64,000 bases of DNA from Clostridiales bacterium (GTDB lineage Bacteria > Bacillota > Clostridia > Peptostreptococcales > Anaerovoracaceae). Of this stretch, positions 1 through 64,000 are shown piece after piece. Under the pieces are notes generated by a model. The model was not told where the DNA came from. It was given only the letters and a program-made list of their open reading frames with translations, and did no database searches. Each line of letters starts with the position of its first letter. Within the stretch, counting starts at the first letter, position 1. Both the position numbers and the translations under genes were made by a program. The DNA is taken from the NCBI GenBank assembly GCA_012841165.1, contig DUVF01000050.1:1-64000 (forward strand), given 5' to 3'.

Positions 1-591
1 GCCGTCGGCCGCCCCGGCCGCCGCGACCTCACCGCCCCCTTGGGCGACCTTCGCATCGCGGCGGCCTGCGAAAAACCGGCCGGCTTCCACGCCCGGTTTT
101 CCGCCGCCGGAAAAACCTACCGCTACCGCATCCGAAACGCGGCGCAACCCGATATCTTCCAACGAAATTACTGCTACCAGATCAACCGCTGCCTTAACAC
201 CGCCGCCATGCGCACTGCCTCGGAACAGCTGATCGGCGAACACGATTTTCGAGCTTTCATGAGCGCCGGCGGCAACGGCAGCTATGAAGGTCAATCGACC
301 GTGCGCACCATATACGACATTGACCTCGACATCAAGACCTTGCATCCGACACCGTGCGAGACGCCTTTCAATCCTTGCGAGATCAATCTGACAATAACCG
401 GCAACGGTTTTCTCTACAATATGGTTCGCATCATTGCCGGTACTTTAACAGAAGTCGGTTTAGGCCGCATCGATCCCGCTGCTGTCACCGGCATCCTGAC
501 TGCCGGCGATCGAACCAGGGCGGGCCACACTGCGCCGCCGCAGGGACTATATCTTGTGAAAGTCCATTACCCCTCTGAAAAAGGAGAGTGA
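1..591 (+). CDS. truA: tRNA pseudouridine synthase A, 3' part (5' end outside window)
   Basis: TruA converts uridines 38-40 of the tRNA anticodon arm to pseudouridine. The reading frame is open from base 1, so the true start lies upstream. Visible family motifs are FHARFSA followed by a YRYRI-type strand, GEHDFRAF, and the C-terminal block NGFLYNMVRIIAGTL. The catalytic aspartate region (R.D.GVHA) would be in the missing N-terminal part. An internal TTG at 40 is not a convincing start because the homology continues upstream of it. The next gene follows after 27 bases on the same strand, so the genes may be co-transcribed. Confidence 0.93.
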   Translation, partial: AVGRPGRRDLTAPLGDLRIAAACEKPAGFHARFSAAGKTYRYRIRNAAQPDIFQRNYCYQINRCLNTAAMRTASEQLIGEHDFRAFMSAGGNGSYEGQSTVRTIYDIDLDIKTLHPTPCETPFNPCEINLTITGNGFLYNMVRIIAGTLTEVGLGRIDPAAVTGILTAGDRTRAGHTAPPQGLYLVKVHYPSEKGE

Positions 592-618
592 GCCACAGCG
601 GCTAAAAGGAGCATCTCA

Positions 619-1494
619 ATGCGAATAAGCGTTTTAGTAGAAAATACTTCTCATCGACCGGAACTGGGCTGTGAACACGGACTTAGTCTGTATGTCGAAA
701 CAAACAAGCACCGTCTGCTGTTTGATACAGGCGCGAGCAATCTTTTTTTACTAAACGCGGAACAAATGGGTGTTGACCTCACTAAGATCGACACGCTGAT
801 TATCTCACACGGCCATTATGATCATGGCGGAGGTTTGCAATCCTTTCTGCAAGTAAACACGAAAGCACTTGTTTATCTGCAGGAAGAGGCTTTTGAAACG
901 CACTGCGCCTTAAGAGCAGACGGCCGCATAGAAGATATCGGCATAGACGCAACGCTTAAGCACCACCCCCGCGTGATTTTGAATCCGGGAAGTATGAAGA
1001 TCGACGATCAGCTATCGTTGTTCACTGTCAATGACTGTCTTTTGTCTGATTCCTGTTCGCAAACCGCCCGATCAATCGACGCAGGAACCCGGGATCCAAA
1101 CCTGTTTCAAATGTCCGACGGCGAACTAAAGCCGGATAGTTTTGCGCACGAACAGAATTTGATTATCCATGAAAAAAACAGCCTCATCGCGCTTACCGGC
1201 TGCGCTCACAATGGTGTGGCGATAATACTGGATAGCCTGAAACAGATCACGGGAAGACTGCCGGATCATTTTATAGGCGGTTTCCATTTGAGCCGTAATC
1301 CGCAGGACGCGGAACATAACCACCGCGTTGATCGGCTGGCAAACTACCTGCGCGGCACGGACACTCGCTTCTACACCTGTCACTGTACCGGGATTGAAGC
1401 CTTCAAACGCTTGCATGCCATTATGGGCGAACAGGTCGTTTATCTTTCAACGGGTGATGTGTTGCTGATCGGAGAAAATCCGGCTATTATATAA
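619..1494 (+). CDS. MBL-fold metallohydrolase (dihydropterin phosphate synthase-like subgroup)
   Basis: A 291-residue metallo-beta-lactamase-fold protein. The metal-binding signature SHGHYDH is near residues 62-69, preceded by FDTGAS near the N terminus. A second conserved block, LTGCAHNGV, and a late GGFHLS and CHCTG provide further metal-binding histidines. This arrangement (FDTG, HxHxDH, GCAH, GGFHL) is typical of the subgroup annotated as 7,8-dihydropterin-6-yl-methyl-4-(beta-D-ribofuranosyl)aminobenzene 5'-phosphate synthase-like. The physiological substrate cannot be read from the sequence. A good ribosome site (AAAGGAG) precedes the ATG. It sits between truA and a GNAT gene on the same strand. 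Confidence 0.85.
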   Translation: MRISVLVENTSHRPELGCEHGLSLYVETNKHRLLFDTGASNLFLLNAEQMGVDLTKIDTLIISHGHYDHGGGLQSFLQVNTKALVYLQEEAFETHCALRADGRIEDIGIDATLKHHPRVILNPGSMKIDDQLSLFTVNDCLLSDSCSQTARSIDAGTRDPNLFQMSDGELKPDSFAHEQNLIIHEKNSLIALTGCAHNGVAIILDSLKQITGRLPDHFIGGFHLSRNPQDAEHNHRVDRLANYLRGTDTRFYTCHCTGIEAFKRLHAIMGEQVVYLSTGDVLLIGENPAII

Positions 1495-1554
1495 ACTAAT
1501 AAAGAATCCCACAAGGAATAATGGAAATCGCAAAGCGTCAAAGGGGAGATTAAA

Positions 1555-1878
1555 ATGAATTTTAGCTTTGAAAACAATAAAATCATCGGCCGCGCCGATG
1601 ATGGCACTCTTTTAGCGCAGGCCGACCTGGTGCTTAAAGAAGATGGCCTAGTTGAGATCACGCACATCTTCGCCAACCCGGAAATGCGCGGCCAGGGCTT
1701 AGCCGGAGAAATGATGAAAGAGGTGACGAAATACCTCAGAGAGCATAAGCTAAAGGCGCTGGCAACTTGTTCCTACGCTCACGCCTGGCTAGACAGGAAA
1801 AGAGATGAGTACGAAGATGTCATTGCTGAAGGGCACGATCAGATAAACCAAGCCTGCTCGATTGACGGCCTCCGCTGA
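1555..1878 (+). CDS. small GNAT-fold N-acetyltransferase (YjdJ-like)
   Basis: A 107-residue protein of the short GNAT type. The acetyl-CoA pyrophosphate-binding loop RGQGLAGEMM is near residues 45-54 and is followed by a helix and a C-terminal CSYAHAWLD segment, as in the YjdJ/GTL3-like minimal GNAT proteins. These are about 90-110 residues long, so the gene looks complete. Family members acetylate unidentified small molecules, and no substrate is proposed. The ribosome site AAAGGGGAG precedes the ATG. The same-strand spacing of 60 bases from the MBL gene and 28 bases to metF suggests co-transcription. Confidence 0.8.
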   Translation: MNFSFENNKIIGRADDGTLLAQADLVLKEDGLVEITHIFANPEMRGQGLAGEMMKEVTKYLREHKLKALATCSYAHAWLDRKRDEYEDVIAEGHDQINQACSIDGLR

Positions 1879-1906
1879 ACAATATTTGAAAAAGGGATAC
1901 TGTTGA

Positions 1907-2794
1907 ATGAAAATTAAAGAACTCTTTGATAAAAAGAAAACGGTACTATCGCTGGAAGTTTTTCCACCAAAAAAAGACGCCCCGCTGGATACGATTTTTG
2001 ATACGCTCAACCAGCTGTCCGATCTACAGCCGGATTTCATCAGCGTGACCTACGGAGCCGGAGGTACAGCGGCGGAACGAACGGTAGAGATTGCGTCAAA
2101 AATCAAAAATGACTACGGCATTGAAAGTCTGGCACACCTTACCTGCATCGCCGCGACAAGAGAGCAGATTGCCCAAACTCTGACAGAATTAAAGACAATG
2201 GGCATAGAAAATGTCCTGGCTCTGCGCGGAGATATACCTCAGGATCCTGATTTTGACTTTCCCAGTCCTCTCCACTACACTCATGCCTCTGAACTGATTG
2301 CTGAAGTTTACGAGGCCGGGGGGTTTTCCATAGGTGCCGCCTGTTATCCGGAAGGCCATGTCGAATGTCCGTCCAAAATTCAAGATATTAAGAATTTGCG
2401 AGAAAAAGTCAACCGCGGCGTCGATTTCCTGATTACTCAATTGTTTTTTGACAATGAAGTATTCTATCGCTTCATGGAAGAACTTGATCTGGCAGGCATT
2501 GATGTTCCTGTCTCTGCCGGGATTCTACCGGTTCTGAACAAGAATCAGATACTGCGCATCACCAACCTGGCCGGCTGTTCAATCCCGCCGAAATTTCAGC
2601 GCATCTTAGATCGCTACGAAAACAATCCGGCGGCCCTGAAAGAAGCCGGCGAAGCCTATGCGCTGGAGCAGATCATCGATTTAATGGCTTGGGGAGTCCG
2701 CGGTATCCATCTATATACCATGAACAAACCGGAAACCGCCCGTCGCATAATAGACAGCATCGAGAACATCCGTCGTCTGCAAGGCGAACTTTGA
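1907..2794 (+). CDS. metF: 5,10-methylenetetrahydrofolate reductase
   Basis: This 295-residue flavoprotein has the normal bacterial MetF length. It reduces 5,10-methylene-THF to 5-methyl-THF for methionine synthesis. Visible landmarks are SLEVFPPK near the N terminus, SVTYGAGG, the HLTCIAATREQI segment, ALRGDIP, and the DFLITQLFFDN region that lines the FAD site. It starts with ATG behind AAAGGGA. A second folate gene, folD, lies much later in the window, so the two are not in one operon. No metV or methionine synthase is adjacent. Confidence 0.95.
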   Translation: MKIKELFDKKKTVLSLEVFPPKKDAPLDTIFDTLNQLSDLQPDFISVTYGAGGTAAERTVEIASKIKNDYGIESLAHLTCIAATREQIAQTLTELKTMGIENVLALRGDIPQDPDFDFPSPLHYTHASELIAEVYEAGGFSIGAACYPEGHVECPSKIQDIKNLREKVNRGVDFLITQLFFDNEVFYRFMEELDLAGIDVPVSAGILPVLNKNQILRITNLAGCSIPPKFQRILDRYENNPAALKEAGEAYALEQIIDLMAWGVRGIHLYTMNKPETARRIIDSIENIRRLQGEL

Positions 2795-2825
2795 TTATCT
2801 TTTGGAAATAATTGTAAGTTAATTT

Positions 2826-4316
2826 ATGGGCAAATCTATGGAGACCGGATCATCCATCCTCCATTTTCTAATGGAGCAAAGCGGACATGTATCTTTTCAC
2901 ATGCCCGGACATAAAGGCGCCGATTTTTATCGGCGCTATGGTTACGACGCCTTTTTAGACCGCATGGCAGATTGCGACCTGACCGAGATTCCCGGCGCCG
3001 ACAATCTGTTTCAAGCCGAAGGAATCATCCGGACGGTACAGGAGCGCTATGCCGCGCTCTATCAGGTTGACCGCTCCTACTTGCTGGTAAATGGATCCAG
3101 CGGAGGCATCCTGGCTTCCATTCTGACGGCGGTTCCTGCCGGAGAACGCCTGATTATCGCCCGCAACAGCCATAAATCAGCCTTCAATGCCCTGCGTCTA
3201 GGTAGGATAAATCCGGTCTACGCCTACCCCGACCGAATCGAACCCTATGGAATTGCCGGCGGTATTTCTCTTGGAGAAATAGAACGCTGTCTTGCCGAAG
3301 CGCCAGATGCGGCAGCCGTCTTTCTGCCCAGTCCTAATTATTACGGAATGTGCAGCGATCTGCCGGCAATCGCAGACAGGGTACATGCCGCCGGAAAGAT
3401 CCTGATCGTCGATCAAGCACATGGCGCCCATCTGAAATTCTTTGAAAAATACCGCAGCAACCGCCCGCCAACCGGACTTGAACCAGTTTCTGCCGAAACG
3501 GCCGGCGCCGATCTGATTGTCAACAGCATCCATAAGACCATGGCATCGTTCACACAGAGCGCTCTACTCAATCTGCGCGGTAATCGGGTGAATCAAGCTC
3601 TTCTGGAAGATCGTTTGCAGATGATACAGACCACAAGTCCTTCCTATCTGCTGATGGCTTCACTTGATATTAACCTGGAGCTGATAGAAACCCATGGCGC
3701 CGAGCTGATCACCCAGTGGCAAGAGCAATTGGAACACTTCTATCAGGAGGCGCTGCGTTTTCCGGAATTGGATCCGCTCACAGGCTTGCCCGGCTTTGAT
3801 CACAGCAAGATTAACATCAATGCCGCGGCTTTAGGCATGACAGGTGCAGAACTGGAAAGCGCTCTGATTTCAAAAAATATCTACGCGGAACTGTTCTCCG
3901 GTCATATCCTTATGTTGATGACAGGTATCGGAAATCAAGCGTCAGACTATGATCAGTTGCTGGAAGCCCTAAAAGAAATCATCAGGGAAAGACCACAGGC
4001 TCAGCTTGGTTCACCTGTAAATGGTCTGGCAGAAAAAGTTAAGCAAAGCAAACCTCAAATTCTCCCGCCAGATATAAATGAACGAAAAATCCTGCAACCG
4101 CCTCCAGAGCGATTGCGAAAAATACCGCTCCTGGAATCTGCCGGTAAAACTTGTGGCATTGCCATCATTCCCTATCCGCCAGGCATCCCTTTGGTTTGTC
4201 CGGGAGAAATTATAAGTGAAGATGACATTACGGAAGTAATTGCCATTAGAAGAGCCGGCCGTAAGGTTTTGGGGATTAGCCGGTGTGATAAGGTCAGCGT
4301 AGGACCCAAGGATTGA
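2826..4316 (+). CDS. Orn/Lys/Arg decarboxylase family PLP enzyme (YaaO-like)
   Basis: A 496-residue fold-type-I PLP enzyme of the ornithine/lysine/arginine decarboxylase family, short form without the N-terminal wing domain. The signature MPGHKG is near residue 22. The active-site lysine is in the SIHKTM block near residue 236, preceded by VDQAHGAHL. The C-terminal region ends with the PYPPGIP and CPGE motifs characteristic of this family. The reaction could be arginine or lysine decarboxylation to a polyamine precursor, and the sequence does not decide between them. The start codon lacks a clear ribosome site, and an in-frame ATG at 2838 is an alternative. It is the last gene of the plus-strand run. 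Confidence 0.9.
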   Translation: MGKSMETGSSILHFLMEQSGHVSFHMPGHKGADFYRRYGYDAFLDRMADCDLTEIPGADNLFQAEGIIRTVQERYAALYQVDRSYLLVNGSSGGILASILTAVPAGERLIIARNSHKSAFNALRLGRINPVYAYPDRIEPYGIAGGISLGEIERCLAEAPDAAAVFLPSPNYYGMCSDLPAIADRVHAAGKILIVDQAHGAHLKFFEKYRSNRPPTGLEPVSAETAGADLIVNSIHKTMASFTQSALLNLRGNRVNQALLEDRLQMIQTTSPSYLLMASLDINLELIETHGAELITQWQEQLEHFYQEALRFPELDPLTGLPGFDHSKININAAALGMTGAELESALISKNIYAELFSGHILMLMTGIGNQASDYDQLLEALKEIIRERPQAQLGSPVNGLAEKVKQSKPQILPPDINERKILQPPPERLRKIPLLESAGKTCGIAIIPYPPGIPLVCPGEIISEDDITEVIAIRRAGRKVLGISRCDKVSVGPKD

Positions 4317-4343
4317 AACCTTTACAAAACGCTCTATTTTTGC

Positions 4344-4372
4344 TTGACATTTATAAGAATATTATGTATGTT
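4344..4372 (+). promoter_or_regulatory. sigma-A-type promoter upstream of candidate small RNA
   Basis: A perfect TTGACA (4344-4349) is followed after 17 bases by TATGTT (4367-4372, four of six matches). The predicted transcription start is about 4379, in a region with no plus-strand gene downstream. It therefore appears to drive the structured transcript described next. Confidence 0.55.
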
Positions 4373-4378
4373 TTAATT

Positions 4379-4533
4379 AATCATACTTAATAATAATTCG
4401 GTCAAAGCCCTTATGGCGAAAGCCGTCTGGGCGGAGTAAGTCATCTAAGTCCTCTGCATCAAGGATACGATGCCTTATGTGAGATGAGACTATCAGGGTG
4501 GATAGCCATTTGTTTGTGGTTATCCGTTTTTTT
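4379..4533 (+). ncRNA. candidate structured small RNA with intrinsic terminator
   Basis: This roughly 155-base stretch contains no convincing ORF but three stacked elements. Domain 1 is GCCC (4407-4410)/GGGC (4429-4432) enclosing a symmetric 4x4 internal loop and a GGC-GAAA-GCC tetraloop hairpin. Domain 2 is AGTCATCT (4439-4446) pairing with AGATG-AG-ACT (4482-4491), enclosing GCATC (4456-4460)/GATGC (4469-4473). Domain 3 is a terminator, 4500-4525, followed by seven T. The loop 4461-4468 contains GGATA, which could pair with the TATCC of the terminator 3' arm, and CTATC at 4490-4494 could pair with GATAG at 4501-4505, so alternative folds are possible. I do not recognise it as tmRNA, RNase P, SRP RNA, 6S RNA or a known riboswitch. 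The next plus-strand gene is far away, so a trans-acting RNA is more likely than a cis-riboswitch. Confidence 0.45.
4500..4533 (+). terminator. intrinsic terminator of candidate small RNA
   Basis: GGATAGCCA (4500-4508) pairs with TGGTTATCC (4517-4525) as a nine-base stem with one G-U pair and an eight-base loop, followed by G and seven T (4527-4533). This is a textbook rho-independent terminator reading on the plus strand. Confidence 0.8.
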
Positions 4534-4607
4534 ATTGTTTGCGTGGCAATAAATGACAAACCAAGCTCTGATAGTATTTTTAATTTGCAAACACGGTTTC
4601 CTTAATA

Positions 4608-4654
4608 AGTGTTGAGGCCTCAATTTGATACAGGTTGAGGCTTCAGCACTTTTT
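4608..4654. terminator. large hairpin between small RNA region and mfd, probably bidirectional terminator
   Basis: A 16-base stem (4608-4623 with 4635-4650, two G-U wobbles) with an 11-base loop sits immediately beyond the mfd stop codon. On the plus strand it runs into five T. On the minus strand the tail is only weakly T-rich (TATTAAGG). It probably ends mfd transcription and may also back up the upstream plus-strand terminator. Confidence 0.6.
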
Positions 4655-4656
4655 GC

Positions 4657-7600
4657 TTAACTCGCTTCGGAATTGAGGATCTTTGTTAAAAGATCGATCG
4701 CCGCCGCCAGCGGCTTTTCTTTCAGCAAGCTCAACTTCAAGTAGGGCCTTTGACCGCCATGAATCAGCAGCCGGCTACCGTAGGCGGCTGCCAGTTCCGC
4801 CCATATCATCGAATCTGCTTTTCTGTCCGGATCCAGATAGAAAAGCAAATTCTGTTGTTGGCGCGCTATCTCCCGGATGCCGGAGCGTTCCGCCAAAGCC
4901 CTGGCCAGCGAAATGAAGGTCAAATTGATGGTTGGGAGCGGAGGGTCGCCGTATCGGTCGATCAGTTCGTCCATCACATCAAGTCTGTCGTCATCGTTTT
5001 GAATACCGGCAATCCGTTTGTACATTTGCAGACGCTGCGTCTCGTCCTCAATGTAATCGCCGGGGATATATCCCTCAACATCTAAGTCGACCGAGGCCTC
5101 GGCAGTCAACGGCGTTACCGGAGTGACGCCGTTCAATTCACGGACTGCTTCGGCAACCAGGCGGGAATACATTTCGTAACCTATCGTCACCAGATGGCCG
5201 TGCTGTTCTGCGCCTAACAAGTTTCCCGCGCCACGAATCTCAAGATCGCGCATCGCCACCTGGAAACCCGCGCCGAATTCGGTAAACTCGCGGATAGTTT
5301 TCAGTCTTTTTTCGGCGACTTCTGTCATTATTTTGTTTTTCTGATACATCAGATAAGCGTACGCCAGACGATTTGACCGGCCCACCCGGCCCCGCAGTTG
5401 ATAAAGTTGCGACAGGCCAAAGTGATCGGCGTTCAGGATTATAATGGTATTGACATTGGGTATATCCAGACCGGATTCGACGATGGTTGTCGCCACCAAT
5501 ACCTGATAGCGGTTTTCTATAAAGTCCATCATGATCTTTTCCAGCTGTTCTTCTTTCATCTGGCCATGGGCCGCCACGACGGCGGCTCTGGGAACCAGTT
5601 TTTGGATATTGGTTGTGATCTGCTGTATCCCCCGCACCCGATTATATATGACATAGACCTGCCCGCCGCGATCCAGTTCCCGCTCGATGACCTCTCGTAT
5701 CATTGCATCATCTTGTTCAAGGACATAAGTGCGGATCGGGTAACGCTCTTCCGGTGGCTCCTCTATCAGGCTGATATCCCGAATGCCGGCCAGGGACATG
5801 TGGAGCGTCCGCGGTATCGGCGTCGCGGACAAAGTCAGCACATCGACATTTTGCCGAAGACGTTTGATCGCCTCTTTATGCTGTACGCCGAAGTGCTGTT
5901 CCTCGTCGATCACCAGCAGGCCAAGGTCTTTGAAATGAATGTCTGCCGACAACAATCGGTGGGTTCCGATGATGACGTCAATGTCTCCGGTGCGTACCCG
6001 GCCGACGATATCCTTTTGCTGTTTAGGGCTGCGAAAACGGCTGAGCATCTCCACCTTCATCGGGAAACCGGAAAAGCGATTTTCTAAGGTCTTCAGATGT
6101 TGGCTAGCCAGCAAGGTTGTGGGGACCAACAGAGCCGCCTGCCTTCCTTCCGCCGCGCATTTGAAAAGTGCCCGGGCAGCTACCTCTGTCTTGCCGTAGC
6201 CAACATCACCGCACAGCAATCGATCCATTATGCGCGGACTTTCCATATCACGCTTAATTTCTTTGATGCTGCGTAGCTGATCGGGTGTTTCCTCATAAGC
6301 GAATTGATCCTCAAACTCCTGCTGCCATACGCTGTCCCGGGAAAAGGCATACCCCGGCTCAAGCTGCCGGGCGGCTGAAACCGCCAGCAGTTCTCTAGCC
6401 ATGTCCTTAATCGCTGACTTGACACGCTCCCTAGTTCGCTTCCACTCTCCGCCGCCCAGCCTGCTCAGGCGAGGAGAAGCCGCATCGGAGGCTGAATATT
6501 TTTGCACCAGGTCCATCTGTTCAACCGGCACATACAGTACATCGGTTCCAGCGTATTTGATTTTCAAATAGTCCCGGCGGACTCCCTGTATATCCATCTG
6601 CACAGTTCCCTCAAACTGTCCGATGCCCTGGCTGTCGTGAACGACATAGTCGCCGAGCTTCAAATCAACAAAGGCCTGAATCGTCTTCCTTTTGTTTGAA
6701 CTGGCCGAACGGCGCCGCTTCCCGCTAATAAATATATCTCTGTCCGGTATAATGAGTAACTTCTCTTCCGGAAAGCGTATGCCTTCGCTGAGTTCGCCAA
6801 GTTCAACTTTCACCGGGCTGTTCAGATTAAGACGCGATGTGAAGTTTTCCAGGTTTTCCGCTCTTTCCGAAGTTGCGGCGACCAGAGTAGTTGCATAACC
6901 ATTCTTGTCGCAGCGCTTGAGTTCCGCTTCCAAAAAATCCATCCGCCCGTTATATGATGGCGTCTGGGATGATTTCACCGCTATTGTCCGTCCGGCTTCC
7001 AGCCATTCCGGTCCCTTTTCAAAGGGCGAAAGCCAAATGAGCTTCCGCCTTGTCTCCGCTTGGCCGGCTATAGTATCTAAACGCTCAAGCAGTCCAGGCT
7101 GAGCCAGATGCTCTACCTCTTCTGGAACGACCGCTCCGCTTTCGAAACGATCGCCCATCCATTCAACCGCTTCTGTAAGGCGAGTCTGCAAAAGATCTGT
7201 CATCCGGTTTGGATCATCGACAACCAGCATACTGTCTGCCGGCAGATAATCCCACAATCGATCCGGGGTCTGATAAAACCATGGCAGATAGGCTGAAAGA
7301 AGTTGCAAATTTATTCCGCTTTCGGCAGCGTCGGCGATCTGCCGCCATCTTTCCAGCCGGTTCTGCCGGCCCTCCTCCGATAAACTTTCCATTCCCTTGG
7401 CATAGGCGGCGCGCAAGCGTTCCAGGCCCGGCTGCAGGACAGCATCTTCCAGTAACAGTGTTTTGGCCGGGAGCACCGTCAGCGTTTCAATGTTGCCGGT
7501 CGAGCGCTGGCTGTAAGGGTCGAAACTACGCAGATTATCGATCTGATCGTCAAAAAAATCTATCCGCACCGGTTCATCCCGATCAAGCGGAAAGAGATCG

Positions 7601-8142
7601 ACTAAATCGCCCCGGCTGCTGTATTGGCCGTGAGCTTCTACCGCGCCAACCCGCTCATAGCCCATCAACCGCAGTCTTTCACGTATTTTCTGGGGTGAAA
7701 AGATTTGCCCCGGCGCCAACTGCAAACGGTATTTGAGAAAATCCGCCAGAGGCGGCAGCGGTCGAACAGCCTCGGCAATTGAAGCTACGACTATTAGCGG
7801 CTGATTGTTTGCCAGGGCAATCAGACCACGCAGCCGGGCGGTCAAGTCCTCTCGGCTACGGGCATCAAAGTGCAGCGGGACAGGATCGGATTCAGGCATA
7901 AGAAGAACTGTTGACCTCATTAGATAAGTCAGGTTTTGGGCCATTCGACGCGCGCCATGCCAGCCCGGGCAGAGCGCCAGGCTGACTCCCTGTTGTGAAC
8001 GCAGTGCAAGGGCGCCGATCAGAGCTGAACGACTATCAGATACTCCTGTAACGCAGACGGAAACAGTCGCTTGATCAACTGTTTCCGCTATTTTAGAAAA
8101 TCTACCGGTCTCCAGAATCCGGTTCATCGGACTCGCTGTCAT
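4657..8142 (-). CDS. mfd: transcription-repair coupling factor
   Basis: A 1161-residue Mfd. It recognises stalled RNA polymerase, removes it with its DNA translocase, and recruits UvrA. The N-terminal UvrB-like module is followed by the RNAP-interacting domain ([15 protein letters not shown] near residue 500) and the helicase core. Walker [10 protein letters not shown] is near 645 and motif II DEEQHFG near 744. The TRG-type motif with [12 protein letters not shown] and the C-terminal UvrA-binding-inhibition domain complete it. The ATG at 8142 overlaps the 3' end of pth by 41 bases, and its AAAGAGG is too close for ideal spacing. An in-frame ATG at 8127 is an alternative start. It is the last gene of spoVG-glmU-prs-pth-mfd. 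Confidence 0.97.
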
Positions 8143-8716
8143 CCTCTTTCTCTCCGGGGTGACGATTGTAAAGGTTCATCGCGCTGTCGATGTTTTTTTC
8201 TATAATCACATTGAGTGCCGCCACTGCCCGTTCGATCCCTTTTCCAATCGTTTCCGCCTCTTCACCGCGTAAGCTCCCCAGCACATGATCGGTCAGTTCT
8301 CTGCCGCCCTGGCTGCCTATGCCCACCCTTATCCTCGGCATTTCATCGCTTTGCAGCTGATAAATGACAGACCGCATCCCATTATGGGTGCCCGCGCTGC
8401 CGCCTTTGCGGATGCGGATCTGCCCCGGCGCCAGATCGACATCGTCATAGATTATTATTAAATCGCCCGGGGCCGCGTTGTAGTATGCCGCGATTTCCCG
8501 GACGCTTTCACCTAAAAGATTCATATAAGTCTGTGGTTTGGCCAAAATAATCTTTTGCTCCGCGATACGACCCTCACCGATCAACGCTTTATGTTTTATT
8601 CTTTCGATGCGGATGGAATGTTCCTGAGCGAACAGATCCAACACCATAAAGCCTATGTTGTGCCTCGTCCTTTCATATTTCCGGCCAGGATTTCCCAGGC
8701 CGACCAGGATCTTCAT
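8102..8716 (-). CDS. pth: peptidyl-tRNA hydrolase
   Basis: Pth releases peptides from prematurely dropped peptidyl-tRNA. The protein is 204 residues. It carries the N-terminal GLGNPGRKYERTRHN block with the catalytic histidine near residue 20, the KPQTYMNLLGESV segment, and the DDVDLAPGQIRIRKGGSAGTHNG region. The last 20 or so residues are unusually acidic and serine-rich ([14 protein letters not shown]) and extend beyond the conserved core. That extension is encoded by the DNA that overlaps the mfd start. The gene begins nine bases downstream of prs and is probably translated from the same mRNA. Confidence 0.96.
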   Translation of the reverse strand: MKILVGLGNPGRKYERTRHNIGFMVLDLFAQEHSIRIERIKHKALIGEGRIAEQKIILAKPQTYMNLLGESVREIAAYYNAAPGDLIIIYDDVDLAPGQIRIRKGGSAGTHNGMRSVIYQLQSDEMPRIRVGIGSQGGRELTDHVLGSLRGEEAETIGKGIERAVAALNVIIEKNIDSAMNLYNRHPGEKEDDSESDEPDSGDR

Positions 8717-8725
8717 CGCTTAACC

Positions 8726-9676
8726 TCAATCGAATAGCCGGCTGATCGAATCGTTGGTAAAAATACGGATCATCGCTTCGGCAAACAAGGGCGCAACAGA
8801 CAGGACTTTTATCTTGGGCAATTTCTTCTCTTCCGGCAGTTGAATGGTGTTAAGCAATACCATTTCCTTGATCTCTGATTCGCGGATCCGTTCGATTGCC
8901 GGCCCCGATAGAACCGCATGGGTAGCGCAGGCATACACTTCTTTCGCGCCGAGATCTTTCAGCGCGCCTGCGGCATTCATCATGGTTCCGGCAGTGTCTA
9001 TGATATCGTCGACCAGAATAGCTGTTTTCCCTTCAATGTCACCGATTATGTTCATTATTTCTGAAACGTTCGCCTTGGGTCGCCGCTTATCGACGATAGC
9101 GATCGGCGAATCGAGGGGATAGGCCATGTTGCGGGCGCGGGTGACACTGCCGTGATCAGGCGAGACGATGACCAGATCTTCCAAGTGTAATTCCTTAAAA
9201 TATTTAACCAGTATTGGTATGCCAAGCAAGTGATCGACTGGGATATCGAAATAGCCCTGTATCTGAGCTGCGTGCAGATCCATTGTGACAACCCGGTCGG
9301 CTCCGGCTGCGCTGATCAAATCCGCGACCAGTTTAGCGGTAATCGGATCACGAGCCTTGGTTTTACGATCTTGCCGGGCATATCCATAATACGGTATGAC
9401 CGCATTGATTCGGCCGGCAGAGGCTCGTTTCATAGCATCCATCATTATCAGCATTTCCATCAGGGTTTCGTTAACCGGATTACAGGTCGACTGGATTATG
9501 TAGGTATCCATCCCCCGAACTGTTTCCCAAAGATTGACAGATATTTCACCGTCACTGAATCTGCTGACTGTCGCTTTGCCCAGAGGTTTACCCATGATGG
9601 CTGCGATCTCCTCCGCCAGCTCCAGGTTTGAATTGCCGGAGAATATTTTAAAATCAGCGAACCCGCTATTTCTCAT
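8726..9676 (-). CDS. prs: ribose-phosphate pyrophosphokinase (PRPP synthetase)
   Basis: A 316-residue class I PRPP synthetase that makes phosphoribosyl pyrophosphate from ribose 5-phosphate and ATP for nucleotide, histidine and tryptophan synthesis. Landmarks are the N-terminal [14 protein letters not shown], the [10 protein letters not shown] loop that binds ATP, the divalent-metal segment [11 protein letters not shown], and the PRPP-binding loop [11 protein letters not shown]. Length and motifs are normal. It lies between the glmU half-gene and pth, as in Bacillus subtilis, except that no ctc gene is present. Confidence 0.97.
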
Positions 9677-9708
9677 ACCTATCTCCTATACGAATTTACT
9701 GTGATTCA

Positions 9709-10434
9709 TTACTTATCTTTTTTAAGAAGACCGCGACGTTCTACCCAGCCTTCCTTTATCTTATTCTCTGTCCGCCCTATGCACAAGGCTCCGGCCGGAA
9801 TATCTTCCGTTATGGTCGCGCCAGCTGCCACATAGGCTTTTTCACCTACGTTGACCGGTGCGATCAGGTTAGTGTTGCAGCCTATAAAAGCTCCATCGGC
9901 GATGGTTGATCGATTTTTGTCCGTGCCATTGTAATTGACAAAAACTACGCCACAGCCCAGATTCACACCGTCACCGATATCGGCGTCGCCCACATAGGTA
10001 AGATGCGACACCTTTGATTCATTGCCGATTCGTGAATTCTTCACCTCAACGAAATCGCCCACTTTGGCGCCTTCACCTATGTCGCTATGCGGCCTCAGGT
10101 AGGCAAAAGGGCCGACATGCGCATTCCGTCCCACCTTGCTTTCCAAAATGACCGAGCATTGTATATCTACCTGATCGCCAATGATGCTATCTTTGATCTT
10201 GCTGTTGAAACCGATCACGCAATACTCACCGATGACGGTCTGCCCGGCCAGCATTACGCCAGGCTCTATCAGACTGCCTTTTCCAATTTTTACCTGTTTG
10301 TCAATATATACTGTTTTCCAATCAGTAAAAAGGACTCCGGCTGCCATGTGCTTCATGACAATCCCGAGTCTCTCTTCTTCTGCTTTAGCCGCAGACTGCA
10401 GCAACGCTTCGCGTTCATTTGTCCGCTCGCTCAT
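9709..10434 (-). CDS. glmU: GlmU-type glucosamine-1-phosphate N-acetyltransferase, lacking the uridylyltransferase domain
   Basis: Full-length GlmU is about 450-460 residues. This protein is 241 and matches only the linker helix and the C-terminal left-handed beta-helix, which acetylates glucosamine 1-phosphate. Acetyltransferase residues known from GlmU appear in order: R in YLRP, K in VEVKNS, H and Y in SHLTYVGDA, N in VNYNG and K in DKNRS, then the terminal KEGW. The N-terminal nucleotidyltransferase domain (LAAGxGTRM) is absent, and the 166 bases upstream hold no remnant. The start is supported by GAGGAAAG and by a promoter upstream. The position between spoVG and prs is exactly that of full-length glmU in Bacillus, so this looks like a real domain loss or split. 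UDP-GlcNAc synthesis would need a separate uridylyltransferase. Confidence 0.88.
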   Translation of the reverse strand: MSERTNEREALLQSAAKAEEERLGIVMKHMAAGVLFTDWKTVYIDKQVKIGKGSLIEPGVMLAGQTVIGEYCVIGFNSKIKDSIIGDQVDIQCSVILESKVGRNAHVGPFAYLRPHSDIGEGAKVGDFVEVKNSRIGNESKVSHLTYVGDADIGDGVNLGCGVVFVNYNGTDKNRSTIADGAFIGCNTNLIAPVNVGEKAYVAAGATITEDIPAGALCIGRTENKIKEGWVERRGLLKKDK

Positions 10435-10495
10435 TTTGCTTTCCTCGCTTCCTGTGTTGGCAAGTCATATGGACGGCTTGCGAAATGACGATATA

Positions 10496-10524
10496 AGTAT
10501 ATCATCATCGCTCCGACAGGGCAA
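10496..10524 (-). promoter_or_regulatory. promoter for glmU-prs-pth-mfd
   Basis: On the minus strand TTGCCC (10524-10519) and TATACT (10501-10496) are separated by 17 bases, upstream of the glmU start at 10434. The rest of the 10435-10600 gap holds only a weak hairpin (10551-10572, ACACCG/CGGTGT followed by TTTT on the minus strand) that may terminate spoVG. Confidence 0.6.
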
Positions 10525-10600
10525 GGCATCCACCAAAATCCCACAGCAAAACACCGGCCGGATGGTCGGTGTAATTGTTATTGCAATGGCCAACGGCTTG

Positions 10601-10939
10601 TCATGCGCCTATAGTTTCAGCTGCTTCACCATTTGCTATACTCGCCTCGTCCGCTCTGTTTTCAGGTTCTGCTTCCCCTTTCCATTCCAGTGCTTTGTCG
10701 TAGGCTTCAAAAATTGCATCCTTGATCCGGTTTCGTGTCTCGGAAGTCAGCGGATGCGCAATATCGCGAAAATCGCCTTCTCCCATCTTCCGGCTGGGCA
10801 TAGCGATGAAAAAACCATTCTGCCCCTCGATCACTTTGATATCATGAACTACAAACTCGTCGTCAAAAGTGACCGATGCGACTGCTTTCATCTTTCCTTC
10901 ATCGTTTACCTTTCGAATCCGTACATCCGTTATACGCAT
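10601..10939 (-). CDS. spoVG: regulatory protein SpoVG
   Basis: SpoVG is a small nucleic-acid-binding regulator of division septation and other processes in Firmicutes. The first 85 residues match the family: [49 protein letters not shown]. The last 25 or so residues are low-complexity and acidic. I chose the ATG at 10939 because the sequence then begins exactly where the family does, and GGGTGGTG lies six bases upstream. GTG codons at 10951 and 10948 are poorer starts. Its presence does not by itself show that the organism forms spores. Confidence 0.93.
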
Positions 10940-11105
10940 TCGAATCACCACCCTTCGCAGGCCAAGCTTTTCGTAGTTCCAGATAACTTCATTATAACAG
11001 CCCAGAGGTTTCTGGCAAGCAAAAAAGAGAAAATTTTCCGTCGTTTCTGAATATTTTGTTTTTTTATTGGCTGGTCACAAAAGTTCTCCACGAGCCGGCC
11101 CTGTG

Positions 11106-11114
11106 TGGTATAAT
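11106..11114 (+). promoter_or_regulatory. extended -10 promoter of murC
   Basis: TGgTATAAT (TG at 11106-11107, TATAAT at 11109-11114) lies 28 bases upstream of the murC start. The -35 region has no good match, consistent with an extended -10 promoter. Confidence 0.65.
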
Positions 11115-11142
11115 CTTTTTCATTAAACGATAGGAGAAAGCC

Positions 11143-12531
11143 ATGCTTAATCTCAAAGAGCATTCACATATACATTGCGTGGGTATCGGCGGCGTTGGTC
11201 TATCAGCGATTGCGGTTTTGCTGCTGGCGCAGGGACTTAAGGTCAGCGGTTCCGATATGAAAGAGAATGCGCACACCAAGCAACTGCAAGAATCCGGCGC
11301 CACTATCTATATCGGACACGCTGCGGAAAACATCAAAGGCGCTGATCTGCTCATCTATTCAGTGGCTGTTTCACCAGATAATCCGGAATTGATTGCAGCA
11401 CGCGAACAAAACATCCCCATCTGTACCCGGGCTGATGCACTCGGCCTGCTGATGCAAAACAGTCCGGTCAGCATTGCCGTGTCCGGCACGCACGGCAAAA
11501 CCACTACTACTTCAATGGTGTCTCTGATCCTTGAACACGCCGGTTTGCAACCAACGATACTGATCGGCGGAAATATCGAAGAGTTCGGCGGAAATGTAAA
11601 AGTCGGCAACGGTTCCTACTTTGTAACGGAAGCCTGCGAATATATGGACAGTTTCCTCACTCTCAAGCCGCTGATTGAGATCATCATGAACATTGATTCC
11701 GATCATTTAGATTACTTCACTGATATCGAGCATATAGTGCGTTCATTCGCCCAGTTTGCCAGCCAGGTTCCAGAAAATGGTACGATATTCGCCTATGAAG
11801 GAAACCCTCTGGTCAACGCCATAATACCTGATCTGCAATGTCGGGTCATCACTTTCGGTTTCAACAGAGAATGCGGCTACTACGCTACCGATATCGAATT
11901 TAATTCGCTGGGTCTGCCCGCTTTCACTTTGAACAAGAATGGAGAGGAGCCGCTGGGCCGCATCAAACTGGCTGTTCCAGGCGAACACAATGTCATAAAT
12001 GCGTTAGCAGCAGCGGCCTGCTGCCACTTTATCGGCGTCGGAATGCCGGAAATCATCCGGACTTTAGAAGCTTTCAACGGCACCCAGCGACGTTTCGATG
12101 TGCTAGGCACGACCGCGCACGGGCTGCGCATCGTAGACGATTATGCCCACCACCCAACCGAAATCAAAGCCACTCTCAAAGCTGCCCTGAATATCCCCCA
12201 CAAAAATCTCTGGTGCATTTTTCAACCGCACACCTATACCCGCACCAGGGCACTGTTTGATGATTTCGCGGAAGCCTTCGGCGACGCCGACAAAGTCATT
12301 CTAACTGACATATATGCTGCCCGGGAAAAAAACATCCATAAAATCAGCTCGCAGGATCTGGCTGATGCCATGAAAAAAGCTCATCCCGAAAAGGATATTT
12401 ATTATATCCCCGAGTTTGAGCCTATAGTTCAATTTATTCTGGAAAACGCCCAAAAGGGTGATTTGATTATAAGCATGGGAGCCGGCGACGTCTATAAAGT
12501 AGCGGAGCTGCTGTTGGCCACTGATCGCTGA
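11143..12531 (+). CDS. murC: UDP-N-acetylmuramate--L-alanine ligase
   Basis: MurC adds L-alanine to UDP-MurNAc, the first stem-peptide step of peptidoglycan synthesis. The 462-residue protein starts with the nucleotide-binding GIGGVGLSA, has the Mur-ligase ATP loop SGTHGKTTTTSM near residue 115, EACEYMDSFL, and the C-terminal YAHHPTEIKA and FQPHTYTRT blocks. It is preceded by TAGGAGAAAG and a good promoter. It is transcribed alone, divergently from spoVG and convergently with dacF. Confidence 0.97.
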   Translation: MLNLKEHSHIHCVGIGGVGLSAIAVLLLAQGLKVSGSDMKENAHTKQLQESGATIYIGHAAENIKGADLLIYSVAVSPDNPELIAAREQNIPICTRADALGLLMQNSPVSIAVSGTHGKTTTTSMVSLILEHAGLQPTILIGGNIEEFGGNVKVGNGSYFVTEACEYMDSFLTLKPLIEIIMNIDSDHLDYFTDIEHIVRSFAQFASQVPENGTIFAYEGNPLVNAIIPDLQCRVITFGFNRECGYYATDIEFNSLGLPAFTLNKNGEEPLGRIKLAVPGEHNVINALAAAACCHFIGVGMPEIIRTLEAFNGTQRRFDVLGTTAHGLRIVDDYAHHPTEIKATLKAALNIPHKNLWCIFQPHTYTRTRALFDDFAEAFGDADKVILTDIYAAREKNIHKISSQDLADAMKKAHPEKDIYYIPEFEPIVQFILENAQKGDLIISMGAGDVYKVAELLLATDR

Positions 12532-12543
12532 TACAAAGCTGCT

Positions 12544-13881
12544 TCAATCGTAATAGCGGCCGCTGCGCAGTTTTTGTCTGCGGCGCCGCTCTTTTTTTCT
12601 TCTGATTTGCCGCCGTTTTATCATTATGTAAACAAGCAGCAGCAAAAGCACGCTCCCCAACACTGCCAAAACGATATTGCGAATCAGCCGAACAATGTCG
12701 TCCGGTATGCCGATAACCGACAACAGCCCTCCCCGATCAACTGCAACGGCAGTGACCGCTTTATATTCCCCACAGAGTTCATCGCCGGCATAGACTTGCA
12801 AGACCCCGGCCGACGTGCCCTTTTTGAAAGGCGCTTGCAGCGCCTTTTCCAGCACCAGCTCAGTGCGGATCATCTCATCAGAAGCTTCCAGCGGCAGCAC
12901 AGCGCATACATCGCTGGCCATTTGAACATCGACGCGTCTCTTTTCCCCACGTTTCACGCTTACCTGGCCTACGCTTTCTCCGGCTTTCATCAGGTTGACT
13001 GTTCGATATTGTGAAAAACCATAATCCAGTAAGGTAATACAATCCGCAAAGCGCCCCATGTCAGTAGAGGCCAGGGTGACCGCAATCAATTCAGTGTCTC
13101 CTCGCTTGGCGGAAGCTACTAAGCAACCGCCGGCTTTACTTGTATAGCCGGTTTTAATGCCGGTAACACCATCATATTTACAGGCCCGTTGAAGGCCGCC
13201 GACGGTCACTTTGTGCACTTCGTCATACAGCATGCGGTTCGTATTGTAAAAATGCCGCTCATCTTGTTTGTTGGTCGCCGCCATATCATATTTATAGGTT
13301 GAGACATAGTCACGAAAAAGCGGATTTCGCATCGCATAGCGAGCAATCATCGCCTGGTCATAGGCAGTGCTTAAATGATCGTCTTCGTGCAACCCGTTAG
13401 GATTGATAAACTGACTGTCAGTGGCGCCCAGCTTCTTCGCTTTGCGATTCATCAATTTAATAAAATCTGATAGATTGCCTGATACCTGTTTGGCCAAATG
13501 CACTGCCGCATCGTTGGCCGACTCAAGCAAAAGTCCATACAGAACATCCCGGTTCGTCACTTCTTCTCCCTCAACCAGGTAGATCCGGCTACCCTCGGTA
13601 TAGGGCGTTTCATTATCAACGATACCTGTTTGATCGAGATCAAGATTTTCTAAAGCCAGAATGGCTGTCAGCACTTTTGTCGTGCTGGCCGGAAAACGCT
13701 TGGCGTGACTGTTTTTTTCATACAGGACCTTCCCGGAAGCAGCGTCGATCAGGATCGCGCTTTGTCCTGTCAACGCCAGCTGCGGGGGCGCTGCAAAAGA
13801 CTGTTCGGTCACCGTTGGCCCGAAGCAGATCAGAAAGCAACATAAAATCAGGATGAAACAGCGGAATGACTGTTTGTTCAT
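12544..13881 (-). CDS. dacF: D-alanyl-D-alanine carboxypeptidase (DacF/PBP5 family)
   Basis: A 445-residue low-molecular-weight penicillin-binding protein that trims the terminal D-Ala of peptidoglycan stem peptides outside the membrane. After a signal peptide come the active-site triad STTK (about residue 65), SAN, and KTG in GIKTGYTSKAGG. A beta-rich domain follows, then a C-terminal transmembrane segment and a strongly basic cytoplasmic tail (RRQIRRKKERRRRQK). The ATG at 13881 is chosen because GGGAGG precedes it, and it overlaps the apgM stop as ATGA, which points to translational coupling. A longer frame to 13905 has no such site. Confidence 0.93.
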   Translation of the reverse strand: MNKQSFRCFILILCCFLICFGPTVTEQSFAAPPQLALTGQSAILIDAASGKVLYEKNSHAKRFPASTTKVLTAILALENLDLDQTGIVDNETPYTEGSRIYLVEGEEVTNRDVLYGLLLESANDAAVHLAKQVSGNLSDFIKLMNRKAKKLGATDSQFINPNGLHEDDHLSTAYDQAMIARYAMRNPLFRDYVSTYKYDMAATNKQDERHFYNTNRMLYDEVHKVTVGGLQRACKYDGVTGIKTGYTSKAGGCLVASAKRGDTELIAVTLASTDMGRFADCITLLDYGFSQYRTVNLMKAGESVGQVSVKRGEKRRVDVQMASDVCAVLPLEASDEMIRTELVLEKALQAPFKKGTSAGVLQVYAGDELCGEYKAVTAVAVDRGGLLSVIGIPDDIVRLIRNIVLAVLGSVLLLLLVYIMIKRRQIRRKKERRRRQKLRSGRYYD

Positions 13882-15113
13882 TCTGCCTCCCGTCCAAAAA
13901 ACCAATCTGTCATCTGATAGCCGGCGTCAAAAAACAAGCCTTTTTCCCCGGAGCTTTCGCCAAAAAATCGCGTCGGGTCGGCCGCCTTTTCACCAGCTGC
14001 TTTTTCACTGTCATAAAAAACGAAGGGCACCGGCTCACCAGCATGTGTCCGGATGCGAAGCGGGGTTTGATGGTCTGGTACGATCAGAATCCGAAACGGC
14101 TGTCCGCTGGATTCTAAATACTCGACCAAGGGAGCAACGATGCGTTCGTCGATCCTCTCCAGCGCAGTGATCTTGCACTGCAGATCGCCTTGATGAGAGC
14201 ATTCGTCGGGTCCCTCAAGATGCATATAAACAAAATCATAGCCTTGCTCGTAAAGTTCGATCGCCGCCCGGGTCTTCCCTTCATAATTCGTATCGATCGT
14301 TCCAGTCGCACCCGGAACATCGATCGAATCGACTCCCGCTAAAATGCCGATGCCCTTGATCAGATCGACGGCTGAGATTGTGGCGCCTTTCACCTTATAT
14401 TTGTCTGCCAGCGAATCCAACGCCGGCTTACGTCCCTGCCCCCAGATCCAAATCGAATTGGCCGGCTTTAATCCGCGCGCCCGGCGACTCTGATTGACCG
14501 GATGATTCTCTAAAAGCGAATAGCTCTGCCGCATCATTTGTTCGATAAAGCCGGCGCCTTCTCCTTTGGGCAGGTAATCGCCCGCCCGGCGTTCTAAAAT
14601 ATCGTGCGGCGGCGTCAGATCATAATTTGTCTCGCCGTTTTTAACAATCATGGCATGTCTATAGCTTGTGCCGGTATAAAATTGAACTTTTTTATCTTTA
14701 TCGCCAAAAGTTTCGTTGACTGCTTTTATCAGCTCGTCTGCTTCGGCGGTAGAAATTTCGCCAGCGCTGTGGTCGAGCACCAGTTTATCGTCATAAGCTG
14801 CGGCATCACTCAGCGTGACCAGGTTACAGCGGAAAGCAACGTCTGTATCCGCCATATCTATACCGATGCTGGCCGCCTCAAGAGGCGAACGACCGGTGTG
14901 GTATTTCCGGGGATCAAAGCCCATGACCGATAAATTAGCGGTATCGCTGCCCGGAGCCATGCCTTCCGGTACGGTTCTCACCATTCCCACTAACCCCTGT
15001 GCCGCCAGGCGGTTAATGTTCGGAAGCTTTGCCGCTTCTAGCGGTGTTCTGCCTTTTAGTTGTTCAAGCGGCTCGTCGCCTGCTCCATCGGGTACGAGAA
15101 TCAAATATTTCAT
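13878..15113 (-). CDS. apgM: cofactor-independent phosphoglycerate mutase, archaeal type
   Basis: A 411-residue ApgM-type enzyme that interconverts 3- and 2-phosphoglycerate without 2,3-bisphosphoglycerate. It belongs to the alkaline phosphatase superfamily. Metal-site and family motifs are LVPDGAGDEP at the start, GSDTANLSVMGFDP (with the probable catalytic serine or threonine), GRSPLEAAS, and the late HLEGPDECSHQGD and VPDHQTP. The ATG at 15113 is supported by AGGAGA. The frame extends to 15158 without a good start. The stop overlaps the dacF start by four bases. Pairing a glycolytic enzyme with a carboxypeptidase has no obvious functional logic. Confidence 0.92.
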   Translation of the reverse strand: MKYLILVPDGAGDEPLEQLKGRTPLEAAKLPNINRLAAQGLVGMVRTVPEGMAPGSDTANLSVMGFDPRKYHTGRSPLEAASIGIDMADTDVAFRCNLVTLSDAAAYDDKLVLDHSAGEISTAEADELIKAVNETFGDKDKKVQFYTGTSYRHAMIVKNGETNYDLTPPHDILERRAGDYLPKGEGAGFIEQMMRQSYSLLENHPVNQSRRARGLKPANSIWIWGQGRKPALDSLADKYKVKGATISAVDLIKGIGILAGVDSIDVPGATGTIDTNYEGKTRAAIELYEQGYDFVYMHLEGPDECSHQGDLQCKITALERIDERIVAPLVEYLESSGQPFRILIVPDHQTPLRIRTHAGEPVPFVFYDSEKAAGEKAADPTRFFGESSGEKGLFFDAGYQMTDWFFGREAE

Positions 15114-15239
15114 AAGAGTGTTCTCCTGTTTCGAATAATCTGATGTACATTTTATCATAGCATAATGAATAGAGACAAGGCTAAGCCAATATGGTTATTA
15201 GTTTTTTTCGCGATTTTTAATGCAATCTTTTTTACTTGC

Positions 15240-15248
15240 TGTTATAAT
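15240..15248 (+). promoter_or_regulatory. extended -10 promoter of serC-serA
   Basis: TGtTATAAT (TG at 15240-15241, TATAAT at 15243-15248) lies 34 bases before the serC ATG. No good -35 is visible. Confidence 0.6.
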
Positions 15249-15281
15249 GAATTGATAAATTTTAAACAGGAGATAAACGAC

Positions 15282-16373
15282 ATGACAGAAAAGCGCATTT
15301 ACAACTTCTCGGCCGGCCCTTCGATGATGCCCCTCCCGGTTCTCGAGCAAGCCGCTGCCGAAATGACAAACTATCGCAACAGCGGTATGTCCGTTATGGA
15401 ACTAAGCCACCGGTCCAAACTTTTTGAAGAGATACTCTTCAAAGCGGAAGACGACCTGCGCACTCTTATGAATGTTCCGAACAACTATAAGATTCTTTTC
15501 CTGCAGGGTGGAGCTTCCCTTCAGTTTTCTATGGTACCGTTGAACCTATTCCGTGCTTCCCGCAAAGCCGACTACATCATCACCGGCTCGTGGGCTAAAA
15601 AAGCCGCTCAGGAAGCGACCCGCTTTGGTGAAGTGAACATCCTCGCCTCTTCTGAGGATAGCGTTTTCACCTACATCCCCGATGTAGATCCGGCTAAATA
15701 TAGTAAAGACGCCGATTATTTCTACATCACCTATAACAACACAATTTACGGCACCCGCTATACCAGCATCCCCAACACCGGCTATGTTCCGCTGGTAAGC
15801 GACTTGTCGTCTATGTTCTTATCAGAAGAAATCGATATAACAAAATTCGGAGTGGTATTTGCCGGTGCGCAAAAAAATGTCGGCCCTGCCGGAGTAACCA
15901 TCGTCATCATCCGGGACGACCTGATCGGTTTTGCTGCTCCCAGCACGCCAGTCTTGCTTGATTACAAAACACATGCCGATAATGATTCACTCTACAACAC
16001 GCCCCCCTGCTTCGCAATCTACATGGCAGGACTTACCTTCCAATGGGTCAAGCAACAGGGCGGTGTCGCCGCTCTGCAGAAGATCAACGAAGCAAAAGCA
16101 AATCTGCTCTATCAGGCGATAGACGACAGCCCGCTCTTCCGCTGTCCGGTCGCCAAGCGCGACCGTTCCCTGATGAATGTTGTCTTTGTGACCGGCGACG
16201 ATGTGCTCGACAAAGAATTCATCGCCGGCGCCAAAGAACGCGGCCTGAGCAATCTGGGCGGACACCGGACGGTTGGCGGCATGCGCGCCAGCATCTACAA
16301 CGCAATGCCTGTGGAAGGCGTGCAGGCGCTGGTCGACTATATGAAAGAATTCGAAAAAAATCATAGCAAATAA
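15282..16373 (+). CDS. serC: phosphoserine aminotransferase
   Basis: SerC converts 3-phosphohydroxypyruvate to phosphoserine with PLP. From the ATG at 15282 the protein is 363 residues and begins in the family style, RIYNFSAGPSMMP. AGGAGA lies eight bases upstream, so the 39 extra codons back to 15165 are rejected. The PLP-lysine region is GAQKNVGPAGVT. The C terminus has GHRTVGGMRASIYNAMP, typical of SerC. It is followed after 63 bases by serA, giving two consecutive steps of serine synthesis. No serB is present in the window. Confidence 0.96.
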   Translation: MTEKRIYNFSAGPSMMPLPVLEQAAAEMTNYRNSGMSVMELSHRSKLFEEILFKAEDDLRTLMNVPNNYKILFLQGGASLQFSMVPLNLFRASRKADYIITGSWAKKAAQEATRFGEVNILASSEDSVFTYIPDVDPAKYSKDADYFYITYNNTIYGTRYTSIPNTGYVPLVSDLSSMFLSEEIDITKFGVVFAGAQKNVGPAGVTIVIIRDDLIGFAAPSTPVLLDYKTHADNDSLYNTPPCFAIYMAGLTFQWVKQQGGVAALQKINEAKANLLYQAIDDSPLFRCPVAKRDRSLMNVVFVTGDDVLDKEFIAGAKERGLSNLGGHRTVGGMRASIYNAMPVEGVQALVDYMKEFEKNHSK

Positions 16374-16436
16374 TAACGCCGGCAGACCGGCCGATTCAAG
16401 ACAGCTATTATAAAGCACTACTTAAAGGAGATCAAA

Positions 16437-17612
16437 ATGTTCACCATCGCTACTCTCAACAAAATCTCAAAAAAGGGCCTGGCTCGTTTTCCCGAGGGCT
16501 ACCAGATCATCGAAGACGCTTCGGCTGCGAACGGAATTCTGGTTCGCAGCCAGGATATGAAAGCTATGGATTTTTCTTCCTCTTTGATGGCGATCGCCAG
16601 AGCCGGGGCAGGCGTAAACAATATCCCTCTGACACGCTGTGCCGACCAGGGAATCGTTGTCTTTAACACTCCCGGAGCCAATGCCAACGCAGTAAAAGAA
16701 CTGGTGCTGACCGCTCTGTTGATGTCCGCCAGGAACATAAATCCGGCCATTACCTGGACGCGCGGACTGTCAAATGATGTTGCCAAGGCCGTTGAAGCCG
16801 GCAAATCGCAGTTCGCCGGCAGTGAAATTAAAGGAAAAACACTGGGCATTATAGGCATAGGAGCGATCGGCGTTCAAGTCGCTAACGCTGCCACCTGTTT
16901 GGGCATGAACGTAATCGGAAACGACCCCTTCATATCTGTGCGAACGGCTCACGCCCTGTCTCCCGCGGTCGAATTAAACGACGATCTTGAAGCCATGTTG
17001 CCGCTTTGCGATTATGTGACGATTCACATACCTTTTGTTGATGAAACCAAAGGTATGTTCGACAGCAAGCTCCTCAGCCTGATGAAACCGACCGCCTGCC
17101 TGCTGAATTTCTCCCGCGCTGCGATCGTCAAGGAAGAAGACCTGCTGGACGCCCTGTCTAATGACAAGCTGAGACTGTACATAACCGACTTCCCCAACGA
17201 CGCCGTTGTACATCATGAAAAAGTAATGGGCATCCCCCATTTAGGTGCGTCAACCGAAGAATCTGAAGAAAACTGTGCCATCATGGCTGTAGAAGAAATT
17301 ATGGATTATCTGGAAAACGGAAACATCCACAATTCGGTCAACTTCCCGCCGGTCAACCTCGGCCCCATAACCGATAAACCACGCTTAGTGGTGCTTCACC
17401 GCAGCAGCACCGACGCGCTCGCCAGTGTGACACAAGCTTTGGCCGACGCCGGCCTGCGCGCAGTCAACCTGACCAATCAGTATCGTGACGACTATGCAGT
17501 CACGGCAACCGATCTGGATGGGGCAGTTGATCCGGAAGCCCTCAAGGCTGCCATGGAACACGCCGACATCCTCCTCGTCCGCATCATCACTCCTCCTGCC
17601 AAACAGCGTTAA
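16437..17612 (+). CDS. serA: D-3-phosphoglycerate dehydrogenase
   Basis: SerA oxidises 3-phosphoglycerate, the first step of serine synthesis. The protein has 391 residues, so it is the short form: a substrate/NAD module followed by one ACT-like domain (from about residue 317). The NAD-binding motif GIIGIGAIG is near residues 139-147. FSRAAIVKEEDLL and PHLGASTEESEENC match the family. The ACT-like domain suggests serine feedback. It starts behind AAAGGAGA. Its last 26 bases overlap the 3' end of the convergent yihY-type gene. Confidence 0.94.
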   Translation: MFTIATLNKISKKGLARFPEGYQIIEDASAANGILVRSQDMKAMDFSSSLMAIARAGAGVNNIPLTRCADQGIVVFNTPGANANAVKELVLTALLMSARNINPAITWTRGLSNDVAKAVEAGKSQFAGSEIKGKTLGIIGIGAIGVQVANAATCLGMNVIGNDPFISVRTAHALSPAVELNDDLEAMLPLCDYVTIHIPFVDETKGMFDSKLLSLMKPTACLLNFSRAAIVKEEDLLDALSNDKLRLYITDFPNDAVVHHEKVMGIPHLGASTEESEENCAIMAVEEIMDYLENGNIHNSVNFPPVNLGPITDKPRLVVLHRSSTDALASVTQALADAGLRAVNLTNQYRDDYAVTATDLDGAVDPEALKAAMEHADILLVRIITPPAKQR

Positions 17613-18408
17613 TAACGATGCCGACAACCAGGACATAACCAAGGATGTAAAACCAAAGGAGCAAGCCAATGATGGTGCCTAAGCTGCCATAGAGGATGTT
17701 CCATCTCGAAAAGTTCGAAGCGTAGTATGAATAGATCCAGGTCGCAATCAACATCCCGGCGGAAGTAAATATACTCCCCGGGATGATTTTTTTGATCGAG
17801 ATCCGCTTTGTCGGCAAAGTATAATTGATGAAACCGATGGCAAAGAAATAAATCGCAATACCTATCGGCCAACGCAGCGTATACCACACCTTTGTAACCG
17901 GCAAAGGCAATTCCATAACGCGTGTGACATAGAGGTCAAACAAGCGCATCAGTGGTTCCGTATATACCAACAGAGAAAGGCCGATGCCAAGCAATACGAT
18001 GGTGATGACAACCAGCAGCATGGCCCGCAATTTTTCCTTAAAGAAGCCCCGGCCGGTATTCATACCGGTGTAGCTGTAGTTGGCGATCTGCATCATCGAA
18101 TACTGGGCTTTGGAAGCCGACCAGAGCGCAAACAAAACAAAAAAGAGATTCAAGGTTCCGGGCGGCTTATAATTCATATATTCGCGCAGGCTTTTCCCCA
18201 TCTCTTCCGAGATATATTCCTTTAAAACATTGTTCACCAAATCCATCGACAGCGAAAACAAGCCCAGCATCTGGCCAAACAAAAAGAACAGCGGAACCAT
18301 TGAAAGCAAAAAGAAAAAAGCCAGTTCAGCGGCGACGCCTTGATAATATGGCCGGCGCATCCGTTCGATAACCCGAAAGAAAACCGTCTTAAGGTGACTG
18401 CGATTCAT
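17587..18408 (-). CDS. YihY/BrkB family inner-membrane protein
   Basis: A 273-residue polytopic protein with about six hydrophobic segments. It opens with the family pattern RPYYQGVAAELAFFFLLSMVPLFFL, has a conserved GRGFFKEKLRA loop and NYTLPTKRISIKK near the middle, and ends with the usual long hydrophobic C terminus. The name 'ribonuclease BN' sometimes attached to this family is an old misassignment, and no biochemical role is established. Its start codon overlaps the rdgB stop (ATGA, 18408-18405), so the two are translationally coupled. Confidence 0.88.
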   Translation of the reverse strand: MNRSHLKTVFFRVIERMRRPYYQGVAAELAFFFLLSMVPLFFLFGQMLGLFSLSMDLVNNVLKEYISEEMGKSLREYMNYKPPGTLNLFFVLFALWSASKAQYSMMQIANYSYTGMNTGRGFFKEKLRAMLLVVITIVLLGIGLSLLVYTEPLMRLFDLYVTRVMELPLPVTKVWYTLRWPIGIAIYFFAIGFINYTLPTKRISIKKIIPGSIFTSAGMLIATWIYSYYASNFSRWNILYGSLGTIIGLLLWFYILGYVLVVGIVINAVWQEE

Positions 18409-19016
18409 TTCTTCATCTGCCCTCCCTTAAGTTCTCCGATCAATCTGCCCAATTCACGAAGCGCCATCGCCCGATGACTAATCCGGTTCTTTATAGAACT
18501 TGGCATCTCAGCAAAAGTCTGGCTCTGTCCTGCCGGTAAAAACAGAGGGTCATATCCAAATCCGGCATTTCCACGCTGCGTCTTCAGGATTTGCCCGGCG
18601 CATTCACCACGAGCGATCAGTGGTTGGCTGTCAACTCCCAAAAGCGTCATGACACAGATAAACCGAGCGGTACGTTTTTCAGCCGGCAGGCCGGCCAACA
18701 AACGCAGCAACTTGCAATTATTCTGCTGATCATCAGCTGATTCGCCGGCAAAACGTGCGGAATGAACACCGGGCGCTCCCTCTAAAAAATCCACTGCCAA
18801 GCCTGAATCATCCGCTAAAACAGCACCCGCGCCCTGTTCAAACACAGCGCGGGCTTTTTTTAATGAGTTCTCCTCGAAAGTTGTGCCGTCTTCGATAAGC
18901 TCTAAATCCGTCAATCCTACATCATCAAGCGACAGCAGCCGAAAGCCGAAAGCCTCTGTTATGACTTCAATTTCCTCGATTTTATGCCGGTTTCGAGTTG
19001 CCACGATCAAATCCAC
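18405..19016 (-). CDS. rdgB: dITP/XTP pyrophosphatase (Ham1/RdgB family)
   Basis: This 203-residue house-cleaning enzyme hydrolyses dITP, ITP and XTP to monophosphates, keeping deaminated purines out of nucleic acid. Motifs are ATRNRHKIEEI at the N terminus, LADDSGLAVDFL with the metal-binding acidic residues, GAPGVHSARFAG, the GFGYDPLF block and the terminal SHRAMALRELG. The length is normal. It is the first gene of a two-gene unit with the YihY-type protein. Confidence 0.95.
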   Translation of the reverse strand: MDLIVATRNRHKIEEIEVITEAFGFRLLSLDDVGLTDLELIEDGTTFEENSLKKARAVFEQGAGAVLADDSGLAVDFLEGAPGVHSARFAGESADDQQNNCKLLRLLAGLPAEKRTARFICVMTLLGVDSQPLIARGECAGQILKTQRGNAGFGYDPLFLPAGQSQTFAEMPSSIKNRISHRAMALRELGRLIGELKGGQMKK

Positions 19017-19144
19017 GCCATTCGCCTCTTCTCGTTTTTCCCATTATCTTACCACTTATACAGTAAAATAAAAACACTCAACTGTCTTGCCTATACAACT
19101 TCTTGTTCTTTCTTCGAAAAGTTCAGCCTGGAAAACAACATTGA

Positions 19145-19173
19145 TTAACAGAAATTAAATGATATGATATAAT
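19145..19173 (+). promoter_or_regulatory. strong promoter of the glycosyltransferase gene
   Basis: TTAACA (19145-19150), a 17-base spacer and TATAAT (19168-19173) with an upstream TG (19165-19166) give a near-consensus promoter. The predicted start, about 19180, leaves a leader of about 170 bases. Confidence 0.7.
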
Positions 19174-19353
19174 GTTTTCTAACAGATTATCCAGCCTTAC
19201 TCTTTACAATTGCTGGATTGCGGCGTTGCGGCAGGATAGGAAACATTGTATCATAGTGAGATTTGTGCCTATGATATAAGAAGACAATCTGACTCCGCCA
19301 CCTGTACCTTTATCACTGATGAAGAATTGGCTTGACCGACGGACTGATCTAAT
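19174..19353 (+). other. long 5' leader of the glycosyltransferase gene
   Basis: The 19017-19353 gap holds no gene. The transcribed part contains a hairpin, ATCATAG/CTATGAT (within about 19250-19276). There is no Shine-Dalgarno sequence in front of the ATG at 19354. I do not recognise a known riboswitch class here. Confidence 0.4.
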
Positions 19354-20673
19354 ATGAACAAATTGACGATAGGCATTTTCAACGATTCGTTTCCTCCCAC
19401 TATCGACGGAGTAGCGAATGTGGCGTTTAACTATGCCCGTGAGATTCAAAGACTTCATGGACAAGCCATTGTTGCTACGCCTTGGTATCCAAACGTTCGC
19501 GACCAGTATCCCTTTGAGGTGATCCGCTACCCCAGCGCCTATGTTAATAAAAAACTCGGCTACCGGGCCGGCTATCCCTTCGACCCCAAAGTGCTCTACG
19601 CCTTAAACCAGAAACAAATGAATCTGATTCATTTGCACTGCCCTTTCATATCAGCCGTACTCGCCCGAACTCTCCGCTACGCCAACGACATCCCCCTAAT
19701 CCTAACTTACCATACAAAATATGATATTGATATCAACAAAGTCGTTGCTCTCAATCCCATCCGCAGCGCTTCGTTGCGATTTTTAATCTCCAATATCAAT
19801 GCCTGCGACGAGATTTGGACCGTTTCTCGGGGAGCGGGAGAAAACTTACGCAGCCTGGGCTATGAAGGTGATTATCGCGTGATGGAGAACGGAACCGATT
19901 TTGATAGGCGCAGAGCTCCTGACCAGACTATCCTTGATCTTAAAAAGCGGCTGAATATCCACGATGACGCGCCTATCTATCTCTATGTTGGCCGACACAT
20001 GTGGTACAAAGGAATCCGCCTGATTCTGGACGGTCTGCGACGAGTAAAAGAAAACGGCCGGAACTTTCATATGGTTTTCGTTGGCGACGGTTATGACAGA
20101 CCGGAGATCGAAGACTACGCCCAACTGCTTGGACTTATGGAAAATTGTCATTTTGTCGGCGCCATACATGATCGCGAAAAACTGCGCGTCTATTTTTCTT
20201 TAGCCGATCTGTTCCTTTTTCCATCTTCCTATGACACCAATGGTATCGTTGTCAACGAGGCCGCCGCCTGCTCCTGCCCTTCTCTTCTGATTCGCAATAG
20301 CGCCGCCGCCGAACAGGCTCAGGATCAAGAATCGGCCTTGTTAATCAACGAGACTGCTTTTGATCTGGCCGACTGTCTGACTGCAGTCGGAGAAAATCGG
20401 GAATTCTTAAAAAGAATCGGTAAAAACGCTTCCGAATCGATCTATCTATCTTGGGAAACCGCCGTCAACAAAGCCTATCGCCGCTACGAAGAGATCTGTG
20501 ACAGTTTTGTCCCTCAAAAGAACCGCTTCTTTCCCCCGGATATCTTTTTCGATAATGTACAGCGCATTAAAAATGACCTGGCGCTCCGCCGGAGGCAGGT
20601 CAAACGAGTGTACAGCATAGGAAAGCAACGGCTGATGTCTTTTCGCTCGGATATGACGAAACGCAAACATTAA
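19354..20673 (+). CDS. GT4-family glycosyltransferase
   Basis: A 439-residue GT-B glycosyltransferase. The N-terminal domain starts IGIFNDSFPPTIDGVANV, as in diacylglycerol glucosyltransferases and related mannosyltransferases of family GT4. The C-terminal domain has VGRHMWYKGIRLILDGL and the donor-binding stretch FPSSYDTNGIVVNEAAACSCP. A likely role is glycolipid synthesis (membrane glycolipid or lipoteichoic-acid anchor), but the acceptor cannot be read from the sequence. The start at 19354 fits the family N terminus but lacks a ribosome site. It is monocistronic and ends at a bidirectional terminator shared with the cold-shock gene. Confidence 0.87.
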   Translation: MNKLTIGIFNDSFPPTIDGVANVAFNYAREIQRLHGQAIVATPWYPNVRDQYPFEVIRYPSAYVNKKLGYRAGYPFDPKVLYALNQKQMNLIHLHCPFISAVLARTLRYANDIPLILTYHTKYDIDINKVVALNPIRSASLRFLISNINACDEIWTVSRGAGENLRSLGYEGDYRVMENGTDFDRRRAPDQTILDLKKRLNIHDDAPIYLYVGRHMWYKGIRLILDGLRRVKENGRNFHMVFVGDGYDRPEIEDYAQLLGLMENCHFVGAIHDREKLRVYFSLADLFLFPSSYDTNGIVVNEAAACSCPSLLIRNSAAAEQAQDQESALLINETAFDLADCLTAVGENREFLKRIGKNASESIYLSWETAVNKAYRRYEEICDSFVPQKNRFFPPDIFFDNVQRIKNDLALRRRQVKRVYSIGKQRLMSFRSDMTKRKH

Positions 20674-20683
20674 ACTGCGCAAA

Positions 20684-20733
20684 CAAAAAGGGCGACTCGT
20701 CATCATTTGCAGATTGTGAGCCGGCCCTTTTTG
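20684..20733. terminator. bidirectional terminator between glycosyltransferase and cold-shock gene
   Basis: CAAAAAGGGC (20684-20693) pairs perfectly with GCCCTTTTTG (20724-20733). The T-runs lie within the stem on both strands, suiting two convergent genes. Confidence 0.75.
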
Positions 20734-20754
20734 TGGTTTACGAGATTAATACTA

Positions 20755-20967
20755 TTAGACCGCTTTCACGTTCACAGCGCGCAGCTTGCTGCTGTTTTTC
20801 GGATCCTGCTCGACGTCGAAGGTGACTTTCTGACCTTCCGCCAGCGTTTTGAATCCGTCGGCAACGATGCTGGAGAAATGTACGAATACATCGTCCCCGC
20901 CTTCATCGTTCGAAATAAATCCAAACCCTTTGCTCTCATTAAACCATTTGACCGTACCTTTATTCAT
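20755..20967 (-). CDS. cold-shock protein (CspA/CspB family)
   Basis: A 70-residue single cold-shock domain protein that binds single-stranded RNA and DNA as a chaperone. RNP1 is KGFGFI and RNP2 is VFVHFS. It opens with [10 protein letters not shown]. The ribosome site AAGGAGG is excellent. The preceding gap of more than 300 bases, with base-pairing potential, suggests the long structured leader common to cold-shock mRNAs. It is convergent with the glycosyltransferase and divergent from ferritin. Confidence 0.97.
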
Positions 20968-21293
20968 TAAAGATACCTCCTTAAAAATTATCCGTTGCTA
21001 AACTTTTCAAAGTATCTCGACTATTCTGCCGGATAAAAAACAACATGTATCTGCAAATCATCCGGACGAAATCTGACTTACAAATACATGTGAATCAATT
21101 CGTACATATCCAAAATACCATTGACAGAATACCATACTGTCAAGAAATTGTAAAGTATAAACTTTCAACATAAAAACCCTTGAAAAAGGTCATTACAACA
21201 GCGCTTTGCGGTTTATGATTCCTGTCCGCTGGGTATGAAGATTAGCAAATCGAAATCAAATTAAAGCTAAGCCATATAAAGGAGGATTTTCCA
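20968..21293. promoter_or_regulatory. cold-shock leader and divergent csp/ferritin control region
   Basis: There is no gene here. On the csp side, ACATGTAT (21043-21050) can pair with ATACATGT (21084-21091), and a competing pairing CGGAT/ATCCG is possible, both within the probable csp leader. At 21121-21143 lies an inverted repeat, TTGACAG - nine bases - CTGTCAA. Each arm doubles as a TTGACA -35 hexamer, one on each strand, although neither has a good -10 at normal spacing. The repeat could be an operator between the two genes. Confidence 0.45.
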
Positions 21294-21806
21294 ATGATCA
21301 GCAAAAAAGTTGTCAAAATGTTAAACGAGCAGATAAATAAAGAATTTTTTTCCGCTTATCTATACCTGGCTTTCGCAAACTATTATATCCAAAGAGGCCT
21401 AAATGGCTTTGGAAACTGGTATACGGTACAGGCAATGGAAGAGCGCGACCATGCGATGTTGTTCATGAAATACATGCAAAACAACGGCCTGCCGGTAACT
21501 TTAGAGGCACTTGAAAAGCCGGAGGGAACATATCAGAACGACATGGAGCCTCTTAAGGCCGGTCTTGAGCATGAGCGCTTCATTACCGATTCAATTCATC
21601 AAATTTATGCCGCCGCTTTAGCGGAAAATGACTATCGAACGATCAAATTTCTTGATTGGTTCGTAACAGAGCAAGCCGAGGAAGAAACAAACGCGGAAGA
21701 GCTAATCAGCAATATGGAATTATTTGGCAATAGCTCGCAAGGTCTATATGCCCTAAACAATGAATATGCAGCTCGTGTCCACACACCGCCTTCGTTGGTT
21801 CTCTAA
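21294..21806 (+). CDS. ftnA: non-haem ferritin
   Basis: A 170-residue bacterial ferritin (FtnA type), which stores iron as a ferrihydrite core in a 24-mer cage. Ferroxidase-site residues are recognisable: E in NKEFFSAYLYLA (about 17-18), E and H in MEERDHAMLF, and E/Q in VTEQAEEET. The gene has the strong ribosome site AAAGGAGG. A 23-base inverted repeat upstream is a candidate operator. The patatin-like gene follows after 12 bases. Confidence 0.95.
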   Translation: MISKKVVKMLNEQINKEFFSAYLYLAFANYYIQRGLNGFGNWYTVQAMEERDHAMLFMKYMQNNGLPVTLEALEKPEGTYQNDMEPLKAGLEHERFITDSIHQIYAAALAENDYRTIKFLDWFVTEQAEEETNAEELISNMELFGNSSQGLYALNNEYAARVHTPPSLVL

Positions 21807-21818
21807 GAGCGCAACAAA

Positions 21819-22901
21819 ATGTCCGGCAAAACCGCTTTAGTATTAGGCGGCGGCGGTGCTCGCGGAGCCTATGAGATCGGCGTTTGGCAAGCCTTGCGGG
21901 AGACCGGTATCGAGCCGTCTCTGGTCGTCGGCGCGTCAGTCGGCGCTATCAATGCCGCGGTCATCGCACAGGGTTCGTTTGAACTGGCCACCGACCTATG
22001 GGTCAATCTGAATATCGGTATGGTGTTCGACGCCAACCCCTTAAAAAGCGACGATCTGCCCTTGCGGAAGTTGCTTGATGAGCATATTGACGAGGCAGCG
22101 ATTCGAAATAGTCCTGTCGAATTTGGTCTGGTCACTGTTGAACTGCCTTCTTTTACTCCCCACTATCTTTTTATTGAGGACATTCCGGAGGGAAAGCTGA
22201 TTGACTTTATCCTGGCCAGCGCTTCTCTTTTTCCGGCCATACTGCCTCAGGAGATAGACAAAACGAGGTATGCCGACGGTGGTTATTACGATGGCATACC
22301 TGTCAAGATGGCTCTGGATCGCAAAGCCGACAACATAGTGGCAGTCGATTTGGGTTCCGGCATTGCCAAACGCAATCAAATCAAAAATTTCGATAATATC
22401 ATTTATATCCGCAGCAGCTGGGATTTAGGCAGCATCATCAGCTTCGGCGGCCAAAACGCCGCCCGCATCATGCGATTGGGTTATCTCGACACTCTGAAAC
22501 GCTACGGCTTTTTCGATGGCGATTGGTTTACCTTCGCCTTGAAATCTTTCTCAAAAAGAGATCTGCTTCGAGCAGAAGCTGCCGGGCGTATATTTGGTCT
22601 GTCGGCCGAAACGATATATTCACGATCTGTCTATGAGGCAACACTGATCGAACGAGTAGAAAAATACCGAAAAGAATTGAGCGAAGACCTGGCGCAGCTG
22701 CAAGCTGCCATCCAGAAAAAGAAACGGTTGCCCGGACCTTCGCTGATCAGTCTATTGGGCAAAGCCAATGAAAAAAGTCTGACTATTTGGCTGACCGACC
22801 TAATCAAAACAAGACGTCTGCCGGCTATAAAATTTATGCCTTTGCTGCGCGAACCACTTATGGCCGCTCGCTATTTGGTTAAATTGCGCAGTTTAGGTTG
22901 A
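21819..22901 (+). CDS. patatin-like phospholipase family protein
   Basis: A 360-residue RssA/YlbK-like serine hydrolase. The oxyanion motif GGGGARGAYEIG is at residues 9-20, the nucleophile elbow GASVG is near 38-42, and the catalytic Asp is in ADGGYYDG near 151-158, giving the Ser-Asp dyad. A helical region of about 150 residues follows. The likely activity is lipid acyl hydrolysis, with the substrate unknown. The ribosome site is weak, and the short spacing after ferritin suggests co-transcription. Its last 31 bases overlap the convergent ECF gene. Confidence 0.88.
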   Translation: MSGKTALVLGGGGARGAYEIGVWQALRETGIEPSLVVGASVGAINAAVIAQGSFELATDLWVNLNIGMVFDANPLKSDDLPLRKLLDEHIDEAAIRNSPVEFGLVTVELPSFTPHYLFIEDIPEGKLIDFILASASLFPAILPQEIDKTRYADGGYYDGIPVKMALDRKADNIVAVDLGSGIAKRNQIKNFDNIIYIRSSWDLGSIISFGGQNAARIMRLGYLDTLKRYGFFDGDWFTFALKSFSKRDLLRAEAAGRIFGLSAETIYSRSVYEATLIERVEKYRKELSEDLAQLQAAIQKKKRLPGPSLISLLGKANEKSLTIWLTDLIKTRRLPAIKFMPLLREPLMAARYLVKLRSLG

Positions 22902-23695
22902 TATTCAAAGTATCGTATGGCAGGAGTTTTGGCGAGTGCTGCCGCAAGCAGCGAGGCCACCAGGAAGCCTACAACGAACTGCACCATATTGGCCGGAATG
23001 CTAAACGCCGCCACAGCGAAATTACCATACATCAAACCACCCGCCACATAGTAGGCGAACACCATCCACAAGCCGCTCAAAGTCATCCCTGTCAGTTGAT
23101 AGATGGGTATCACCAGGCTTTCTTTCCAACGCAGCAAAACAGCGATAACGATCAGAAAGACAGGAATAGCCAGAGCAACGATCATCAACTGGCCTTGTAC
23201 TTTGTCGAGAAACTGGCCTAATTGACTCAGATCTGGGGTCTCCTCGTTCAGCATGCCCGCCGGGTCGTGCTCCGCTTCGAAGCGAATGATGCGATGAACG
23301 GCAAAATTGAACGCTACCCAAAAACCGCCGGTCGCCAAGGCGGCGATGATGGTGTTGCGCGATTTAAGGGCGCCTTTTTCAATCACCAGTCCTCCCAGCC
23401 ATGCCATCACTCCTTTTATAATCAGTGTCCAGGGCGCCCAGTTGACAAACCCGAGCAAAATATCCGCCAAAGCTGATCCGACGCCTGCCGAAACAGCACC
23501 ATAATTGCGTCCCAGAATCAATATCGACAAGAAAATAATGCTGTCTCCGAGATGGATATAACCATTGGTAAACGGCACCGGAATGGCGATCGCCATGGTC
23601 GCGACCGTCGTCACCGCCACCATCAAGCCCGTCAGTATGACTTTTTGCGAACGCTTGCTTGTCTTGGCAATTGAATTTGAACCACTGTCAGCCAT
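22871..23695 (-). CDS. ECF transporter S-component (probable vitamin B6-type)
   Basis: A 274-residue membrane protein with about six helices. The motifs GYIHLGDSIIFL, GSALADILLGF and APWTLIIKGVMAWLGG identify the S (substrate-binding) component of an energy-coupling-factor vitamin transporter of the PF07155/HmpT-ThiW type. An insertion of about 40 polar residues (around 140-180) separates the helices. It needs the shared EcfA/A'/T module, which is not in this window. The substrate is inferred from its neighbour: it is divergent from a PLP-binding MocR/PdxR-type regulator with repeats between them, which favours pyridoxine or a related B6 vitamer. GAGGAG precedes the ATG. Confidence 0.8.
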   Translation of the reverse strand: MADSGSNSIAKTSKRSQKVILTGLMVAVTTVATMAIAIPVPFTNGYIHLGDSIIFLSILILGRNYGAVSAGVGSALADILLGFVNWAPWTLIIKGVMAWLGGLVIEKGALKSRNTIIAALATGGFWVAFNFAVHRIIRFEAEHDPAGMLNEETPDLSQLGQFLDKVQGQLMIVALAIPVFLIVIAVLLRWKESLVIPIYQLTGMTLSGLWMVFAYYVAGGLMYGNFAVAAFSIPANMVQFVVGFLVASLLAAALAKTPAIRYFEYQPKLRNLTK

Positions 23696-23798
23696 TCTGT
23701 CATGCTCCTCAATCCTGTCTTTTGCCTTCTTTTATGAATCCTTTTCTATCATAGCGCTGTATTGTGGTTGTTAAAATATCCAATTTGAACTTATTTTA

Positions 23799-23882
23799 TA
23801 TATACAGATTTGACAAAGACTCCTTTTCTCCGTTATATTTTCTTTATTATATACAGATATCTCTCTTTGTTTTATATACAGA
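23799..23882 (+). promoter_or_regulatory. three direct repeats TATATACAGA around the pdxR-like promoter
   Basis: Identical decamers TATATACAGA occur at 23799-23808, 23848-23857 and 23873-23882. The first sits immediately upstream of a TTGACA -35 (23810-23815). An 18-base spacer leads to TATATT (23834-23839). The other two repeats follow the predicted start. MocR-type regulators bind direct repeats, so these are probable binding sites for autoregulation, and the first copy could also control the divergent ECF gene. Confidence 0.75.
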
Positions 23883-23895
23883 CAGGAGTGTCACT

Positions 23896-25317
23896 ATGCT
23901 GACTGTCATGCCCGGATTAAACAATCAAGCCGGCCAGCCTCTTTATCGACAATTATTCGCCTTTATTCGCGACGAAATCCTAGCTGGAGCGATACCGGCC
24001 GGAGAAAAGCTGCCCTCGCTTCGGCAGCTGGCGCAGCAGCTCGGCCTCAGCTTGACAACAGTCAGACAGGCTTATGACCAACTGGCCGTCGAAGGTTATG
24101 TCCAAAACCGTCCCCGCTCAGGTTTTTTTGTCAATGTAATCACAATCGAAAGAGCCGTCCGTGATTCGGCCGATCTGGCACCGGCGGCAGACATTTTAAA
24201 CAGATCAATTGATGACGCAGGGCTGGAAGGCCAACAAGTCGGCGGCCTGCTCTTCGATCCCGCCAATTTCAATTTCATCAAATGGCGAAAATGCTATCAG
24301 CAGGTCATGACAGACCACATCGCCGCGCTTTTACAAGAAGGGCGGCCGGAAGGCGAGCCGGCTCTGCGCAAGCAGATCGCCCGCTATATCTACCAGGCAC
24401 GGGGCGTCCGCTGCGACTGGCGGCAGATCGTCATCAGCGCCGGTACTCAGCAGCTGATCAACCTGCTTTGCCTAATCCTGCGACGCCTGGATATAAGTCT
24501 GGTCTCTTTTGAAGATCCAGGTTATCTGCCGGTGCGCAGTATTTTCCGTGACAGAGGCTTCCGCTCTCAATTGATCGCAATCGATCGGGAGGGAATTGTT
24601 GTGGAGCGCCTGCCGGCCAATCTCCAATCAACAGTATATGTCAGCCCTTCAAATCAGTTCCCGACCGGTTCCATTATGCCGGTCGGCAGACGTTATGCGC
24701 TTTTAGAGTGGGCCAGAACCAACCGCAGTTTGATCATCGAAGATGATTACAACAGCGAACTGCGCTATGACAGTCGTCCGGTGCCTTCGCTGGCCGGTCT
24801 GGACGAAGAGGGATCCGTCGTATATATCGGCGCCTTCTCTTCAACGCTATATCCTTCGGCTAAAATCAGTTATATGGTGCTGCCGACGACCCTGAGCCAG
24901 ACTTTCCAGGAGTTTTCTGCCGCCTATGATCAAAGCTGTTCAAAAGCTGAACAACTGACCCTCGGTCTGTTCATGGAACAGGGCTATTATCAATCTCATC
25001 TCCGGCGCATCCGCAAGCTTTACGCCCAAAAACGCCAGATCATCAGCGAGCTGATCGAACGGCATTGCGGCAAAACCTTCCGCATCCTAAATAACAGCTC
25101 CGGCCTTCACATGTTGCTGGAGCTGCGCCAGGCCAGACATAAAAAAGCCGCGCTGGCTCTGTGCCAGGCGGCGGCGAAAGTCGGATTGACCTTTTCCCCA
25201 GTCATGATCCGACCTGATGACGATCAGCCATCAGCAGTTTTGTTTTATTTCACAAGAATACCGCTTAATCAAATAGACAGCCTGGCCGGGCGGCTGAGCT
25301 ATCTTACAGATAAGTGA
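23896..25317 (+). CDS. MocR/PdxR-family PLP-dependent transcriptional regulator
   Basis: A 473-residue fusion of an N-terminal GntR-type winged helix (residues 10-80: QPLYRQLFAFIRDEI, GEKLPSLRQLAQQLGLS, TVRQAYDQL) with a class-I aminotransferase-like domain. The latter has SAGTQQLINL, SPSNQFPTGSIM, EDDYNSELRY and, near residue 312, the lysine-containing SAKISYMVLP. Such proteins sense PLP and control B6 genes (PdxR) or other pathways such as GABA use (GabR). The ATG at 23896 is chosen because it follows AGGAGTG. The frame extends 44 codons upstream through the repeat region without similarity. The divergent ECF gene favours a PdxR role. Confidence 0.88.
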   Translation: MLTVMPGLNNQAGQPLYRQLFAFIRDEILAGAIPAGEKLPSLRQLAQQLGLSLTTVRQAYDQLAVEGYVQNRPRSGFFVNVITIERAVRDSADLAPAADILNRSIDDAGLEGQQVGGLLFDPANFNFIKWRKCYQQVMTDHIAALLQEGRPEGEPALRKQIARYIYQARGVRCDWRQIVISAGTQQLINLLCLILRRLDISLVSFEDPGYLPVRSIFRDRGFRSQLIAIDREGIVVERLPANLQSTVYVSPSNQFPTGSIMPVGRRYALLEWARTNRSLIIEDDYNSELRYDSRPVPSLAGLDEEGSVVYIGAFSSTLYPSAKISYMVLPTTLSQTFQEFSAAYDQSCSKAEQLTLGLFMEQGYYQSHLRRIRKLYAQKRQIISELIERHCGKTFRILNNSSGLHMLLELRQARHKKAALALCQAAAKVGLTFSPVMIRPDDDQPSAVLFYFTRIPLNQIDSLAGRLSYLTDK

Positions 25318-25954
25318 CAATCTCCTCAAATGTTTTTTTCGGCGGACTCTTAGGGTCGGGCTGCGGTACGCCCAGCGCAAGCATGTTGGCGATAAAATAG
25401 CCCTCTTTTTCAAAACCGGCTTCTTTCAGAACTTCAGCGATCTGCTCGGCGGCGTAGTTGCTACCGGTCAGCCAGCAAGAACCATAGCCTAAATCAACTG
25501 CTCTCAAGGTCATATTTTCAACCGCCGCGCCTATGCTCTGCAAGCCCGGGCTGCGCAAATAGAGTTTATCGATCTCTTCCTGACCAATGCCGGCAATCCG
25601 ATATTCGCGAGCACCGCTGGGCTGATCGATATTTGTGAAGGTGACGATCAATACCGGAGCGTCAACAAAGAAATAGGCGAAGTGCTTGGCAAACTTGCGA
25701 AAACGGGCCGCCCTCTCCGGATCTTTGGGTTCAACCAAAGCGGCAATCGCTTCATTTCGATCTTCGATCGCCTGCCGGATTTTTTCTTTTAATTCGGAAC
25801 CGCGCACAACCACAAAATGCCAGTTTTGTCTATTGTCTCCAGACGGCGCCACCCTGGCCGCGTCAAGAATCTGTTCTAAATCTTCCGCCTTAACTTCTTG
25901 GTCGGTGAATTTGCGGATGCTCTGCCGCTTATACAATACATCTTTGAATTCCAT
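25304..25954 (-). CDS. nitroreductase-family FMN oxidoreductase
   Basis: A 216-residue nitroreductase-fold protein. RQSIRKF near the start supplies the FMN-phosphate contact. RVAPSGDNRQNWHFVVV is the second FMN-binding block, and the C-terminal half has the GSCWLTG segment and LALGVPQPDPK. The ATG at 25954 is preferred over 25972 because GGGGGAGG precedes it. The physiological acceptor is unknown (quinones, flavins or nitro-compounds in characterised relatives). The last 14 bases overlap the 3' end of the pdxR-like gene. Confidence 0.9.
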   Translation of the reverse strand: MEFKDVLYKRQSIRKFTDQEVKAEDLEQILDAARVAPSGDNRQNWHFVVVRGSELKEKIRQAIEDRNEAIAALVEPKDPERAARFRKFAKHFAYFFVDAPVLIVTFTNIDQPSGAREYRIAGIGQEEIDKLYLRSPGLQSIGAAVENMTLRAVDLGYGSCWLTGSNYAAEQIAEVLKEAGFEKEGYFIANMLALGVPQPDPKSPPKKTFEEIVTYL

Positions 25955-26054
25955 TTCTGCCTCCCCCTCCATTTAAACACTGTCCGAGTCGGAGGTCTCT
26001 CTTTGACCAGCTTCTCTTGCATCGCTATGCCAAAATTGGCCTTTTTTTATTCTA

Positions 26055-27134
26055 TCATGCTTGGAGGGCTTCAGCAATCAGCTGGCCGGCCTTCTCCGTT
26101 CCTACCAGCGTGGTTCCGACGGTATACAGGTCGGCTGTCCGATAACCCTGATCGAGCACTTGCGCTACCGCCTTTTCAATCGTCTGAGCCGCTTCAGCCT
26201 GATCGAATGAATAGCGCAGCATCATCGCCGCCGATAAAATGGTCGCCATGGGGTTGGCCCTGTCTGTACCGGCGATATCCGGCGCACTGCCGTGGATAGG
26301 CTCATACAGGCCAAAACTGCCGCTCCCCAAACTGGCGGAAGGCAGCATGCCGATCGAACCGGTGACCATGCTGGCTTCATCGGACAGGATATCACCGAAG
26401 AGATTTCCGGTAACGATAACGTCAAACTGAGCAGGCTGGCGCACCAGCTGCATGGCGGCGTTATCGACATACATATGCTCTAAGCTGACTTCCGGATAAG
26501 CGGCGGCGGTTTCCGTCACCACCCGCCGCCATAGGCGGGAGCTCTCTAAAACGTTGGCTTTATCGACGCTGACGACCTGCCGCCGGCGCTTGAGCGCCAT
26601 CTGAAAAGCTACTTCTGCAATCCGGCGGACTTCGCCTTCGCTGTATTGCTCAACATCGTAGGCAGCCGGTCCCATGTCCGTGTCCTTATGCCCGCGCTCG
26701 CCGAAATAAATGCCTCCGGTCAGCTCACGCACCACCAGCAGGTCGAGACCGCCCGCCACTAAATCGGCGCGCAGCGGGCAGGCGGCCGCCAACTGCGAAA
26801 ACAGCAGAGCCGGCCGCAAGTTGGCGAACAGGCCAAACTCCTTACGCAGACCGAGGATGGCCTGTTCCGGCCTGGCGTCGCCGGGTAGGCGATCCCAGGC
26901 CGGGCCGCCGACCGCGCCTAACAGTATGCTGTCACATTCGCGCGCCGTCTTCACCGTCTCCGCCGGCAGGCAGGCTCCCACTTGATCGATCGCCGCTCCG
27001 CCGGCCAAAAGTTCATGAAACTCAAACTCCAGTTCAAATAATGCGCCCGCTTCCTTCAGCACTTTGACTGCCTGGCTGACGATATCCGGGCCGATGCCGT
27101 CGCCGGGTATAACCGCGATGTGATATTTCTTCAT
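26055..27134 (-). CDS. leuB: 3-isopropylmalate dehydrogenase
   Basis: LeuB oxidatively decarboxylates 3-isopropylmalate, the third leucine-specific step. The 359-residue protein begins [13 protein letters not shown] and carries [13 protein letters not shown], the catalytic Lys/Asp regions SVDKANVL and [15 protein letters not shown], and [12 protein letters not shown]. It is the last gene of leuACDB and its start overlaps the leuD stop by four bases. Confidence 0.97.
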
Positions 27135-27697
27135 CGCCTGTCCTCCTTGCCGACAACTCCCTCGTCCTCCGCTGCCGCTTTCCCGGCCGCCGCCTGCCCC
27201 GCTTGGTTCAAACCGGCGGCCAGCTTTTCTTTGACATAACCGACCAGGCCGTCGCGATCAATAATGTTGCGAAGGAAGGGCGGGAAGGGTTCTGCCTGAT
27301 ACTCTTCATTTTTGGAGACATTGCGGATTTTGCCGGAGGCGAAGTCTACTTCCAGTTCATCGCCAGCCGCAACCGCCTTAGCCGCCTCCTCCGATTCCAA
27401 AATCGGCAAGCCGGTGTTAAAGGCATTGCGGTAAAAAATACGGGCAAAAGTAGGCGCGATTACGCAACTCACCCCGGCTGCCTTAATCACCAGCGGTGCA
27501 TGTTCCCGCGAGGAGCCGCAGCCAAAATTGCGGCCGGCGACAATAACGTCTCCCGGTTGGACTGCTTCGGCAAAATCAGGATCTAAATCTTCCATGCAAT
27601 ACCTGGCCAGCTCATCAATGTCCAAAATATTAAGATGCCGGGCCGGGATGATCACATCCGTATCTATATTCTCTCCATATTTAAATACTTTTCCCAT
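27131..27697 (-). CDS. leuD: 3-isopropylmalate dehydratase small subunit
   Basis: LeuD forms with LeuC the aconitase-like isomerase that makes 3-isopropylmalate. The conserved core (about 160 residues) has [33 protein letters not shown] and [15 protein letters not shown]. The ATG at 27697 matches the family start and has GAGAGGAG upstream. A 40-codon upstream extension of the frame is rejected. The last 25 or so residues are an Ala/Gly-rich and acidic tail beyond the family core, of unknown function. The start lies inside the last 17 bases of leuC. Confidence 0.95.
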
Positions 27698-29006
27698 CGG
27701 ACTGCTCCTCTCCCTGTTTTTTGCTTTTACCGATCTGCTCGGGGCTGCTGATCTTTCCGCTGATCGCTGAGGCGGCAGCGACTGCCGGTCCCGCCAGATA
27801 AACTTCTGATTCGACATGGCCCATACGACCTAAAAAATTTCGATTGGTTGTCGCTACGCAACGTTCCCCGGCTGCCAATATGCCCATATGACCGCCCAGG
27901 CAAGGGCCGCAGGTCGGCGTCGAGAATACTCCCCCGGCCTTGACAAAGATCTCGGCATAGCCTTTTTTAACACAATTAAGGTAAATTTGCTGCGTGCCCG
28001 GAATGATGATCAGGCGAACGCCGGGTGCTACCTGGCGACCTTTCAGGATCTTGGCGGCCATCTCCATGTCTTCCATCCGGCCGTTGGTACAGGAACCAAT
28101 CACCACCTGGTCGATATAAACATCCCCCACCTGGTCGATCGTCCGGGTATTCTCCGGAAGATGCGGAAATGCTACCGTCGGCCTGATCTTGGCCAGATCC
28201 AAAGTGTAGATTTTTTCATAATTTGCGTCTTTGTCCGCTTTGAAGCTGCGCCGCCGCTTCAAAAGCGCCTGGTTGGCCGGCCGATGTGCCTTCAGATAAG
28301 CCCGTGTCTGCTCATCCACCGGGAAGATACCGTTTTTGGCGCCGGCTTCAATCGCCATGTTGGCTATGGCAAAGCGATCATCCATCGACAGATGGCGGAT
28401 CCCCGGCCCTGTGAATTCAATCGACTGATAGCGAGCGCCATCGACTCCGATGAGACCTATCAGATGCAGGATGACATCCTTGCCGGAGACCCATTTCCCC
28501 GGTTTTCCGATCAGGTCCACCCGGATCGCCGAAGGCACCCGGAACCAAGCCTGTCCCAGCGCCATTCCTGCCGCCAGATCAGTTGAACCTACGCCGGTGG
28601 CGAAGGCGCCCAACGCTCCATAGGTGCAGGTATGCGAGTCGGCGCCGATCACAACATCACCGGCTGTCACAATACCCTGCTCAGGTAGCAGCGCGTGCTC
28701 GATGCCCATCCGCCCGACCTCAAAATAGTTGGTCAGCTCCTGCTCCTTAGCAAACTCCCTCAGCTGCTTGGCCAGCTCTGCCGCTTTTATATCCTTGTTC
28801 GGCGTAAAGTGATCCGGCACCAGCACCACTTTATGCCGATCAAACACTTTCTGCGCTCCCATCTTGTAAAACTCTCTAATCGAAACCGGCCCGGTTATAT
28901 CGTTCGCTAAAGCGATATCGATCTTCGCCTCAATAAACTGGCCTGCTCGAACAGACGGCAGGCCGGCATGCGCCGCCAGAATCTTTTGCGTCATCGTCAT
29001 TCCCAT
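27681..29006 (-). CDS. leuC: 3-isopropylmalate dehydratase large subunit
   Basis: A 441-residue aconitase-family subunit carrying the [4Fe-4S] cluster. Its cysteine ligands are in [13 protein letters not shown] and [16 protein letters not shown]-type substrate motifs and [23 protein letters not shown] are present. The ATG at 29006 follows GGAGGGGG. Its stop overlaps the start of leuD. It begins one base after the leuA stop. The length corresponds to the shorter, archaeal/clostridial LeuC type used with a separate small subunit. Confidence 0.96.
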
Positions 29007-29007
29007 A

Positions 29008-30615
29008 TCAGTTCCCCCCTCCAACTGCTGACTCGGCCTCTTTCTCCAACTGCTTCAACTCGAACATCATTTTATTAACCGCATTGATGTAGGCGTTGAT
29101 GCTTGCTTCAATGACGTCGGTTGACAAACCTCTCCCCAGATAGTTGCCGCCTTCGTAGCTGATCTTAACTGTCGCATCGCCCAACGCGTCCCCGCCCTCC
29201 GTAACGGATTCAAGCTGATAATCGTCAAGCTTAACTTTCTTGCCGATGATCTTCTCAATCGCCCGGAAGGCAGCATCAACCGGACCGTCGCCACTGGCTA
29301 CTTCTTCGATTGCCCGTCCGTCTTTCAGCATTTTGACGACTGCTGTCGCGGTAATCGAATTACCGCTGTTTATGACATATCTTTCCATCTGATACGTTTT
29401 GGGGATCTGCAGTGCTATTTTGCTGAGCAAGGCCTCAATATCCCTATCATAGATCTGCTTCTTCTTATCCGCTATCACTTTGAATTTAGTAAAGGCATCT
29501 TCCAGCGCCTCATCGGACATCTGATAGCCCAGCTCCTTCACTTTTGTCCGGAAGGCGTGCTTGCCGGAATGTTTTCCCAGCACCATGTTGTCGACGACCA
29601 GTCCGACTGATTCCGGCGTCATGATCTCATAGGTCTCTTTGTTCTTCAATACACCATGCTGATGGATGCCTGACTCGTGCATGAAGGCGTTTTCGCCGAC
29701 GATCGCTTTATTAGGTTGAACCTTTATACCGGTTATCTGCGACAGCAAACGCGAAGCCCGGGCGATTTCCGTCGTCTCAATGTTGGTGTCCGCCTGAAAA
29801 TGATCCTTCCGTGTTTTCAATGCCATAACTATCTCTTCCATCGCGGCGTTTCCGGCTCTCTCACCGATACCGTTGATGGTACATTCTATCTGTCCCGCTC
29901 CGGCTTTGATCGCCGCCAGCGAATTAGCTACCGCCATCCCCAGATCATTGTGACAGTGTACCGACATCACCACCTTGTCCAAGGCTGGACAGCGTTCGCG
30001 GATCTTCATCAGGAAGGCATAGTATTCTTCCGGCACCGTGTAGCCAACCGTGTCCGGAATATTAATCGTAGTAGCGCCGGCTTTGATGACTGCCTCGAAC
30101 AATTGGGCCAGGAACTCCGGTCGGCTGCGGGTAGCGTCTTCCGCAGAAAACTCAACATCTTCGCAATAGGATTTAGCCAGTTTGACTGCTGCTACGGCCT
30201 GTTCCTGCACCTGATGGGGCATCAGATTCAGTTTGTACTTCATGTGAATGGGCGAAGTCGCTATAAAGGTATGAATCCTGGGACGGGCAGCTACCGACAC
30301 TGCCTCCCAGGCCCGGTCGATATCATCCTTGGTCGCCCGCGCCAAACTGGCAACGGTGGATTCTTTCACAGCTTCAGCGATTCCGCGAACTGATTGAAAA
30401 TCACCGATCGAGGAGATCGCAAAGCCGGCTTCAATTACATCGACGCCCAGCCGCTCCAGCTGACGAGCCAGTTCCAGTTTCTCATGCAGATTCATGCTGC
30501 AGCCCGGCGACTGCTCGCCGTCGCGCAATGTGGTGTCAAAAATCAGGATCTTTCGTTCGCCGATTACCTTTTTTTCTTCGTCCGTTTTTTTTGTCTGGTC
30601 TCTTTGATTTGGCAT
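29008..30615 (-). CDS. leuA: 2-isopropylmalate synthase
   Basis: LeuA condenses acetyl-CoA with 2-oxoisovalerate, the committed leucine step. The 535-residue protein has the [13 protein letters not shown] metal/catalytic motif at the start of the TIM barrel, [13 protein letters not shown], and [14 protein letters not shown]. The C-terminal LeuA dimer/allosteric domain (from about residue 390) confers leucine feedback in the family. The first 22 residues are a charged extension ([12 protein letters not shown]). The ATG at 30615 has AAAGGAG. Expression is probably set by the T-box immediately upstream. Confidence 0.97.
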
Positions 30616-30687
30616 CTTCGGTACTCCTTTCTGCCTGCTTCGCTACCGTCGGGGCGAAGCTTTTTCTCTGCGGTCTCCGGAGCTCAA

Positions 30688-30721
30688 ATAAAAATGTCCC
30701 CGGAGAAGACTCTCCAGGGAC
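30688..30721 (-). terminator. T-box-controlled terminator
   Basis: GTCCCTGGAGA (30721-30711) pairs with TCTCCGGGGAC (30706-30696) around a four-base loop, followed by ATTTTTATT on the minus strand, 73 bases before the leuA start. Confidence 0.9.
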
Positions 30722-30960
30722 GATTAAAGACTAACCGCGGTACCACCCTGATTACCAGCCGAAGCTGATCCCTCGAAACAGGTTCTATCAAACCCTGAGC
30801 CTTGGTAACGGGGCCGGCCGGGGTTCCTTACTGACAAGGTTCGGGAACCCTGCTCGGGAGCGAGACTGTTCAGACTTAAGTGTTCCGGCTTTTCAGCTGC
30901 CGCCGGCTCTCTGGGCCACGAGGGTCTGACAATAACTCCGTCTTGGCATTTTCGATATTG
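30688..30960 (-). promoter_or_regulatory. T-box leader, leucine-specific (CUC specifier), upstream of leuACDB
   Basis: Read on the minus strand, the T-box core AGGGTGGTACCGCG is at 30749-30736. Its variable base is U, which would pair with the A discriminator of tRNA-Leu. Stem I pairs GGAG (30939-30936) with CTCC (30860-30857) and GTCAGA (30930-30925) with GTCTGA-type bases (30875-30870). The intervening loop carries AACAGT-CTC-G, so the specifier is CTC (30864-30862), a leucine codon followed by a purine as usual. The leader ends in a terminator. Uncharged tRNA-Leu would stabilise the antiterminator and allow leu expression. Confidence 0.93.
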
Positions 30961-30965
30961 GGAGT

Positions 30966-30995
30966 ATTATATTATCTCGACCGACACTCTGTCAA
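30966..30995 (-). promoter_or_regulatory. promoter of the T-box/leu operon
   Basis: On the minus strand, consensus TTGACA (30995-30990) and TATAAT (30971-30966) are 18 bases apart. The -35 begins immediately after the DUF951 stop codon, so the leu operon is transcribed separately from serS and DUF951. Confidence 0.85.
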
Positions 30996-31211
30996 CTACT
31001 TTTTATCAGCTTCCGACACGGCCGGCCCTACCGGCATCAGCCGGCGGACCCGCTTCTCCAGGTTAGGACGGGTCAGCCAGACCTGCGCCCCGCAGGTCTG
31101 GCAGCGCAGGCGGAAGTCCATCCCCGCACGCATCACTTCAAAACTCTTCCCACCGCAAGGGTGCTGTTTCTTCAGCTCGACTATATCGCCCACATTGATC
31201 TTCATCGGCAT
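30996..31211 (-). CDS. DUF951 domain protein
   Basis: A 71-residue protein of the DUF951 family, of unknown function and common in Firmicutes. It opens with INVGDIVELKKQHPCGG and contains RCQTCGAQVWL. The cysteines at HPCGG and CQTC could bind a metal, although this is only suggested by spacing. An internal ATG two codons in is an alternative start. It begins five bases after the serS stop, a frequent pairing in clostridial genomes, and is probably co-transcribed with serS. Confidence 0.88.
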   Translation of the reverse strand: MPMKINVGDIVELKKQHPCGGKSFEVMRAGMDFRLRCQTCGAQVWLTRPNLEKRVRRLMPVGPAVSEADKK

Positions 31212-31216
31212 AGCGT

Positions 31217-32494
31217 CTACCTGGCCGAAATCCGATCTGTCTTCATATAGCTTTGCAACGCCTCCGGAATCAAAACCGATCCGTCGGCCTGCTGGTTGTT
31301 TTCCAGGATCGCCGCAGTTGTACGGCCAACTGCCAATCCTGAACCGTTCAAAGTATGGACAAACTCAGCCCGACTGCCCGCCTCACGCCGGAAGCGGATA
31401 TTGGCCCGCCGAGCCTGATAGCTTTCAAAATTACTGCATGAGGAAATCTCCACATAGCGGCCGTAGCTGGGCATCCAGACTTCTATATCGTAGGTCATGG
31501 CCGAGCTGAAGCCGAGGTCGCCGCTGCACAGCCGCACCACCCGATAGGGTAGCTGCAAGCGTTTCAAAACTTCTTCGGCTGCTGCGGTCAAACTCTCCAG
31601 TTCGTCATAGGAGTCCTCCGGCTTGGTAAATTTTACCAGTTCGACCTTGTTGAACTGATGCTGCCTGATCAAACCCCGGGTGTCGCGGCCGGCCGAACCG
31701 GCTTCCTTGCGGAAACAGGGCGTATAAGCTGTATAATAGGCCGGCAACTCACTGCCGTCGATGATCTCATCCATGCGCAGGTTAGTCAAAGGCACCTCGG
31801 CTGTTGGTATGAGGAAGAAATCTTTACTCGGCACATGAAACATATCCTCTTCAAACTTAGGCAGTTGGCCGGTTCCTGTCATCGCTGCCCGGTTCGCCAG
31901 GAAAGGCGGCAGGATCTCCTGGTAGCCATGCTCGCTCGTATGCAGGTCGAGCATGAAATTCAAAACCGAGCGCTCCAAGCGGGCGCCCAATCCCTTATAG
32001 ACGGTAAAGCGCGTGCCCGAGATCTTTGACGCCCGCTCAAAATCCAGTATATCGAGGTCGGCGCCGACATCCCAGTGCGCCTTGGGTTCAAAATCAAACT
32101 GCGTCACTTCACCGACCCGCCGGATCTCCTGATTGTCCGCATCACTCGATCCGAGCGGGACCAATGCGTGCGGAGTATTCGGGATGTTCAGCAAGGTCTG
32201 CTTCAACTTATCATCGATTTCCGTCACCTGCAGATCAAGCTGTCTGATTTCATCGGACAGTTTTTTCATTTCAGCCAGCAACGCCGAAGTATCCTGCCCC
32301 TCTTTTTTCAAGCGGGGGACCTCCTTTGACGCCTGATTCTGCCGGTTTTTCTTGCTCTCAACTTCGGCCAGCAATTCTCGTCGGCGGCTATCCAGGCCGG
32401 GGATCTGGCTCAGGCCAAAATCGCCTTGGTTGCGGCTTTCGATCGCTTTTTTGACGGCTTCATAATCTTCTCTGATTCTTTTGATGTCCAGCAT
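31217..32494 (-). CDS. serS: seryl-tRNA synthetase
   Basis: A 425-residue class II synthetase. The N-terminal coiled-coil arm (about residues 25-105), which grips the long variable arm of tRNA-Ser, is rich in charged heptads. The catalytic domain has [25 protein letters not shown], the motif-2 region [19 protein letters not shown] and motif 3, [18 protein letters not shown]. Length and motifs are normal. It is followed closely by DUF951 on the same strand. Confidence 0.97.
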
Positions 32495-32532
32495 GCTCCA
32501 TTCGCCTCCTCGACCGGTTTTCCCTTTTTTGT

Positions 32533-34440
32533 TTAAAACAAATTCTTTTTATATTCAACATACAGGCGGATCAATTCTTCGGCTTTTTCCTGCATTTCGA
32601 GCTGCATTTCTGAAGCCGCCTCATAATCGCCTTCTTCCAATGCTCTTTTGATGCGAGTTAATAGAGATTTTGTTGCTATCTGATCCTGACCGAGATAAAT
32701 CCTCAGTTCCTCGATCTGCTTCCAATTTTCCAAATCGAAATCCGTCGCTTCATGGTCAGAATGGTGTTTTTTACATTCGCGCACCACTTCCATAATTTCC
32801 GGAATTATGCGATTGTGCAACTCTTTAACCCATTGAACGAGTATCGCTTCCCGATAAGATTCGATCGTCAGTTCATCAAGCATATCGTCCCGCCCCAATA
32901 CTGCCATTTTATCCGGATACAGATCAAAGCAGCGCAACGATTCCCAGACTGTTTCCGGCGCTTTCCCGAAAAGGCGGTCTCTTTCTTCCTGGGTGTAGGC
33001 GTCGTAGACATCCTTCTCGCTGCGATAGACCCTGTCCTTTTCCAAGTAAAAGACTTCTTCGCCATATTTCTTGGACAGCGCCGCCTCTAACTCAGCCGGT
33101 GTCTTTCCGGCTGTCAGAGCTGCTTCGATTCCGTCCAGCATAGCCAAATAGGCTGTAGCCAGGACCAGATAGGTATCGCTCTTAGGGTTTGGCGACCTAA
33201 GCTCGAAACGGGTGCTCTTGGGATTCAGTTCATCGCGAACCAGGCCGATCAGGACTGTCCGGTTGCGGGAAGGCACTCCGGCATCGTGCCCCAACGAGGT
33301 GACGATGCACACCGGAGCTTCAAAATTCGGCTTCAGACGATTCAAGGCATCATTCGAAGATGCGATGAAGGGCTGCATGACTTCATAGTTCTTCAGCATT
33401 CCCATCAGAGCGCCAAAACCGATCGGCGTTAGAAAGTCCCGGCTGAAGTCTTTCGGCGCAAACAGATTGACCGTTCGGCCGTCTCTCAGTTCACAGGCAA
33501 CGCCCATGTGCGTGTGCGCTCCGCTGCCGATGATTCCGTTGATCGGCTTTGCCATGAAGCTGACCATCAAACCGTAGGAACGGAAAATATCCTTGATTAC
33601 ATACTTAATGTGCATCTCATTGTCAGCCGCCTGCAGCAGGGTGGTATACTTCCAGTCAATCTCCAGCTGCTCCATGATGTGATCGAACTTTCCCGAATTC
33701 CCTAACCGGGCTTTGATTCCTCCGGCTTCTTTATGCCCCATCTCTATGCCCACGCCGTAGCGATCAAGCACCAACAGAGTTTTTTCCATGGCTGTACGAA
33801 CATCTCCTCGAGTCCTCTGCCAATACTGTTCCTTGAGTTCTTGAGATGTAATCAGCTGTTCTCTGTCTGCCTTGTCTTCCGGTGTCTTGACCCAAAATTC
33901 CAGTTCGGTGGCGCCTGTCATGACGATCTGTTCGATCTCGTCAACCGATGAAATGTCGAGATATTCCATCACATATGGATTCTCCCGGATCAGTTCCAGC
34001 ACGGTCTGACGAAAAACCTCGGTCGTCTTTTTCAGGATAACCCGAGAACCGACATGTTCCGAGTGATTGTGCAGCAGGAGAGACGGTATACGCAGCGTAC
34101 CGACTGGCAAGCCGGTCATCTCGCAAACATAATCAAAATTATAGTCGACATACCAATTTACGTCCAGATCGGGTATGATATCGACCTTCGCGTTATTCAA
34201 AGCAGCAATTTTAGGCAAAAAGACGCTGGAGCCGTCAGTCTGTACGCCCTGCTGGAAAAAGCGGTCAAGTTCTTCGATGAAAAGCTTGACCGGAATCTTT
34301 TCGTCCGTATCGTGACCGCCCAGGTCAACACCTACCAGAGAGACAAACTTGACTTCCGGATGTGATGACAGCTGCTGGATTATGCTCTCGCGGTCGTGCG
34401 CTTCTTTAGGTATAGTAAACAGCATTTTGTCCAGATTCAT
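32533..34440 (-). CDS. glutamine synthetase, large clostridial (type III-like) form
   Basis: Glutamine synthetase makes glutamine from glutamate, ammonia and ATP. At 635 residues this is much longer than GSI (about 440), and it resembles the large clostridial enzymes often labelled type III. The beta-grasp part includes [19 protein letters not shown]. The catalytic barrel has the metal-ligand stretch [18 protein letters not shown], the [10 protein letters not shown] histidine loop and the SRNRTVLIG and [14 protein letters not shown] blocks. A helical C-terminal extension of about 170 residues, with a charged coiled-coil, follows the core. It starts just after a hairpin terminator, with AAGGAGG upstream. 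Confidence 0.88.
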
Positions 34441-34457
34441 GTATGGCCTCCTTAAAC

Positions 34458-34483
34458 AAAGCGGCCCCCTCGGGAGCCGCTTT
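34458..34483 (-). terminator. terminator between the UPF0182 gene and glutamine synthetase gene
   Basis: AAAGCGGC (34458-34465) pairs with GCCGCTTT (34476-34483). On the minus strand the stem ends in TTTGTTT and is followed by the glutamine synthetase ribosome site, separating the two genes. Confidence 0.55.
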
Positions 34484-34523
34484 GATCATGATCCGCACTT
34501 GCTTATCCGTTCTTGAATAGTTA

Positions 34524-37500
34524 TTATTGTACCTTATCTGTATTGGTTTGTACAGAAGCAGGCTCTTTCGCCGGAGTTACGGGAGCTGCCGTCGTATCAT
34601 CCGGCGTGACCATAATCCCGCCCGACAATTTATCAAGCTGTTGCAGAAACTGGTTCAGCTCGTCGATATACCGTCCATAAGATGCCCAGTCGCCTTTCTT
34701 TTGCGCATCCATAGCGTTGTTATAAGCATCGATGGACAGTTTGATCAGGCTGTCGACCGTCTGACCTTCGCCCGGTTCAGTCGGAGTCCCCGGCAGGCTC
34801 GGCATGCCCGGCGTGGTCGGCGAAGCCTGCGCAACTTCCTCGCCGCTCTCTTTCTGAATGTCAGTCAGCGGTTTGGAAACACCGGCGCCAAACATCGACT
34901 CCAAAGCAGCTCCTAAAGTTGGTTCATAGGCGATCCGGTCATTGTAGTAAATGATTACCCGCTTGACTTCCGGCAAGCTTCCGCTGGTCGCTTCCAGATA
35001 GACCGGTTCGACATAAACCAGCGAATCTTCTATCGGAATAACAAACATGTTGCCGCGCGTGTAGCTTGATCCCGATGAACTCCACAGAGTAAACTCCTTG
35101 GAGATGTTCGTATCCTGATCGATAAAGCCTTCTATCTGCTGCGGGCCGTATATCAGCTTCGATTTCGGCAACTGAAACAGGATCAGCTGTCCGTAATTCT
35201 CGCCATCGCTCCGCGCCATCAGCAGCGCCGTCATATTCTTCTTTCCGGCTGGCGTATAGGGAATCGAATTAATAAATTCGACGTCTTTTTCACCCGGAAT
35301 CTTCAGGATATAGTAATTCGGCGTCATCGGCGTCGGTTCCGAACCGAGCATCTCGTTGGCAATATCCCACTTATCCTCGGATTGATAGAAAACCTCGACA
35401 TTGTTCATGTGGTACTTGGCGTACATAATCGCCTGCACGTTTAGCATCATGTTGGGATAGCGAATATGTTTCTTTAAACTGTCCGGCATCTCTGAGAAAT
35501 CCTTGAACAGTTTCGGAAATATCTTCTGCAGCGTCAGAGCAATCGGATCGGGGTCTTTCATCAAATAATAATTCGTGTCGCCATTATACATGTCGATGGC
35601 TATTTTTATAGAGTTGCGCAGGTAATTGACGCCGCTCTGACGGTTGAACGGTTCGGAATAGGGATAATATCGCGAGCTAACATAGGCGTCGATAATCCAG
35701 TACATCTTACCATCTACCGTTACGGCATAGGGATCTGCGTCATATTCAATGAAAGGAGCGATCTTTCTCACCCGCTCGTTAATATTGCGGTTTATGATGA
35801 TGCGCGATTCGCTGTCGATGTTGGTTGAGACCAGGATCTTCAGATTCCTCTCTTTAATCGCGAACATGATGCGATTGAACAGGTTGAGATGAATGCCGGC
35901 ATTCCCTTTATAGGTCGATTTGACATTAGCGTCGCCCTGCGGATAGTCGAACTCCTGCTCGTCAGTATTGGTTATGATGTAGTTGCGGGTCGATTCGCCA
36001 AAATAAATCTCCGGCCGCTCGATCTCAATCTCGTCAACCAGCGAGGTCGGCGGGATGTTGTACAGCAACATATCCGGCTGGCCGCTGGCAGTCACTTTAT
36101 CGACCCGGGACAGCGCAATGCCGTAGCCATGGGTGTACAGAAGATGCTTGGACAGCCAGGGGTAGCCCTCTATCTTCGTATCATCGATTTCCCGAACTGA
36201 CTGGAAGGTCTGTGTATATTTCCCGTTGATCATATAGCGATCAACGTCGACATCGTTAAACTGATAATAGGGCCGAATGACCTGCGCCTGGTTGTAGAAC
36301 TTAAGTGCGGGGGCGAAGTCGTTGATCCGAATGTTAGAAATCGTTCCGATGTTATTAATGATGTCTTGTTTCGTCAAAGTGTTCGAAGCAGCAAACTCTC
36401 TGATCGAAACATCCGCCAGATCGTAGGCGTGCTGTGTATATTTAATGTTGTTTTTCAGATACGGCGTTTCTTTGCTGATTTCATCCGGCGAGACGATCAG
36501 ATTTTGTACCAGTGAAGCGGCGCCGGTACCAGCTAGCGCGACTATTATCATTAAAACCGGTACAGCCGCGCCCATCTTCAGGCTTCTCTTATGGAAGGCC
36601 ATTACAAACAAAATCGCTGCCGCGATCGCCATAACGATCATGATGCGATATACCCAAAGTGTTATGTTGATATCTGTAAACCCGGCCCCGTACAGGACGC
36701 CCCGGCTGGAGTACAGCAGCGAATACTGCCGCAGCCAGAAGTTGACCGCAACCAGAAGGAAGAACAGCACGCCCAGAATTTGGATCTGGCGGGACGCGAT
36801 CTGCAGCAGTTGGTGCAAGTTCTCTTTGTCTAGCGACCGCCCCGGCTTCGGCGTCTGTGGCCCAAATTTCATACCAAAGGCGTTTCCGAACAGATCGCCG
36901 ATGCTGCCGAAATTGTTTCCAAAGGGACTTCCTGGCCGGGTGCCGTCCGCTCCTTCCTGCTCCGATTCAGCATCTTCGAATATTTCCGGGCGTCGGAAGG
37001 ACAGCAGCGCCATATAGAACAACAGTGTCAAAATGGCAAAAGCAATGATGATCGCTAAAGCGATGTTATTGATCTGCGTTATGAATTCCAGACGGAAGAT
37101 ATAGAAAGAAATATCCATGTTAAAAATGGGATCTTTCAGGCCAAAATCAGTGCTATGGAAGAATTTCAGGATTTCAAACCACAAGCCGGTGACCACGGTG
37201 AAGGTGAAGAGGCCGCCAAAGACCGCCGAAAGACCCAGGCCAATGCCATTCAAAACTTTTTCAGGAATGCTCGCATTGTCTATCGTCTCAACTTTTTTAT
37301 AGTAGCCTCTTTTCAAGGCCATCAAATAGAGATAGGATAGCAGCGTAATGACAAGAAAAGTCGGAATCCCCAGTTTTAACTGAGTGAACAGCTTCTTCAA
37401 AAATACGCTGACGTAACCCAACTCCCTGAACCACAGAAAATCCGTGATGAAGCCGACCAGGCTAAAGAACAGGCTGCCCAGCAACACCAGCCCGATCACT

Positions 37501-37601
37501 ACGATCCAAAGTCCATATTTACTCTTTTTCAAAGCTTCACCCTGCTTTCTCCCCCATCCGGCGTTCTTATCTGCCGGCATCTCTTCGGGTCTCTCAGACA
37601 A
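34524..37601 (-). CDS. UPF0182 family large membrane protein
   Basis: A 1025-residue UPF0182 protein with about seven hydrophobic segments in the first 350 residues. These start at GLWIVVIGLVLLGSLFF and include SFYIFRLEFITQINNIALAII. A large extracytoplasmic domain follows, with family blocks SLVQNLIVSPDEISKETPYL, NDVDVDRYMINGKY and YPQGDANVKSTYKG. The C-terminal part has a Pro/Thr-rich linker and a helix containing ALKKGDW-type sequence. The function is unknown. The TTG at 37601 and the ATG at 37580 are both possible starts, and neither has a strong ribosome site. It follows a zinc-ribbon membrane protein by 41 bases. Confidence 0.85.
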   Translation of the reverse strand: MSERPEEMPADKNAGWGRKQGEALKKSKYGLWIVVIGLVLLGSLFFSLVGFITDFLWFRELGYVSVFLKKLFTQLKLGIPTFLVITLLSYLYLMALKRGYYKKVETIDNASIPEKVLNGIGLGLSAVFGGLFTFTVVTGLWFEILKFFHSTDFGLKDPIFNMDISFYIFRLEFITQINNIALAIIIAFAILTLLFYMALLSFRRPEIFEDAESEQEGADGTRPGSPFGNNFGSIGDLFGNAFGMKFGPQTPKPGRSLDKENLHQLLQIASRQIQILGVLFFLLVAVNFWLRQYSLLYSSRGVLYGAGFTDINITLWVYRIMIVMAIAAAILFVMAFHKRSLKMGAAVPVLMIIVALAGTGAASLVQNLIVSPDEISKETPYLKNNIKYTQHAYDLADVSIREFAASNTLTKQDIINNIGTISNIRINDFAPALKFYNQAQVIRPYYQFNDVDVDRYMINGKYTQTFQSVREIDDTKIEGYPWLSKHLLYTHGYGIALSRVDKVTASGQPDMLLYNIPPTSLVDEIEIERPEIYFGESTRNYIITNTDEQEFDYPQGDANVKSTYKGNAGIHLNLFNRIMFAIKERNLKILVSTNIDSESRIIINRNINERVRKIAPFIEYDADPYAVTVDGKMYWIIDAYVSSRYYPYSEPFNRQSGVNYLRNSIKIAIDMYNGDTNYYLMKDPDPIALTLQKIFPKLFKDFSEMPDSLKKHIRYPNMMLNVQAIMYAKYHMNNVEVFYQSEDKWDIANEMLGSEPTPMTPNYYILKIPGEKDVEFINSIPYTPAGKKNMTALLMARSDGENYGQLILFQLPKSKLIYGPQQIEGFIDQDTNISKEFTLWSSSGSSYTRGNMFVIPIEDSLVYVEPVYLEATSGSLPEVKRVIIYYNDRIAYEPTLGAALESMFGAGVSKPLTDIQKESGEEVAQASPTTPGMPSLPGTPTEPGEGQTVDSLIKLSIDAYNNAMDAQKKGDWASYGRYIDELNQFLQQLDKLSGGIMVTPDDTTAAPVTPAKEPASVQTNTDKVQ

Positions 37602-37642
37602 TTAACAAATTAAACTATATCGATCAACGCTGCACGAATCCT

Positions 37643-38329
37643 TCAGCGATTCAGCAAGTTAAAAAGGAAACTATTGACCACCTGGCCGGCCGGCGTATCC
37701 GGAAAGACAGTCGACAGACCAACTATAGTTGCCAGGCCGACCGCCAAAAGGATGATTAACACTACTACAAGAATCCGAAAACCGTTTCGTTTTTCTGCAA
37801 CGTCATCATCATATTCTTGTTCAAACCAAAGTTTCTGTTGTTCTGTTTTTTGATCGGCTACCGTTGCTTCTGCCGTCCGGGCAGGCGTGATCGGTGGGAT
37901 TGCTTCCACACTATCGTCTTCCGCATCTTCCGCTTCCGCGTCAGGCGGGCTGTATATCTCATCGGTCGAATCACGAGATATGGCCGGAATGACAGGCGAC
38001 CACTCCTCTGCCTTTATCTTCTCATATTCCTCATCTAAGGTCTCTTGAAACTCTTCATTTCGTTTTTCAAAGACAAAATAACGATCAATACCCTCCAACC
38101 GGTTGTTTTCTCTGGTTTTTAGCTCTGCTTCTGATATCTTATCGAAGGAGGCGTCAGCTACCGGCTCGGAGTTCGCTTCGCGTTCTGTTTCCATTTTTAT
38201 ATCCACGGGTACCGACGCTGTCGCAGGTGTCGCTCCCTCTTCCGGATATGGTTTTTCTCCGCAGACCGTGCAGACATAGTTTGCATCGCGCAACGGATTA
38301 CCGCAAACATTGCAATACGCTCGCTCCAT
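37643..38329 (-). CDS. zinc-ribbon protein with C-terminal membrane anchor
   Basis: A 228-residue protein with three recognisable parts. A zinc ribbon at residues 5-24 has two CxxC pairs (CNVC and CTVC). A long acidic, low-complexity middle (about 30-185) follows. One hydrophobic segment (about 190-212, FRILVVVLIILLAVGLATIVG) comes near the C terminus. It is therefore probably a tail-anchored or single-pass protein with the ribbon in the cytoplasm. I do not recognise a named family, and the function is unknown. It lies directly upstream of the UPF0182 gene on the same strand and may be co-transcribed with it. The 38330-38454 gap has no clear promoter. Confidence 0.7.
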   Translation of the reverse strand: MERAYCNVCGNPLRDANYVCTVCGEKPYPEEGATPATASVPVDIKMETEREANSEPVADASFDKISEAELKTRENNRLEGIDRYFVFEKRNEEFQETLDEEYEKIKAEEWSPVIPAISRDSTDEIYSPPDAEAEDAEDDSVEAIPPITPARTAEATVADQKTEQQKLWFEQEYDDDVAEKRNGFRILVVVLIILLAVGLATIVGLSTVFPDTPAGQVVNSFLFNLLNR

Positions 38330-38454
38330 TTATCGAGTCCCTTCTTTATAAAGTTTCGGCGGCTTTAGAGACTTTAATTTTATAGCCTATATAGACTTAA
38401 TTATAATAGATGGGCATAGTGAAGGCAAACGTTAGTTTTCAGTCATTAAAACGG

Positions 38455-38484
38455 TTGACAACCAAAGCTTGCCGGTGCTACAAT
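38455..38484 (+). promoter_or_regulatory. promoter of the tRNA-Lys gene
   Basis: TTGACA (38455-38460), an 18-base spacer and TACAAT (38479-38484) lie 24 bases upstream of the tRNA, a strong match. Confidence 0.8.
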
Positions 38485-38508
38485 CTAACATGCCCTAAGC
38501 TAGAATCT

Positions 38509-38584
38509 GCTTCGTTAGCTCAGCCGGTAGAGCACCTGACTCTTAATCAGGGTGTCCGGGGTTCGAGTCCCCGACGGAGTACCA
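38509..38584 (+). tRNA. tRNA-Lys (anticodon CTT)
   Basis: The 76-base cloverleaf is complete. It has acceptor GCTTCGT/ACGGAGT, D-stem GCTC/GAGC, anticodon stem CCTGA/TCAGG with loop CTCTTAA (anticodon CTT), T-stem CGGGG/CCCCG with loop TTCGAGT, discriminator A and encoded CCA. The first acceptor pair is G1-U72 rather than G-C, and position 4-69 is also a wobble. It has its own promoter and terminator. Confidence 0.97.
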
Positions 38585-38591
38585 AAACAAG

Positions 38592-38627
38592 AACCCCTTA
38601 ACTGCAACGGTTGTGGGGTTTTTTTAT
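38592..38627 (+). terminator. tRNA-Lys terminator
   Basis: AACCCC (38592-38597) pairs with GGGGTT (38615-38620), with an inner AAC/GTT pairing, followed by a run of T. Confidence 0.8.
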
Positions 38628-38655
38628 TTCCCCTCGCGATGCGGTGGCGGGGCAT

Positions 38656-38704
38656 TTGACAAATCTAATGTTTAGAGTTATTCTAAATTTAGATTAAATC
38701 TAAA
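38656..38704 (+). promoter_or_regulatory. perR promoter with two tandem Per-box-like operators
   Basis: TTGACA (38656-38661) and TATTCT (38679-38684) are 17 bases apart. Two adjoining 17-base palindromes cover the -10 and start: 38671-38687, TTTAGA-gttat-TCTAAA, and 38688-38704, TTTAGATT-A-AATCTAAA. Both contain a 7-1-7 core (TTAGAGT-T-ATTCTAA and TTAGATT-A-AATCTAA), which is the architecture of PerR/Fur operators. Repression by the PerR encoded immediately downstream is expected. Confidence 0.82.
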
Positions 38705-38718
38705 TTGGGAGGGTATAC

Positions 38719-39132
38719 ATGATACAGGATCTTTCGACACGACTGAAAAATTCCGGGATCAAGCCATCTGTACAGCGCTTAAAAATCCTCGAATATTTTC
38801 TGCACAACAGGAACCACCCGACAGCGGCAAAGATTTTTCAGGATCTAAACACAGAAATGCCGACCCTTTCCCAGGCAACAGTGTACAACACGCTGGCATT
38901 ATTTAAGGAAAAGCATCTGATCAAGATCATTAGTTCCGAAGACCAGAACGCACGCTATGATCTTACTGACAATGAACACGGTCATTTCTACTGTAAACAG
39001 TGTCGAGAGGTCTACGACTTTCCTTATAACTATGCCGACAACTACGCACAGCTGGAGGGATTTGCTATTGAATCCGAAGAAATCATAATCAAAGGCATTT
39101 GCAAAAAATGCCTTGAACGTACATCTAAATAG
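38719..39132 (+). CDS. perR: Fur-family peroxide-responsive repressor PerR
   Basis: A 137-residue Fur-superfamily repressor. The N-terminal winged helix contains KPSVQRLKILEYFL and LSQATVYNTLALFK. Two structural-zinc CxxC pairs are CKQC (about 92-95) and CKKC (near 132-135). The HGHFYC segment at about 86-91, with D in REVYDF at the expected sensor position, marks PerR rather than Fur, where a Glu is usual. The histidine in NHPTAAK is also present. Peroxide oxidation of a ligand histidine inactivates PerR in characterised relatives. It is followed after nine bases by a peroxiredoxin. Confidence 0.9.
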   Translation: MIQDLSTRLKNSGIKPSVQRLKILEYFLHNRNHPTAAKIFQDLNTEMPTLSQATVYNTLALFKEKHLIKIISSEDQNARYDLTDNEHGHFYCKQCREVYDFPYNYADNYAQLEGFAIESEEIIIKGICKKCLERTSK

Positions 39133-39141
39133 GAGGTATCT

Positions 39142-39813
39142 ATGATGGAACAAAATATTAACTTCCCACTCATCGGGACAGCCGCACCGGAATTTGTCGC
39201 ACAAACAACTCAGGGAAAGATCAACTTCCCCGCGGATTTTAATGGAAAATGGGTGATTCTCTTTTCTCACCCCGCTGACTTTACTCCCGTATGCACCACG
39301 GAGTTCATGACCTTTGCCAGCATGCATGATGAGTTTAAAGCACTGAACACAGAATTGGTGGGGCTCTCCATCGACTCTATTCACTCGCACCTCGCATGGT
39401 TGCAGGCGATCCGCGGCTACACCTGGAATGGGATTGAAAAACCTACCGTAGAGTTCCCGCTTATCGCAGATCTTAAAATGGACGTCGCAAAAAAATATGG
39501 AATGCTGCAGGGTGAGTCCGATACCGCTGCTGTCCGCGCAGTCTTCTTTATTGATCCAGAGGGGATCATCAAGACAATTCTCTACTATCCAGCCTCCCTG
39601 GGAAGAAACTTTGAAGAGATCAAGCGCATTGTCATTGCCCTTCAGAAGGCTGAAGCTGAAAAAGTTGCGCTTCCAGCTAACTGGCAGCCGGGCAAAGATG
39701 TCATCGTGCCTCCTCCCGGAACCTGCGGGGCTATTCGTGAGCGAGTGGAACTGGTTAAAGAAGAGGGCTATGACATGAAAGATTGGTTCCTAACCTTTAA
39801 AAAAGACAAGTAG
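39142..39813 (+). CDS. peroxiredoxin (Prx6-type)
   Basis: A 223-residue thioredoxin-fold peroxidase. The peroxidatic cysteine is in the TPVCTTEF motif at about residue 51. Residues 80-130 carry SIDSIHSHLAWLQAI and FPLIADL. A second cysteine in PPPGTCGAIRE (near 195) lies in the C-terminal arm, as in archaeal-type Prx6 proteins, and could serve as a resolving cysteine. It reduces hydrogen peroxide and organic peroxides. AGGAGG precedes the ATG. It appears to form a two-gene, PerR-controlled unit. Confidence 0.94.
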   Translation: MMEQNINFPLIGTAAPEFVAQTTQGKINFPADFNGKWVILFSHPADFTPVCTTEFMTFASMHDEFKALNTELVGLSIDSIHSHLAWLQAIRGYTWNGIEKPTVEFPLIADLKMDVAKKYGMLQGESDTAAVRAVFFIDPEGIIKTILYYPASLGRNFEEIKRIVIALQKAEAEKVALPANWQPGKDVIVPPPGTCGAIRERVELVKEEGYDMKDWFLTFKKDK

Positions 39814-39820
39814 AACAGAA

Positions 39821-39853
39821 AAAGGCGGCGGTTCATCAGAAACCGCCGCCTTT
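39821..39853. terminator. bidirectional terminator after the peroxiredoxin and amidohydrolase genes
   Basis: A perfect 13-base stem, AAAGGCGGCGGTT/AACCGCCGCCTTT, with a seven-base loop and A/T ends on both strands, lies between convergent genes. Confidence 0.85.
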
Positions 39854-39874
39854 ACAACATTCATTAAGTCCAGA

Positions 39875-41584
39875 TCAATTTGCTTTATAAATTGTTTCGC
39901 CCGCTAAAAGTGTCTGCAGTACATTAACACTTCCTATTTTGACCGGGTCGATTTCCAAAATATTTTGGTCTAAAATGATAAGATCCGCGTTCTTTCCGAC
40001 TTCGATGGATCCATAGACATCTTCGCCGAACAACTGGTAAGCCCCATTAATGGTAAACGCTGCGATCATTTGGTTTACCGTAACTCGTTCATCAGGATTC
40101 TTAATTGTATCGGGATCCCCGGATTCTGCGCATCTCGTCACGCCGATCTGAATCGCCCTGAGAGGCTTAGGTGGCTGTGATACCGGATAGTCGCTGGAAG
40201 CGGATACAACAATGCCTGCATCAAAGAAGGATTTCATCGGGTAGGTTCTGTTAGCCCTCTCTTCCCCTAAATACGGAATTTCGATTTCATAAAACAGGCC
40301 TTCCTCCTTATAGTGCCAATAAGGCTGAACAGAAGCAATGATGTTTAGTTCCGCCATTCTGGCAATATCCTGCGGGTGGATCAACTGCAGGTGCGTTATA
40401 GCATGACGGTTGTCTTTATCGCCATTCTGATCATGTGCATATTCACATGCATCGATAATCATTCTATTTGCCCCGTCAACAATCGCGTGGCTATGTATCG
40501 TTATGCCTAAGGAATCAGCCTTAGCATACAACTGGTTCAGGGAATCCTGATCCCAAAGCGGCTCACTTCTAAAGCCCGGCGTATCAGCATAATCCTCCAG
40601 CAGATAACCGGTTTTTCCTTCTACTACACCATCGTTGAAGATTTTAATGGCATTTATAGAGAAGTTGCCTCCGGCCGTCTCTTCCATGAGGCTTTTGCAT
40701 TTATCAACTTCATCCAAAAAGCCTTCACTGCAAATTATCGGATATCCGCCATAAACCCGAAGCTTTAATTCGCCTGATTTCTCAAGTTCTTCGTAAGCAT
40801 CCCACACATTGGGCTTAAAATCTATTGACGGATCCCAGTATGTGGTTATGCCGTAACTCATCGCTTCATCCTGCCACGCCAAAATGCCGGCTTTGTATTC
40901 TTCTACTGTGTATTCCGGTATTATTTTCGTAACCAGCTCCATGGCGTTCTCACGGAAACAACCGACAGGGTTTCCTTTTGAGTCTCTCTCAATAACTCCG
41001 CCCGGTATATCCGGCGTATTCGCGTCCACTCCCATAAGTTCCATCGCCTTGGAATTTACCCAATAGGAATGGCAGTCCATGGGTGACAAAACAATAGGAA
41101 GATCAGTATCAATGGCATCCAACATCTCAGCAGTGGGCAAGCCATTGGGGAAATAGCCGTTAAACCATCCGCCGCCTCTAATGAATGTTAAATCAGGATG
41201 ACTTTCAATAAACTTCCCTATCATGTCTACATACTCTGCAATAGAGGTGCCCTCATACAAGTTTACTTCAAACAAACTGGACGGTCCACCGACGGAGCCA
41301 TGGACATGACCATCAGTAAAGCTTGGCATAGCCATTCCTTCTTCTAAGGTTATCACCTCTGTTTTATCTCCTATATACTCCTTAACACCCTCCTCATCTC
41401 CTACATAGACGTACTTTCCATCTTTGATGGCTACTGCAGAAACAATATCTTCCTCACTGTTGACGGTATAGATGTCTCCGATAATTACGGTATCCGCCGA
41501 ACTGGAATCGGGACTGGAACCGCAGCCTGTAAACGCGAATACCAGCGCCAGGCAAACTAATAGTACTACCGTTTTCCTTCTCAT
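39875..41584 (-). CDS. amidohydrolase 3-family lipoprotein (YtcJ-like)
   Basis: A 569-residue protein with a lipoprotein signal (MRRKTVVLLVCLALVFAF then the FTGC lipobox). It should be anchored outside the membrane after maturation. The rest is an amidohydrolase of the PF07969 type (YtcJ/NfdA-like). The metal HxH is in TDGHVHGS, the GWF block follows, HSHAIVDGANRM lies in the barrel, and the late ASSDYPVS supplies the metal aspartate. These enzymes hydrolyse C-N bonds in N-substituted formamides or similar amides, and the substrate is unknown. AGGAGG precedes the ATG. Extracellular localisation for this family is unusual. The gene looks more AT-rich than its neighbours. Confidence 0.88.
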   Translation of the reverse strand: MRRKTVVLLVCLALVFAFTGCGSSPDSSSADTVIIGDIYTVNSEEDIVSAVAIKDGKYVYVGDEEGVKEYIGDKTEVITLEEGMAMPSFTDGHVHGSVGGPSSLFEVNLYEGTSIAEYVDMIGKFIESHPDLTFIRGGGWFNGYFPNGLPTAEMLDAIDTDLPIVLSPMDCHSYWVNSKAMELMGVDANTPDIPGGVIERDSKGNPVGCFRENAMELVTKIIPEYTVEEYKAGILAWQDEAMSYGITTYWDPSIDFKPNVWDAYEELEKSGELKLRVYGGYPIICSEGFLDEVDKCKSLMEETAGGNFSINAIKIFNDGVVEGKTGYLLEDYADTPGFRSEPLWDQDSLNQLYAKADSLGITIHSHAIVDGANRMIIDACEYAHDQNGDKDNRHAITHLQLIHPQDIARMAELNIIASVQPYWHYKEEGLFYEIEIPYLGEERANRTYPMKSFFDAGIVVSASSDYPVSQPPKPLRAIQIGVTRCAESGDPDTIKNPDERVTVNQMIAAFTINGAYQLFGEDVYGSIEVGKNADLIILDQNILEIDPVKIGSVNVLQTLLAGETIYKAN

Positions 41585-41632
41585 GGCTATCCTCCTTACT
41601 CTACTCTTTACTTACACTTTACATTTACATAA

Positions 41633-42544
41633 TTATATACTTGAGCAAGAAGAAGTACAAGAATATTCAGGATTTTTGCTAAAATTGCCGGCCTCCATCG
41701 CATTCACGACATGCCGCAACAACACCGCTGTGGTAACTGCCCCGACTCCGCCCGGTACGGGTGTGACTGCGTCAACCACCGGCGCAACGTCTTCAAAATC
41801 CAAGTCACCGCTCATCGATCCATCTTCTTTGGTGTTAATGCCCACATCTATCACGATCGACTCCGGCGCAAAAAAAGTTCCATCAAAGTAGCACGCCTGC
41901 CCCACTCCGACGACGACGATGTCTGCTTTACGAGTGATTTTTTTCAGATCGACCGTTCTGGAATGACAAATTGTCGGAGTCGCGTTTTCATTTAACAACA
42001 TTAGCGCGAGCGGTTTCCCCAGCACCAGACTGCGGTTGACGATCACTACATTCCGACCGCTCAGATTATGACCATAGTGCTTGAGGATCTCTATCACCGC
42101 TTCAGGCGTGCAGGGCAGTACGGCGCTGCGGTCTCCGGTAATCAGCTTCTTCAGATTGATTGGATTCATGCAATCTACGTCTTTTTCTGGTGCTATCGAA
42201 TGAGCGATCTCATCTGTATCTAAATGCTCTGGAAGAGGGCGGAAAACAAGAATGCCCTGCACTGAAGGATCCTGATTTAATTTTTGAATATGAACTATAA
42301 ACTCTCCGGCGGAGATTGTAGCCGGCAAGCTAAAAGTCACCGGTCTGATGCCGATTTTACTGCAGTCACGCAAGATCCGTGTTTCATATGCTAGGTCCTC
42401 TTCATTCGCGCCCACTCTGACGATCGCCAGCCCCGGCGCGGCTAGACCGGCGCTCAAGCGTTTGGCTATCGACTCGGCACAAAAATTTAATATCCGGGCG
42501 GCCACCGGTTTTCCAGATAATAGCTTTTTTTCTTGTTTGTTCAT
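41633..42544 (-). CDS. folD: methylenetetrahydrofolate dehydrogenase/cyclohydrolase (FolD), divergent
   Basis: A 303-residue FolD-fold protein. The N-terminal LSGKPVAARI and the NADP-binding VIVNRSLVLGKPLALML match the family, with DCMNPINL and TPEAVIEIL. Two active-site positions differ from the classical enzyme. In the helix LAYETRILRDCSKIGI the usual catalytic lysine (Y....K pattern) is arginine. The GILVQLPLP loop reads GILVFRPLP. I recall similar variants in some clostridial FolD proteins, but I cannot check them here. It should still bind methylene-THF. Whether both the dehydrogenase and cyclohydrolase steps work is uncertain. Confidence 0.9.
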   Translation of the reverse strand: MNKQEKKLLSGKPVAARILNFCAESIAKRLSAGLAAPGLAIVRVGANEEDLAYETRILRDCSKIGIRPVTFSLPATISAGEFIVHIQKLNQDPSVQGILVFRPLPEHLDTDEIAHSIAPEKDVDCMNPINLKKLITGDRSAVLPCTPEAVIEILKHYGHNLSGRNVVIVNRSLVLGKPLALMLLNENATPTICHSRTVDLKKITRKADIVVVGVGQACYFDGTFFAPESIVIDVGINTKEDGSMSGDLDFEDVAPVVDAVTPVPGGVGAVTTAVLLRHVVNAMEAGNFSKNPEYSCTSSCSSI

Positions 42545-42695
42545 ATCTTTGGATGCGCCTTTCTGCTTTTTCCTGCATGTGTTTTTATGTACTTTATCAT
42601 AACAAAAAAGTCGTCAATCCCCTATTGTTTTCAGGCATTTTGTTTTCTTTTTAACATTTTTTGAGGCTCCTCCGCTTAGAAAAGGGGGATTGCCC

Positions 42696-42723
42696 TTGTC
42701 TGTCAAGCGCGATTTGTTATAAT
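42696..42723 (+). promoter_or_regulatory. promoter of the small membrane protein at 42761
   Basis: TTGTCT (42696-42701), 16 bases, then TATAAT (42718-42723) with an upstream TG (42715-42716). The ribosome site GAGGAGA precedes the gene. Confidence 0.6.
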
Positions 42724-42760
42724 GGACGGGAAAGAAACATGTATAGAGGAGACTTAACCG

Positions 42761-43099
42761 ATGGGAGAAACTATTTATAAACTTTATCTTTATATCGGCA
42801 TCATGGGGTTCATTTATGTACCATTGACTGTTATTTTAGCGACCATCCGTAAACATAAGTATCGTCGTTTTTTTCGCAATACCTTTTTAATGATTTTATT
42901 TTTCGTTCAAGCCGCCCTTTACACTGGCTTGTATTTTTACCGTGAGACCGCTGCCGGAAACGACAGCGCCTCAGTTTTTGTATACATGATTATGGCCGGG
43001 GCATTATCGTTTGCTTACGCTATGGTTCAAATGATCGATCTTTTGTTCTGCTCCCAAAAAATGAAAAAAGAGGCTGAATCACCGCGCATTCGACTCTAG
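42761..43099 (+). CDS. small hypothetical membrane protein
   Basis: A 112-residue protein with three hydrophobic segments (about residues 6-27, 40-60 and 70-95) and short basic loops (IRKHKYRRFFRN). The C-terminal tail KKEAESPRI is polar. I do not recognise a family. It has a good promoter and ribosome site and is a stand-alone gene between folD and a convergent metallopeptidase-like gene, so it is likely real and expressed. Confidence 0.65.
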   Translation: MGETIYKLYLYIGIMGFIYVPLTVILATIRKHKYRRFFRNTFLMILFFVQAALYTGLYFYRETAAGNDSASVFVYMIMAGALSFAYAMVQMIDLLFCSQKMKKEAESPRIRL

Positions 43100-43111
43100 T
43101 TACGGTCTGCT

Positions 43112-43501
43112 CTATCTTGAACGATCAAGTCTATCGGCTTCATCCAGATAACGCCGCAGCTGAATCTCATCTTCAATTTCCAAAGCATTTTCTCCAGCCA
43201 GGCCTTCTATATGATGTCGGAATTCATGCCGCAACACCCTGCGCAACTGATCCTTGTAGTATTCTGCCGATCGATGGCCGTACATTTTCACAAAGGAACC
43301 GTAAAAGATTTCGATATAACGCCCCATTCCAGGGTGCCGATGGTACATGCCCATGATATACAAGTCATCGGCGCGGCCTTGCGGATGGTATTTCACTTCG
43401 TCTTTTAACAGAATGCCCCCGTTCAGATCGCGATAAAAAATCGGAGGAAGCTCTTCTGCCACCTCGTTCAGCATGATTTCGGTTTCTTCAATTGTAAACA
43501 T
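43112..43501 (-). CDS. metallopeptidase-like protein (minimal zincin)
   Basis: A 129-residue protein of the small zincin type (PF06262-like). The zinc-binding HExxH is HEFRH near residue 103 within LRHEFRHHIEGLAG. The N-terminal half has the conserved RDLNGGILL and DLYIMGMYHR segments. The ATG at 43501 is preferred over the GTG at 43510 because GAGGTG is six bases upstream. Members are intracellular and poorly characterised, and no substrate is known. Confidence 0.8.
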   Translation of the reverse strand: MFTIEETEIMLNEVAEELPPIFYRDLNGGILLKDEVKYHPQGRADDLYIMGMYHRHPGMGRYIEIFYGSFVKMYGHRSAEYYKDQLRRVLRHEFRHHIEGLAGENALEIEDEIQLRRYLDEADRLDRSR

Positions 43502-43605
43502 TCGCTTCACCTCGTTATTATAATGGCTTATTCCCTAAAATGCTCTCTACTAAAACGTTTTCCGGAAAGAGTCAGCTCATTCGTCGTTTAAAAGCACCTG
43601 ACTCA

Positions 43606-43614
43606 TGGTATACT
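43606..43614 (+). promoter_or_regulatory. extended -10 promoter of msrAB
   Basis: TGgTATACT (TG at 43606-43607, TATACT at 43609-43614) lies 62 bases before the msrAB start. Confidence 0.5.
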
Positions 43615-43675
43615 GAGATGATCGAAAAAACAAAGACCTGCTGTAAGATTTAAAGAGGATGGGTTTAAAACCGCC

Positions 43676-44620
43676 ATGAAAACTATTTATTTGGCCGGTG
43701 GCTGCTTTTGGAGCTTGGAAGAATACCTGCGCCGACTACCCGGAGTAATCAGTACTGAAGTCGGCTATGCCAACGGAACTACAGAAAATCCCACATATGA
43801 AGATGTCTGCCGCCGGCGCAGCGGACACACCCAAACCGTCAAGGTAGCCTATGATCCTGCGAAGATCAGCCTGGTACACCTGCTAAATATGTTTCTCGAC
43901 GTGATAGATCCCTTTTCGTTCAACCGGCAGGGCAATGACCATGGGCCACAATACCGAAGCGGCATTTATTATACTGAACCGGCTGATGAAGCGACTATCC
44001 GAAAACTTCTGCAGCCGCTAGGCTCTTCTTCTGCCCGGCCTTTAGCTGTTGAGGTGTTGCCGCTTGTGCAGTTTGCCAAAGCAGAAGAATACCATCAGTC
44101 CTATTTGAAAAAACATCCTGACAGCTACTGCCATATTGAACCGCAAGCTTTTGAGAAGGCCAGCCGGGCTATAGTCGATCCCGGCCTCTATCCGCCGGTC
44201 AGCAAGGACGAACTCCGACGCAGGTTGTCTCCCGAACAATATCGGGTAGTCTGCCAGGACGGCACAGAAGCGCCCTATGTCAATATCTATAACGATCATT
44301 TTGAACCGGGGATCTATGTCGACATCGCGACCGGTGAGCCTCTTTTCAGTTCACGCGACAAGTTTGAAGGCGACGGCTGGCCCAGCTTCAGCCAACCGAT
44401 CGATCCCTCCTGCATCCGCTATTGCAAAGACCGTTCGGCAGGTTTGCAGCGCCAGGAAGTCCGCAGCCGCAGTGGAAATTCTCATCTTGGCCATGTCTTC
44501 CAGGATGGTCCGGAAGATCGCGGCGGCTTGCGTTATTGCATAAACAGCGCCGCCTTGCGTTTCATTCCCAAAGATGAAATGGCTGCGGCCGGCTACGAAG
44601 CTTTTTTGCCCTATGTTTAG
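43676..44620 (+). CDS. msrAB: fused methionine sulfoxide reductase A/B
   Basis: A 314-residue MsrA-MsrB fusion that reduces both S and R forms of methionine sulfoxide in proteins. The MsrA part is residues 1-160 with the catalytic GGCFW (Cys 10) and HDPTQLNRQG-like NRQGNDHGPQYRS. The MsrB part is 170-314 with GDGWPSFSQP, SHLGHVF and RYCINSAAL (catalytic Cys near 288). The zinc CxxC pairs found in some MsrB proteins are absent, as in several Firmicutes. No signal peptide is seen, so it is cytoplasmic. It is monocistronic. Confidence 0.96.
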   Translation: MKTIYLAGGCFWSLEEYLRRLPGVISTEVGYANGTTENPTYEDVCRRRSGHTQTVKVAYDPAKISLVHLLNMFLDVIDPFSFNRQGNDHGPQYRSGIYYTEPADEATIRKLLQPLGSSSARPLAVEVLPLVQFAKAEEYHQSYLKKHPDSYCHIEPQAFEKASRAIVDPGLYPPVSKDELRRRLSPEQYRVVCQDGTEAPYVNIYNDHFEPGIYVDIATGEPLFSSRDKFEGDGWPSFSQPIDPSCIRYCKDRSAGLQRQEVRSRSGNSHLGHVFQDGPEDRGGLRYCINSAALRFIPKDEMAAAGYEAFLPYV

Positions 44621-44673
44621 AGTCTCTTTATGTTAATGTTTTTTTAGAATTGCTTGATTGGCCAGCCTATCTA

Positions 44674-45513
44674 TCAAGCACCGAATACATAGACGTTTCC
44701 TTGAAGCACTAATTCTATCTCTCCTGACAATTCCAATCGGTTGACATTTCCATTCCAGCCTGCGCTGCCGACCAAAACGCCTCCGGGTTGGTAAACACTT
44801 ATCGCTGTCAATGTTTTACGTTCAATATCGGACCGAGCAGCCAGGAGCGCCATCGTGCCGGAACCGCAACTGCTCTCCCAAACCAGCGAGTCTACCTGTT
44901 TGATGGAAACAGCCGGTGTCATAAAGTGCCGCTCTGTCTCATAGAACATCACTCCAAAGTTTGAACTGTCAAACCCAAACGAACGGATCAGGCGCTCGAC
45001 TGATGCTATCAGTTCAGGCGCCGGCTGTTGTTCCCACAGGACCACATGAATAATACCCTCAAATGCTACGATGCTGTAAGAGCCAAGTTCAGATTTACGG
45101 CCATGATGCAAGGCTCTCGGCAAAGGCATCTCGATGTCTGCCCGACAGCGATAAGGAACAGTCGTAGGATAAACATCTACCTTCAGTAAGCCGCTGATTC
45201 CGGAAGATTCGAAACAGATTGTCTGTCGGTTTTCAGGCGGTATCGGGCTGTCGCTTTCTGGAATCAACTTTAAGGCCGCCGCCATTGCTGCGCAGCGAGC
45301 AGCGTTTCCACAAAACTCTCCGCCCATCATTTGCAGGCGAAAAGCGGCATCCGAACGGACTGCCGCCTCTATAAAACCGACTTGTTCCGCCGCTAAACCT
45401 TTCTCGCTCATCAAGCGGGCGGCTTTCTCCGGTTGAAGACTTCTTTCTACCGGATCAAGTACCAGGATCGTGGTATTACCGCTGGGATTGAATTTCAGGA
45501 CATGATGTTTCAT
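44674..45513 (-). CDS. DapF-fold amino-acid racemase, closest in motifs to histidine racemase CntK
   Basis: A 279-residue member of the diaminopimelate epimerase fold. Both active-site cysteines are present: EFCGNAARC (about residue 68) and WESSCGSGTM (about 215). The N terminus is unlike true DapF (HGLGNDF). It reads KFNPSGNTTILV, followed by AEQVGFIEAA and, later, VYQPGGVLVGS. These are features I associate with CntK, the histidine racemase of staphylopine synthesis. The upstream neighbour is hisC, after 18 bases. No cntL/cntM-type genes are visible, so a metallophore cannot be claimed. The substrate assignment is provisional. Confidence 0.75.
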   Translation of the reverse strand: MKHHVLKFNPSGNTTILVLDPVERSLQPEKAARLMSEKGLAAEQVGFIEAAVRSDAAFRLQMMGGEFCGNAARCAAMAAALKLIPESDSPIPPENRQTICFESSGISGLLKVDVYPTTVPYRCRADIEMPLPRALHHGRKSELGSYSIVAFEGIIHVVLWEQQPAPELIASVERLIRSFGFDSSNFGVMFYETERHFMTPAVSIKQVDSLVWESSCGSGTMALLAARSDIERKTLTAISVYQPGGVLVGSAGWNGNVNRLELSGEIELVLQGNVYVFGA

Positions 45514-45530
45514 TGATCCCTCTGCTCCTC

Positions 45531-46667
45531 TTATGTCTTGGAAGCTGGTCGCTCGCTATCAAGCACTTTTTTCAGTCGCTGAATAAAGCGTTCGGTTTGT
45601 TCTGTGGTACCGGTGCTAACTCTGATCCAGTTATCCCAACCCCAATAAAAACCCGGGCGCACGATGGTCCCTAAGCGCAGGAGTTGATCAAACAGCCGGC
45701 GCGAATCAATGCCTGTGTCGACAAAAATGAAATTTGCCGCAGACGGAAAATAGTCCAGATCCCACTCATTGAATGCATTCATCATCCGATCCAGCGAGCG
45801 TCGATTCATTTCCAGTGTCTTTTTAAGATGATCCTCGTCTTTGAGCGCGCCGCGGGCTGCCTCCTGCGCCAAGCGGTTGACACCGAAAATCAGCTTTATT
45901 TTGTTCAGCTCTGTTGCCAATTCAACCGAGCTGATCAAGTAACCGATCCGAACACCGGCGATGCCGGAAATCTTAGAAAAGGTGCGCAGAATGATCGTCC
46001 TCGGCCTTTTTGCCAACAGCGAAATAGTATCGGGATAGTTGGGACATGAAGCCGCGAACTCATAATAAGCTTCATCGATCAACAATGGCAGATCAGACGG
46101 GACTTTCTGCAAAAACACTTCCAATTGCTCTTTCGAGATATAGTTCCCGGTAGGATTATTGGGGCTGCACAGATATATCAGCTTGGTCTTGGGATTGATC
46201 GCTGCCGCCATGCCCGGGAGATCGAAATCTTTATCCTTAAATGAAACACGAACGGTGGTCGCGCCCATCAGTCCTGCCGTAATGCCGTATATCCCAAACG
46301 TCGGATCGGCGGTGATGATTTCATCTCTCTGGTTTATAAAGGTCTGGGCGATCAGCTGGATCAATTCCTCTCCGCCATTGCCAAATACCAACTGATTCTC
46401 TGCTACACCGAGTTTTTCGGCGAGCTCCCTGCGAAGTTCCGGACAACCTGCCTCTGGATAAAAATGGATGTCGGCTGCTGCCTGCCGAACCGCTTCCACG
46501 GCTTTCGGAGAAGGGCCCAGCTGATTCTCGTTTGAGGCCAGTTTGTCGATCTCATTCAAGCCCAGTTCCATTTTGACCTCCTCGACCGGTTTGCCTGGCA
46601 CATAAGCTTGAAACGACTTTGTTTCCTTCCTGAAAATATCATCCATGGCTAATTTATTTCCTTTCAT
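45531..46667 (-). CDS. hisC: histidinol-phosphate aminotransferase family enzyme
   Basis: A 378-residue class-I PLP aminotransferase of the HisC type. It has KLASNENQLGPSPKA, the GNGGEELI turn, CSPNNPTGNYI, DEAYYEF and the PLP-lysine motif RTFSKISGIAGVRIGY. HisC proteins act on histidinol phosphate, and many also transaminate aromatic amino acids. No other his gene is here. The start is uncertain: the ATG at 46667 has AGGAG ten bases upstream, while the ATG at 46646 has AAAGGA further away. A frame to 46787 overlaps the upstream gene and is rejected. It lies 18 bases before a racemase. Confidence 0.86.
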   Translation of the reverse strand: MKGNKLAMDDIFRKETKSFQAYVPGKPVEEVKMELGLNEIDKLASNENQLGPSPKAVEAVRQAAADIHFYPEAGCPELRRELAEKLGVAENQLVFGNGGEELIQLIAQTFINQRDEIITADPTFGIYGITAGLMGATTVRVSFKDKDFDLPGMAAAINPKTKLIYLCSPNNPTGNYISKEQLEVFLQKVPSDLPLLIDEAYYEFAASCPNYPDTISLLAKRPRTIILRTFSKISGIAGVRIGYLISSVELATELNKIKLIFGVNRLAQEAARGALKDEDHLKKTLEMNRRSLDRMMNAFNEWDLDYFPSAANFIFVDTGIDSRRLFDQLLRLGTIVRPGFYWGWDNWIRVSTGTTEQTERFIQRLKKVLDSERPASKT

Positions 46668-46695
46668 TCCAGCGTATCTCCTGCCAGTCTGCTTT

Positions 46696-48714
46696 TTACT
46701 CGACATCCTGCAGAACATCTTTGATCGTTGACAGCACCGTATTATATTTCCCCACCTGGCTGACGCTGAAGTCCTCTGGTCTGGCATTTTTTACCTGATC
46801 GACCATGCGCAAAATTCTTGAGTTAACAAACACCGTCTCGACGAATTTCCCTTTTAAAGCGACTTTGCTGTAAGGAGTAAAGTTTTCTCCTATCACATAG
46901 GTGTTCGCTCCAAAATTGAAAATATCGGTCACCCGGATCGGTCGGAACCCCATTTGCAATGGCGTCGGCTCAAAGGGGTTTTTCCCTTCGAAAATATATT
47001 TTTGACCATATAACATATCATATTGCAGGGCTTCAAGATTGTCCAGATACTTGTGACTGTCTTTCTGGGTCTGATGGAACCAAGTCATTATGCCATTGTG
47101 AATGTCCAGGCGCCCCAGAATCTCCGAGCATAATTGATAGGCCATCAAGTTTTTATCAATTTTCCCTAGCTGAAAATTTGCCCACACAACATACTCCGTA
47201 TCGTAAATCGTAGAATCGATCAGATCTTCGTCGTTGATATCCAGTACAGGTAAGTGATCGCCATAAAAAACCACTATGGTCGGCTCAGGATGATTCTTCA
47301 GTTGCCGGGTCAGGCTTCCAATCAACTGATCCATTTCATAAACCTGTTGCAAATAGTATTCCATCTCATTTTTAGCCTCTTCGCTCTCCACTGGAGAAAT
47401 CAGGCGGACCGACAATTCATCTGGCTCGTAACGCGGATTTGAAGGATATCGTCCATGTCCTTGTACGGAGATAGCGAAGATAAAATCATTTCCCGGGGTT
47501 GATTCCAAAGCGGCCATAATCTCGTTTTCCAAAACAGCATCCTTTGCCCATTTTTTAGGCGTCAAGCGAATCCGATTCATGTATTCGACCGAAGTGAACG
47601 TGTCGAAACCAAGATTGGAAAAAATAACGTTCCGGTCATAGAATGCGCCCCGATGATTATGAATAGCGTGCCGCTTATACCCCAGTTTTTTGAGAGTGGT
47701 ATTGATGCTCTCACAGGTTTGATCTTTGATGACTGTTTTGTAGGGATATTCGCCAGGCCCGAATGATTTTATCCGCATGCCGGTGAGGATCTCAAATTCT
47801 GTATTGGCAGTACCGGCTCCCACCGAAGGAACGACAAGGCGACCGGTGCTTCCTGTCTTCTGCAGCTCCCGGAAGTTTGGAATCGGGTCGGTCGAATATG
47901 TCATGTTTTTTATACGTAAAGGATCAATGAATGATTCCAGCTGAACAAACAAAATGTTTGGTTTAAAGTCGGGTTGCCCGGCAACGATATCGGTTACAAG
48001 CAAACGAGAGTTCGCCTCAGGTATGCCGGGCGGAACGCCCTCCTCAAAAATCTTCAAAATCGCTTCCTCGGAGTAGTCGGCCGGTCGATGAATGCCTCTG
48101 TTCAGCCAGGTGTTGAAAAAGCAATAGGGCACACCGTAATCTTCATAGGCGTAACCGAGGTTGCCAAAATAGGAGGATAGCCAGCGCTGGTTCAAGCCAA
48201 CCCCGGTCATTCCCCACAGAGCGACGATCAGGACCACGATCAGTAGAAGATTGGTTTTGTAAGGAATCCGTTCTTTCTTTTTTGGCGCAAATAAAAAGGT
48301 CAGCACCATCAGGCCAAGCCCTAAAGCAATACCCAGCACCATTATAACAATGCCGCGCGTGCTCATGTAATTAGGCAGAATGGACAAGCCGTTTTCGAGC
48401 AGGGAGAGATCTGAAACGGTAAAGGGTGTCATCCGAAAAGAAAGAATCACACCGTTGATGGAGCCAAGAAGAATCCAGAATAACGAAATTATGACTTTAA
48501 CAAACAGCCGTCGTCGGAACAGCAAGGAAGCCGATAAAGTGGTCATGATCATCAAGGCATTGTAAAAAAACGGCCCGCAGGATTCAACCATAAAAGCAAA
48601 GGCCTTGAACAGCGAATGCCGGCCAGCTGCCTCAATAAACAGATTAAGGATAAGCGCGTGAACGATTATCAAAGTCATTTCGTTCCCGCTGATTTTTATC
48701 AGTAATTTCTTCAA
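46696..48714 (-). CDS. LTA synthase-like membrane sulfatase-fold protein
   Basis: A 672-residue protein with about five N-terminal transmembrane segments (to residue 195) and a sulfatase-fold extracellular domain (from about 250). The domain has the motifs ILFVQLESFIDPL, VGAGTANTEFEILTG (with the nucleophile threonine in GTANTEFE) and VVFYGDHLPV, as in LtaS and related phosphoglycerol transferases. It would polymerise or attach glycerol phosphate outside the cell. A C-terminal 60-residue beta-rich extension follows. The TTG start at 48714 overlaps the rsmA stop by four bases, with GGAGG ten bases upstream. Confidence 0.86.
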   Translation of the reverse strand: MKKLLIKISGNEMTLIIVHALILNLFIEAAGRHSLFKAFAFMVESCGPFFYNALMIMTTLSASLLFRRRLFVKVIISLFWILLGSINGVILSFRMTPFTVSDLSLLENGLSILPNYMSTRGIVIMVLGIALGLGLMVLTFLFAPKKKERIPYKTNLLLIVVLIVALWGMTGVGLNQRWLSSYFGNLGYAYEDYGVPYCFFNTWLNRGIHRPADYSEEAILKIFEEGVPPGIPEANSRLLVTDIVAGQPDFKPNILFVQLESFIDPLRIKNMTYSTDPIPNFRELQKTGSTGRLVVPSVGAGTANTEFEILTGMRIKSFGPGEYPYKTVIKDQTCESINTTLKKLGYKRHAIHNHRGAFYDRNVIFSNLGFDTFTSVEYMNRIRLTPKKWAKDAVLENEIMAALESTPGNDFIFAISVQGHGRYPSNPRYEPDELSVRLISPVESEEAKNEMEYYLQQVYEMDQLIGSLTRQLKNHPEPTIVVFYGDHLPVLDINDEDLIDSTIYDTEYVVWANFQLGKIDKNLMAYQLCSEILGRLDIHNGIMTWFHQTQKDSHKYLDNLEALQYDMLYGQKYIFEGKNPFEPTPLQMGFRPIRVTDIFNFGANTYVIGENFTPYSKVALKGKFVETVFVNSRILRMVDQVKNARPEDFSVSQVGKYNTVLSTIKDVLQDVE

Positions 48715-49586
48715 CGGATAATTGCCTCCGTCAGATTGGCAAATTCTTGCAGGCTGAGCGTTTCCGCCCGTCTGCCCGGATCGATTGCAGCTGCCGCAAA
48801 AGCTTCGGTCAGGCTCTCGCGACCGTGACCGCGAATCCCCGCCAGCGCGTTTTGCAAGGTTTTTCTTCTTTGGCCAAAGGCTGTCCTAACCGTATGGAAA
48901 AAAGCTGCCTCGTCTGAAACTTTAACGCTTGGCTGCTCAAGGATTGTCAACCGGAGGACCGCGGAAGCGACTTTTGGTTTTGGGACGAAGGCTTCAGCAG
49001 AAACATCCAGCAGGTGCTCGACCCGACAATGATATTGGACAGCAACCGACAACGCTCCAAAAACTCGGCTGCCCGGTCCTGCTGCGATTCTGTCGGCAAC
49101 CTCCTTTTGAACCATCACTGTGAGTGTCGAAATTTTTTGCCGGTTCGATACTTCCAAAAGATGCATCAACAATGGCGTCGTAATATAATAGGGCAGGTTG
49201 CCCAAAACCTTCACTCTCTGGCCGGGCGCCAGGCAAACCCCTGCTTCTTCAATAATGTCGGAGATCTGTTTTTTCATGATGTCTCCCTGCAAAATTTTTA
49301 CATTCGGGCGGCTGTTAAATTTTGCCAACAGAATGGGTGTCAGTCTTTCATCGATCTCCAATGCAACCACCGCTTGAGCACGCTCTGCCAAAAGTATTGT
49401 CAGAGCTCCGTCACCCGGACCTATTTCTACCACAATGTCCTGGCTATTGATCAGAGCTCCTTCGACAATAGCTGCAACCACAGAACTATCCCTCAAGAAG
49501 TTTTGTCCCAGACTTTTTCGAAAGGCGAATCTATTCGACGGACGTTTTTTCCGGCTGATTGTCACAGAGCTCTTTTGCTGCTTCAT
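48711..49586 (-). CDS. rsmA: 16S rRNA (adenine1518/1519-N6) dimethyltransferase
   Basis: RsmA (KsgA) dimethylates two adjacent adenines in 16S rRNA during small-subunit maturation. From the ATG at 49586 the protein is 291 residues and has SLGQNFLRDSS, the SAM motif VEIGPGDGALT, LQGDIM, LGNLPYYITTPLL and VQKEVADRI. GAGAGGAG is placed well upstream of this ATG, and the longer frame to 49613 is not needed. The start lies inside the 3' end of rnmV (56 bases of overlap), a common rnmV-rsmA arrangement. Confidence 0.96.
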   Translation of the reverse strand: MKQQKSSVTISRKKRPSNRFAFRKSLGQNFLRDSSVVAAIVEGALINSQDIVVEIGPGDGALTILLAERAQAVVALEIDERLTPILLAKFNSRPNVKILQGDIMKKQISDIIEEAGVCLAPGQRVKVLGNLPYYITTPLLMHLLEVSNRQKISTLTVMVQKEVADRIAAGPGSRVFGALSVAVQYHCRVEHLLDVSAEAFVPKPKVASAVLRLTILEQPSVKVSDEAAFFHTVRTAFGQRRKTLQNALAGIRGHGRESLTEAFAAAAIDPGRRAETLSLQEFANLTEAIIR

Positions 49587-50118
49587 GGTCAAACTCCTCT
49601 CGCCTAACAGCAAAAAGATTCAAGCGGCTGACAAAGGTCTTGGCATTTGCGGCGCCAATGCCCAAGCGTGCCCCTACGCGATTACGCCGTTCTTCACAGC
49701 CCGGCGTGCCGGCCAGACGGTAATGCCGCAGATCTTCGATTGTATAGGGCGGCTCCACTGCCTCGGCAGGTGTAGCCGCGCGGGCTTTCAACAACGCCTT
49801 GCAGATACGATCCGGCGCGGCGTGTTCAATGCCAATATCGCAGTTGGCGGACGACTCTGCCTTTTCTAAAAAAGCATGCCTGGCTGTCGGAAAGCGTTCG
49901 CTTAAGCGGCTTCGAATCTGCTCTCCGGCATGATCGGGGTCAGTCAGTATAATCAAACCACTCCTCTGATTGGCTGCCTCAAGCAGTTTCCAACTGCGCT
50001 CTGATATTGCGTATCCGCTTATTACAATAACGGGAGCCTGAACGGCTTCTCGCACTGCCCTGGCGTCGTTGCGACCCTCAACCACGATGGCTTCATTAAT
50101 TCTCGGTCGCTTGTCCAT
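49531..50118 (-). CDS. rnmV: ribonuclease M5 (5S rRNA maturase)
   Basis: RNase M5 matures the ends of 5S rRNA in Firmicutes. The TOPRIM domain begins INEAIVVEGRND (E and D motif) and continues with ILTDPDHAGEQIRS (DxD motif). A helical C-terminal domain follows, with NRVGARLGIGAANAKTFVSRLN. The ATG at 50118 is supported by AGGAAG and by the family start. The gene overlaps the end of divIC by 23 bases and the start of rsmA by 56, so translation of the three is probably linked. Confidence 0.92.
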   Translation of the reverse strand: MDKRPRINEAIVVEGRNDARAVREAVQAPVIVISGYAISERSWKLLEAANQRSGLIILTDPDHAGEQIRSRLSERFPTARHAFLEKAESSANCDIGIEHAAPDRICKALLKARAATPAEAVEPPYTIEDLRHYRLAGTPGCEERRNRVGARLGIGAANAKTFVSRLNLFAVRREEFDHEAAKELCDNQPEKTSVE

Positions 50119-50482
50119 TCGATTTATCTTCCTGCCCGGATTGCCCGCCGGCTTTATCTTCACTTTCCACAATAACATATAACATTTCATCAGGAAGGAT
50201 CATCTTGAGTTCCTCCCTGGCCTTTTTCTCGATATAACCGTCACTGTCAATCGACTTAAGTTCCTTTTTCAATCGTTCGCGCTCTTGGGTGAGCCTTTCC
50301 AGCTCTGTCTGAGCTTGTCGGGCTTCTATTTTTAACGCAATCAGACGGTAGCCGGAGACTGCTATCACCAGAAAGAGAAGGCCGCAAATCAAAATTAACA
50401 GCCAACGTTTTTTAGAAGGCTGGATCCTATCTGCTTGTTTGTGCTTTTTCTTGGCTGCTTTAGCGGTCGTATCTTTCTTCAT
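50096..50482 (-). CDS. divIC: FtsB/DivIC-type septum formation protein
   Basis: A 128-residue bitopic protein. A basic, lysine-rich cytoplasmic N terminus (1-27) is followed by one transmembrane segment (WLLILICGLLFLVIAVSGY) and a coiled coil (about 50-90, with heptads in ELERLTQERERLKKEL). The conserved EKKAREELKMILPDE block comes after that. This is the FtsB/DivIC layout, where the coiled coil binds FtsL/DivIB at the division site. The last 30 residues are hydrophilic. It lies between walK and rnmV on the same strand. Confidence 0.88.
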   Translation of the reverse strand: MKKDTTAKAAKKKHKQADRIQPSKKRWLLILICGLLFLVIAVSGYRLIALKIEARQAQTELERLTQERERLKKELKSIDSDGYIEKKAREELKMILPDEMLYVIVESEDKAGGQSGQEDKSNGQATEN

Positions 50483-50489
50483 CTTTCGT

Positions 50490-52301
50490 TCATCCCAACG
50501 GATTGCTGCCCAATTGCGATAATGGCAAGCGAACAGTGACGGTAGTGCCTTCTCCGACCTGACTGGTCAGTTCAATCGTTCCTGAATGCTCTTCTATTAT
50601 TTGGCGGGCTATCGGTAAACCCAGGCCGGTACCACCCAAGTCGCGGGAGCGAGCCTTATCGACCCGATAAAAACGTTCAAAAACGCGATTGATTTCGTTT
50701 GTGCTGATGCCAATGCCATTATCGATAACACGAAACCCAACATCAATTCCTTCAACAAAGGTTTCGATTCTGATGGTCGTATCGTTCAAAGAATATTTGA
50801 TTGCATTGCTGAGGAGATTTAAAACCACCTGTTCTATACGATCCCGGTCAACCAAGACCGGCAACCTGGCTGAGGCACTGTAATCGCTGACCAGAGTTTG
50901 GCTTTTAGCTGACGCCGTCAGTTCCATTTTGGTAACGGCCGAGTGAATGATCGTAATTAAATTGCTCTCCTTTTTAGTTAATCTTTCCTGTTGATTGTCC
51001 AGCTTGGACAGCTGCAGTAATTCTCTGACTAAACGGTTCATGCGGTCTGTTTCCGCATCAATTACGTTCAGAAAATTCCTGATTGTCGAAAGATCTTCAA
51101 TCTCGTGCTCAAGCAGAGTTTCTGTATATCCCTTGATCGTCGTCAAAGGCGTCTTCAGTTCATGTGATACATTGGCGACAAAATCGCGCTGCATAGTCTC
51201 AAGCTTTTGTTGTTCGGTAATATCTCTGATTAGCAGGATGATGCCGATATCTTCGTTGTTGTCGTCTCTAAACCTATCATAGCGCACAGAATAGGAGCGA
51301 TTCCCTGATTCCAGCACTTCCTCTGCCCCGCCCGCTTTGCTCTTCTCCAATATGTTTTGAAACTCAAGCTTTTTGTTAAAGCGCTGGATGATATCGTCGT
51401 AATTTTTTTCTTCTATGCTGCGCTGGCCGATCATCAACATCCGCATGGCAGCGGGATTCGCCAATACAATGCGGCGGTCCATGCCGATTGCCAGAAGGCC
51501 GTCTGCCATATGCTGTACGATGGTCTCCAATTTACTCTTTTCGTTGGAGATCTCCTGCAATGTAAAATCCAATTTCTCCCGCAGCAAATCAAACATCTCT
51601 GCCAGACGCCCTATTTCATCGTCAGACTTGGCATTGATCGCCTGGCTGAAATCGCCGGTCGACATTCGCTCAGCTTTAGCTGTCAATTCGTTGATGGGAA
51701 TCGTAATACTGCGGGCGATGAAGAAGCCTAAAATAACCGTAATAAACAAAGCGATTAGCATTGCCCGCAAGAATATAGCCTTGGATTTTTCCTGCATTTG
51801 ATAGATGTCGGACAGATCAGCCCGCAGGCAAACAACGCCGGTGACATTGTTCTGATATTTGATCGGGAAAAACATACTTTTTATGGGAATGCCTGAGGCT
51901 AAAACGCTGTCCGCCTCCGCTGACCGACCGTTTAGAGCGCCGGCCAGCGCCGTCTGGTCAAACAATGCCGTCCCGCTTTGTCCGACATGATCCTGTTTGC
52001 TGGCGGCAATAATGACCAGCTTATTGTCCACTACAAAAATTTCTTCAGAAATCGTGCCCGCCCAGGCGCTGATATCTTGTTGAATTTTTGACTGGTTTTC
52101 CGCTAAATTAGAATAGCTTTGCAAGAACTGAAAATTTTCTTTGACGATTTTCGAGATGTTGCTGCGCGTCGACTGCATCTGGTAAGATTCCAGCGCGCTC
52201 ATAATCAAAACGCCAGTGATGGTCATGGCGATAAAGATGAGCAAAAAATAAATCAGAACGATCCGCCAGCGGATGCTGTTCCAAATATTTCGAATCCGCA
52301 T
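50490..52301 (-). CDS. walK: sensor histidine kinase WalK
   Basis: A 603-residue kinase of the essential cell-wall two-component system. It has TM1 (about 10-31), an extracytoplasmic sensor domain, TM2 (about 180-200), HAMP (202-254) and a PAS domain (about 265-360) with ILVIRDITEQQ-type sequence. HisKA follows with FVANVSHELKTPLT (His near 378), then HATPase with NLLSNAIKYS and DLGGTGLGLPIA. The N-terminal domain order with HAMP and PAS separates WalK from PhoR-type kinases. AGGAGG precedes the ATG. Genes walH, walI and walJ are not next to it. Confidence 0.93.
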   Translation of the reverse strand: MRIRNIWNSIRWRIVLIYFLLIFIAMTITGVLIMSALESYQMQSTRSNISKIVKENFQFLQSYSNLAENQSKIQQDISAWAGTISEEIFVVDNKLVIIAASKQDHVGQSGTALFDQTALAGALNGRSAEADSVLASGIPIKSMFFPIKYQNNVTGVVCLRADLSDIYQMQEKSKAIFLRAMLIALFITVILGFFIARSITIPINELTAKAERMSTGDFSQAINAKSDDEIGRLAEMFDLLREKLDFTLQEISNEKSKLETIVQHMADGLLAIGMDRRIVLANPAAMRMLMIGQRSIEEKNYDDIIQRFNKKLEFQNILEKSKAGGAEEVLESGNRSYSVRYDRFRDDNNEDIGIILLIRDITEQQKLETMQRDFVANVSHELKTPLTTIKGYTETLLEHEIEDLSTIRNFLNVIDAETDRMNRLVRELLQLSKLDNQQERLTKKESNLITIIHSAVTKMELTASAKSQTLVSDYSASARLPVLVDRDRIEQVVLNLLSNAIKYSLNDTTIRIETFVEGIDVGFRVIDNGIGISTNEINRVFERFYRVDKARSRDLGGTGLGLPIARQIIEEHSGTIELTSQVGEGTTVTVRLPLSQLGSNPLG

Positions 52302-52305
52302 GGAA

Positions 52306-53004
52306 TCACGGCCTCCTGAAATAGTAGCCGATTCCCCGTTTGGTCAGAATATATTGAGGATCGCTTGAATCGTCTTCGAGTTTTTCTCTGAGACGCCGAA
52401 CCGTAACATCGACTGTTCGAATGTCTCCATAATACTCATATCCCCAGACCTCTTCAAGCAATTGTTCGCGGGTGAACACCCTGTTTTCTCGTTCTGCCAG
52501 ATATTTAAGCAATTCGAACTCGCGAAGAGTTAGATCCAGAGCCTGGCCATTTTTGCTGACTTCGTAACGATTCATGTCGATGGACAGGTTTCCAAAGCGG
52601 CGGCTGTTGGCCGACAGCTCGGAATTTCGGTCATTGCTGTCTGTCCTGCGGATATTGGCGCGAATTCGCGCTACCAACTCCCTGATGCTGAAAGGTTTGG
52701 TGATGTAATCGTCAGCACCCAGTTCCAGGCCCAGCACCTTGTCAACTTCTTCTTCTTTGGCCGTCAGCATGATTATGGGAACGCTGCTACTTTCACGGAT
52801 TTTTTTGCAGACTTGAAAACCATCGAGCTCCGGCAACATGACATCAAGCAATATCAGATCCGGATTCGATGATAGTGCCTTATCCAAACCCAACTGCCCG
52901 TTAGCTGCGGAATCGGTTTCAAAGCCTTCTTTTTCTAAATTGAACTTTATGATATCGGCAATGGACGACTCGTCCTCGATGATCAATATCTTCTTCGTAT
53001 CCAT
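52306..53004 (-). CDS. walR: response regulator WalR
   Basis: A 232-residue OmpR-type regulator. The receiver domain (1-120) has EDE, the phosphorylated DVMLPELDG aspartate near 52 and the K of ITKPFS near 101. The DNA-binding winged helix (135-228) has LTLREFELLKYLAE and TREQLLEEVWGYEYYGDIRTVDVTVRRLR, close to the WalR pattern. The ATG at 53004 is the family start. WalR controls peptidoglycan hydrolase genes in relatives, which fits the M23 peptidase 27 bases upstream. It is co-oriented with walK, five bases apart. Confidence 0.95.
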   Translation of the reverse strand: MDTKKILIIEDESSIADIIKFNLEKEGFETDSAANGQLGLDKALSSNPDLILLDVMLPELDGFQVCKKIRESSSVPIIMLTAKEEEVDKVLGLELGADDYITKPFSIRELVARIRANIRRTDSNDRNSELSANSRRFGNLSIDMNRYEVSKNGQALDLTLREFELLKYLAERENRVFTREQLLEEVWGYEYYGDIRTVDVTVRRLREKLEDDSSDPQYILTKRGIGYYFRRP

Positions 53005-53030
53005 TTGCACTCTCGGGCGATCGATCACCC

Positions 53031-54830
53031 TTACAGATATTTCAGCGGATTGACCGGCGAACCTTTGATGTGAATCTCAAAATGGAGATGCGGACCGGTA
53101 CTGTTTCCGGTCGAACCAACCTTTGCGATGCTTTGTCCTTTATAAACTTTGGCGCCGGCTTTAACCAGAAGTTTTGAACAATGTCCATAGACGCTAACTC
53201 TATTTCCACCGTGATTTATCCGGACGCAATAACCCAGTCCACCCTCCCAACCAGCTGAAATGACAGTTCCGCCGTCGGCTGCTACAATATTTGTTCCTTT
53301 CGGTGCGGCCAGATCGATACCGTTATGCATTCTGCCCCAGCGCATTCCAAAAGGCGATGACAGGCGACCACGAGTGGGATAGGTAAATTTACCGGATCCG
53401 AGCAGCGCCGGTTTTTTCTTGGTTCCTTTCAAAACAACTTGAGCTACCGGAGGTTTAATGACATTGGAACTAATCTCGCGACGACCGGTTTCCACGCCGT
53501 TGACTTTGATGACCTCGGCAACGATCTGCTTTTCGCCCGGCGTTCCGGTCGACTTTACCCTCTGCTCGTTTTTATATAAAGCATTGGTTTCTTCGTATTT
53601 AATCTCATAATTAATCGGCTGAGTATAGGTCGCTAATTCTTTTGTCGTAACTGTCAGAACCGGATTGACCTGGCTCAAGACAAGCTTTTGGCCTACGCGC
53701 AGTTTTGCAGGAACCACTCCGGGATTTGAATTTGCTAAATCTGATGGGGTCAGCCGATTTAGTTTCGCAATCTCGTTAAAGGTTTCGCCGGACTTAACCG
53801 TATAGGTTCTTTTTTCGGTCGATCCGGTAAGCATGAAACGCACCGCTTCCTCTTCTGATTGTATGTTATGCAGCTTAGTTTCCTGCTTTTTTATGCTAAT
53901 CTCTTCAGCAAAGTGTGATTCAACATATTCCACGCCATCGCGCTTAGCCATATATTGCTCTTTGACCCTTTGCAGGATGCGATTGGCTGTATTTTTACTG
54001 TCTACTAAAACTTTTTCCTCCCCATCGACCAGCACGGAATAGGCGACAGCGTTCATGTCGCTCAAATAGGTAAAAGTTTCCAGTATCTGGTCGGGATCAT
54101 CGATCTCCTTGTTCCAGCCAACTACTTTTTTAAACTTGATGCTCTTATCTTGATCGAGCATTACTTCAGCTCCATGAATAGAGGGCAGCTTCTCCGCAAT
54201 CAACCCGACTGCCGCTTTCACTACGTTCTGGTCTTTGACTGTTCCCAGCACCTTGCCATTATAGGAATACTCATAATAGGTCATCTTTCCGAGCGCAAAG
54301 ACACCGGATGTCAAAAATAAACAAAGCAATACTGCCGCAGCGACCACCCCGCGCCGCTTCGGCTTCCAGGCCGGACGAAAGCGCGGCTGCTTGTTCTGCT
54401 GCTTATGCTTTTTTTGTTCCAGCTTAGCCTCGAGTGCAAAAATCGCCTTGGCCGCCTTTTTCCGACAGCTTCTCTTGCCTGAATCAATTTTATCAGATAT
54501 CTTGCTGTGGACGGAACCGGTGCTTGTCTTAAGCAGATCGGCAGCATCTCCCGCTGCACTTTGAACGCCTTGTTTAGCTGATCCGGCACATTCGAAAATC
54601 CGGTCAACAAACTCGTCGACGCGGGTATCTGGCTGGATTTTTTCCGGTTTGGTTTGGCGTGTCTGGTCGGTATCAGATTTGTTCAGTCTAACTGTATTTC
54701 GTTTTGAAACGAACGCAGCGCGTTCGGCTCTTTTTTCTGCTGCAATCCGGGCAAGTTCAGCTTCGACCCGGGCAAAATCCTCTTCCCATGAAGAGTGTGA
54801 TTTACATGTTTCCTCAATGTTTTGAGTCAT
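53031..54830 (-). CDS. membrane-anchored M23 peptidase with LysM and G5 domains
   Basis: A 599-residue envelope hydrolase. A charged cytoplasmic N terminus (1-160) precedes one transmembrane segment (about 165-185, VVAAAVLLCLFLTSGVFAL). LysM follows (about 345-390, TYTVKSGETFNEIAKLNRL), then a G5 domain (about 395-470, with KYEETNALYKNEQRV and GVETGRREIS). The M23 endopeptidase domain (about 485-599) has the zinc motif HNGIDLA and HLHFEI. It should cleave peptide bridges in the cell wall. It lies immediately before walR, and its product class is a typical WalR target. An upstream gap of 79 bases precedes it. Confidence 0.93.
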   Translation of the reverse strand: MTQNIEETCKSHSSWEEDFARVEAELARIAAEKRAERAAFVSKRNTVRLNKSDTDQTRQTKPEKIQPDTRVDEFVDRIFECAGSAKQGVQSAAGDAADLLKTSTGSVHSKISDKIDSGKRSCRKKAAKAIFALEAKLEQKKHKQQNKQPRFRPAWKPKRRGVVAAAVLLCLFLTSGVFALGKMTYYEYSYNGKVLGTVKDQNVVKAAVGLIAEKLPSIHGAEVMLDQDKSIKFKKVVGWNKEIDDPDQILETFTYLSDMNAVAYSVLVDGEEKVLVDSKNTANRILQRVKEQYMAKRDGVEYVESHFAEEISIKKQETKLHNIQSEEEAVRFMLTGSTEKRTYTVKSGETFNEIAKLNRLTPSDLANSNPGVVPAKLRVGQKLVLSQVNPVLTVTTKELATYTQPINYEIKYEETNALYKNEQRVKSTGTPGEKQIVAEVIKVNGVETGRREISSNVIKPPVAQVVLKGTKKKPALLGSGKFTYPTRGRLSSPFGMRWGRMHNGIDLAAPKGTNIVAADGGTVISAGWEGGLGYCVRINHGGNRVSVYGHCSKLLVKAGAKVYKGQSIAKVGSTGNSTGPHLHFEIHIKGSPVNPLKYL

Positions 54831-54909
54831 ATGTACCCCCTAATCGTTTTAAGCGATACGGTTTTTCCATATGTACCAACCTACATTATAGCCTCTTTGA
54901 CCTGTTAGT

Positions 54910-56172
54910 TCAAATCTTTTTTTCGACTCCCGCAAGACGAGCCGCAAAACAGCTGCAGCGCTCACCACTTTCCAACGTGCCGGTGTCGCTGCACAAAGAG
55001 CAATTATATTTGACTTCCATATAGTCGGGCGGGTAATTGTGGTCTGTCAATAAATAGGCTTTTTCTGCCTGAAGCGTTTCGCCGCGTTTTCTCATTTCGG
55101 CCGCCTTCCTGTCGCCGCCGCCTCTCAGCATCACTCGAGACAATTCAATATCGACATCAACGATCAGTTTGTCAATTTCTTCAATTCGAGGGATTTCTTT
55201 GTAAACCTCTGCTCGCCGTTGAGCGGCCGCCTCTTCATTGCGACGCTTATCATCCTCGTAGGCCTGCATGACCTGTTCGATTCGGACCTCGTTCCGGCTT
55301 CGTGACGTCCGACTGCCGGCGAAAGTTTTCTTATTCCCCGTCAACACCGCATTGACGTAGTTGATGTTGGGATTAGTGATTCCACTGGTTTTATTGCAAG
55401 CTGTTAAGATCTCGTTCAATGATAAACCGTGGTCATCAAACCAGCTGTTGATGATTCTCTGCTCCTCTTCAGTGGCGTTCCGATAGCAGCCCAGTGATTT
55501 TAGAATTCGCTTGTACTGATAGTGCCGCTGATCCGTTTCATTTAAATAGCCTTGGATTTCCTCAACTGTCTTAAGATTCTGATCGACTACCCATGATTTA
55601 AGAACAGCGTGTACATAGGCTGGTTTTGTATTGTTCTTTGTTTGAGCACAATGCTGATAAGCAAAAGTAATCACTTCCGGACCGACACGGTAATCATCCA
55701 GCCAACCCAGGATCGTAAGCGGTTCCTTTCCCTCAAGCAACCGCCCCGTTGCCTGTTCAATCGAACGGTACAGTTTTTTCAAAGAAGCATCCGACAAAGC
55801 CTTTGTCAACGTCCCGGCACTGCTATCATTTCTTCTGCGCTGCCGGCTCGGACGGCAGTACAGCTGTTCTTTCAAGCTGACGAATTCGATTCCATATTCT
55901 AAAGGATGACCCGATTTTTTGTTGATCTTGCGAATGATGCCTTTCCCTTCCCAATAGGTCCAGGCCTTAAGCACATCTTCGACCGCCATGCCAAGTTGGC
56001 GCGCTAATTCGGCATTGTTGGATCGGACACCGTTTTCGGCATACATTAAGGCATATAAATAGACCTTCACATACTCACCGGGCGCAATCGGCATATATTC
56101 GCCCAGGAAAAGATTTTCTACGGAAGTGTTTTGCAAATAGTAGTTTTGGTTTTTTTGTTTTCTATAACTCAT
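54910..56172 (-). CDS. DnaD-type replication protein fused to the N-terminal half of a DnaI/DnaC helicase loader
   Basis: A 420-residue protein in three parts. The N-terminal winged-helix part (1-130) resembles DnaD. A DnaB_2/DnaD domain occupies about 165-275 (SWFDDHGLSLNEILTACNKT). From about residue 324 the sequence, EVYKEIPRIEEIDKLIVDV then YPPDYMEVKYNCSLCSDTG and GERCSCF, matches the first roughly 100 residues of DnaI/DnaC helicase loaders, including the CxxC...CxC zinc site. The protein stops there. No AAA+ ATPase follows in this frame, and only 79 bases separate the stop from the next gene. It sits one DUF1858 gene downstream of dnaB, so a helicase-loading role is plausible. Confidence 0.85.
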   Translation of the reverse strand: MSYRKQKNQNYYLQNTSVENLFLGEYMPIAPGEYVKVYLYALMYAENGVRSNNAELARQLGMAVEDVLKAWTYWEGKGIIRKINKKSGHPLEYGIEFVSLKEQLYCRPSRQRRRNDSSAGTLTKALSDASLKKLYRSIEQATGRLLEGKEPLTILGWLDDYRVGPEVITFAYQHCAQTKNNTKPAYVHAVLKSWVVDQNLKTVEEIQGYLNETDQRHYQYKRILKSLGCYRNATEEEQRIINSWFDDHGLSLNEILTACNKTSGITNPNINYVNAVLTGNKKTFAGSRTSRSRNEVRIEQVMQAYEDDKRRNEEAAAQRRAEVYKEIPRIEEIDKLIVDVDIELSRVMLRGGGDRKAAEMRKRGETLQAEKAYLLTDHNYPPDYMEVKYNCSLCSDTGTLESGERCSCFAARLAGVEKKI

Positions 56173-56377
56173 CGTCTATGCTCGTTTTGACCCGGCTCGC
56201 GTTCAGCTTCTGCAGCAATTCTTCAAGATCGACACCATGACCCTCGGCGGCTTCTTCTAAAGTTTCATTGTCTGCGCCCGGACAGTTAACGCAACTTAAA
56301 CCATTGCGCTCCAGAATTTCACCCATTGTTTCATTGTAATTGAGGATTTCACTGATCAGCATGTTCTTGGTAATCAT
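56162..56377 (-). CDS. DUF1858 domain protein
   Basis: A 71-residue DUF1858 (hybrid cluster-like/redox disulfide) protein. It has NETMGEILERNGLSCVNCPGADNETLEEAAEGHGVD, with a CVNC pair typical of the family. The function is unknown. The start overlaps the dnaB stop by four bases (56377-56374) and the stop overlaps the start of the DnaD-like gene, so all three are translationally coupled. Confidence 0.88.
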   Translation of the reverse strand: MITKNMLISEILNYNETMGEILERNGLSCVNCPGADNETLEEAAEGHGVDLEELLQKLNASRVKTSIDDEL

Positions 56378-57771
56378 TGTTCAGCCTCACTTTCGTGTGA
56401 ACTCAATTGGCGTGGATCGAAATCGGCTTCGCTGTATCGGGTCTCTTTGTTGGTGAACCGGGTAAAGGCGCCGTTCCAGTTTAATTCTATTCTCTTTGTC
56501 TGGCCATTTCGATGCTTGGCGATATTGACTTCGCATATATTAGGAGTGAGGGTATCTTGATTGTAGTAATCGTCCCGGTACAGGAAAATCACTATATCAG
56601 CGTCTTGTTCTATAGCGCCCGATTCACGAAGGTCAGACAGCACCGGTCGCCTTTGGTCTCCCGTTCTCTGCTCAGGCGCCCGGGATAATTGTGACAACAG
56701 AATAACCGGGCAATCCATTTCACGGGCTAACTGTTTCAGTTGCCTGGTCAGTGCGGTGATCTCCTGCTGACGGTTCTCGACTCTGCCGTCATATTGCATC
56801 AGCTGCAGATAGTCAATGACAATCAGGTCCAGCTTATTTTCGCTCTTCAACCGACGGCACTTATTTCGCATCTCCATTATGGAGATGCCCGCCGTATCAT
56901 CAATGAAAATCCGTCCTTCCAACAGCTTGTTAATTGCGCTGTTGATTTTTTTCCATTTATCCTGAGGTGATTGAAGGTTGCCCGTCCTCAGATACTGCAA
57001 TTCGATTCTGGATTCCATAGATAACAGCCGCATTCCCAACTGCTCTTTGGACATTTCCAGACTGAAAATAAGTACCCCGGCCTGATTTTTCACCGCTGTC
57101 TGATGGGCAATGTTAAGCGCAAACGATGTTTTCCCCATGCCTGGGCGGGCCGCTATAACTATCAGATCTGATCGTTGAAGGCCCGAAGTAACCAAGTCGA
57201 GGTCGATAAAACCCGTCTCCAAACCTGTCATTCCGCCGCCATTTTTTTCGAGCTGGGAAATCTCCTGGACATTGCTCTGCAGAACATCACGCAACGGTAC
57301 ATAATCTTTATTTTGTCTGACCGCGGCAATGTTAAAAATCGCTTGTTCAGCTGAATCAAGAATTGTTTCCGGATCCTGTCTGCCCTGATACGCCTGCTCT
57401 GTAATATCTGAAGCGGCTTTTATCAGGCGCCGCAGTGTCGCTTTTTCAATGATAATTCTGGCATACTGCAAGGCGTTGGCTGTGCTGGGAACTTCTGCCG
57501 TCAGTTGGGCGATATAAGCGCGGCCTCCCACCATTTCAAGCGAGTTCCGCCGTTTCAATGCTTCTGATACCGTCAACAGGTCAACAGCTTGATTGCCCTG
57601 ATATAAATCGATAATCGCACGATAAATCTCACGATGCGCCTCCTCATAAAAATCAGCATCCTTCAACTGTGATGCCACATCAGACAAGGCGTCACGATCC
57701 AGAAGCAGCGCTCCTAAAACGGAACATTCGGCTTCCTGGCTGTGAGGCGGGATCCGCATATTCGCTTCCAT
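56374..57771 (-). CDS. dnaB: replicative DNA helicase DnaB
   Basis: A 465-residue replicative helicase (called DnaC in Bacillus subtilis). The N-terminal helical domain (1-110) starts PPHSQEAECSVLGALLLD. The RecA-like domain has Walker A AARPGMGKTSFALN (near 205-218), SLEMSKEQL, Walker B LIVIDYLQLM, and LSQLSRAPEQRTGDQRRPVLSDLRESG. No intein is present, and length and motifs are normal. It follows rplI by five bases, in the common gdpP-rplI-dnaB order. Confidence 0.97.
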   Translation of the reverse strand: MEANMRIPPHSQEAECSVLGALLLDRDALSDVASQLKDADFYEEAHREIYRAIIDLYQGNQAVDLLTVSEALKRRNSLEMVGGRAYIAQLTAEVPSTANALQYARIIIEKATLRRLIKAASDITEQAYQGRQDPETILDSAEQAIFNIAAVRQNKDYVPLRDVLQSNVQEISQLEKNGGGMTGLETGFIDLDLVTSGLQRSDLIVIAARPGMGKTSFALNIAHQTAVKNQAGVLIFSLEMSKEQLGMRLLSMESRIELQYLRTGNLQSPQDKWKKINSAINKLLEGRIFIDDTAGISIMEMRNKCRRLKSENKLDLIVIDYLQLMQYDGRVENRQQEITALTRQLKQLAREMDCPVILLSQLSRAPEQRTGDQRRPVLSDLRESGAIEQDADIVIFLYRDDYYNQDTLTPNICEVNIAKHRNGQTKRIELNWNGAFTRFTNKETRYSEADFDPRQLSSHESEAEQ

Positions 57772-57776
57772 TTTGC

Positions 57777-58220
57777 TTAAATCTCCACTTCAATGCGCAG
57801 TTTTGCTGTGATATCCTGATAAAAGCGAATATCGACGCTATGTTCGCCGGCCTGCTTGATTGGCTGGGCTACTTCGATCTTACGTTTATCGACTGCAATA
57901 TCATGCTGCGCAAGCAGCGCGTCCGCAATGTCTTTAGATGTAATGGAGCCGAACAAGCGGCCGCCTTCTCCTCCCTTTGCCTTTATCTGCACTCTCAGCA
58001 AAGCGATTCGCTCAGCCACTGCCTGTGCCTCTGCCCTTTCTTCGGCTTCCTTGGCGTTCTGCGCTGCCACTTGCCGTTCAAGATTCTTTAAATTTGCTTC
58101 GGTCGCTTCCTTTACTAAACCTCTTGGCAATAGAAAATTCCGTGCGTATCCGTCATTGACATTTGCTGTCTCTCCCTGTTTCCCCAAGCCTTTGATATCT
58201 TTTAACAAAATGACATTCAT
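57777..58220 (-). CDS. rplI: 50S ribosomal protein L9
   Basis: A 147-residue L9. It begins [36 protein letters not shown], the standard N-domain, with the long connecting helix at 40-75 and the C-domain [29 protein letters not shown] precedes the ATG. It lies between gdpP and dnaB. Confidence 0.98.
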
Positions 58221-58234
58221 GGCTGCCTCCTTCT

Positions 58235-60208
58235 TTAATCTTCTATGAGGAAGAGAATCTGTTCTTTCAATTCCATCATTATCTCTTCAGGTGATTTTTC
58301 CGACTGCGCTCCGGCGGTCGTCAAATGGCCTCCACCGCCGATCCGTTCCATTATGGTTTGTACGTTGATCTCTCCCAAAGAACGCGCGCTCACAAAGGTA
58401 AGCTCTTTATCGTTCATCCCGGCAACGAAGCTGGCGCGAACACCGCTGATATTCAGAAGTTCATCGGCTGCTTGGGCAATCAGCACCTGTATATCCGGAT
58501 GTGAGACGGGACTGATCGACAGCGCAAATCCCGAAGGCAGGATTTCCGCTCTGGCAATAATCTCTGCCCGAATCCGGAAATCATCCATATCCGTTTGAAA
58601 ATACTGTCGCACAGACGCGGTGTCTGCGCCATGTCGTTTAAGCCAGGTCGCTGCCTCAAAGGTTCGGACTCCGGTTTTGATGGAAAAATTGCGCGTATCG
58701 ACTGTTATGCCGGCAAGCAGAGCTTCTGCTTCCAGCTTTTCGATAATTTTTTTCCCATCACCTATGTATTGCAGAATTTCCGTTACCAGCTCGGAAGTGG
58801 ACGAAGCATAGGTCTCCATGTAAACGAGCGTCGCGTTATCAATGCTATCGGCCGATTTACGGTGGTGATCGATCAGAACGATTTTGTCCGTTTGGTCGAG
58901 CAGGTCGGGGCACTCTGTAATCTTGGCGCGATGTGTGTCAACAACCACCAAAAGGGTGTCCTTGCCCACCACGCGTTTAGCTTCTTCCCGACTTATAAAA
59001 TGATGCTGGCCGGAGGCCTCTGCCTTTCGATATAGCGCTTCGACCGCCTTTCCCACGCTTCCCATCACGATAGCGCTTTCTTTGCCTTGCGCCAGCGCGA
59101 TCCGATTTATGCCCAGCGCCGAACCTAACGAATCCATGTCCGGACTGCGATGCCCCATGACGACCACCCGATCGGCCTGTTCGATCATTTGCCTGAGAGC
59201 GTGAGCCATGATGCGTGATTTCCCTTTATTTCGCTTTTCGACCGTCTGTAATTTGCCCCCGTAATAGTCTATTTTCTTGCGATTCTTGATTACCGCCTGA
59301 TCTCCGCCTCGCCCCAGCGCTAAATCAAGCGCTGAGCGGGCATATTCGTCGGCTTCCTGCAGGTTCTGAGCGCCGCTGCCTATACCAATCGACAGCGAAG
59401 CCGGAAAATCTTTCCCCGTCTCAATCGCCCGGATTTCATCGAGAACGGAAAACTTCGATGCTATCAGTTGTTCGATCTGTTTCCTTTCAAACACCATAAA
59501 ATAACGACCGCTCTTATAGCGCAGGGCGGTTGCCATCAAACGATTCGCCCATTGGTAGATTAATTTTTCGATCTGAGACAGCAATTCTGTCCGTCTTTCA
59601 TCCGGGGCTCCTGTTACCAGCTCGTCATAATTATCGACATCAATATAGGCGTAACAGATTCTTTCTTCATTATACATCGTCTTCAGGTTCTCAAAGCCGC
59701 TGACATCAACAAAAGAGAGCATTATATTTCCGCTGCTGGAAACGTCTGGCTCATTGATCATGAAGCGGTAGATGCGGCCATTTTGCTCTATCAGTAAACG
59801 CCGGCCGGCATCGGCAGCAGATACCACTTCCTCATATGTCGTTCCGGTCAATTCCTCAAAGGTGCTGATGAGCATGGCGGCGTCTTCATACAAGTTGGTG
59901 AACGCTCGATTATGCCATAAAATAGTCCCGTCGGAATTTAGAACGCAGGTAGGCAGCGGATTATGATCGGCCAGCCGACTGATCATATCGTCCATGCCAT
60001 CTGTCATAGACTTGGTATAGCGCTTCCAAAAATCTTCTTTTTTCCCCGAAAGCCAAAAGAAGTAAAGGTAGATCAATAGCGTCGTCAACAATGCGGCTAA
60101 ACCGGCATACTTGTTAAAAAAGAAATAGCCTAAGGCAAAGAGCAACAATGCGACGCCGCTGACCCTTACATAAGGCGATAGTAAACTTTTAAGCATTTTT
60201 ATACCCAT
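58235..60208 (-). CDS. gdpP: GdpP-type cyclic-di-AMP phosphodiesterase
   Basis: A 657-residue membrane enzyme that degrades c-di-AMP. It has two N-terminal transmembrane segments, a PAS domain (about 65-150) and a degenerate GGDEF domain (about 175-300). The DHH domain follows, with [21 protein letters not shown] and the DHH signature IDHHRKS near 445, then DHHA1 with [11 protein letters not shown] near 625. The degenerate GGDEF is normal for GdpP. I place the start at the ATG at 60208, with AGGTG upstream. A TTG at 60229 and an ATG at 60196 are alternatives. It is the first gene of the long minus-strand run. Confidence 0.95.
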
Positions 60209-60264
60209 TTTTCTGATTTTCACCTGCAAGGTAGTTTATGTTGAAATAATCTCGACTGCGCTCG

Positions 60265-60273
60265 CTTATTATA
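60265..60273 (-). promoter_or_regulatory. extended -10 promoter of gdpP-rplI-dnaB
   Basis: On the minus strand TGtTATAAT, with TATAAT at 60273-60268, lies 59 bases upstream of the gdpP start. A weak T-rich -35 is present. Confidence 0.55.
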
Positions 60274-60410
60274 ACATATACCTTTTTGAAAAACGAATAT
60301 TTTTGATAGCTTATGGAATGCCTTGACCAACTATCCTTGTTCGCCTATAATTCAAATTGTTCCGGCAACTCATAATATAATCATTGTTAATCTGTGGAGG
60401 TTGTTTTTTC

Positions 60411-61430
60411 ATGAAAAAAATCGAACTGGCAAATGCCGTCGGCACCGTATTGGCGCATGACCTGACTGAAATCATCCCCGGTCTCAGCAAGGGGGCTCGC
60501 TTTAAGAAGGGCCATGTAATTAAAGAAGAAGACCTCCCGATATTGCTGAACATGGGGAAACGACATTTGTTCGTTCTTGAAAAAGGCGACGATGATATCC
60601 ATGAGGACGAAGCTGCCCTGCGACTGGCCAGGGCTGCTTCCGGTTCAGGCATTGCGCTGACCGATCCATCCGAGGGAAAGGTCGAGCTTATGGCAAAGGT
60701 TCAAGGACTCCTCAAAATTGACAAAGAAAGATTGCAGAAGGTGACGGCCCGAAATGAGATCGTGCTCGCCACCCGCCATGGCGATAGAATGGTCAAAGAA
60801 GGAGATAAAATCGCCGGCGCCAGAGTAATCCCCCTCTTTGTCAAACCAGAGCTTATTGAAGAGGCTGAAGCGATCTGCAAAAACAAACCCATCATCGAGA
60901 TCCGCCCCTTGCAAAAATTAAACGTCGGTGTTGTTACAACAGGCAGTGAAGTCTATCACGGACGCATAGAAGATGCCTTTGGGCCGGTTCTGATCCGCAA
61001 GTTCGGCGCTTTGGGCAGCACGGTGGTCAAGCAACTGTTTGCTGATGATGACGAAACGATGATAGCCGAAAAGATCCGCGAACTGATTGATGACGGTGTC
61101 GATATGATAGGCGTGACAGGCGGAATGTCGGTTGATCCGGATGACATGACTCCTGCCGGAGTAAAAAAAGCCGGTGGTCAAATTGTTACTTACGGATTAC
61201 CGGTGATGCCCGGCGCAATGTTTTTGTTGGCCTACATCGGAGATGTCCCGGTGGTTGGTCTGCCCGGCTGCGTCATGTACAACCGCATAAGCATCTTCGA
61301 TTTAATCGTACCCCGGCTGCTGGCCGGAGAAAAACCTGCTCCGACTGAGCTGAGACAGTTAGCCTACGGAGGGCTTTGCCTTTCCTGTCCAACCTGTAGC
61401 TTTCCCAACTGTGGCTTCGGCTTGAGCTGA
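60411..61430 (+). CDS. molybdopterin-binding (MoCF/MoeA-like) protein
   Basis: A 339-residue protein. The N-terminal 170 residues resemble MoeA domains I/II. The C-terminal MoCF_biosynth domain has VGVVTTGSEVYHGRIED and VTGGMSVDPDDMTPAG. A Cys-rich tail, GGLCLSCPTCSFPNCGFG, recurs in clostridial relatives and may bind metal or iron-sulfur. It is not a canonical MoeA because of its length and tail. The family is linked to molybdenum-cofactor or sulfur chemistry, but no reaction is established. The ATG at 60411 follows TGGAGG at moderate distance. It stands alone, facing the rpsR operon end. Confidence 0.82.
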   Translation: MKKIELANAVGTVLAHDLTEIIPGLSKGARFKKGHVIKEEDLPILLNMGKRHLFVLEKGDDDIHEDEAALRLARAASGSGIALTDPSEGKVELMAKVQGLLKIDKERLQKVTARNEIVLATRHGDRMVKEGDKIAGARVIPLFVKPELIEEAEAICKNKPIIEIRPLQKLNVGVVTTGSEVYHGRIEDAFGPVLIRKFGALGSTVVKQLFADDDETMIAEKIRELIDDGVDMIGVTGGMSVDPDDMTPAGVKKAGGQIVTYGLPVMPGAMFLLAYIGDVPVVGLPGCVMYNRISIFDLIVPRLLAGEKPAPTELRQLAYGGLCLSCPTCSFPNCGFGLS

Positions 61431-61511
61431 TCCAGATTAAACCGTTTCGGTTTGCCGCTGCCAGAGTCAGCGAGCTGACATTTTCCGTAGCTTTACCTGA
61501 AATAACAATAA

Positions 61512-61560
61512 AGACCGCCTTCTCACGATTGAAAAATCATAAGAAAGCGGTCTCTTTTTT
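61512..61560. terminator. bidirectional terminator between the molybdopterin protein gene and rpsR
   Basis: AGACCGC (61512-61518) pairs with GCGGTCT (61547-61553), and the stem extends with imperfect pairing TTCTCACGAT/ATCATAAGAA. It ends in CTTTTTT on the plus strand and TTTATTGTTATT on the minus strand. Confidence 0.8.
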
Positions 61561-61604
61561 ATGTGTTTGGTACAGACAACCGATGACGATTGCCCACAAC
61601 CGCT

Positions 61605-61835
61605 TTAGTCGGCGGTATAAGGCAACAAGGCTACTATGCGAGCCCTTTTGATGGCGGTTGTTACTGCTCGTTGATGAACCGCGCAATTTCCGGTGATCCG
61701 CTTAGGCAAGATCTTTCCGCGATCCGTCACATATTTTTTTAACTTTTCTACATCCTTATAGTCTATGACTTCCGTTTTGTCGGCGCAAAACTGGCAGACT
61801 TTTCTCCGCCTCATGCCGCGTTTTTTTTCAATCAT
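61605..61835 (-). CDS. rpsR: 30S ribosomal protein S18
   Basis: A 76-residue S18. It has [39 protein letters not shown]. The CxxC near the start marks the zinc-binding (C+) paralogue form. It is the last gene of rpsF-ssb-rpsR and ends at a bidirectional terminator. Confidence 0.97.
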
Positions 61836-61852
61836 GAGTCTATACTCCTTTA

Positions 61853-62299
61853 CTAGAATGGAATATCGTCATCGTCTTCTATCAGCTGGATACCGTCCGG
61901 CAAATCAGTCGGTGCTTTGGAATCGCTTTTCATGGAGCTGAATTCCTGTCGCTCGCTATGCTCTCCTCGATTTTCCCAGCCTGTCTGTGCTCCTCTGTCA
62001 AGAAATTCCACTCTGTCTGCGTAAACCTCGGTCGTGTAACGAGTCTCTCCTGTCTGGGTCTGATAGCTACCGGTTTGAATCCGCCCCTGTACCGCGACCT
62101 GTCGCCCTTTAGCCAGATACTGATTACAGATTTCGGCAGTTCTGCCAAATGTAACTATGCGGATAAAATCAGCTGTTTTTTCTTTGGCAAAGGGACGGTC
62201 GACAGCCAGAGTAAAGGTCCCCACGGCGGTTTCATTCTGTGGAGTGTATCGGAGTTCAACATCTCTGGTTAAACGGCCGATTAAGACGACGCTGTTCAT
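61853..62299 (-). CDS. ssb: single-stranded DNA-binding protein
   Basis: A 148-residue SSB. It has an OB-fold core (1-105) with [52 protein letters not shown], an acidic flexible linker and the C-terminal EDDDDIPF tip that recruits partner proteins. It lies between rpsF and rpsR in the standard Firmicute order. Confidence 0.97.
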
Positions 62300-62321
62300 T
62301 CTTAAACCTCCCGTCGCGCAC

Positions 62322-62612
62322 CTATTTGGCGTCTATATTGACGATGATATGACGTACGATGTTGTCGGAAATTTTCAACCGGCGGTCCAACTCTTTGGGA
62401 AGATCGGGGGGGCCGGTAAATTCCATCACCGTATAAAAGCCCTCGTTCTTTTTCTGAATTGGATATGCCAGTTTCCGCATTCCCCAGATGTCGACTTTCT
62501 CAACTTCGCCTGCTGCGCCTGTAATAACGTCTTTGACAAAGTTGACCGCCCCCTCTTTTTGATCTTCTTCAAGGTCGGCATCGACGATGAACATAACTTC
62601 ATACTTGCTCAT
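62322..62612 (-). CDS. rpsF: 30S ribosomal protein S6
   Basis: A 96-residue S6. It has YEVMFIVDADLEEDQKEGAV, VDIWGMRKLAYPIQKKNEGFYTVMEF and ADLDRRLKISDNIVRHI-like LDRRLKISDNIVRHI. The ribosome site GAGGAGG is strong. The leader upstream may bind S6:S18 (see next entry). Confidence 0.97.
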   Translation of the reverse strand: MSKYEVMFIVDADLEEDQKEGAVNFVKDVITGAAGEVEKVDIWGMRKLAYPIQKKNEGFYTVMEFTGPPDLPKELDRRLKISDNIVRHIIVNIDAK

Positions 62613-62638
62613 TTTTTCACCTCCTCGTGGACTGAATG

Positions 62639-62703
62639 GCCTTATTCCGGGCGTAGCGCCCTTTTAAGGCAAGGAGTCGGTTTTCATTCTAAAAAACCGA
62701 TGC
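62639..62703 (-). promoter_or_regulatory. rpsF leader, candidate S6:S18 autoregulatory structure
   Basis: On the minus strand the leader contains a hairpin (TCGGTTTT/AAAACCGA) and then a second one. In the second, GCCTTA (62670-62665) pairs with TAAGGC (62644-62639) around an asymmetric loop and a GGGCG/CGCCC hairpin with CCCGG next to it. Structured leaders bound by S6:S18 through a CCG element are known for rpsF operons, and this position and element fit, but the match is only partial. Confidence 0.4.
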
Positions 62704-62709
62704 TTAACG

Positions 62710-62737
62710 ATTATACCACAATCCGAAGAGGATGCAA
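62710..62737 (-). promoter_or_regulatory. promoter of rpsF-ssb-rpsR
   Basis: On the minus strand TTGCAT (62737-62732), 16 bases, then TATAAT (62715-62710) with an upstream TG form an extended -10 promoter. The predicted start is about 62703. Confidence 0.75.
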
Positions 62738-62741
62738 GACC

Positions 62742-63485
62742 TCATTCTACCGATGATTTCTGCAATTCCTCCAGCTGCATTGCTATGATCTGCTGAACCT
62801 GTTCCGTCAGAACGGATGCTTCCTGTTTAGAAAGCGCGGCGGTTTCTATCGCCGGATGAATCACGAAATCGACGGTGGCCGGCTGCAGATAACCCTTTTC
62901 CTCGTAACATCGATATGTTCCATTCAGAGTCACCGGCACAACCGGCACTCCGGCTTTGCTCGCCAGGCGCAGGCTACCTTTTTTGAATTCGCCCATGCTG
63001 GGTCCTTTGCTGCGTGTGCCTTCCGGGAAAATAGTCAGAGAAAAGCCGTCTCGCAAGAGCCGCGCACCCTCTTCAAAAACTTTGAGCGCTCCTCTGGTAT
63101 CTTCCCGTTCTATAAACAGACTGCGAACATCTTTGATCCAAGGCCCCAAACCGGGGATTTTACCGAGATCGGTTTTAGCGATGAACCCCACCTGTCTGTC
63201 CTGGATCCCTACAAAAAATACCGGGATGTCTAAATAGCTCTGATGATTGGATACAAAAACCACCGGTCCGTCAGGCAGGTCCGCCAACTGTCTGACCCTC
63301 AGATCAATACCGATCTGATTAATCAAGGCCTTGCCCCAGCGATCCTCCGCTTCACGGATGTAACGACGTTCTTCTTGAATATTTCCGCTGTTTTTTAATG
63401 CCCGGATCTTCTTCTGTAACGGACGAAGCGTAAACAGAACGCCGTAAAACCACAGGCCAAAGGGTATATTGCGCACTATTTTCAT
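62742..63485 (-). CDS. plsC: 1-acyl-sn-glycerol-3-phosphate acyltransferase
   Basis: PlsC adds the second acyl chain to make phosphatidic acid at the inner face of the membrane. The 247-residue protein has a hydrophobic N-terminal segment, the catalytic NHQSYLD (HxxxxD), the substrate motif FPEGTRSKG and VPVVPVTLNG. The ATG at 63485 follows AAGAGAAGG. The frame extends upstream to 63551 without similarity. Its stop lies next to the rpsF promoter. Confidence 0.93.
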   Translation of the reverse strand: MKIVRNIPFGLWFYGVLFTLRPLQKKIRALKNSGNIQEERRYIREAEDRWGKALINQIGIDLRVRQLADLPDGPVVFVSNHQSYLDIPVFFVGIQDRQVGFIAKTDLGKIPGLGPWIKDVRSLFIEREDTRGALKVFEEGARLLRDGFSLTIFPEGTRSKGPSMGEFKKGSLRLASKAGVPVVPVTLNGTYRCYEEKGYLQPATVDFVIHPAIETAALSKQEASVLTEQVQQIIAMQLEELQKSSVE

Positions 63486-63577
63486 AAAAAAAGACCTTCT
63501 CTTTCTAGAGTTTTCACCTCTTGGAATTTTTATTATAACATTCGAAAACATTCATATGCAACGTCGCATCCTTTCTC

Positions 63578-63606
63578 TTGCCCGCGCCTCTGTAATCGTC
63601 TATAAT
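63578..63606 (+). promoter_or_regulatory. promoter of the small membrane protein at 63651
   Basis: TTGCCC (63578-63583), 17 bases, TATAAT (63601-63606). The predicted start at about 63613 supports translation from 63651 rather than 63615. Confidence 0.6.
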
Positions 63607-63650
63607 TTAGGAAAGTGAAAAAAATAACCAAGGACGAACGGAGGTTCTCT

Positions 63651-63830
63651 GTGGCACAAAAAATCCGCTTCTTTCTTCTTATCGCGATGATGATCGTTTA
63701 TTGCATCAGCTTTTTCAGCATGATAGCACCCATGCCGGGAATGCCCTTTTATATTAAGGCGATCACCTTGATCGGTCCGGTATTCGTATTTTTCGGCTTG
63801 CTGTTACGGCAATATAAACGCATGCGTTAA
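63651..63830 (+). CDS. small hypothetical membrane protein
   Basis: Starting from the GTG at 63651 the protein is 59 residues with two hydrophobic segments separated by a short PMPGMP turn and a basic C-terminal tail (RQYKRMR). GGAGG is six bases upstream. A longer frame starting with GTG at 63615 would begin two bases after the predicted transcript start. I do not recognise a family. It is probably co-transcribed with the following nucleotidyltransferase gene. Confidence 0.6.
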   Translation: MAQKIRFFLLIAMMIVYCISFFSMIAPMPGMPFYIKAITLIGPVFVFFGLLLRQYKRMR

Positions 63831-63864
63831 GATCGTACTAATTAAAACGAAAGGAAATCACCCC

Positions 63865-64000
63865 TTGAAACAACCGATTTTAGTCATTATGGCTGCAGGT
63901 ATCGGCAGCCGTTTCGGCGGACTGAAGCAATTAGCTCCGGTTGGCTTAAACGGAGAGCCAATTTTGATGTTCTCTCTCTACGATGCCATTTCAGCCGGTT
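63865..64000 (+). CDS. sugar-phosphate nucleotidyltransferase family protein, 5' part (3' end outside window)
   Basis: The frame opens at TTG 63865 behind AAAGGAAA and runs off the end of the window. The first 45 residues have ILVIMAAGIGSRFGGLKQLAPVG, the nucleotide-binding signature of NTP-transferase-fold sugar nucleotidylyltransferases (GalU/GlmU-like fold). The sugar and nucleotide cannot be told from this fragment. It is worth comparing with the GlmU uridylyltransferase domain that is missing from the spoVG-prs locus. Confidence 0.75.
   Translation, partial: MKQPILVIMAAGIGSRFGGLKQLAPVGLNGEPILMFSLYDAISAG

Follow-up and report, generated by a model that had tools for sequence, protein, structure and literature searches.

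GlmU, a cell-wall precursor enzyme that is complete in most bacteria, is usually regarded as conserved, essential and bifunctional, and it is a drug target. Its uridylyltransferase step can be replaced by a stand-alone protein, UAP/AGX1 (PF01704). A further uridylyltransferase, this one of the PF00483 family, is paired in Pseudomonas with an anomeric kinase of the phosphotransferase fold: this AmgK/MurU system recycles peptidoglycan, and MurU acts on MurNAc-1-phosphate and supplements GlmU but does not replace it. The window analysed here, a stretch of 64,000 nucleotides from a Clostridiales genome, encodes a protein that has the C-terminal left-handed beta-helix acetyltransferase domain and the catalytic residues in common with the bifunctional GlmU of Escherichia coli but lacks the entire N-terminal uridylyltransferase domain. 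At its far end begins the gene for a nucleotidyltransferase, NT, which is our candidate for the missing step. Like UAP/AGX1, NT would be a stand-alone replacement, although it belongs to a different sequence family; with MurU it has in common the PF00483 family and, in some relatives, the pairing with a kinase.

The truncated glmU gene (positions 9709 to 10434, minus strand) lies between a SpoVG-like gene upstream (10601 to 10951, minus strand) and prs, encoding ribose-phosphate pyrophosphokinase, downstream (8726 to 9676, minus strand), as an earlier sequence-only reading had described. We take this to be the operon position of full-length glmU in Bacillus, and the order spoVG-glmU-prs is conserved among relatives with truncated as well as with full GlmU. 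The open reading frame encodes 241 amino acids and starts with ATG; GAGGA, which precedes it at a distance of about 8 bp, is a plausible ribosome-binding site. Alignment to E. coli GlmU and to full-length GlmU of the same family assigns residues 1 to 27 (10354 to 10434, minus strand) to what remains of the linker helix, and residues 28 to 233 (9736 to 10353, minus strand) form the left-handed beta-helix acetyltransferase domain, as judged from the solved C-domains 4aa7 and 3twd and the Hexapep family PF00132. The TIGR01173 profile covers only its positions 228 to 449 of 452 here and scores 269.6 bits, below the curated cut-off of 366.85; thus, linker helix and left-handed helix domain are indeed all that is encoded. 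In the alignment to GlmU of E. coli K-12, R333, E349, K351, H363, Y366, N377, N386, Y387, K392, A423 and R440 are kept, among them all residues by which we recognise the C-domain of a bifunctional GlmU (H363, K351, Y366, N386, K392 and R440). The claim of intact acetyltransferase residues holds with the single exception of S405, which is a cysteine here and likewise in the other truncated members of the family. The signature of the N-domain (GxGTR...K and D105) is absent, as the match to the model begins at 228. No remnant of the nucleotidyltransferase had been seen upstream, and none is detectable within the window: the N-domain of a full-length GlmU of the same family, used as query against the whole window, gave a best E value of 1.6. 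Judging from its intact residues, the 241-amino-acid product is a putative monofunctional glucosamine-1-phosphate N-acetyltransferase.

The truncation is a property of a clade. We sampled 247 genomes of the order, 67 of which belong to the window's family (f1, probably Anaerovoracaceae). Within this family, the GlmU match has the size of the acetyltransferase half in 51 genomes, is small or missing in 14 and is of full length in two. A protein search showed that 13 of the 14 genomes with a low match lack the acetyltransferase as well (G034, G105, G139, G157, G169, G178, G190, G200, G206, G208, G210, G218 and G233; loci L223 and L225 to L235), and that in the fourteenth, G237, the gene is cut by a contig end. 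In most of the acetyltransferase-less loci that were read there is no replacement gene between spoVG/murC and prs, and murC or spoVG directly precedes prs. Nine other genera of the family have a full-length GlmU in this position (G175, G231 and seven read directly in a second sample). In a tree of six truncated genes and these nine full-length genes, the truncated ones form one clade (support 100/100) outside the full-length ones, and since they do so, the N-domain was likely lost once, in the ancestor of most of the family. The earlier reading had asked whether related Clostridia share the split: most of the window's family does, and there it goes back to one clade; the other families of the order mostly have full-length GlmU. 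Beyond the family, loss or reduction of GlmU extends to other Clostridia: GlmU exceeds the family cut-off in 207 of the 391 genomes of a class-wide sample, and many of the others have one domain or none. In genus g127, which belongs to family f17 (G251, G343 and G411 are examples), NT is present and GlmU matches in several pieces at about 1e-90; it is possibly a full-length protein with an internal insertion.

The gene that the sequence-only reading had pointed out at position 63865 turned out to be the best candidate for the missing uridylyltransferase. Its first 45 codons (63865 to 64000, plus strand) lie in the window; the complete gene extends to contig position 64782, encodes 305 amino acids and is followed by nagB (64894 to 65619). 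NT scores 31.5 bits with PF00483, above the gathering score of 21.2, and over its full length it matches 3PNN (3.7e-76), a PF00483 protein of Porphyromonas gingivalis that is called a 'glycosyltransferase' and has no assigned function. The motifs GxGxR...K, GTxHA and NADDYYG are kept, with the invariant residues G12, G14, R16, K21, D122 and D123. When a close relative, L212, was modelled (pLDDT 90.6), the closest fold was again that of 3PNN, the same family, followed by RmlA and GalU. The modelled fold leaves the substrate unfixed. In two genomes (G051:C8:23483-24553 and G196:C38:9936-11024), NT appears as two matches in one open frame of about 420 amino acids, which points either to a longer frame or to a large insertion in the central part of the enzyme. 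In the open-access literature we found no report of this GlmU split or of the function of NT, and no paper on 3PNN.

The distribution of NT in the window's family points to the same step. NT is present in 64 of its 67 sampled genomes and absent from the two with full-length GlmU (G175 and G231) and from G229, a 94% complete assembly of 250 contigs in which GlmU is truncated and NT was not detected. Thus, NT occurs in 64 of 65 genomes without full GlmU but in none of the seven scorable genomes that have it (G175, G231, G627, G632, G638, G648 and G653, with G641 and G652 left out as not scorable). Among the latter, the GlmU N-domain is the sole PF00483 match in G627, G648 and G653, and none of those in G632 and G638 is NT-like. 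Conversely, five genomes with truncated GlmU that are 94 to 99% complete (G072, G120, G142, G145 and G216) yielded NT and no other PF00483 protein. Because GlmU was probably lost only once, these co-occurrences are not independent events; their force is that NT has been kept after the loss and is absent where GlmU is whole. The 13 genomes that have NT but no acetyltransferase indicate that the two are not strictly coupled. In the class sample, NT is present in 130 of 391 Clostridia, and by hand count it coexists with full-length GlmU in 38 of 198 Clostridia outside the window's family. A class-wide association of NT with missing GlmU is statistically present in a hand-transcribed table; since shared ancestry and genus g127 confound it, we do not rely on it and take the class-wide counts as indicative.

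A second, probable way to dispense with the N-domain is seen in the sister family f2. In four of its genomes the N-region of GlmU is shortened and has lost G16, R18, D105 and other residues (L091, L094, L095 and L098), and throughout the order sample PF01704 exceeds the cut-off only in these four and in G044 (L217 to L221), a genome with PF01704 and no GlmU match at all; all five belong to f2. The one f2 PF01704 protein that was checked is a eukaryote-type UAP, a UDP-GlcNAc pyrophosphorylase (2.5e-90). The f2 N-domain, whose decay goes along with a replacement enzyme, is an intermediate of decay. For the window's family UAP was considered too and rejected, since no UAP-type PF01704 protein was found in it; NT is therefore left as the candidate. 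Three of these f2 genomes have NT as well, so its presence alone is no proof of its role.

The neighbours of NT provide a hint to its substrate. The 80 NT loci that we read come from genomes with names, in the main metagenome-assembled genomes of Lachnospiraceae and Oscillospiraceae. In 27 of them the next gene downstream, in the same orientation, encodes N-acetylhexosamine 1-kinase (NahK), and GalE is encoded nearby in 23. One of these kinases is similar to the NahK structure 4WH1 over its full length (2.7e-94), and the others were called by similarity to that one. The same pair of NT and kinase, with a 4-bp overlap, is found on a Bacteroidota plasmid, where the kinase is 39% identical to the NahK relative. 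The pairing suggests formation of a UDP-N-acetylhexosamine and fits a uridylyltransferase acting on GlcNAc-1-phosphate or GalNAc-1-phosphate; the window's own locus has nagB instead, and NahK is absent from its 15 kb (L020) and from the surroundings of NT in the acetyltransferase-less genomes of the family. We found no conserved NT operon inside the family: the neighbours vary, and nagB or a ROK kinase is adjacent in three of 30 small loci.

Three other explanations have to be weighed. The truncated gene might be a paralogue or an assembly artefact, with a full glmU hidden in the 6% that the assembly lacks (it comprises 1.30 Mb in 74 contigs and is 94% complete). We regard this as very improbable: a search with the TIGR01173 profile found no full-length GlmU in this genome, so that the finding that would have turned the gene into a paralogue did not materialise; about 50 further genomes from many genera, some of them near-complete, carry the same truncation, at the same conserved locus where it was read; and in genera that have full-length GlmU it occupies this very locus. 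An assembly deletion of the N-terminal half, the other reservation of the earlier reading, is excluded because most relatives share the truncation. The genome encodes GlmM, and murC lies within the window; the peptidoglycan pathway therefore needs UDP-GlcNAc, and the view that another protein completes this nucleotide sugar is supported by the family-wide truncation and the lack of a full glmU. Alternatively, the truncation is real but the uridylyltransferase is another protein, either a MobA-like one (PF12804) or a GlgC/GlgD pyrophosphorylase of relaxed specificity. The genome does hold such proteins. Its PF00483 proteins are NT and the products of two neighbouring genes on contig 65, which we call GlgC/GlgD-type because of how they are arranged and how they score. 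Outside the PF00483 genes, PF12804 exceeds the cut-off in IspD, identified from its sequence, and in two further proteins. These two, however, match the molybdenum-cofactor-type families DVU_1551 and MocA and are fused to a histidine-phosphatase and a ModE domain, respectively, and several relatives whose GlmU is truncated and whose only PF00483 match is NT yielded no GlgC/GlgD, so that we rejected it as a general replacement. Taken together, this explanation seems unlikely to us. As for the two PF12804 proteins themselves, the DVU_1551-type nucleotidyltransferase (L017:7071-8312, G000:C17) is MobA-like and has radical-SAM, methyltransferase and AMP-ligase-like genes as neighbours, and the MocA-like cytidylyltransferase (L018:6446-7372, G000:C7), with its ModE-type DNA-binding domain, is encoded upstream of an XdhC-like gene.

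Slightly less probable still is the idea that NT mainly makes UDP-glucose or a nucleotide sugar of salvage, with UDP-GlcNAc arising incidentally or by another route. In its favour are the lack of any GalU match in the window's genome and the structural neighbours of NT, RmlA and GalU, and GalE, encoded near relatives of NT, acts on UDP-glucose too. A role in UDP-glucose formation would not, however, predict the absence of NT from the scorable genomes of the family that keep a full GlmU, and the adjacency of NahK points to N-acetylhexosamines.

Our preferred reading, which we hold with good though not full confidence, is that UDP-GlcNAc synthesis is split over the 241-amino-acid acetyltransferase and NT, and that the GlmU N-domain was lost after NT had taken over its step. 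GlmM would make glucosamine-1-phosphate, the GlmU remnant, presumably a trimer of left-handed beta-helices, would acetylate it to GlcNAc-1-phosphate, and NT would couple the latter to UTP. Since its relatives adjoin an N-acetylhexosamine 1-kinase, NT was probably an amino-sugar salvage enzyme originally, which may then have assumed the essential uridylyltransferase step; the N-domain would have disappeared thereafter, most likely once, in the ancestor of most of the family. The truncation, the intact residues, the single clade of the six truncated genes, the co-occurrence and the fold and motif of NT are direct observations; the substrate of NT we infer from its co-occurrence and neighbours, and the order of events is likewise an inference. 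The stand-alone GlcNAc-1-phosphate uridylyltransferase whose existence had been anticipated thus has a candidate. With somewhat less assurance, we favour the broader view that 3PNN-type nucleotidyltransferases are widespread uridylyltransferases for GlcNAc-1-phosphate, perhaps GalNAc-1-phosphate, which stem from amino-sugar salvage and have displaced the N-terminal half of GlmU in most of one family of Clostridia.

For an enzyme with the standing of GlmU, a clade that lacks the uridylyltransferase half is of general relevance, and the step now has a testable candidate in a gene family to which no function had been assigned. The decayed N-domains of the sister family, next to a eukaryote-type enzyme, offer a natural comparison for the course of such a domain displacement. 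If the proposed split is true, calls of gaps in this pathway would be corrected, a family found in many gut Clostridia and Bacteroidota would receive a name, and these bacteria would be predicted to be insensitive to inhibitors of the uridylyltransferase site of GlmU.
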